Shown one piece after another: positions 1 to 22,989 of a stretch of DNA of 22,989 bases. Position 1 is the stretch's first letter, and every line of letters starts with the position of its first letter. Made by a program: the position numbers and the translations under genes. The notes below the pieces were generated by a model. That model was not told where the DNA came from. It was given only the letters and a program-made list of their open reading frames with translations, and ran no database searches. The stretch comes from a virus: positions 1 to 22,989 of IMG/VR virus record IMGVR_UViG_3300031673_004195; one strand, 5' to 3'.

Positions 1-13
1 GCCATGCCCTTGC

Positions 14-274
14 TTATAGCTTGAACTTAATCGCTGCTAATTCCATAGCTTCCTTCTCATTGGCAAGCCCTAGCTTGACCACTTGCTTTACCCAGTCCCT
101 ACGGTATTGGTAAACTGCTTGCCTGTAGTTAGCTTGGCTGGCTATCTTTGCCCATGAGATAAGCTCTCGCCTATGCTCTGCCTTAGCTTGATGCTCTGCC
201 TCGATGCGCCCAAACTTAGTCTGGACCTTGGCTTGAACCTTTGCCTCGGCACTCCTGTGGTGTCTTGTTTCCAT
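14..274 (-). CDS. Small basic helical protein, unknown function
   Basis: An 86-residue protein on the leftward strand. The start was chosen at 274 because an AAGGAG box lies five bases upstream; a longer reading frame opens further up at 316 but lacks such a site. The product is rich in Lys, Arg, Ala, Glu and Gln. It looks mostly helical, with no membrane segment and no cysteines. The N-terminal part has a small repeat (KVQAKVQTK near residues 12-20), and the middle is rich in Tyr, Arg and Trp (RQAVYQYRRDW). I do not recognise a family. It is the most downstream of four closely spaced leftward genes, probably a separate early or accessory operon. The ribosome-binding site and codon quality support a real gene, but its role is open. 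Confidence 0.7.
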   Translation of the reverse strand: METRHHRSAEAKVQAKVQTKFGRIEAEHQAKAEHRRELISWAKIASQANYRQAVYQYRRDWVKQVVKLGLANEKEAMELAAIKFKL

Positions 275-343
275 TGGTACTCCTTGGTTGATTGTTAATC
301 TCACAAGCCAGACCACGACATAGCCGTGGGCTGATTGTAAAAT

Positions 344-433
344 TTACTCGAATAACTCTAAGACTAGGCCGACAAATGCCGCGCCCATGCAGAATAATAA
401 AAACCAGGCACTAACAAGCATAAACGTTTCCAT
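344..433 (-). CDS. 29-aa single-span membrane peptide
   Basis: A micro-gene whose ATG overlaps the TGA of the upstream 28-codon gene (TGATG), so it is probably translated by coupling. The product starts METFMLVSAW and ends VLELFE. Residues about 4-25 are almost entirely hydrophobic (Phe, Leu, Val, Ala, Gly, Met), so it is predicted to cross the membrane once with a short acidic C-terminus. Phages often carry such peptides as holin-like, superinfection or regulatory membrane proteins, but nothing here identifies which. The stop is followed by 69 bases before the next leftward gene. Because it is so short, the main support is the stop-start overlap and the clean hydrophobic segment. Confidence 0.5.
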   Translation of the reverse strand: METFMLVSAWFLLFCMGAAFVGLVLELFE

Positions 434-519
434 CAGATCATCTCCAACGTGCCGTCATTGCAGATCTTGATCGTCACTGGTTTGCCATTATCATCAATCA
501 TTACGATTGTCTCACTCAT
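433..519 (-). CDS. 28-aa acidic micro-protein
   Basis: A 28-codon leftward frame with an excellent AAGGAG ribosome-binding site six bases before its ATG. The product starts MSETIVMIDDNGKP and ends DGTLEMI. It alternates charged and hydrophobic residues and looks like a small beta hairpin around two Asp/Asn-Gly turns. Its TGA overlaps the ATG of the following membrane peptide. I do not recognise a family. The strong ribosome-binding site and the coupled downstream frame make it more likely than chance despite its size. It could be mainly a leader that sets translation of the membrane peptide. Confidence 0.5.
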   Translation of the reverse strand: MSETIVMIDDNGKPVTIKICNDGTLEMI

Positions 520-597
520 ATTATTCTCCTTGTGCTGTTAAGGATTAGCCCTTAGGTGAAGACACTATCGGGGGAGTGATAATGCCTTCGGTAAAGG

Positions 598-861
598 TTA
601 TGCCTTGGTTGTTAACTGGCTTCTGTTGGAGTTGATAAAGGCTAAGAGATTCTCTTTCTCAGCTAATACTTTCTCCCATTGACTAGCGTATAGCGTAGTA
701 GGAAACCTACCGCCATGGCCGTAAAGAGAGACAGCTCCCTTAACTGAAACCTTGAAGTGAATAACTCCATTAAGCTCTGCCTCTAGTCTAGCTTTCTCTG
801 CTTTCGCTGCCTCTAGTTCAGCTCTCAATCCCTGCACTTCTTCTTGTGATAAATTACTCAT
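598..861 (-). CDS. Coiled-coil protein with conserved phage-type C-terminal motif
   Basis: An 87-residue protein. The start at 861 is preferred over an upstream frame extension because AGAGGAG lies eight bases before this ATG. Residues about 4-33 form a charged coiled coil (QGLRAELEAAKAEKARLEAE). They are followed by a compact segment, FKVSVKGAVSLYG then RFPTTLYASQWEKVL, at about residues 36-71. The pattern KGAVS-x-YG-x-RFP-x-TLY-x-x-QW resembles small conserved hypothetical proteins I recall from other phage and bacterial genomes, but no function is known to me. It is the first gene of the leftward block and faces the divergent control region, so it is probably the first one transcribed from there. 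Confidence 0.75.
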   Translation of the reverse strand: MSNLSQEEVQGLRAELEAAKAEKARLEAELNGVIHFKVSVKGAVSLYGHGGRFPTTLYASQWEKVLAEKENLLAFINSNRSQLTTKA

Positions 862-1327
862 GTTCTTGCTCCTCTGCCTGGTAAACAGGCCGTGTTTAGT
901 TGTTGTTGGTTCAGTTCCCAATCGACCGAATCGAACGAAAATGCACTACTGCACCGACCGTGCCAACATAAAATCCAGTGATTTCAACTACTTGTAATTT
1001 TTACATCGACTAAATTTTACACGGTTCCATGAAAGTTTTTCAAACGCTCCGACAGTACCAGATCAATACCAAGACACAACAAGACAAGGTAGTTACCAAA
1101 GCCCAGACAATCAAGATAGCAGTAGCAATACCCAGTTGGCGAAACGCCCTTGTCATTCCAAAGGGGGAAGGGATACACTTCTTTTTCTAGTAGACAATGC
1201 CAGTCCGTCAAGTATTCTGGGCGACATAGCCTTGCTGTTATCACATCAACCCAGTCTACCTAATACCTAGCTACACATACGCGAAGTAATTGAGTTGCCA
1301 GAGATTCGTGCGTGCGTGGTGTGTATG

Positions 1328-1341
1328 GGATTAGGTAATCC
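1328..1341. promoter_or_regulatory. Operator-like dyad
   Basis: Two perfect 6-base half sites, GGATTA and TAATCC, are separated by GG in the gene-free divergent region. The core ATTAGGTA recurs inverted at 1257-1264, and ATTAGGTG occurs at 1613-1620 just before the small terminase start. Two-fold symmetry of this size suits a dimeric regulator, but no regulator gene is in view. A chance dyad remains possible. Confidence 0.3.
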
Positions 1342-1460
1342 ATCAACACAATGCAAAGAAAGGGTGTAATAGGGTATAGTGGTCACGGGGTAGAGCTCAG
1401 TTAACGGGTTAGGCTAGGGAGAAGGCAGACGGGTTGGAGCCAAGGAAGGCTTGTAACACG

Positions 1461-1550
1461 TTCTAACTGAGTTTAAAATGGCCCAGCTGGGTTCTAATTG
1501 GATGTCATGTTGATGAGTTCCCATTGATTTGACTAGCCCACCAGTTAGAA
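1461..1550. repeat. Three copies of TTCTAAYTG around a palindrome
   Basis: TTCTAACTG is at 1461-1469, TTCTAATTG at 1492-1500, and TTCTAACTG on the opposite strand at 1542-1550. The first two are 31 bases apart, about three helical turns, and flank the perfect palindrome CCCAGCTGGG (1482-1491). The cluster lies 70-160 bases upstream of the small terminase gene. It could be a set of binding sites for a regulator or for the small terminase itself. This is inferred from spacing and position only. Confidence 0.35.
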
Positions 1551-1573
1551 TCCGGCACCTTACGCTATATAAT
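1545..1573 (+). promoter_or_regulatory. Possible rightward promoter
   Basis: A perfect TATAAT lies at 1568-1573, about 50 bases before the small terminase start. With a 17-base spacer the upstream hexamer is TTAGAA (1545-1550), a poor -35 that overlaps one of the TTCTAAYTG motifs. The -10 is good but the -35 is weak, so it may need an activator or may be chance. It is the best candidate for starting the packaging-head transcript. Confidence 0.25.
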
Positions 1574-1621
1574 TGTAAGAATTACTTGCATTGTACTTGA
1601 TATGAGTCGCATATTAGGTGA

Positions 1622-2347
1622 ATGGGCGACATGACTAAGGCACTTCTAGCGAAAAAAAAGGAACAGGCTATAGACCGAGCGACTGAAGTTGAGCTTCAGG
1701 TATTGGATACGGCTCATGCGTTGTCTGAGGAAGTGCTAAAATATTGTGTTAAGGAGTTGCAGACGGAGGGTTCTACATGGAACAGGCTTCGTCGTAAGCT
1801 TGGGCTTGAGCCTCAGGAGCATTCTTGGCGTATGCTGAAGGATACCTTGTGTAGTTCAGTGATGCCAGAGACCGAGGAAGAGGCATTCAAGGCTATGCAG
1901 CACAACACTCAGGATATGGTTGTGCGGATTGAGGGTGTCTTGGATCAATTGCATGATCGGGTGAGACAGGCATACGGGAATAAAGAGGAGCCTGCTATGT
2001 TTAAGGTCCAGTTGGATGCGATGAAGCTACATATGGAAGCCCACCAGAAACGATTTGAACATTTCTTAAAGATGCGTGAGATGAAACTGACTGATCGTCA
2101 GAAGCATGGAGCGTCGATTATATTCCAACAGAACTATTTTATACCTAGACCAGGGCAGAGAGATGCTTCTGGTGGTGTGAAGTTTGTTGATGGGAAACCT
2201 GTTATAGACTTGGAACAAAACAACCAAATAGAGGAGGGCTCACAAGATGGCCAAATCAAAAGTAAAAGCAAAAAAGGTAACAAAGTCAAAAAAGGCAAAG
2301 AAAGTAGCAAAGCCAGCGAAAGCGAAGAAAGCTGCAAAGAAGATTAG
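1622..2347 (+). CDS. terS: Terminase small subunit (probable)
   Basis: A 241-residue protein, called small terminase because it lies just before the large terminase and has the expected size and build. The subunit binds the packaging start site as a ring and hands DNA to the large subunit. Residues about 10-60 are helical with basic patches (KKKEQ, NRLRRKLG). The middle (about 80-165) is long and helical, ending KMREMKLTDRQKHG, as for an oligomerisation domain. The C-terminal 35 residues are a low-complexity Lys/Ser/Glu tail. AGGTGA directly abuts the ATG at 1622, and an in-frame ATG at 1631 is an equally plausible start. A run of eight A lies at 1652-1659. The last 101 bases are shared with a lysine-rich micro-gene in another frame. 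No clear sequence motif proves the function, so the call rests on position. Confidence 0.7.
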   Translation: MGDMTKALLAKKKEQAIDRATEVELQVLDTAHALSEEVLKYCVKELQTEGSTWNRLRRKLGLEPQEHSWRMLKDTLCSSVMPETEEEAFKAMQHNTQDMVVRIEGVLDQLHDRVRQAYGNKEEPAMFKVQLDAMKLHMEAHQKRFEHFLKMREMKLTDRQKHGASIIFQQNYFIPRPGQRDASGGVKFVDGKPVIDLEQNNQIEEGSQDGQIKSKSKKGNKVKKGKESSKASESEESCKED

Positions 2348-2354
2348 GAAGTAG
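2247..2354 (+). CDS. Lysine-rich histone-H1-like micro-protein overlapping terS
   Basis: A 35-codon frame lying +1 relative to the small terminase and sharing its last 101 bases. It has a textbook ribosome-binding site, GAGGAGGG, eight bases before the ATG. The product starts MAKSKVKAKKV and ends KKAAKKIRK. Of 35 residues, 17 are Lys and one Arg, with no acidic residue; the rest are mostly Ala and Val plus Ser, Thr and one Pro. The AKPAKAKKAAKK pattern is like the tails of histone H1 and bacterial H1-like proteins. It may bind or condense DNA or neutralise charge in the head; this is inference from composition. Its TAG overlaps the GTG of the next micro-gene by one base. An alternative is that this frame gives an alternative basic tail to the small terminase through frameshifting. 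Confidence 0.6.
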   Translation: MAKSKVKAKKVTKSKKAKKVAKPAKAKKAAKKIRK

Positions 2355-2455
2355 TGCCTAGCATTACTTACCCCATGCTCGTATTCATAGCGATAGCTTT
2401 CGTGGTGATTGTGGGCGGGTCTTACCTTCTAAGAAATACTCCCCTGGGCTGGTGA
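2354..2455 (+). CDS. 33-aa membrane micro-protein 1
   Basis: A short frame between the two terminase genes. The GTG at 2354 overlaps the TAG of the preceding lysine-rich gene by one base, with AGGA a few bases upstream; an internal ATG at 2375 would give 26 residues. From that ATG the product reads MLVFIAIAFVVIVGG, a strong transmembrane helix. It ends with a short SYLLRNTPLGW tail whose Arg suggests an N-out, C-in orientation. A second micro-gene with one membrane span follows after four bases. Two adjacent single-span peptides might be holin-like or spanin-like lysis parts, or membrane anchors, but neither has a lipobox or another diagnostic motif. The role is unknown. Confidence 0.5.
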   Translation: MPSITYPMLVFIAIAFVVIVGGSYLLRNTPLGW

Positions 2456-2459
2456 CCAA

Positions 2460-2558
2460 ATGATGCCTGGGTTTGACTGGAGATATGATGGGCCACTACT
2501 ACTATCGTTGGTTGTGGTGGCCTTAATCTTTTTGGCAATAGGGATAGCTATAAACTAG
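2460..2558 (+). CDS. 32-aa membrane micro-protein 2
   Basis: A 32-codon frame starting with two consecutive ATGs (2460 and 2463). GGTGA is upstream and fits the second ATG better. The product has a short polar head, PGFDWRYDG, and then a hydrophobic run from residue 12 to the end (LLLSLVVVALIFLAIGIAIN), with no cytoplasmic tail. Its TAG is embedded in the TAGGAG ribosome-binding site of the large terminase gene, so translation of the two may be coupled. Like its upstream partner it is unassigned. The tandem arrangement of two membrane micro-genes with opposite designs suggests a two-component membrane function. Confidence 0.5.
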   Translation: MMPGFDWRYDGPLLLSLVVVALIFLAIGIAIN

Positions 2559-2564
2559 GAGAAT

Positions 2565-3908
2565 ATGGAAACAGTCATCTCAAACTACAAACCTACTGCG
2601 CCTGCCATGAAGCTACATTCTTCTGACGCTAGGATTATCGTGTGCGTTGGTGGTCTAGGTTCTGGTAAGAGCTTTGCCGTAGTTAAAGAGATTGAGCAGT
2701 CTGCTATCCAATGGCCGAAGATGCCAATGGCTATGTATCGTAAGACCATGCCTGCTTTGCGAGATTCCACCCTAAAAGAATTTATGAAACATGTGGACCC
2801 AATCCTGGGTAAATATAAGTATAGGGAAGATACCTTTAATTTCTTGGGTGATTCCTATATGAACTTCCGTGGACTAGATGAGGCTACTAAAGCTAAGTCT
2901 ACCAACTACGCCCTGGTAGTTATGGAGGAGGCTGAGGAGTTTACGATTGAGGAGTTCCGTAGGCTGAACGAACGGATCAGGGAAAAGGGAGATTGGCCCC
3001 TAAGATTGATATTAGTATTGAACCCAGTTGATGAAGAACATTGGATATATGACCAGTTCGTTCAGAACAAGGCTGCCTGGGATGCTGTTGGTGGGTGTGA
3101 AGTTATCCACTTTTCTACCTACGATAATATAGAAAACCTACCAGAAGGGTATATAGATCAGGTTACTGTTGGCATGACGGCCGATGAGATCGACAGGTAC
3201 ATCAATGGTAACTGGGGAACCCTTCAAAGAGGGGAGCCAGTCTTCTCTAAGATGCTTAGACCTGACCTTCACCTGAGGAAAGTTGACCTAGAAATAGGCA
3301 TGATCCTACTAAGAGGGTGGGATTTTGGGTTCAATCACCCTGCCATATCCTTTAGGGTGGTGGATAAACTAGGAAGAATGAATACCAAACATGAAATGTT
3401 GGGCGATAAAGAGGACTTAATCGACTTCGCACCTAAGGTTTTGCACAGAACCAACTTGCTTTTCCCCCCAGATATGCCTGTATTTGACTTCGGAGATCCC
3501 CGAGGTCACGATAAAGCACAGAATGGTAAGGGTACTTGCTTTGAAACACTCAGAGAATTTGGGATTCATGCCATTGGTGAGCGTGGATCTAGGGAATATG
3601 TTGAAGAAGGCATCCGTCAAATGAAGAAAGAGTTCTCAACATTGATAGAAGGGGTGCCAAAACATACTATTGACCCCTCATGCACCATACATAGAGCTGG
3701 ATTCTTTGGAAAATACATCAGAGACTTGGACGGAAGACCTAAGAAAGATGGGTATTATGAACATGTGATGGACTCTTCACGCTACATTAGTCATCATCAT
3801 AAGCAAGCAGATGCAATTGCAAACGCAATAACCCAGTCTAAGGTAGCTAGACAATCAAGGAACGTCCTTAAAAACCGATTTACAGGATACGGGAGACATA
3901 ATGGCTAA
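2565..3908 (+). CDS. terL: Terminase large subunit (ATPase and nuclease)
   Basis: A 447-residue packaging motor of the PBSX-like Terminase_3 type. It uses ATP to drive DNA into the prohead and cuts the concatemer. The ATPase half shows Walker A GGLGSGKS (29-36), Walker B YALVVMEEAEEF (115-126) with its catalytic acid pair, and the coupling motif LVLNP (150-154). The RNase-H-like nuclease half shows GWDFG (Asp253), FDFGDPRGHD (308-316) and a third acidic site near HVMDSS (Asp403), followed by HHHKQADAIANA. The start has an AGGAG box six bases upstream. Length and motif order are normal for the family. The 3' end overlaps the portal gene by eight bases. Confidence 0.96.
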   Translation: METVISNYKPTAPAMKLHSSDARIIVCVGGLGSGKSFAVVKEIEQSAIQWPKMPMAMYRKTMPALRDSTLKEFMKHVDPILGKYKYREDTFNFLGDSYMNFRGLDEATKAKSTNYALVVMEEAEEFTIEEFRRLNERIREKGDWPLRLILVLNPVDEEHWIYDQFVQNKAAWDAVGGCEVIHFSTYDNIENLPEGYIDQVTVGMTADEIDRYINGNWGTLQRGEPVFSKMLRPDLHLRKVDLEIGMILLRGWDFGFNHPAISFRVVDKLGRMNTKHEMLGDKEDLIDFAPKVLHRTNLLFPPDMPVFDFGDPRGHDKAQNGKGTCFETLREFGIHAIGERGSREYVEEGIRQMKKEFSTLIEGVPKHTIDPSCTIHRAGFFGKYIRDLDGRPKKDGYYEHVMDSSRYISHHHKQADAIANAITQSKVARQSRNVLKNRFTGYGRHNG

Positions 3909-5994
3909 ACGACCCCTCGACTATAACTGGGCTAAAGATAAAGAATTTTCTGCCTCGTTGGGTATTAACTTACCGTCGATATTAAAAGAACTCGAATCTC
4001 AAAGAAGAGAGCGAGAAGAAGTTTGGCAAGAGTCTTATCGTGCCTGGTCAGTAGATCGCACTGGAGCAGATAAGAACTATAACGGGATGGCTGACTTACA
4101 GATCCCTCAGTTAAGAAAAGAAATCGAAACAATGTCCCGCCGAATTTACAAAGGGATGTTGCCTGAAGATTACCTAAAGGCAGAGCCAACAAGTTTTCAG
4201 TACACTGATTTAGCTGAAGTAAACATGCAGTTAGTCCGTCACTATTTTGATAACATCATCAAGTTTAAAACTGTTGCAATGCCTTGGATTAAACAAGGTG
4301 TTACATTCGGAACAAGCCCTATCAGATCCTTCTGGCATAAAGAAGAAAATGAAATGATGTTTAAAAAGCGCGATCCTAAGGTTAACGCTTCTGGAATAAT
4401 AGAGTTTAACTCTAGAGATGTTAGTGAAATGGTAACACTTTATAACGGACCAAAAGTTCGCTCTGAAGATATTTTTAATACCTATGTCTACCCACACAAC
4501 GCTGCAAGATCCGAAGATATTGAAATGGTTTTCTGGAAAACTAAAGTTAGAAAACATGCGCTTAAGAAAAAGGCAGCAGATGGAATGTGTGAGGGCTTTG
4601 ATGAGTTCAAAGACACAGGCAAAAAAAGAGACACATCTGATTACAAAGCCGAGGAGAGACTATTACAGTTTGGTGACTCAGGTTTATTCCTAGCTCTGGA
4701 TGGTGATGAATATTTTGAAATGGTAGAGATCTGGTGCAAGCTGGTTCTTCCAGGCAATGACTATCCAGTGTCATGTGTTGTTGAGATTATTAATGGAGCA
4801 TACGTTACGAGAGTACAAAGAAACCCATATTGGCATCAGCAAATCCCCTACGACTTCTTTAGATTCATAACGCCCCTGCCTGGAGAATACTATGGAAGAG
4901 GATTACCTGAGGCAGCGTCTTCACTACAGCATCAGCTAGACGACACAATGAACCAGACAATGGATTCAAATACTCTTAGACTTAACAACATTACAATCAT
5001 CAACCCTGCCTACGCCCCGAACTCAGATTCTTTTGAGATCGAACCGAATGCAGTTTGGTGGGCAGATCCGAACGCCGTAAAACAATTGGAGTTCCCAGAT
5101 CTGAGCACTAGTGGTTTCCAGGCCGCAGGAGCCCTCAGGAACATGATTTCAGAACTTTCCGACAATCAGCCTCAACTTCCAGATCCTATCGCTGGTAAGG
5201 CTCGTAGCACCGGACAAGCGCAAATGGCGATTAACGAATGGCAAACAGATTTATTCACGTTCATCGACTTTGCTTGCGAAGACGCTTTAAATTCTCTAGC
5301 CTACAAAACACACCTATTGATCCAACAAAACATAAAGGATGATGAGGTGATAAAGATCACTGGCAGGTACGCAAACACCTACCTAGAGAGATATGTTACT
5401 GCCAATGAAGTCGTTGGCCAGTATAGGTTTAAGTGGATTGGAGCTCTCCAGATAGAGAACGTAGCTATCAGGACTCAGCAGATCTTAAACTTCCTTAAAC
5501 TATACCCGACTCTACCACCAGAAGCACAAAGCAAGATCAGTCTTCAGTGGGAGAACTTAATCATTAAAATCATGCGCGATGGATTCAACATTAAGGACAT
5601 CGAGAACATAATAGAAACCAGCAAGATGAAGGCTTCTACACCACCATCCCTTGAGGAAAAGATCCTTAAGCTTGGCGGTAAGATTGAGGTTAATGAGTCA
5701 GATGATGATGAATTACACATCAGATACCATGAGCAGCAGCAGTTAATGGATAAAGATATTTATACAAAGGCAGAGAGGACTAGACACAACCTCGCTCATA
5801 GAGAACAATTGAAAAATAAACAGGCGGCAGCCCAAATGATGCAACAACAAATGGCGGCCATGCAGCAAGGGCAACAGCAGCAAGGTCCGTCAGCAAAAGG
5901 AACACCTGGAATGATGCCACAGGGAGCACCGATGTCGGATGCTATAAACCCAGGGGATATGAACAGGGGAATGCGAGTAGAAAATGGAATCTAA
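3901..5994 (+). CDS. Portal protein
   Basis: A 697-residue protein forming the dodecameric ring at the packaging vertex, through which DNA enters and leaves. The length and several blocks match large podovirus portals of the P22/SU10 kind: GEYYGRGLPEAASSLQHQLD at 328-347, a Met/Asn/Thr-rich helix after it, and QPQLPDPIAGKARSTGQAQM at 423-442. The N-terminal region up to about 130 is helical and charged, with PWIKQGVTFGTSPIRSFW near 128-145. The last 60 residues are a Gln/Met-rich low-complexity tail (QQQMAAMQQGQQQQG) ending in a Gly/Pro/Met stretch. The start ATG lies inside the terminase gene and overlaps it by eight bases. The position directly after terL supports the call. Confidence 0.93.
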   Translation: MAKRPLDYNWAKDKEFSASLGINLPSILKELESQRREREEVWQESYRAWSVDRTGADKNYNGMADLQIPQLRKEIETMSRRIYKGMLPEDYLKAEPTSFQYTDLAEVNMQLVRHYFDNIIKFKTVAMPWIKQGVTFGTSPIRSFWHKEENEMMFKKRDPKVNASGIIEFNSRDVSEMVTLYNGPKVRSEDIFNTYVYPHNAARSEDIEMVFWKTKVRKHALKKKAADGMCEGFDEFKDTGKKRDTSDYKAEERLLQFGDSGLFLALDGDEYFEMVEIWCKLVLPGNDYPVSCVVEIINGAYVTRVQRNPYWHQQIPYDFFRFITPLPGEYYGRGLPEAASSLQHQLDDTMNQTMDSNTLRLNNITIINPAYAPNSDSFEIEPNAVWWADPNAVKQLEFPDLSTSGFQAAGALRNMISELSDNQPQLPDPIAGKARSTGQAQMAINEWQTDLFTFIDFACEDALNSLAYKTHLLIQQNIKDDEVIKITGRYANTYLERYVTANEVVGQYRFKWIGALQIENVAIRTQQILNFLKLYPTLPPEAQSKISLQWENLIIKIMRDGFNIKDIENIIETSKMKASTPPSLEEKILKLGGKIEVNESDDDELHIRYHEQQQLMDKDIYTKAERTRHNLAHREQLKNKQAAAQMMQQQMAAMQQGQQQQGPSAKGTPGMMPQGAPMSDAINPGDMNRGMRVENGI

Positions 5995-6277
5995 ATTTTT
6001 CGATCACGTTATAAACGAACTCTCTCAAGAGGACATCGAAACACTTCGTGCGCTACACACATCATCTCTTTGGAGGAAGTATAGAGAAGTCTTGCTTCGA
6101 GCCAAGGAAGCTTATTTTTTAAGCATCCTTCCTGAGATGGACACTAACAAAACATTTCAAGGCAAGGGTATGGTTGCGGGGATCAATTACTGCATTAACC
6201 AACTGCCTGTTGTTTTGGCAGGAGACTCACTAAAGAAGAAGCGGCAGGAAGAAGTTATTAAGAGGGCTGGTTTATAA
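5984..6277 (+). CDS. Small head-region protein, unknown
   Basis: A 97-residue protein whose start overlaps the end of the portal gene by 11 bases. It is helical and charged. Around residues 21-60 it has LRALHTSSLWRKYREVLL, a short FLSILPEMDTN segment and a FQGKGMVAGINYCINQLP motif; the C-terminus is very basic (KKKRQEEVIKRAGL). Small proteins of this kind often sit right after the portal in podophages, and some are packaging or head-assembly accessories, but I cannot assign this one. Tight coupling to the portal on one side and to a 49-residue gene on the other suggests it acts in head assembly. Confidence 0.8.
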   Translation: MESKFFDHVINELSQEDIETLRALHTSSLWRKYREVLLRAKEAYFLSILPEMDTNKTFQGKGMVAGINYCINQLPVVLAGDSLKKKRQEEVIKRAGL

Positions 6278-6426
6278 TGAATGATGAAATAGAATCAATC
6301 CTAGCTAAGATACAAGAAGCGCAAGAGGACACTCTTCAGCTTGTAGAAAAGCGTGGAGAAGAAATTGACCCTGAAATGATCCAGTCTTTTGACAACATAA
6401 TGGATCTGCTTAGGGAAATGGAATAG
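6277..6426 (+). CDS. 49-aa acidic coiled-coil micro-protein
   Basis: A 49-codon frame whose ATG overlaps the preceding TAA (TAATG), with AGAGGG ten bases upstream. The product starts MNDEIESILAKIQEAQ and ends IMDLLREME. It is strongly acidic and has heptad-like Ile/Leu spacing over most of its length, so it is probably a short coiled coil. No family is recognised. Its place between portal and scaffold suggests a small structural or assembly helper. A compound hairpin with a T-run follows about 10 bases after its stop, so it may end a transcript. Confidence 0.65.
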   Translation: MNDEIESILAKIQEAQEDTLQLVEKRGEEIDPEMIQSFDNIMDLLREME

Positions 6427-6435
6427 TCGTTAAAC

Positions 6436-6494
6436 CCTACTGATCGTATTGCTCTCTGGCAGAGGGGGCAAAGCTTGGTCGGTAGGAATTTTTT
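6436..6494 (+). terminator. Compound hairpin followed by six T
   Basis: An outer stem pairs CCTACTGA (6436-6443) with TCGGTAGG (6479-6486), eight pairs including one G-T. It encloses an inner stem TTGCTCTCT (6449-6457) with AGAGGGGGCAA (6461-6471 region), nine pairs including two G-T. Two bases after the outer stem comes TTTTTT (6489-6494). This has the order expected of an intrinsic terminator with an unusually elaborate hairpin. It sits in the 145-base gap between the head-vertex genes and the scaffold-capsid genes. Confidence 0.5.
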
Positions 6495-6571
6495 AATTAA
6501 TAACTCTGCTCTCGTTATGTGGGGATCGTAAACACTTCGCAGCACTGTCGATATGTGCAAGGAGAAACAGA

Positions 6572-7411
6572 ATGAACCAACAATTTAAACCTCAAACGCC
6601 TCCAGGTCAGCAACAAGCTGTACCTGATCACCGTTTTGAAGAACTTCAAGCACAGATGAAGAAGATTGAGATGCAAAATCAGCAGCTCCGTGGACACATC
6701 GACGCTATGACTCAGCGACAAAACCAGAACACGCCTCCGCAAGAGGAAGAAAATGGTTTTAAACCTGAAGTAGCACAACAGCTTGAGAAGTTTATCAAGA
6801 AACACGTTGAACCCCTTCAGGCAGAATTGAAGAATAGCTTAGGCTTACTCTATGATTCTCAAGATGAAGTTAGGTTTCAGCAAACTTACAATGGAGACCG
6901 ATGGTCTAAGTTCAGACCTAAGGTTGAGCAGCTTCGTCAGGAGATGCAATCACAAGGTAAGTGGGTTACTCGAGAACAAGCTCTACAGATGGTGTACTTT
7001 GAAGAAACTGGCAAGAAGCCAGCTCCAGAGCAGGGCAAACAGGAAACAGCCACTCCGGTTTATGATCCATACTTTAATGGACTAGTAGATCCGAACACAG
7101 GACTTCCCGTTAAGCAGCAAGCTACTGAACAACAACCTCAAGAGATGTTCCCACAAGAACAGACTCAGGGTAATTGGCAGCAAGCAGCTCAAAACCAGCA
7201 ACAAAATCAACAGCAAGCTCCGCAGCAAAACGGAATGAACGCACAGGGTAATCAACAACAAAATCCTGGCTTCACACTTCCTCAACAGGGAGTTAATTCT
7301 GCCTTTGCTCCAGAGCACCAGACAGTTCGCGCACCAAGGGAATTGTCTATCAACGCTAGTGATGCTGAGCTGGAGGCGTTTGAAAAAACAATGGGTGATA
7401 TCCCATTCTAA
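6572..7411 (+). CDS. Scaffolding protein (probable)
   Basis: A 279-residue protein directly before the capsid gene, the usual place for the scaffold that guides prohead assembly and then leaves. It is almost all helix-forming and polar. A Gln-rich N-terminus is followed by a coiled coil at about 22-50 (FEELQAQMKKIEMQNQQ), a second helical region at about 70-140, a Tyr/Pro-rich linker near 163-180, and a very Gln/Asn-rich stretch at about 180-240. The C-terminus is acidic (NASDAELEAFEKTMGDIPF), unlike the basic C-terminal coat-binding helices of P22-type scaffolds. AAGGAG lies ahead of the start. The call rests on position and composition, not on sequence similarity. Confidence 0.72.
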   Translation: MNQQFKPQTPPGQQQAVPDHRFEELQAQMKKIEMQNQQLRGHIDAMTQRQNQNTPPQEEENGFKPEVAQQLEKFIKKHVEPLQAELKNSLGLLYDSQDEVRFQQTYNGDRWSKFRPKVEQLRQEMQSQGKWVTREQALQMVYFEETGKKPAPEQGKQETATPVYDPYFNGLVDPNTGLPVKQQATEQQPQEMFPQEQTQGNWQQAAQNQQQNQQQAPQQNGMNAQGNQQQNPGFTLPQQGVNSAFAPEHQTVRAPRELSINASDAELEAFEKTMGDIPF

Positions 7412-7421
7412 GGAGTATTAA

Positions 7422-8645
7422 ATGAGCGCACAATTACAAAGTAGCTTCAGTGCCAACGCCCAAACATACATTTCGGCGCAGACACTAAAGCGAATTAACA
7501 GAGACGTTATCGTTTACGGTATGGGTAAGAAAGAAAAACTACCTGAGCGATTTTCAAAAACATTCCAATACACTCGTTATGAGAAATTGGATCTTCCATA
7601 CTCTGCACTTTCTGAGGGCGCAACCCCTACAGATAACGCGCAGATGTCCATCTCTACAGTTTCGGCTGTGATGGATCAGTGGGGAGATTTTATCAATCTT
7701 TCTGATGTAGCTGTTATTACTGCGAAGCATCCATCCCTTCAAAAAGGTATCGAGCTTTTAGGTGAACAGGCTTCAGAACTTATTGATAGAGAGTGCATCA
7801 AGCTTTTATTGTCTAACACGAACGTATCCTACGGTGGCGTAGCTACTTCGCGTGTTACTTTACAAGCTGGTGAAGTATTGTCATCTACAGTAATTAAAAA
7901 AGCTGTGGCTGCCCTACGAAACCAAGGTGCTCGTCCATCTTCTGGCCGTCACTTCTCTGGTCTTCTTGATCCTTCAGTGGAACAAGATGTTATCGGAGAC
8001 GCCACATTCCTAAACGCAGCACAATATTCAAATATCAGCGCACTACAAAATGGTGAAATTGGTCTTTGGCAGGGTGTTCGTTGGATGTGTTCTAACTTGT
8101 TACCTTCTATGTCTCGTCTAGCAGATACTTCTGATGGCGCGGCTGATGGCGGTAACTTAGCTAACTCAACTTCTTACTTCTACCAAGTTGTTGCTGTTTC
8201 TAACAGCACTGGCTTTGAGGTAGCTAGTACACAAGTTATTACTCAAGCGACTGGTGCTGCTGATGAATCGGTAACGATTGATATGCCAGCTACATCGGGC
8301 TTTAAGTACAATGTTTATTTCGGAGACTCCGCAATTACATTGAAACTATCTAGCTCGTTGAACCTACCAAGCGCGTCAGTAGTAGTGACTGATGTTCCAT
8401 CAAGCGGAGCAACTCCACCTGCATATCCGAATACAGCCATCATTGCACACAATGTGTGGATCATGGGTGATGAGGCATTTGCAGTACCAGAGCTTATGAG
8501 CCTTCAAACCTTCATTACTCCTGCTGGAGCTTCGGATTCAGATCCTTTAGCACAGCGTCGTAAAGCTGGTTGGAAAGTTATGTTCAAGCCCGTTATTTGT
8601 AACGAGGAATTCCTTGAACGTATCGAAGTAGTAAGCGCATATTAA
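7422..8645 (+). CDS. Major capsid protein, N4-gp56-like, with inserted beta domain
   Basis: A 407-residue HK97-fold shell protein. Residues about 30-230 fit the N4-gp56 family pattern: YSALSEGATPTDNAQMSIST (60-79), DQWGDFINLSDVAVIT (85-100), GIELLGEQASELIDRE (109-124), LLSNTNVSYGG (129-139) and QNGEIGLWQGVRWM (209-222). Residues about 245-336 interrupt the fold with a Thr/Ser/Val-rich beta segment (YFYQVVAVSNSTGFEVAST) that looks like an immunoglobulin-like or fibronectin-type domain. The capsid fold then resumes at IAHNVWIMGDEAFAVPEL and ends FKPVICNEEFLERIEVVSAY. The start has AAGGAG seven bases upstream. A GC-rich hairpin follows the gene. The insert probably decorates the outside of the shell; this is inferred from its position in the fold. 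Confidence 0.93.
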   Translation: MSAQLQSSFSANAQTYISAQTLKRINRDVIVYGMGKKEKLPERFSKTFQYTRYEKLDLPYSALSEGATPTDNAQMSISTVSAVMDQWGDFINLSDVAVITAKHPSLQKGIELLGEQASELIDRECIKLLLSNTNVSYGGVATSRVTLQAGEVLSSTVIKKAVAALRNQGARPSSGRHFSGLLDPSVEQDVIGDATFLNAAQYSNISALQNGEIGLWQGVRWMCSNLLPSMSRLADTSDGAADGGNLANSTSYFYQVVAVSNSTGFEVASTQVITQATGAADESVTIDMPATSGFKYNVYFGDSAITLKLSSSLNLPSASVVVTDVPSSGATPPAYPNTAIIAHNVWIMGDEAFAVPELMSLQTFITPAGASDSDPLAQRRKAGWKVMFKPVICNEEFLERIEVVSAY

Positions 8646-8653
8646 TAAAGCTT

Positions 8654-8684
8654 GGGGGGCGGGAATAATCCTTCCCCCTATTTA
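8654..8684 (+). terminator. GC-rich hairpin after capsid gene
   Basis: GGGGG (8654-8658) pairs with CCCCC (8674-8678). Inside, GGA (8662-8664) pairs with TCC (8669-8671) around an ATAA loop. The tail is TATTTAT, a poor T-run, so termination is probably partial. A terminator just after the major capsid gene is common in podophages and would make capsid mRNA more abundant than downstream messages. Confidence 0.5.
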
Positions 8685-8699
8685 TCCAAGGGGATCAAC

Positions 8700-9035
8700 A
8701 TGGCGAAGAAAGTAAAGAAAGCAGTTAAAGTAGAGGCTGTTGAGACTACTGAAGAAGTGGTCGTTAAGGCTCCAGTTAAAGAGGCAAAAGGCCTGTCAGA
8801 TGACGACATGGTTACTATTGAAATTCCAGTTCACGTTAAGATTGCTGGAGTTAGATTACAACCAGGCGTTCATAAAGTACCGAGACACCAAGCTAGAGAT
8901 ATAGCTTCTATTGCAAACAAAAAGATGTCAGCAGATTTGCACGCTCTTTCTGTTACCAGCAAAAGCTACCTAGTTAATAGAGCGTTGAACGGGGCTATCA
9001 ATGTTAGAGAAGTAGACGACATTAAACTAAGATAA
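8700..9035 (+). CDS. Small head-tail region protein, unknown
   Basis: A 111-residue protein. The start at 8700 is chosen because AAGGGGA lies six bases upstream; an upstream in-frame extension would run through the capsid hairpin. Residues 1-37 are a low-complexity Lys/Val/Glu/Ala stretch (AKKVKKAVKVEAVE). The rest is a compact domain: MVTIEIPVHVKIAGVRL, then PGVHKVPRHQARDIASI, and a C-terminus ending REVDDIKLR. I do not recognise the fold. It is the first gene after the capsid and leads the connector block, so it may be a minor virion or head-completion protein. The flexible charged N-terminus may be removed or act as a tether. Confidence 0.78.
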   Translation: MAKKVKKAVKVEAVETTEEVVVKAPVKEAKGLSDDDMVTIEIPVHVKIAGVRLQPGVHKVPRHQARDIASIANKKMSADLHALSVTSKSYLVNRALNGAINVREVDDIKLR

Positions 9036-9044
9036 GGGGGAACA

Positions 9045-9533
9045 ATGTTACCATTAACGGATGAGACATTCCACACACTAGGGCCGAAAGATCTAGGAAT
9101 AGATCCTGAAAAAAAATCTATCATGTCTATGGACATAGCTAAAACAACAAACCATACAGGCGAGCAAATTCATATAGCTGTGCCAATATATGCAGATGAC
9201 GACAGAATTGCAGTATCAAGAAGACTGGGCTTTGCTTACTCTTTGATCCAAGATCGAATGGAAGCTGAGAACAAGGCTCTTAAGTTTGTTAAGGGTCGTT
9301 CACTTACTATACATCGCGGTGAAGAGATCATCGGAAAGAATGAGCAGCATTTCGCTAACAAGCTTAAGGCTCTCACTAAGTTAGTTACTAAGGGCAAGAT
9401 GAGCGAGAAGGAGTTTGTTGTTGAAAAAGAACATCTTATTATTGCGCTCAAAGAATCCAATGAAGCTACTCAGGCAGATGTAGACCACGCTAGAAAAGAA
9501 ATTGAGGCAGCAAAAGAGCTACCGAAAGAATAA
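9045..9533 (+). CDS. Hypothetical protein with C-terminal coiled coil
   Basis: A 162-residue protein with a GGGGG box before the ATG. Residues about 35-58 look like a short beta segment (GEQIHIAVPIYADDDRIAVS). The C-terminal half, from about residue 75, is charged and helical with heptad features (ALTKLVTKGKMSEKEFVVEK, then QADVDHARKEIEAAKE). There is no membrane segment or signal peptide. It sits in line between the capsid and adaptor genes with nine-base gaps on both sides. Its position suggests a virion or assembly role, but no motif identifies one. Confidence 0.78.
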   Translation: MLPLTDETFHTLGPKDLGIDPEKKSIMSMDIAKTTNHTGEQIHIAVPIYADDDRIAVSRRLGFAYSLIQDRMEAENKALKFVKGRSLTIHRGEEIIGKNEQHFANKLKALTKLVTKGKMSEKEFVVEKEHLIIALKESNEATQADVDHARKEIEAAKELPKE

Positions 9534-9542
9534 GAGGAAGAC

Positions 9543-10202
9543 ATGGCAAAGCTGAATATGACTAGAGGAGAATTGATCGAAGCGGGACTCGACTTAGCAG
9601 CGAGGCCCGATCTAATTTCACAAGCTCGACTCTGGTTGAATCTCTTCTTTGAAGATGTCTACCTTAACCAAGACTTTGATTGGCTCATCAAGACTCTTGA
9701 TGGGCAATCACTTTCTAATGGAATGGCTATGCCGGAAGATTACCGCGCAGCCAGGTCAGCAATACTACATACTCCGAATGGTTCCTATAGGAACATACAG
9801 ATTACAAATGATGTTGAGGTTTACGATAACAAGAGAGATCCGAATGCGACCAACAGCACTCCGCTGATGATCTTTGCAGATCACGATCAAAGGAAGTTCT
9901 TTTTAATTCCAGGCCCAGGAACGGGTTATTCTTTAGATCTAAAATACTTCTACCTACCAGTCCTTCCTGACTACACAGATTCAACTACTGATTTAGAAAA
10001 TGTTAAGTGGCAGCTATCCTCACACATCATTATTGATTTTATTAAGGCAATGGCATTTGAGTTTAACGAGGACTCTAGACAGGGTGAGGCGTTTCAAAAT
10101 GTCATGGATAAGATTATGAAAGCTAAGATGAATAACAAAGACTCACGCGCTGGATCTTCAAAGCTGAAGTACGGCAAGAGTTTTAGAAAGAGAATCTACT
10201 AA
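9543..10202 (+). CDS. Head-to-tail adaptor protein (probable)
   Basis: A 219-residue protein placed where podophages encode the adaptor ring that sits on the portal and holds the nozzle (P22 gp4, T7 gp11 and SU10-type adaptors). The N-terminus is helical (TRGELIEAGLDLAARPDLIS), followed by ARLWLNLFFEDVYLNQDFDW at about 28-47. This pattern of helical pairs with aromatic residues and a following Trp is shared with phage adaptor proteins. A middle beta region (MAMPEDYRAARSA, then RKFFLIPGPGTGYSLDLKYF) and a basic C-terminus (KLKYGKSFRKRIY) follow, the latter suited to inserting into the portal. Its TAA overlaps the next ATG by one base. Confidence 0.72.
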   Translation: MAKLNMTRGELIEAGLDLAARPDLISQARLWLNLFFEDVYLNQDFDWLIKTLDGQSLSNGMAMPEDYRAARSAILHTPNGSYRNIQITNDVEVYDNKRDPNATNSTPLMIFADHDQRKFFLIPGPGTGYSLDLKYFYLPVLPDYTDSTTDLENVKWQLSSHIIIDFIKAMAFEFNEDSRQGEAFQNVMDKIMKAKMNNKDSRAGSSKLKYGKSFRKRIY

Positions 10203-13200
10203 TGCAGGAAAAGGAAGTCTCATTTCCAATAGAGTCGTTCTCGGGAATCAATAGGAATATTGACCGCGAGAAGCTTAGTCCTGCAAACCTGCACTCTGCA
10301 AAGAACTTGTGGGAGAAGAGACTTAATGTTTTGGAAACACGCGGAGGGTCTGAAGAGTTCGCCACCTTCCCTCCGAATGTTTCTAAAGTTCTTAAGTTAA
10401 AAAAGCTATACAAGTCTAATGGTGAGAATGTTCGTATTGCGGCAATAAGATGTGATCGGAATGTTAACCCACTAATATACGAACTAAACCTTGCATTTGA
10501 TACGACTCCCAGCTCGGGGTCTTTCTATATTCAGATTGGCGATGATATTACTGGTGCGATTGAATGGGATGTTGCGGATCTTGGAGTTGCAATACAGGGT
10601 GAGCTTCAAGCACTAGATGGACTCTCCGGCGCAACTGCCTCTGGTTCATATGGTGGTGGAATTGTAATGAGGTTCCTCGCCGAGTCACTTACCGGAGAGT
10701 TTACTATAGTAAATAACACCCTGGATTTCGGTGGGCCAGTTGGCACCAGCATGTACGAAACATCTCCATACCTACTTGCAGACCTGCCAACTGGATTTGC
10801 CATTTCATTTGTAAACGACGCCTCTGGGTATTGGAATAAGAATAGACTGTTCGCATTAAATTACATCTCTGGCCCAGACTTATACGTTAGATTTATCGGC
10901 TATGGCTGGGAGCAGTGGTATAGAACTCCAGCGAGTTCTGTTTCTGGTTATGCAGGAGCAACAGATCAGAGGCTTGTTGTTACAATAACTCAAGAAATGA
11001 ATGAGAACATAACCGGATACGAGATCTACTCAAACACAAACTGCGGATCTACTGTTACACCAGTTTATCAGGCAATGTGGGTCGGCTATAAAAACTTAAT
11101 TGGCGTAGCTTCAGCAACACACGACTGGAGAAATGTGCCGCTTGGTCAAAGTGGCACTGTTACAACTGGAACAGAGGTTGGATTTACAAAAAGATCCTAT
11201 GTTGGAACTCCGTTTGGAGACGAAACTGGTGGGAATTTACAGTGCGGGAAAACGTATTACGTTGCAATACTTCCGCATCACATAAAAATGCAGGCAGATG
11301 GCACACAGAGATGCTGCTATAGATCTCCGAACTCACTGAGAGTTGGTGACTCTTCTGTTACAGCCGTCTACGTTCCTGGAACTGGGAACACTGGCCTCAT
11401 CACTATTCCTGGCATAGATGCATTAAGCATCACTCTTTTAGTAGCCATTGGCGAATCACCAGACCTTCTTCAGCCCTACCAGATATTTAATAATGTAACA
11501 ACATCTGGGCTGTCTATAACAGAACTTCCAGAAACAGGAAATCCTGGCGTCATAGATATATATGCTGAAGGAAATAATAACTATACCTACCAATTTAGAT
11601 TCGCAGATATTTCTCTCTACGATATGCTGGCTAAAATTTCTGATGATGGAACAGTTGCCCCTGTCTTTTGTGGCAGGGGGAATAAGAACGTAAATGATAG
11701 CAACTTTGCAGGCGCATCGTTTGCGTGTGAATATTATATTTACAATAACGTCGCCGGAAGACAGTACGCTGCAAATATGGGCAAGTCTTCTAAGTATTCA
11801 TTGGAGCAAAATGGAGACATGCTATTTTTAACAAATGGCTATGATGTGGCAAACATACCAGACAACCCATTCGGCTCGCCTGGGTATTTTCATAGAACAA
11901 ATACCAATTACTTTCAGACAGACGGGAATGTGGCGGCAACGGTAATCCAAGACTTCTACGAAAGATCTGCAAACGTGACGTTCACCGCATCTACAGATCT
12001 TGTGAATTTGAATAGCAACAGACTTAGAAATGGCGATATGGTTCGTTTCACAGAAATCAATACGACCACCGGAATAGTCGTTTACGATGGTACTCCTGCA
12101 ACCATTTACTTCGTTCGAGATAAAACGAATGATACGTTTAAAGTCTCTCTAACTCTTGGTGGGGCTGCGATTAACTTAGTGGGTGATGGTACTGGCATAG
12201 CAGTCCTTCCTCAGCCCTCAGCAACCCTACCAATCTTTAAGTACATCTCCCAATTTCAGGGCAGCATACTTCTTAGCGGCGGGTACGAAACAATAGATCC
12301 GATTACTTTAAGTAAAAATTCAGCGGCGCAGAACACATACTTTTCTCAAGCCTTGAATCCGAATGCATTTACAATTCCAGGGTATTCTATCTATCAGACA
12401 ATATCGGTGAAGGATGATGCTGAGGAGATTACGGGCATAGGTATTTACTCTAACAGCACTGGTCAAGAGGGTCCAATTTCTCAGCTTTTAACTACAAAAA
12501 AGAACAAGCTGTACGTTTTAAACGGACTACCTAGCTCTACTGGAGGAGTTCTAGATCCTTCTGTGAAGCAAGTTGTACTGTCTGCAAAGATAGGGTGCGT
12601 GAACCAGGACTGTATTATTAATACAACAATGGGAACGGTTATCGTTGACGTTGATGATGTGTATGTAATTCGTGGTGACGGAGAGCCTACACCTATTGGC
12701 AGAGAGATCTATCCAATCCTAAAGAAGGCAAATCTTTCAAACGCTCAAGCTGTATTCCACGATAAGCACGTTAAGATATCTTTTTACCATGAAGATTATG
12801 ATCCAAATAATCTAGGGGCTGGCATTAACAATGTCGAGTTCTGGCTAGATGTGAACAAACTGATAGAACAAAAGGGTGTGTCTTCATGGGTTGGACCGAT
12901 GATTGGCCATTGGAACCAGGCTTGTATTGTTGAAGATCGAGATGATGACGTTGGAGATTATAGGTACTGTTGCGAGGGCAATGATATTGATAATGCCCCA
13001 AGAATCTACAGGACAGATATAGAGCCCTCAGAGAGCGCAACATGCGTGGGTGACTTCGGGGTTCTTATGGAGTCAGAGATATCTACCAAAGATCTTGAGA
13101 TCACACCTCAGGATAACAACTGGAACAAGCTGATTAAGAGAACGTACTGGAAGCTTAAGATCCAAAATGGCTCACAAGAAGCGGCAGACATCGAAGAAGA

Positions 13201-13414
13201 TACCTACGTTGATGGCGTTCTAGTTGAGACTAAATCATTTGAAGCATATGGTGATGGTGATACTGACTTTTCAGATCAGCCTTTGAAGTTAAACAGACTC
13301 TTTCCATCGGGAAGACAACGAGGGAGAACAGTACGGAAAACACTGAGAACATCGTCAAGGATAGCAATAGCGGGATTTCAACTAAACTACAGTCCGGAGA
13401 AAAGAAGGATATGA
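10202..13414 (+). CDS. Tail nozzle / DNA-stabilisation-like protein (probable)
   Basis: A 1070-residue protein, mostly beta and rich in Gly, Asn, Thr and Asp. By position after the adaptor it should be the nozzle or tail-tube component of a short tail (equivalent to T7 gp12 or P22 gp10) that plugs the DNA channel. The N-terminus (FSGINRNIDREKLSPANLHS then KNLWEKRLNVLETRGGSEEF, about 13-53) fits the start of such proteins, where a 'no-fault' Gly-Gly or Arg-Gly turn follows a Leu/Asn block. Near residues 820-833 VYVIRGDGEPTPIG resembles a propeller blade. The C-terminus is basic (SGRQRGRTVRKTLRTSSR). It is longer than most nozzles, so extra domains are likely in the middle. It overlaps its neighbours by one and four bases. 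Confidence 0.7.
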   Translation: MQEKEVSFPIESFSGINRNIDREKLSPANLHSAKNLWEKRLNVLETRGGSEEFATFPPNVSKVLKLKKLYKSNGENVRIAAIRCDRNVNPLIYELNLAFDTTPSSGSFYIQIGDDITGAIEWDVADLGVAIQGELQALDGLSGATASGSYGGGIVMRFLAESLTGEFTIVNNTLDFGGPVGTSMYETSPYLLADLPTGFAISFVNDASGYWNKNRLFALNYISGPDLYVRFIGYGWEQWYRTPASSVSGYAGATDQRLVVTITQEMNENITGYEIYSNTNCGSTVTPVYQAMWVGYKNLIGVASATHDWRNVPLGQSGTVTTGTEVGFTKRSYVGTPFGDETGGNLQCGKTYYVAILPHHIKMQADGTQRCCYRSPNSLRVGDSSVTAVYVPGTGNTGLITIPGIDALSITLLVAIGESPDLLQPYQIFNNVTTSGLSITELPETGNPGVIDIYAEGNNNYTYQFRFADISLYDMLAKISDDGTVAPVFCGRGNKNVNDSNFAGASFACEYYIYNNVAGRQYAANMGKSSKYSLEQNGDMLFLTNGYDVANIPDNPFGSPGYFHRTNTNYFQTDGNVAATVIQDFYERSANVTFTASTDLVNLNSNRLRNGDMVRFTEINTTTGIVVYDGTPATIYFVRDKTNDTFKVSLTLGGAAINLVGDGTGIAVLPQPSATLPIFKYISQFQGSILLSGGYETIDPITLSKNSAAQNTYFSQALNPNAFTIPGYSIYQTISVKDDAEEITGIGIYSNSTGQEGPISQLLTTKKNKLYVLNGLPSSTGGVLDPSVKQVVLSAKIGCVNQDCIINTTMGTVIVDVDDVYVIRGDGEPTPIGREIYPILKKANLSNAQAVFHDKHVKISFYHEDYDPNNLGAGINNVEFWLDVNKLIEQKGVSSWVGPMIGHWNQACIVEDRDDDVGDYRYCCEGNDIDNAPRIYRTDIEPSESATCVGDFGVLMESEISTKDLEITPQDNNWNKLIKRTYWKLKIQNGSQEAADIEEDTYVDGVLVETKSFEAYGDGDTDFSDQPLKLNRLFPSGRQRGRTVRKTLRTSSRIAIAGFQLNYSPEKRRI

Positions 13415-13866
13415 AGGGTGTTAAGGTTGTTAGAGCGAAGGCTTCTAATGCCATTGATGTCTACCCACTCCTTGCAGCGGCAGTAAAAGAGGGAGCCTTT
13501 GAAGATACTCCTAATGGGCGCGAGCTTAAGCTGTACTACTTTAAAGCAATGATTGAGGAGCTGGCTCACCCAGGACATCTTTGGTATGTGGCCAGAAGAG
13601 GTCGGGGATTTATTGGATTCCTTCATGCGGTCTGTGTGCCTGGCCGCTGGAATGGCAGGCTGGAAAGCATGTACATAGACATCATCTATGTAGATCCGAA
13701 GTATAGAAAGCGCGGCATATCAGGGAAACTCATTGAAGAACTGAAGAAAGACGCCGATCATATAGGCATTAGTAAGGCAACATTTTCTTGCCCTGATGAG
13801 CATGTTAAGGCTTTTAAAAAGTTCGGTGCTGAAGTCACCAGAACAGTAATGAGGGGGACACTATGA
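13411..13866 (+). CDS. GNAT-family N-acetyltransferase
   Basis: A 151-residue acetyltransferase that would move an acetyl group from acetyl-CoA to an amine. The CoA-binding motif A is clear: IDIIYVDPKYRKRGISGKLI (89-108), with the R-x-x-G-x-S core at Arg99, Gly102 and Ser104. The N-terminal strand and helix (VVRAKASNAIDVYPLL) and the C-terminal AFKKFGAEVTRTVMRG pattern are typical. The substrate is unknown. It overlaps the nozzle gene by four bases (ATGA) and the next gene by four, so it is translated with structural genes. That is an unusual place for an enzyme and suggests modification of a virion protein or of host proteins late in infection. Confidence 0.9.
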   Translation: MKGVKVVRAKASNAIDVYPLLAAAVKEGAFEDTPNGRELKLYYFKAMIEELAHPGHLWYVARRGRGFIGFLHAVCVPGRWNGRLESMYIDIIYVDPKYRKRGISGKLIEELKKDADHIGISKATFSCPDEHVKAFKKFGAEVTRTVMRGTL

Positions 13867-14705
13867 GTTATCTTGGTTATGGCGGCCCAGCATCTAATAC
13901 TCAGCCAATGAGCTATCCAGACATTCCTTCTCAGGGAGCGAGTGCCAGATCATACCCAGACTATTCAGTACCCTCTCAGCCCTTCGCTGGCCAGGCTACT
14001 CCTTTTGGGTCTATGAATGGCGCGTTCCAAAATAGATCGAGTGGTCCTGTTTACGATATAGAGGGGTCAAGTTATGGATCAGGATACTTAAATGGTAACT
14101 TAAGTCAGAACCTCCCTCTTTCGGATTACAGGTCTGAACGACCACTTACAAATCAGGGTCTTGGCTATAAGGGTAGATATGACAGTGGTGGCATTAACTG
14201 GAATCCTGCGGCCAACGATCCGTTTGTAAGCCAGAGCGCAGGCGGGTTCAACTCCTATAGACAAAAGGGCACTGAGACAAATCAATACCAGAATCCAATT
14301 AAGAAATCTTTCAGTGATTGGAAATCGACTTATGCCATCCCCGAGGGAGTCAGGAAAGACAACCCTGTCTTTAAGGATGATGTTGTAAAAGAAAGAACCA
14401 TTAATAATTTTGATGATTTAAACTATGCAATACAGAACTTCTCCCTTGAGGAGCTTATTAAGGCTGGTGCAGAGAAGTATCAGACATTTTCTGGAGCCGC
14501 TCAAAATATATCCAATGCCTTTGCGAATGAAGACTTTGCTAAGAGAGCCAAGGAACGTCAGAGTATCGGTCTTGGTGACATTAGGTACGGAGCCTATCCG
14601 AACATAGATCCTTCGGTTGAATACAATCAACAGAACGCTATGAATTGGCTTCAGAACTCTTACGGGATGCTTCAACAAAGATTAAATGAGAATTATTTAC
14701 TATAG
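13863..14705 (+). CDS. Gly/Ser/Tyr/Asn-rich probable virion protein
   Basis: A 280-residue protein with a GGGGG box before a start that overlaps the acetyltransferase stop. The first 150 residues are low complexity, rich in Gly, Ser, Tyr, Pro, Asn and Gln (GPASNTQPMSYPDIPSQG, GSSYGSGYLNGNLSQN), and probably disordered. From about 170 on it becomes ordered and helical: ERTINNFDDLNYAIQNFSLE then AGAEKYQTFSGAAQNISN, ending MNWLQNSYGMLQQRLNENYL. No family is recognised. Its place among the ejection genes suggests an internal or tail-tip virion protein. A disordered first half is consistent with passage through a narrow channel. Confidence 0.78.
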   Translation: MSYLGYGGPASNTQPMSYPDIPSQGASARSYPDYSVPSQPFAGQATPFGSMNGAFQNRSSGPVYDIEGSSYGSGYLNGNLSQNLPLSDYRSERPLTNQGLGYKGRYDSGGINWNPAANDPFVSQSAGGFNSYRQKGTETNQYQNPIKKSFSDWKSTYAIPEGVRKDNPVFKDDVVKERTINNFDDLNYAIQNFSLEELIKAGAEKYQTFSGAAQNISNAFANEDFAKRAKERQSIGLGDIRYGAYPNIDPSVEYNQQNAMNWLQNSYGMLQQRLNENYLL

Positions 14706-14714
14706 GAGATAATT

Positions 14715-15440
14715 ATGTGGCAATACATTGCGGCAGCAGCAGTGCCTTATGTCATTGGAGCGTTGCAGAAAAAGCCTAAAAAGCCATCGGCACCAACTCC
14801 AGTAGCACTTCCAGACAGGTCTAAGTACCTAGATATGATACTTCAATCAGGGTTCAATACGGATTCTCGCATGTACGATCAGGCTTCGGATCAGGTTCGA
14901 GATCAAGTTAACAGGGCTTTAGCACAACAAGGTCTAGCTGGTTCTAGCGTTGGCGCTGTTGCATCCATCGAAGGTCAGAACAGGGTAGCTCAATCATTCA
15001 TTGATGAGAAGCTTAAGAGACAGCAGGCTGCGATGGCAGCAGTACAGACCCAGGATGCTATGGCTGCCAATATACAACAGGGTAATTCTCAGGCTGCTTA
15101 CCAGTATGCTCAAGATGCGTACAATGCGCGGCTAGCAAGTCAGGCAGGAGTACAGCAGGGCATGGGTCAGATAGTTAATGCTGGCGCAAACGCTTATTAT
15201 GCTAACAATGCTAAATCAACCTATGATCAAAGAAGGGCTGAAGATCGGGCCTGGCTAACTTCCATGTATGGCGGCCCTGCAAAAGCAACCATGCCAGTAG
15301 CACCAGTTCAGATGATACCTTTCCAAAGAAGTGGTATGTTGTCCCCCAACTCCAGCTATGGGTCTTATTATGCTGGGTTAGGGGACTCTCCTTCGGGTCC
15401 ATACGATGCTTTCTATAAGGGTTATGGGAGTAATTACTAA
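14715..15440 (+). CDS. Internal virion / ejection protein A (probable)
   Basis: A 241-residue protein comparable to the smallest internal proteins of podophages (T7 gp14, P22 gp7-like). The N-terminus is a short membrane-seeking segment (MWQYIAAAAVPYVIGALQKK) followed by a Pro/Lys linker. A long Gln/Ala-rich helical region follows (ALAQQGLAGSSVGAVASIEG, FIDEKLKRQQAAMAAVQTQD, YQYAQDAYNARLASQAG). The C-terminus is rich in Gly, Ser and Tyr. This Ala/Gln helical build with an apolar head is typical of proteins that leave the head with the DNA and enter the host membrane. AGGAGA precedes the start. The next gene overlaps by one base. Confidence 0.7.
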   Translation: MWQYIAAAAVPYVIGALQKKPKKPSAPTPVALPDRSKYLDMILQSGFNTDSRMYDQASDQVRDQVNRALAQQGLAGSSVGAVASIEGQNRVAQSFIDEKLKRQQAAMAAVQTQDAMAANIQQGNSQAAYQYAQDAYNARLASQAGVQQGMGQIVNAGANAYYANNAKSTYDQRRAEDRAWLTSMYGGPAKATMPVAPVQMIPFQRSGMLSPNSSYGSYYAGLGDSPSGPYDAFYKGYGSNY

Positions 15441-16468
15441 TGGGTTTATTCGATTTTCTTGATTTAGAGGGAAACACTGGAGCCTGGGGAATCGCTGGAG
15501 AAGCGGCCAAAGGGTACACTGAGGGCAGAGAAGCTGGGACTAAGCGTACATACGAAGAGGAAGCTATGCTTAACCAGGCCATGGAATCAGATCAGAAGAT
15601 CGGAATGAATGCATTTAATATGGAGCAGAAAAGAAGGCAGGCTCCGCTTGAAGACCTAGTCCTTCAGCAGAAGGTAAACCTCGCAACTCCAGCAGAAACA
15701 AAAGAAGACTTCGATCAGGCATTTGAGGAGATATATCCTGATGGTGGCCCGAAGAGTCTCAGCCAGGGAGCTAAGGACCTCATAATCCGCAGGGCGAAAG
15801 AGATAGCGAGAGCGAGAGTTCCTAAGCTAGATATCAATAACCCTGAAGAGTGGAATCAATATGCTCAAGATAATGTAAGATCTGATGCTCAGATGGACCT
15901 TGATAAACTCGAGGCTCAGGTGGAGCTAACAAGACTGAAAGAAGAAGCTAAGGCTGCCCTACAAGATAAGAGATTTTCAGAGGCAAGAGCGGCACTTCGA
16001 GCAAGGCAAGGTTTCGCTAAAGATGAGAACCTTAAGAGCAGGGCATCAAGAGAGGGTATCTCTTCGCAAAACAGAGCCGAGTCTGCTCGCAAGCAGAAAG
16101 AAAAGCTTGGGTCATTGGTTCTTAAAGAGGCCAATCAAAAACTATCTGCTTTCGGGAAGATTAGCGCGAACACCAGAGCCCTCGAGCTGGTTGCGGGATA
16201 CCACGAACAGATAAAAGAGACAGGAAGCCCTGAAGCTGTAAAGCAGTTCGAAGCTAAGTATGGCGAATACATAAAGGGTAAGTCTGACAGTTATATGGGT
16301 GGTTCTGGCAGAGATTACTCGTACAGAGATGGCAAAAAAATTGAGCATAAAAGCAAGTATAAAGCAAAGAGATTCAATCCAAATGGTTCCTACAGCAATG
16401 GCGACAAGATTATGATGCCTAACGGGAAAGTTATGATATATCGAAATGGTAAACTGTACGCTAAATAA
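15440..16468 (+). CDS. Internal virion / ejection protein B (probable)
   Basis: A 342-residue protein read directly after the first ejection gene (TAATG overlap). It begins MGLFDFLDLEGNTGAWGIAG, an amphipathic Gly-rich head, and then forms long charged helices with coiled-coil character from about 35 to 260 (EEEAMLNQAMESDQKIGMNA; LEAQVELTRLKEEAKAALQD). The last 40 residues switch to a basic Gly/Asn/Tyr-rich module with two NG turns (NPNGSYSNGDKIMMPNGKVM). By order it would match T7 gp15 or P22 gp20 but is shorter than T7 gp15. No enzymatic motif is seen. Confidence 0.68.
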   Translation: MGLFDFLDLEGNTGAWGIAGEAAKGYTEGREAGTKRTYEEEAMLNQAMESDQKIGMNAFNMEQKRRQAPLEDLVLQQKVNLATPAETKEDFDQAFEEIYPDGGPKSLSQGAKDLIIRRAKEIARARVPKLDINNPEEWNQYAQDNVRSDAQMDLDKLEAQVELTRLKEEAKAALQDKRFSEARAALRARQGFAKDENLKSRASREGISSQNRAESARKQKEKLGSLVLKEANQKLSAFGKISANTRALELVAGYHEQIKETGSPEAVKQFEAKYGEYIKGKSDSYMGGSGRDYSYRDGKKIEHKSKYKAKRFNPNGSYSNGDKIMMPNGKVMIYRNGKLYAK

Positions 16469-16476
16469 GGATTTTG

Positions 16477-19400
16477 ATGGGGCCAGCTTTTGAGGAAAAT
16501 GACTTAGGATCAGAAGACGCTATCAGGGGTCCTGCGCTTTCTGGTTTAGACGCTCTTAATGACGAAGAGGAATACACACCCGACTTAGAAGATCCACCTG
16601 CTGAAGAAATTATACCTGAATTAGATGAGCCCATTAGGGACAAGGGTATAAGTCTTGAGCAGGCGGCTCAGCTATACGGACAATCTAATTCATTGTCCGA
16701 AGCAGATCTAGATCGCCCAGAGGGAGTAACTCTCGAAGAGGCCTCTCAGGTGATGGAATCAGGCGTTGCCCTTAAGGACGGGGCAACACTGGAGGAGGCA
16801 GACAAGCACTACGCTATGCAGGCCTTGTCTGGAAGAGAGTCTGCTCAGTTGAGAAAAGACCTTGGCGATGGAGAAGTTACTGTTGCCTCGGCCATGAACA
16901 CCATGAGAGCGAGAGGTGAATACTTTAAGCGCGACCATGGCTGGCTTGATACCGCAGGATATTATCTTGGCATCCCTCAGATGGCTGCAACAAGAGCAAC
17001 CGTAAATCTTCTCGAGAACTTCGACCTTCTGACGACAGAGGACGCTAAAGACCTTCTCTCGAGAGACGAGATTCTTCCTTCAGATCTCGTAAACTTTTAC
17101 ATTAAGAACCCAGAGGATACATCTCAGAAGGTTGGCCGGTTTATGGTTGGACTTGCTGCTGACGTACTGCTTGATCCACTAAACGCCTTAAGCTTTGGCT
17201 TGGCCGGAGCAGCAAGGAAAGCTGTATTTGGTGGTGGCAAGGTCATCAGCAACTTGCAGAAGATGGCGAAGACTGAGCGAAGATGGGTTAAGTCCATTGA
17301 AGCTGTAGATAAAATAATTACCTCTTCGAATGATTTAGAGGACGTGGTGAAACACGCCGATGACATTGAGGCTCTATTAGACAAAAGACTTTCCTTCAAC
17401 GACTTCATCATAAATGGAAAACACTCAAAGGAAACTAAGCTAGAGCTGAGGAAGACCTTTAGAGAGATGAACACTGGGAAGACCATGGGTCAGGAGTTCG
17501 TAGACGGTGAGAGAGTTGTCAAGATTGGCTTCAGGATTCCTTTCACTAATATGGCTAAAGAGTTTGAGGCTCCGCGCTTGGCAAATCAGGCTTTCGGCAA
17601 AGCAATAGGGGTAGTTCCCTATCTTTATGACAAGGTTAGAGGGGCGGTTATGTCCACGAAGTCTGGGCAAAGGCTGTGGAAGAACTTCTCGCCGGAGACA
17701 TTACTTACGAGAACAGGGAAGCACCTTGTAGATTTCCAACAGCAGCAGTTCTTGGGCAAGCTCGCACTTCGTCGACACACGATGGGGCAGTTTGAAGATA
17801 AGCACAGGACAGCCCTGAAGATAATACAAAATTCTATTGGCGACGAAAAGAAGTTCGATGGCCTGCTTAAGGATCTTTCAGACGAGATTGAGCTGCGCCT
17901 GTTAGACCCCGCCGAGTTTATAGAGAGAGGCTTTAAGCCTTATCAGGTAGACAAGGGTAGAATAACAACCACTTCCCAGAAAAATAACACTTCCTTTAGA
18001 GATGCTTTTTTGAGTGTTGATTTCACTAGGCTGAAGAAATTCCTAGGAGATCCTTCCGATGTCCAAGACATCAGGGGCGGGAAGATAACTATAAGCCGAT
18101 TCGACAAGGGAACTGATTTCGAGTTTGTCCTTACTGAAAAAGGAACAACCAGAGTTATCGGTAGGTTGAACGGCAGCCTCCCGAGCAAGCTATCTCCAAG
18201 AGGAAGTATCTATGGCGGAGCTGTCCACCAAGATTATGCAGGGCAGGGTCTTGGAAAGCTATTATATAACAACGCATCGTCAAGTGGAGTGAACTTAGCT
18301 TACGGTAATTTCGTATCTAAAAACGCAAAGAAGACACGCCTATCATCTATCAGAACTCACAACCAGCCTATCACGGGGACAAAGGATTGGGACGCGCTAG
18401 TTCTCGGTAAGGGTACGGAGAGCGAAGACATCCTCAGGTATGCGAGACTTGAGAAGCACCCAGATATGCTAAGGATTGTTGATGAGCACATTGAGATTAA
18501 CGGTGCGCTTATAGACGAAATAAGGAAGCGCGGCATCCCTTTCGACCAGCTTAAGTATTCTGGCCCAGGATCGGCGAAGAACTATCTAAAGCACATGCTA
18601 TCTAATGAGTTCTTTGAAAAGATGAAGGTTAATAAAGAGGTTGGTGATGACGTAGAGTTGGCACTGGATTTCCTTTATAAGAATGTTGGCGGAGTGTCTG
18701 GTACAGAGCGTGGCAGACAATACCGTGGTACAATCCAGGCCGCAAACGAAGCGTCAATGGACAAGCTTGGCGTTAAAATATTCGTTGATGATCCTATTGA
18801 ATTGATAGCTCGAAGATCTATGGAGATGGAGAGGCTGGTTCAGTCCTACGATCTGATGGACGCAGCAGCAACTTACGCTGTGAAAGGAAAAGCACCAGGC
18901 CCACAATGGACACAGTTCGATCCTGCGGAGTTTAATAAATTCATAATGCGAATGGATGGGCAACTAGCTTCCGGCACAGCCAGCGGCCTCTCAGAGATTT
19001 CTGTGGGCAAGCTGGATCAATGGAAGCATTACGTTCCACCTTTCTTTAAAACCGACGAGAAAATATTTTTGCCTTACGATGTCTATGACCGTTTATTATA
19101 TCAAATAAATGGACACCAGCTTAACACAGGGGTCATGTCTATCCTGTCAGGGATGGAAGGCTACATGAATGTCTTTAGAAACTCTGCTTTAACAAGTATC
19201 CCTTATCTTATGAACAACGCCATGGGGAATATGCTTATGCATCTAACTAACAATGGCTTGTCTGGAGTTAGAGGTATGGGAAAAGCCATGAAGTTGATGA
19301 TTCATCAGGCTGGGGAGTACCAGCTCAAGCATCACAGTGGAAAGAAGTTTATGATTAGCGGCGAGCAGCTAATGAAAGAGGCTATAGAGGATGGTGCCTT

Positions 19401-20988
19401 TAATGCTGGATTATCTGGTGAGTTTAAGTTTGCGCCACTTGCGCAAGACATAGCCTCAAACAGAGAAGCTGCTAAGCCTCGGATGGAGAAGCTAAAGAAC
19501 ATAGGAGACTATGCTTTCTTCTGGAGACAGAACAGGTATATCGCGGAGAAGTCAGATCAACTACCTAAGCTTGCAACATATATAACAAGAAGAAGTCAGG
19601 GCTTTTCTAGGCAGGCGGCTGCCGAGTTAGCTGACAGGTACTTCTACACTTTTAACATGGGCTCTCGTAACCAGGACATAATGGCTCGCGCTATACCCTT
19701 CTCCAAGTTTCCGATGAAAACTTTTGAATATGTCATGGATGAAGTTAGGGATGGAAATCTAGCCAAGCTTGCCGTTCCAGCTAAGGTTAGAAATATGTTC
19801 GAGGGAACATATGTTGAAGATCCAGAGATACGCGCTGGACTAGACAAGGCCCTTCCAGAGTATTCGGCAATAAGACAGCCTATCCTTGGAGAGATGTTCC
19901 CTGGCGGAAGAGAGATCCTCATGGAGATCCCATGGGCGGCCACAACAATGAGCTTATTATTCAATCCACTAGAGTCTGAGCATCCAATGTCTGCGCTTGT
20001 TCATGGAGCCATGTCTTTATTAGATCAGACTTTCTCCGAAACAGAGGATCAGTACGCCGATATCACTGATGCTGATGCGATCAAGATGGTAAAAGAGCAG
20101 GCCTTCATGTTCCTGCCTTGGTATGTAAAAGACTGGGCTACAATTCAAGACTTGAAGGACAATACTTTTGGCGGCTTCTTCGCAGATCAGCACAAGCCAG
20201 AGCTTCCGCAGGGAAAGGACAGGTCCAAAGAGACTATCTTTGAGACAGATAAAAATGTTCGTGCCTTGAGGTTCGATAATTCTGTTGAGTTTGCCGAAGC
20301 CATGTCCCACTCATGGCTTTACAAGATGTATTTTGGAGATGATAAAGATAATCTCGGCCCATCAGGAGATCAGGAAAAAGCAGGTAAGGGTGAGTTCATC
20401 CGTAAGAAATTTAGAAGTCTTACTGGTGGACTGGGCACGATGACGAAGATGGACCAGAACATCTTGTTCAATCAGCTAGCAATGCAGTGGAGAATAAACA
20501 GATTAAGTAAATCTCTAGCCAAAGATATTAATGCCAACGAGCACTACATTGCAGATGGGGCTTTGTCCGACAAAAAATATCTAAAGAATCTATCAGAGAT
20601 GTATCCTCAGGCAAAAGAACTCCTTGTTGTTATGAAAAAACGTCAGGCTTTAACTGAGATGTACGATTTTATCCTTCAAGCTCAGGAGATTTCCCCCGAT
20701 GAAGATCTTATAAAGACTATATTTGGTGTGGATCATGTGAAGATGGATACAGCAGACGCGCCAATGGTTTATGATGAGATGACAATCCGTGCTAACCAGA
20801 TATCTGACGACCAGGCAGTGGACGTTATAGACAAAATAAGGCAGAGCACAATGGCTACGGACAATATGGACCCAGATCAGATTCAGAATGAGTATGAGCC
20901 TGTTGATGAGATTCCTTATGAGGAGCCCATGCAGCCAAGCGGAGAAGAAGAAGAGATAGATCTAATTAACGAAGTCTATAGTGAATAA
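16477..20988 (+). CDS. Giant internal virion / ejection protein with embedded GNAT-like segment
   Basis: About 1503 residues, the third and largest presumed ejection protein (like T7 gp16 in place and size). The start at 16477 is chosen over a TTG at 16474 because AAGGA lies five bases upstream. Both ends are acidic. Near the N-terminus three short repeats occur (GISLEQA 57, GVTLEEA 83, GATLEEA 102). Residues about 215-250 include an apolar stretch (GRFMVGLAADVLLDPLNALS) of the sort found in large phage internal proteins. About 535-650 resembles a GNAT fold: the core VHQDYAGQGLGKLLYNNAS (583-601) has the Q-G-L-G CoA loop. The C-terminal half contains FNMGSRNQDIMARAIPFSKF, a block I associate with this class. 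No transglycosylase or polymerase motif was found. Confidence 0.72.
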   Translation: MGPAFEENDLGSEDAIRGPALSGLDALNDEEEYTPDLEDPPAEEIIPELDEPIRDKGISLEQAAQLYGQSNSLSEADLDRPEGVTLEEASQVMESGVALKDGATLEEADKHYAMQALSGRESAQLRKDLGDGEVTVASAMNTMRARGEYFKRDHGWLDTAGYYLGIPQMAATRATVNLLENFDLLTTEDAKDLLSRDEILPSDLVNFYIKNPEDTSQKVGRFMVGLAADVLLDPLNALSFGLAGAARKAVFGGGKVISNLQKMAKTERRWVKSIEAVDKIITSSNDLEDVVKHADDIEALLDKRLSFNDFIINGKHSKETKLELRKTFREMNTGKTMGQEFVDGERVVKIGFRIPFTNMAKEFEAPRLANQAFGKAIGVVPYLYDKVRGAVMSTKSGQRLWKNFSPETLLTRTGKHLVDFQQQQFLGKLALRRHTMGQFEDKHRTALKIIQNSIGDEKKFDGLLKDLSDEIELRLLDPAEFIERGFKPYQVDKGRITTTSQKNNTSFRDAFLSVDFTRLKKFLGDPSDVQDIRGGKITISRFDKGTDFEFVLTEKGTTRVIGRLNGSLPSKLSPRGSIYGGAVHQDYAGQGLGKLLYNNASSSGVNLAYGNFVSKNAKKTRLSSIRTHNQPITGTKDWDALVLGKGTESEDILRYARLEKHPDMLRIVDEHIEINGALIDEIRKRGIPFDQLKYSGPGSAKNYLKHMLSNEFFEKMKVNKEVGDDVELALDFLYKNVGGVSGTERGRQYRGTIQAANEASMDKLGVKIFVDDPIELIARRSMEMERLVQSYDLMDAAATYAVKGKAPGPQWTQFDPAEFNKFIMRMDGQLASGTASGLSEISVGKLDQWKHYVPPFFKTDEKIFLPYDVYDRLLYQINGHQLNTGVMSILSGMEGYMNVFRNSALTSIPYLMNNAMGNMLMHLTNNGLSGVRGMGKAMKLMIHQAGEYQLKHHSGKKFMISGEQLMKEAIEDGAFNAGLSGEFKFAPLAQDIASNREAAKPRMEKLKNIGDYAFFWRQNRYIAEKSDQLPKLATYITRRSQGFSRQAAAELADRYFYTFNMGSRNQDIMARAIPFSKFPMKTFEYVMDEVRDGNLAKLAVPAKVRNMFEGTYVEDPEIRAGLDKALPEYSAIRQPILGEMFPGGREILMEIPWAATTMSLLFNPLESEHPMSALVHGAMSLLDQTFSETEDQYADITDADAIKMVKEQAFMFLPWYVKDWATIQDLKDNTFGGFFADQHKPELPQGKDRSKETIFETDKNVRALRFDNSVEFAEAMSHSWLYKMYFGDDKDNLGPSGDQEKAGKGEFIRKKFRSLTGGLGTMTKMDQNILFNQLAMQWRINRLSKSLAKDINANEHYIADGALSDKKYLKNLSEMYPQAKELLVVMKKRQALTEMYDFILQAQEISPDEDLIKTIFGVDHVKMDTADAPMVYDEMTIRANQISDDQAVDVIDKIRQSTMATDNMDPDQIQNEYEPVDEIPYEEPMQPSGEEEEIDLINEVYSE

Positions 20989-21001
20989 CTAGGGGAACAA
21001 T

Positions 21002-21376
21002 ATGGCTTTAGTAATAAATGATGTACAAAACAAGGCGACGATTAAACTCCAGCAGGGATCAGACTTATCCATAGTTTTTGATCTTGTAAACTTCACGGCC
21101 ACACTGGTCGGGGCTACAGGTAGGGGTAAGATTAAAAGAACAGTGTCTTCTGCTACTACGGAGGCGTCTTTTGTTTGCGCGGTAGACTCTGGCGCGAAAG
21201 AAATGACTGCAACTTTGCTAGCTGATGATAGCTCGGCGATAGTCTTAGATACTTCCACAACTGCGAAGAGAGTTATCACAACAATGTCTTATGATATTGA
21301 GCTAGTTTTCGCTGATGATGTCGTAGTTAGATTGCTTTGGGGTGAGTGCGAGATAATTCCAGAAGTTACTAATTAA
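21002..21376 (+). CDS. Fibre-adaptor-like beta protein
   Basis: A 124-residue protein with AGGGG before its start. It begins with KATIKLQQGSDLSIVFDLV and ends YDIELVFADDVVVRLLWGEC then EIIPEVTN. This matches the pattern of small Ig-like phage proteins next to tail fibre genes (a 'dynamic beta sandwich' that starts with a GD/GS strand and ends Y-D-[IL]-E-L ... R-L-L-x-G-x-x-x-[IV]-x-P-E-V-T). Such proteins are thought to link the fibre to the tail. It directly precedes the fibre gene with 11 bases between, supporting this role. The exact function is inferred. Confidence 0.65.
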   Translation: MALVINDVQNKATIKLQQGSDLSIVFDLVNFTATLVGATGRGKIKRTVSSATTEASFVCAVDSGAKEMTATLLADDSSAIVLDTSTTAKRVITTMSYDIELVFADDVVVRLLWGECEIIPEVTN

Positions 21377-21387
21377 AGAGGACGATT

Positions 21388-22989
21388 ATGGCAGATCAGG
21401 TAAAAGTAATAACGAGTGTAGCTGGAGTCTTGACCGTTGAGGTTGGACCCAACACTGTTATTGTACCTACATCCATTGGAGTTCGGGGAGCAACTGGTCT
21501 TACTGGTCCTGTTGGAACGACAGACCACTTAGCCTTAACAAATATCGGCACAAATTCTCATGCCCAGATAGATACACACATAGCTGACTCGAGCATCCAC
21601 TTCACTGAAGGTTCGATTTCTCATTTGAATATACAGGACATAGGTACAAACACACACGCGCAAATAGATACGCATGTGGCCGATGCTACTGTGCACTTTA
21701 CTGAGGCGAGCATTGACCATACAGCTATAACAAACATTGGAACTAACACCCACGCGCAAATAGATACTCATATTTCTGATGCAACTATTCACTTTGCACA
21801 AACAGCGATAGACCATACAGTGATACTGAACAGGGGGACTAATACCCACGCGCAGATAGACACGCACATTGCCGATTCCTCTATCCATTTTAGCCAGGGG
21901 TCGATAGACCATACTGTTATTCTAAATCGCGGCACGAACACTCATGTGCAGATTGATTCTCACATTGCTGACTCAACTCTACACTTTACTGAGGCGAGCA
22001 TAGACCATGTGAATATATCAAACACTGGTACAAATACACATGTTCAGATTGATACGCACATTGCTGACTCTTCTTTGCATTTTACAGAGGGCTCAATAGA
22101 CCATACTGCGATATCAAACATAGGAACTAATTCCCACCCTCAGATTGATACGCACATTGCCGACTCTAGTGTTCACTTTGTGGAGTCTGCTATAGACCAC
22201 GCGAATATATTAAGCATCGGCACAAATACTCACGCCCAAATAGATACTCACCTTGCGTTAGTGAATGAGCATCTTGATTGGTCTGCTCCAGGCGTAGGAA
22301 CAATCCACGCTTCTAATTATGTCGATAATAATATAACCGACCATACGGGTTTAACTTCAATAGGCACGAACACTCATGCACAGATTGACACTCATATAGC
22401 ATTAGTAAATGAACATTTAGATTGGAGTGCTCCAAGCGTAGGCACAATCCATGCGTCTAACTATGTGGACAACGACACTACAGATCACGGAGCGTTTTCT
22501 GGCCTAAGCGACGACGACCATACTCAATATGCACTTCTTGTTGGGCGAGCAACTGGACAAACATTAATAGGCGGCACAGGGGTCAGTGATAACTTAACTC
22601 TTCGTTCTACATCAAACGGGACTAAGGGTTACGTTTACATTGACGAGACTACTGCATCGACCTCGGTATCAACTGGGGCCTTGCGTGTTGGTGGTGGTGT
22701 TGGAGTTTTCGGCAGAGTAACTGCTAATGATTTCTCCTCTCCTGGTACTGGCTCACTTGCTGAGTCTTTTGGTGCTGGGGCTGGCACAGGTATCTATGGA
22801 GTTTGTGTTGCCGTTGGCGCATCCGCGCTCGTAATAGGTGAAAATGGAATTGCAATCGGTGGAGTATCAAGAGCTGGTCAAGATTGTATTGCTATTGGTC
22901 GCTCGGTAACTACAGGGACAGGATCTACTTCCTGTATTTCTATTGGACCAAGCTCAAACATTACGGCTGGAATAAGTGGCGGGATAGCT
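21388..22989 (+). CDS. Tail fibre / receptor-binding protein, 5' part (runs off the window)
   Basis: Open for 534 codons with no stop before the window ends, so only the N-terminal part is seen. It starts seven bases after AGAGG. Residues 1-47 include a short collagen-like stretch (GVRGATGLTGPVG). Residues 53-276 are seven tandem 32-residue units of the type IGTNTHAQIDTHIADSSIHF. Two 48-residue units follow (277-372), adding LVNEHLDWSAPGVGTIHASN. Then comes LSDDDHTQYALLVGRATGQT, a motif common in phage fibres. The end is a YadA-head-like region of repeated IAIG and ISIG steps. Trimeric fibre assembly and host binding are inferred; the receptor-binding tip lies beyond the window. Confidence 0.85.
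   Translation, partial: MADQVKVITSVAGVLTVEVGPNTVIVPTSIGVRGATGLTGPVGTTDHLALTNIGTNSHAQIDTHIADSSIHFTEGSISHLNIQDIGTNTHAQIDTHVADATVHFTEASIDHTAITNIGTNTHAQIDTHISDATIHFAQTAIDHTVILNRGTNTHAQIDTHIADSSIHFSQGSIDHTVILNRGTNTHVQIDSHIADSTLHFTEASIDHVNISNTGTNTHVQIDTHIADSSLHFTEGSIDHTAISNIGTNSHPQIDTHIADSSVHFVESAIDHANILSIGTNTHAQIDTHLALVNEHLDWSAPGVGTIHASNYVDNNITDHTGLTSIGTNTHAQIDTHIALVNEHLDWSAPSVGTIHASNYVDNDTTDHGAFSGLSDDDHTQYALLVGRATGQTLIGGTGVSDNLTLRSTSNGTKGYVYIDETTASTSVSTGALRVGGGVGVFGRVTANDFSSPGTGSLAESFGAGAGTGIYGVCVAVGASALVIGENGIAIGGVSRAGQDCIAIGRSVTTGTGSTSCISIGPSSNITAGISGGIA
21544..22503 (+). repeat. Coding tandem repeats: seven of 96 bp, then two of 144 bp
   Basis: The repeats start with codons for [IRT]GTN[TS]H at 21544, 21640, 21736, 21832, 21928, 22024 and 22120 (96-base steps), then at 22216 and 22360 (144-base steps). 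The protein sequence is well kept but the codons differ freely between units, for example Thr by ACA, ACG, ACT and ACC. The duplications are therefore old, or the DNA has diverged under selection that keeps the protein. They lie within the fibre gene and are not a non-coding array. Confidence 0.95.

Follow-up and report, generated by a model that had tools for sequence, protein, structure and literature searches.

How many genes are encoded at the end of the small terminase gene (terS) of this virus, and which of two overlapping reading frames there is the primary one? The window, i.e. the whole stretch of DNA analysed, is a linear viral contig of 22,989 bases with a head-packaging-tail module. 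A reading made from its sequence alone had pointed to a lysine-rich, histone H1-like micro-gene hidden in the 3' end of terS and read in another frame. The features on which the question turns are listed below.

1622-2347 (+): terS, small terminase subunit, assigned from its ORF, its position and 34% identity to an ORF overlapping terL in the relative L012
2230-2238 (+): Shine-Dalgarno (SD) box AGAGGAGGG of the micro-gene, top-ranked among 499 plus-strand ATGs
2246-2347 (+): 3' tail of terS over the micro-gene, probable passenger frame (alignment; codon z -3.41)
2247-2354 (+): lysine-rich micro-gene (ORF, shuffles, recoding, codon choice)
2354-2455 (+): ORF of 33 aa, single-span membrane type
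2460-2558 (+): ORF of 32 aa, single-span membrane type
2565-3908 (+): terL, large terminase subunit (PHROG, Pfam Terminase_3 and NCBIfam matches)
3901-5994: portal
7422-8645: major capsid protein

The terS product had no curated family match in PHROG, Pfam or NCBIfam, and its search against viral contigs and phages gave zero matches. Elsewhere in the window, a gene following the major capsid protein (8700-9035) begins with MAKKVKKAVKVEAVE..., a second Lys-rich N-terminus in the head module, and a Pfam search with it was without a match. A GNAT acetyltransferase gene (13411-13866) lies amid the tail genes, a weak GNAT-like stretch covers residues 548-600 of a 1,503-aa protein (16477-20988), and a tail-fibre-like protein at 21388-22989 carries many imperfect IGTNTHAQIDTHIADSSIHFT-type repeats.

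The product of 2247-2354 (+) is MAKSKVKAKKVTKSKKAKKVAKPAKAKKAAKKIRK, a peptide of 35 aa with 17 Lys, 1 Arg, 8 Ala, 1 Pro and neither Asp nor Glu. Its frame is +1 relative to the 241-aa terS ORF, and all but 7 of its 108 bases are contained in the 3' end of that gene. Both the Lys-rich frame and the Lys/Ser/Glu-rich tail which the same DNA encodes in the terS frame are present as first described. The likeness to a histone H1 tail is equally plain from the sequence, since the peptide is Lys/Ala-rich, acid-free and of low complexity, with KAKK and AKPAK patterns and Lys runs of at most two residues. Searches of Pfam and NCBIfam (E<=1) and of PHROGs (E<=0.1) returned no curated H1-like or other profile match for it. 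Copies of the micro-gene were the only Lys-rich ORFs (>=22 aa, >=28% Lys) found in the window and in loci L001-L021.

The micro-gene has a strong start signal of its own. The ribosome-binding box reported ahead of it was verified: AGAGGAGGG ends 8 nt from the ATG and forms a duplex of -12.5 kcal/mol with the anti-SD, ranking 1 among all 499 plus-strand ATGs of the window. An overprinted gene is expected to carry an independent start signal in the alternative frame, and AGAGGAGGG is such a signal, from which translation would be predicted. Promoter and terminator patterns around the terS/terL junction did not exceed chance level, and no Rfam or tRNA elements were found in the window. SD-like elements can also promote frameshifting in some genes, such as prfB, and the Lys-rich +1 frame does follow one; a programmed +1 frameshift would then yield terS with an H1-like tail in place of a separate peptide. 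However, a TAG at 2229-2231 closes the +1 frame, which leaves only the final codons ahead of the overlap, or the overlap itself, as places for a shift and makes a fusion to terS unlikely; a known +1 slippery site is not evident, and the box stands at initiation distance from an ATG. We regard frameshifting as highly improbable.

Base composition is a possible source of a spurious Lys-rich frame. The micro-gene stretch is 54% A and 9% T, and in such DNA both Lys and open frames are cheap in any frame; from its composition, some 12 Lys would be expected in each. The other two frames of the micro-gene stretch hold 7 and 10, and at least 17 Lys together with an open frame occurred in 0.0001 of dinucleotide shuffles (105 nt). 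When the terS tail was recoded synonymously, with codons drawn from the usage of the same phage, the +1 frame was open in 43% of trials, but reached 12 or more Lys in a fraction of 0.00009 and 16 or more in 0 of 100,000. In the converse test, with the micro-gene residues recoded by phage codon usage, just 0.4% of trials kept an open terS frame, and the open terS tail is therefore a matter of luck, of T-poor wobble choice or of selection. This is a hint that the terS tail is possibly constrained too.

Codon choice distinguishes the two frames. Where the two overlap, every Lys of the terS frame is AAA (10/10), every Ser AGY (7/7) and every Glu GAA (5/5); elsewhere in terS the corresponding counts are 7/18, 1/8 and 7/22, and the other genes of the window favour AAG, TCN and, slightly, GAG. 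The codon-choice score of the terS frame in the overlap (z -3.41) falls below all 1,153 of the 1,153 comparison windows, whereas that of the micro-gene frame (z -0.31) is ordinary. A-rich composition adds to the anomaly, yet it acts on both frames. Codon choice and recoding together give the alternative frame a coding signature beyond what terS demands, as would be looked for in an overprinted gene. Because the anomaly is confined to the terS frame, the primary frame is probably that of the micro-gene, with the terS tail as its passenger. The earlier picture of a separate gene inside terS hence stands in part: independent initiation is well supported by the rank of the SD, the frame-specific Lys content and the codon asymmetry, while the direction of nesting was probably reversed, given that terS-frame codons are aberrant and distant terS homologues end before the tail.

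The relatives bear on how this arrangement arose. The only close public viral contig spanning the junction (L002/L011) differs from the window at 5 positions in 15,509 bases, all five of them A/G transitions. Two fall in the 108-nt micro-gene (window 2247-2354 against L011:7-114), where one exchanges K for R and the other R for K; both are synonymous in terS, the second converting its stop from TAG to TAA. The share of differences lying in the micro-gene was considered as a sign of selection and set aside, as the L011 contig begins at position 2241 of the window and the counts are very small. Of transitions in the overlap, 17% would by chance leave the terS protein unaltered while being silent or a K/R swap in the micro-gene, so that the two swaps are weak evidence either way.

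These data speak to two alternatives. One is that there is no separate gene: the terS tail would be the true product, and the +1 frame would have arisen fortuitously in DNA that is A-rich, T-poor and partly repetitive. It draws on the composition, on weak 9- and 18-nt repeats at 2264-2305, on the rarity of an open terS frame given the micro-gene residues and on the synonymy of both L011 differences in terS; it leaves unexplained the first-ranked SD and the frame-specific Lys excess, the anomalous codons of the terS frame beside the normal ones of the micro-gene, and the missing tail of distant terS homologues, and is distinctly unlikely. The other is that selection maintains two functional products, a basic, Ser-rich terS tail serving in DNA contact or regulation and a separate Lys-rich peptide. 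The improbability of an open tail under recoding would fit, as would two changes that preserve terS residues while swapping K and R in the peptide, but two changes are few, the chance expectation for such transitions is 17% and terS homologues work without the tail; we hold this to be quite improbable.

Two further relatives, L003 and L004 (proteins about 85-92% identical), begin within terL. In more distant ones, namely L012 and L013 (TerL about 52%) and L015 (TerL 41%), terS is without the tail, the micro-gene is absent and terL starts inside the 3' end of terS, in +1 relative to it. The two tiny membrane-type ORFs (2354-2455 and 2460-2558) are likewise absent from that site in distant relatives. 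As regards conservation of both frames, the near-identical L002/L011 has the junction and the distant relatives are without the insertion. The stretch of about 0.3 kb with the micro-gene and the membrane ORFs therefore looks like an insertion at the junction in the lineage of the window; that it was gained there, and not lost in the others, is suggested by three relatives. The micro-gene would appear to occupy the start position which terL holds in these relatives, and its absence from them indicates that it is dispensable for the conserved packaging machinery.

No further junctions emerged from a portal alignment in genome contigs or from scanning viral and genome contigs for a DNA pattern of the TerL N-terminus, and no phage DNA similar to 2225-2575 was found. 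A search for the micro-peptide in the records of the distant relatives found none, such searches being weak for low-complexity sequence. As a separate observation, TerL in L013:378-2561 (+) and L016:29-1040 is split at Walker A (GGQG|C...HN|SGKS) by an intein-like insert. Within this insert, the strand opposite to terL encodes an HNH_3 endonuclease (L013:529-1230 (-), E 4e-11); the two contigs, 91% identical, keep both strands open.

Similar small ORFs recur in diverse, unrelated viral contigs. Viral contigs were scanned with the motif SD-ATG-GCN-K-x-K-x-K-x-K-K, which sets the class without implying homology, and 78 contigs matched, several of them near-copies of each other. They include 33 ORFs of at most 32 aa (12-32 aa) with 32-82% Lys, mostly 44-82%. 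Since the first 10 residues are set by the motif, Lys-richness is built into the shortest ORFs; in most of the 33 it continues to the stop. The micro-gene has the traits of the class, with an SD, a MAK start, a length within 45 aa and at least 30% Lys up to its stop codon. Contigs that have a match in pelagiphage HTVC027P carry short Lys-rich ORFs ahead of a phrog_32603 gene and GroES; other such ORFs adjoin an exonuclease gene, follow the portal or lie upstream of terL or of terS; that of L054 is just ahead of a head-tail adaptor gene, and L076 has one between protease and scaffold. Two annotated phage genomes with the GroES neighbourhood have short basic ORFs nearby, labelled hypothetical. 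This recurrence supports short polylysine-like phage genes being real, and carries no implication of homology or a shared role.

The micro-gene shares with these ORFs a GGAGG SD and an ATG-GCN start (MAK...). Unlike them, it alternates K with A/V/S/T/P in the manner of an H1 tail, where most of the others have long poly-Lys runs; it is also longer and almost entirely within another gene. A close parallel is L036, where a Lys-rich 27-aa ORF shares 80 nt with a terS-like gene and, as in the window, is +1 to it; its location, its SD and its overlap with a small-terminase-like gene at the end of that gene also correspond to those of the micro-gene. The terS of L036, however, is of HTH type and unrelated. 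In Desulfofustis phage OP947158, which has a relative of the L036 terS, terS abuts terL and there is no Lys-rich ORF. Once seen as strong convergent support, L036 was downgraded to weak after the recoding control, in which the Lys content of the +1 frame proved partly forced by an E/G-rich terS tail (P 0.18).

The main rival is that the micro-gene is a translational coupler, its strong SD and A-rich start loading ribosomes which re-initiate at TAGTG to the benefit of the genes as far as terL, with a product that matters little. The stop of the micro-gene indeed overlaps the GTG start of the 33-aa ORF (TAGTG), whose own SD is weak (-4.2 kcal/mol), and the Lys-rich micro-ORFs of L025, L066, L077, L092 and L096 (beside GroES) abut or overlap the next start. 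Nevertheless, an acid-free, H1-like pattern with 49% Lys over 35 codons is unnecessary for coupling, and terL is preceded by an SD of its own. We consider coupling rather unlikely.

Our preferred reading, held with moderate confidence, is that 2247-2354 may be taken as a true gene with its own initiation, acquired by insertion, whose basic, Lys/Ala-rich peptide of 35 aa would act as an H1-tail-like nucleic-acid binder. An insertion of about 0.3 kb, comprising the micro-gene and the two membrane-type ORFs, would have arrived at the terS/terL junction, with the micro-gene taking the +1 start site within the terS 3' end that serves terL in the relatives. The terS tail would be mainly a by-product, terS reading through the new gene as far as TAG/TAA. 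The peptide, comparable to the histone H1 C-terminal tail, would presumably act as a polycation that binds DNA, RNA or both irrespective of sequence. Its translation would be timed with the packaging operon, so that binding would coincide with expression of the packaging genes; the leading guess is that genome DNA would be condensed or neutralised near the terminase, and the peptide may be present in the virion. A broader claim, speculative and unlikely in our judgement, is that tailed phages repeatedly and independently evolve tiny polylysine-like genes, some overlapping terS, whose peptides would be co-expressed with the packaging machinery and serve as genome-bound or co-packaged 'phage protamines'.

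If expressed, the micro-gene would give a small example of a packaging operon in which a single stretch yields two low-complexity products, and would point to recurrent, mostly unlabelled Lys-rich phage peptides of 12-35 aa which tend to escape annotation. Tailed phages are generally held to neutralise their packaged DNA by cations and polyamines, a view which a phage-made polycation would revise for some phages. Phages that package by a motor have been distinguished from viruses relying on positively charged capsid domains (PMC7096446), and H1-like proteins with a profile match (PF07432) have been reported in moraphages, which are large phages (PMC12619734). Literature searches found no published descriptions of this micro-gene/terS arrangement. 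Bacteria have H1-like proteins as well, among them chlamydial Hc1/Hc2 and AlgP of Pseudomonas. Unlike H1-like proteins, the micro-peptide has only 35 aa, is unmatched by profiles and overlaps terS, and its DNA binding is something that we infer. In common with Hc1/Hc2, AlgP and the H1 C-terminal tail, it is Lys/Ala/Pro/Val-rich and acid-poor with KAKK/AKPAK patterns, and by analogy the same sequence-independent, polycationic binding would be expected of it.
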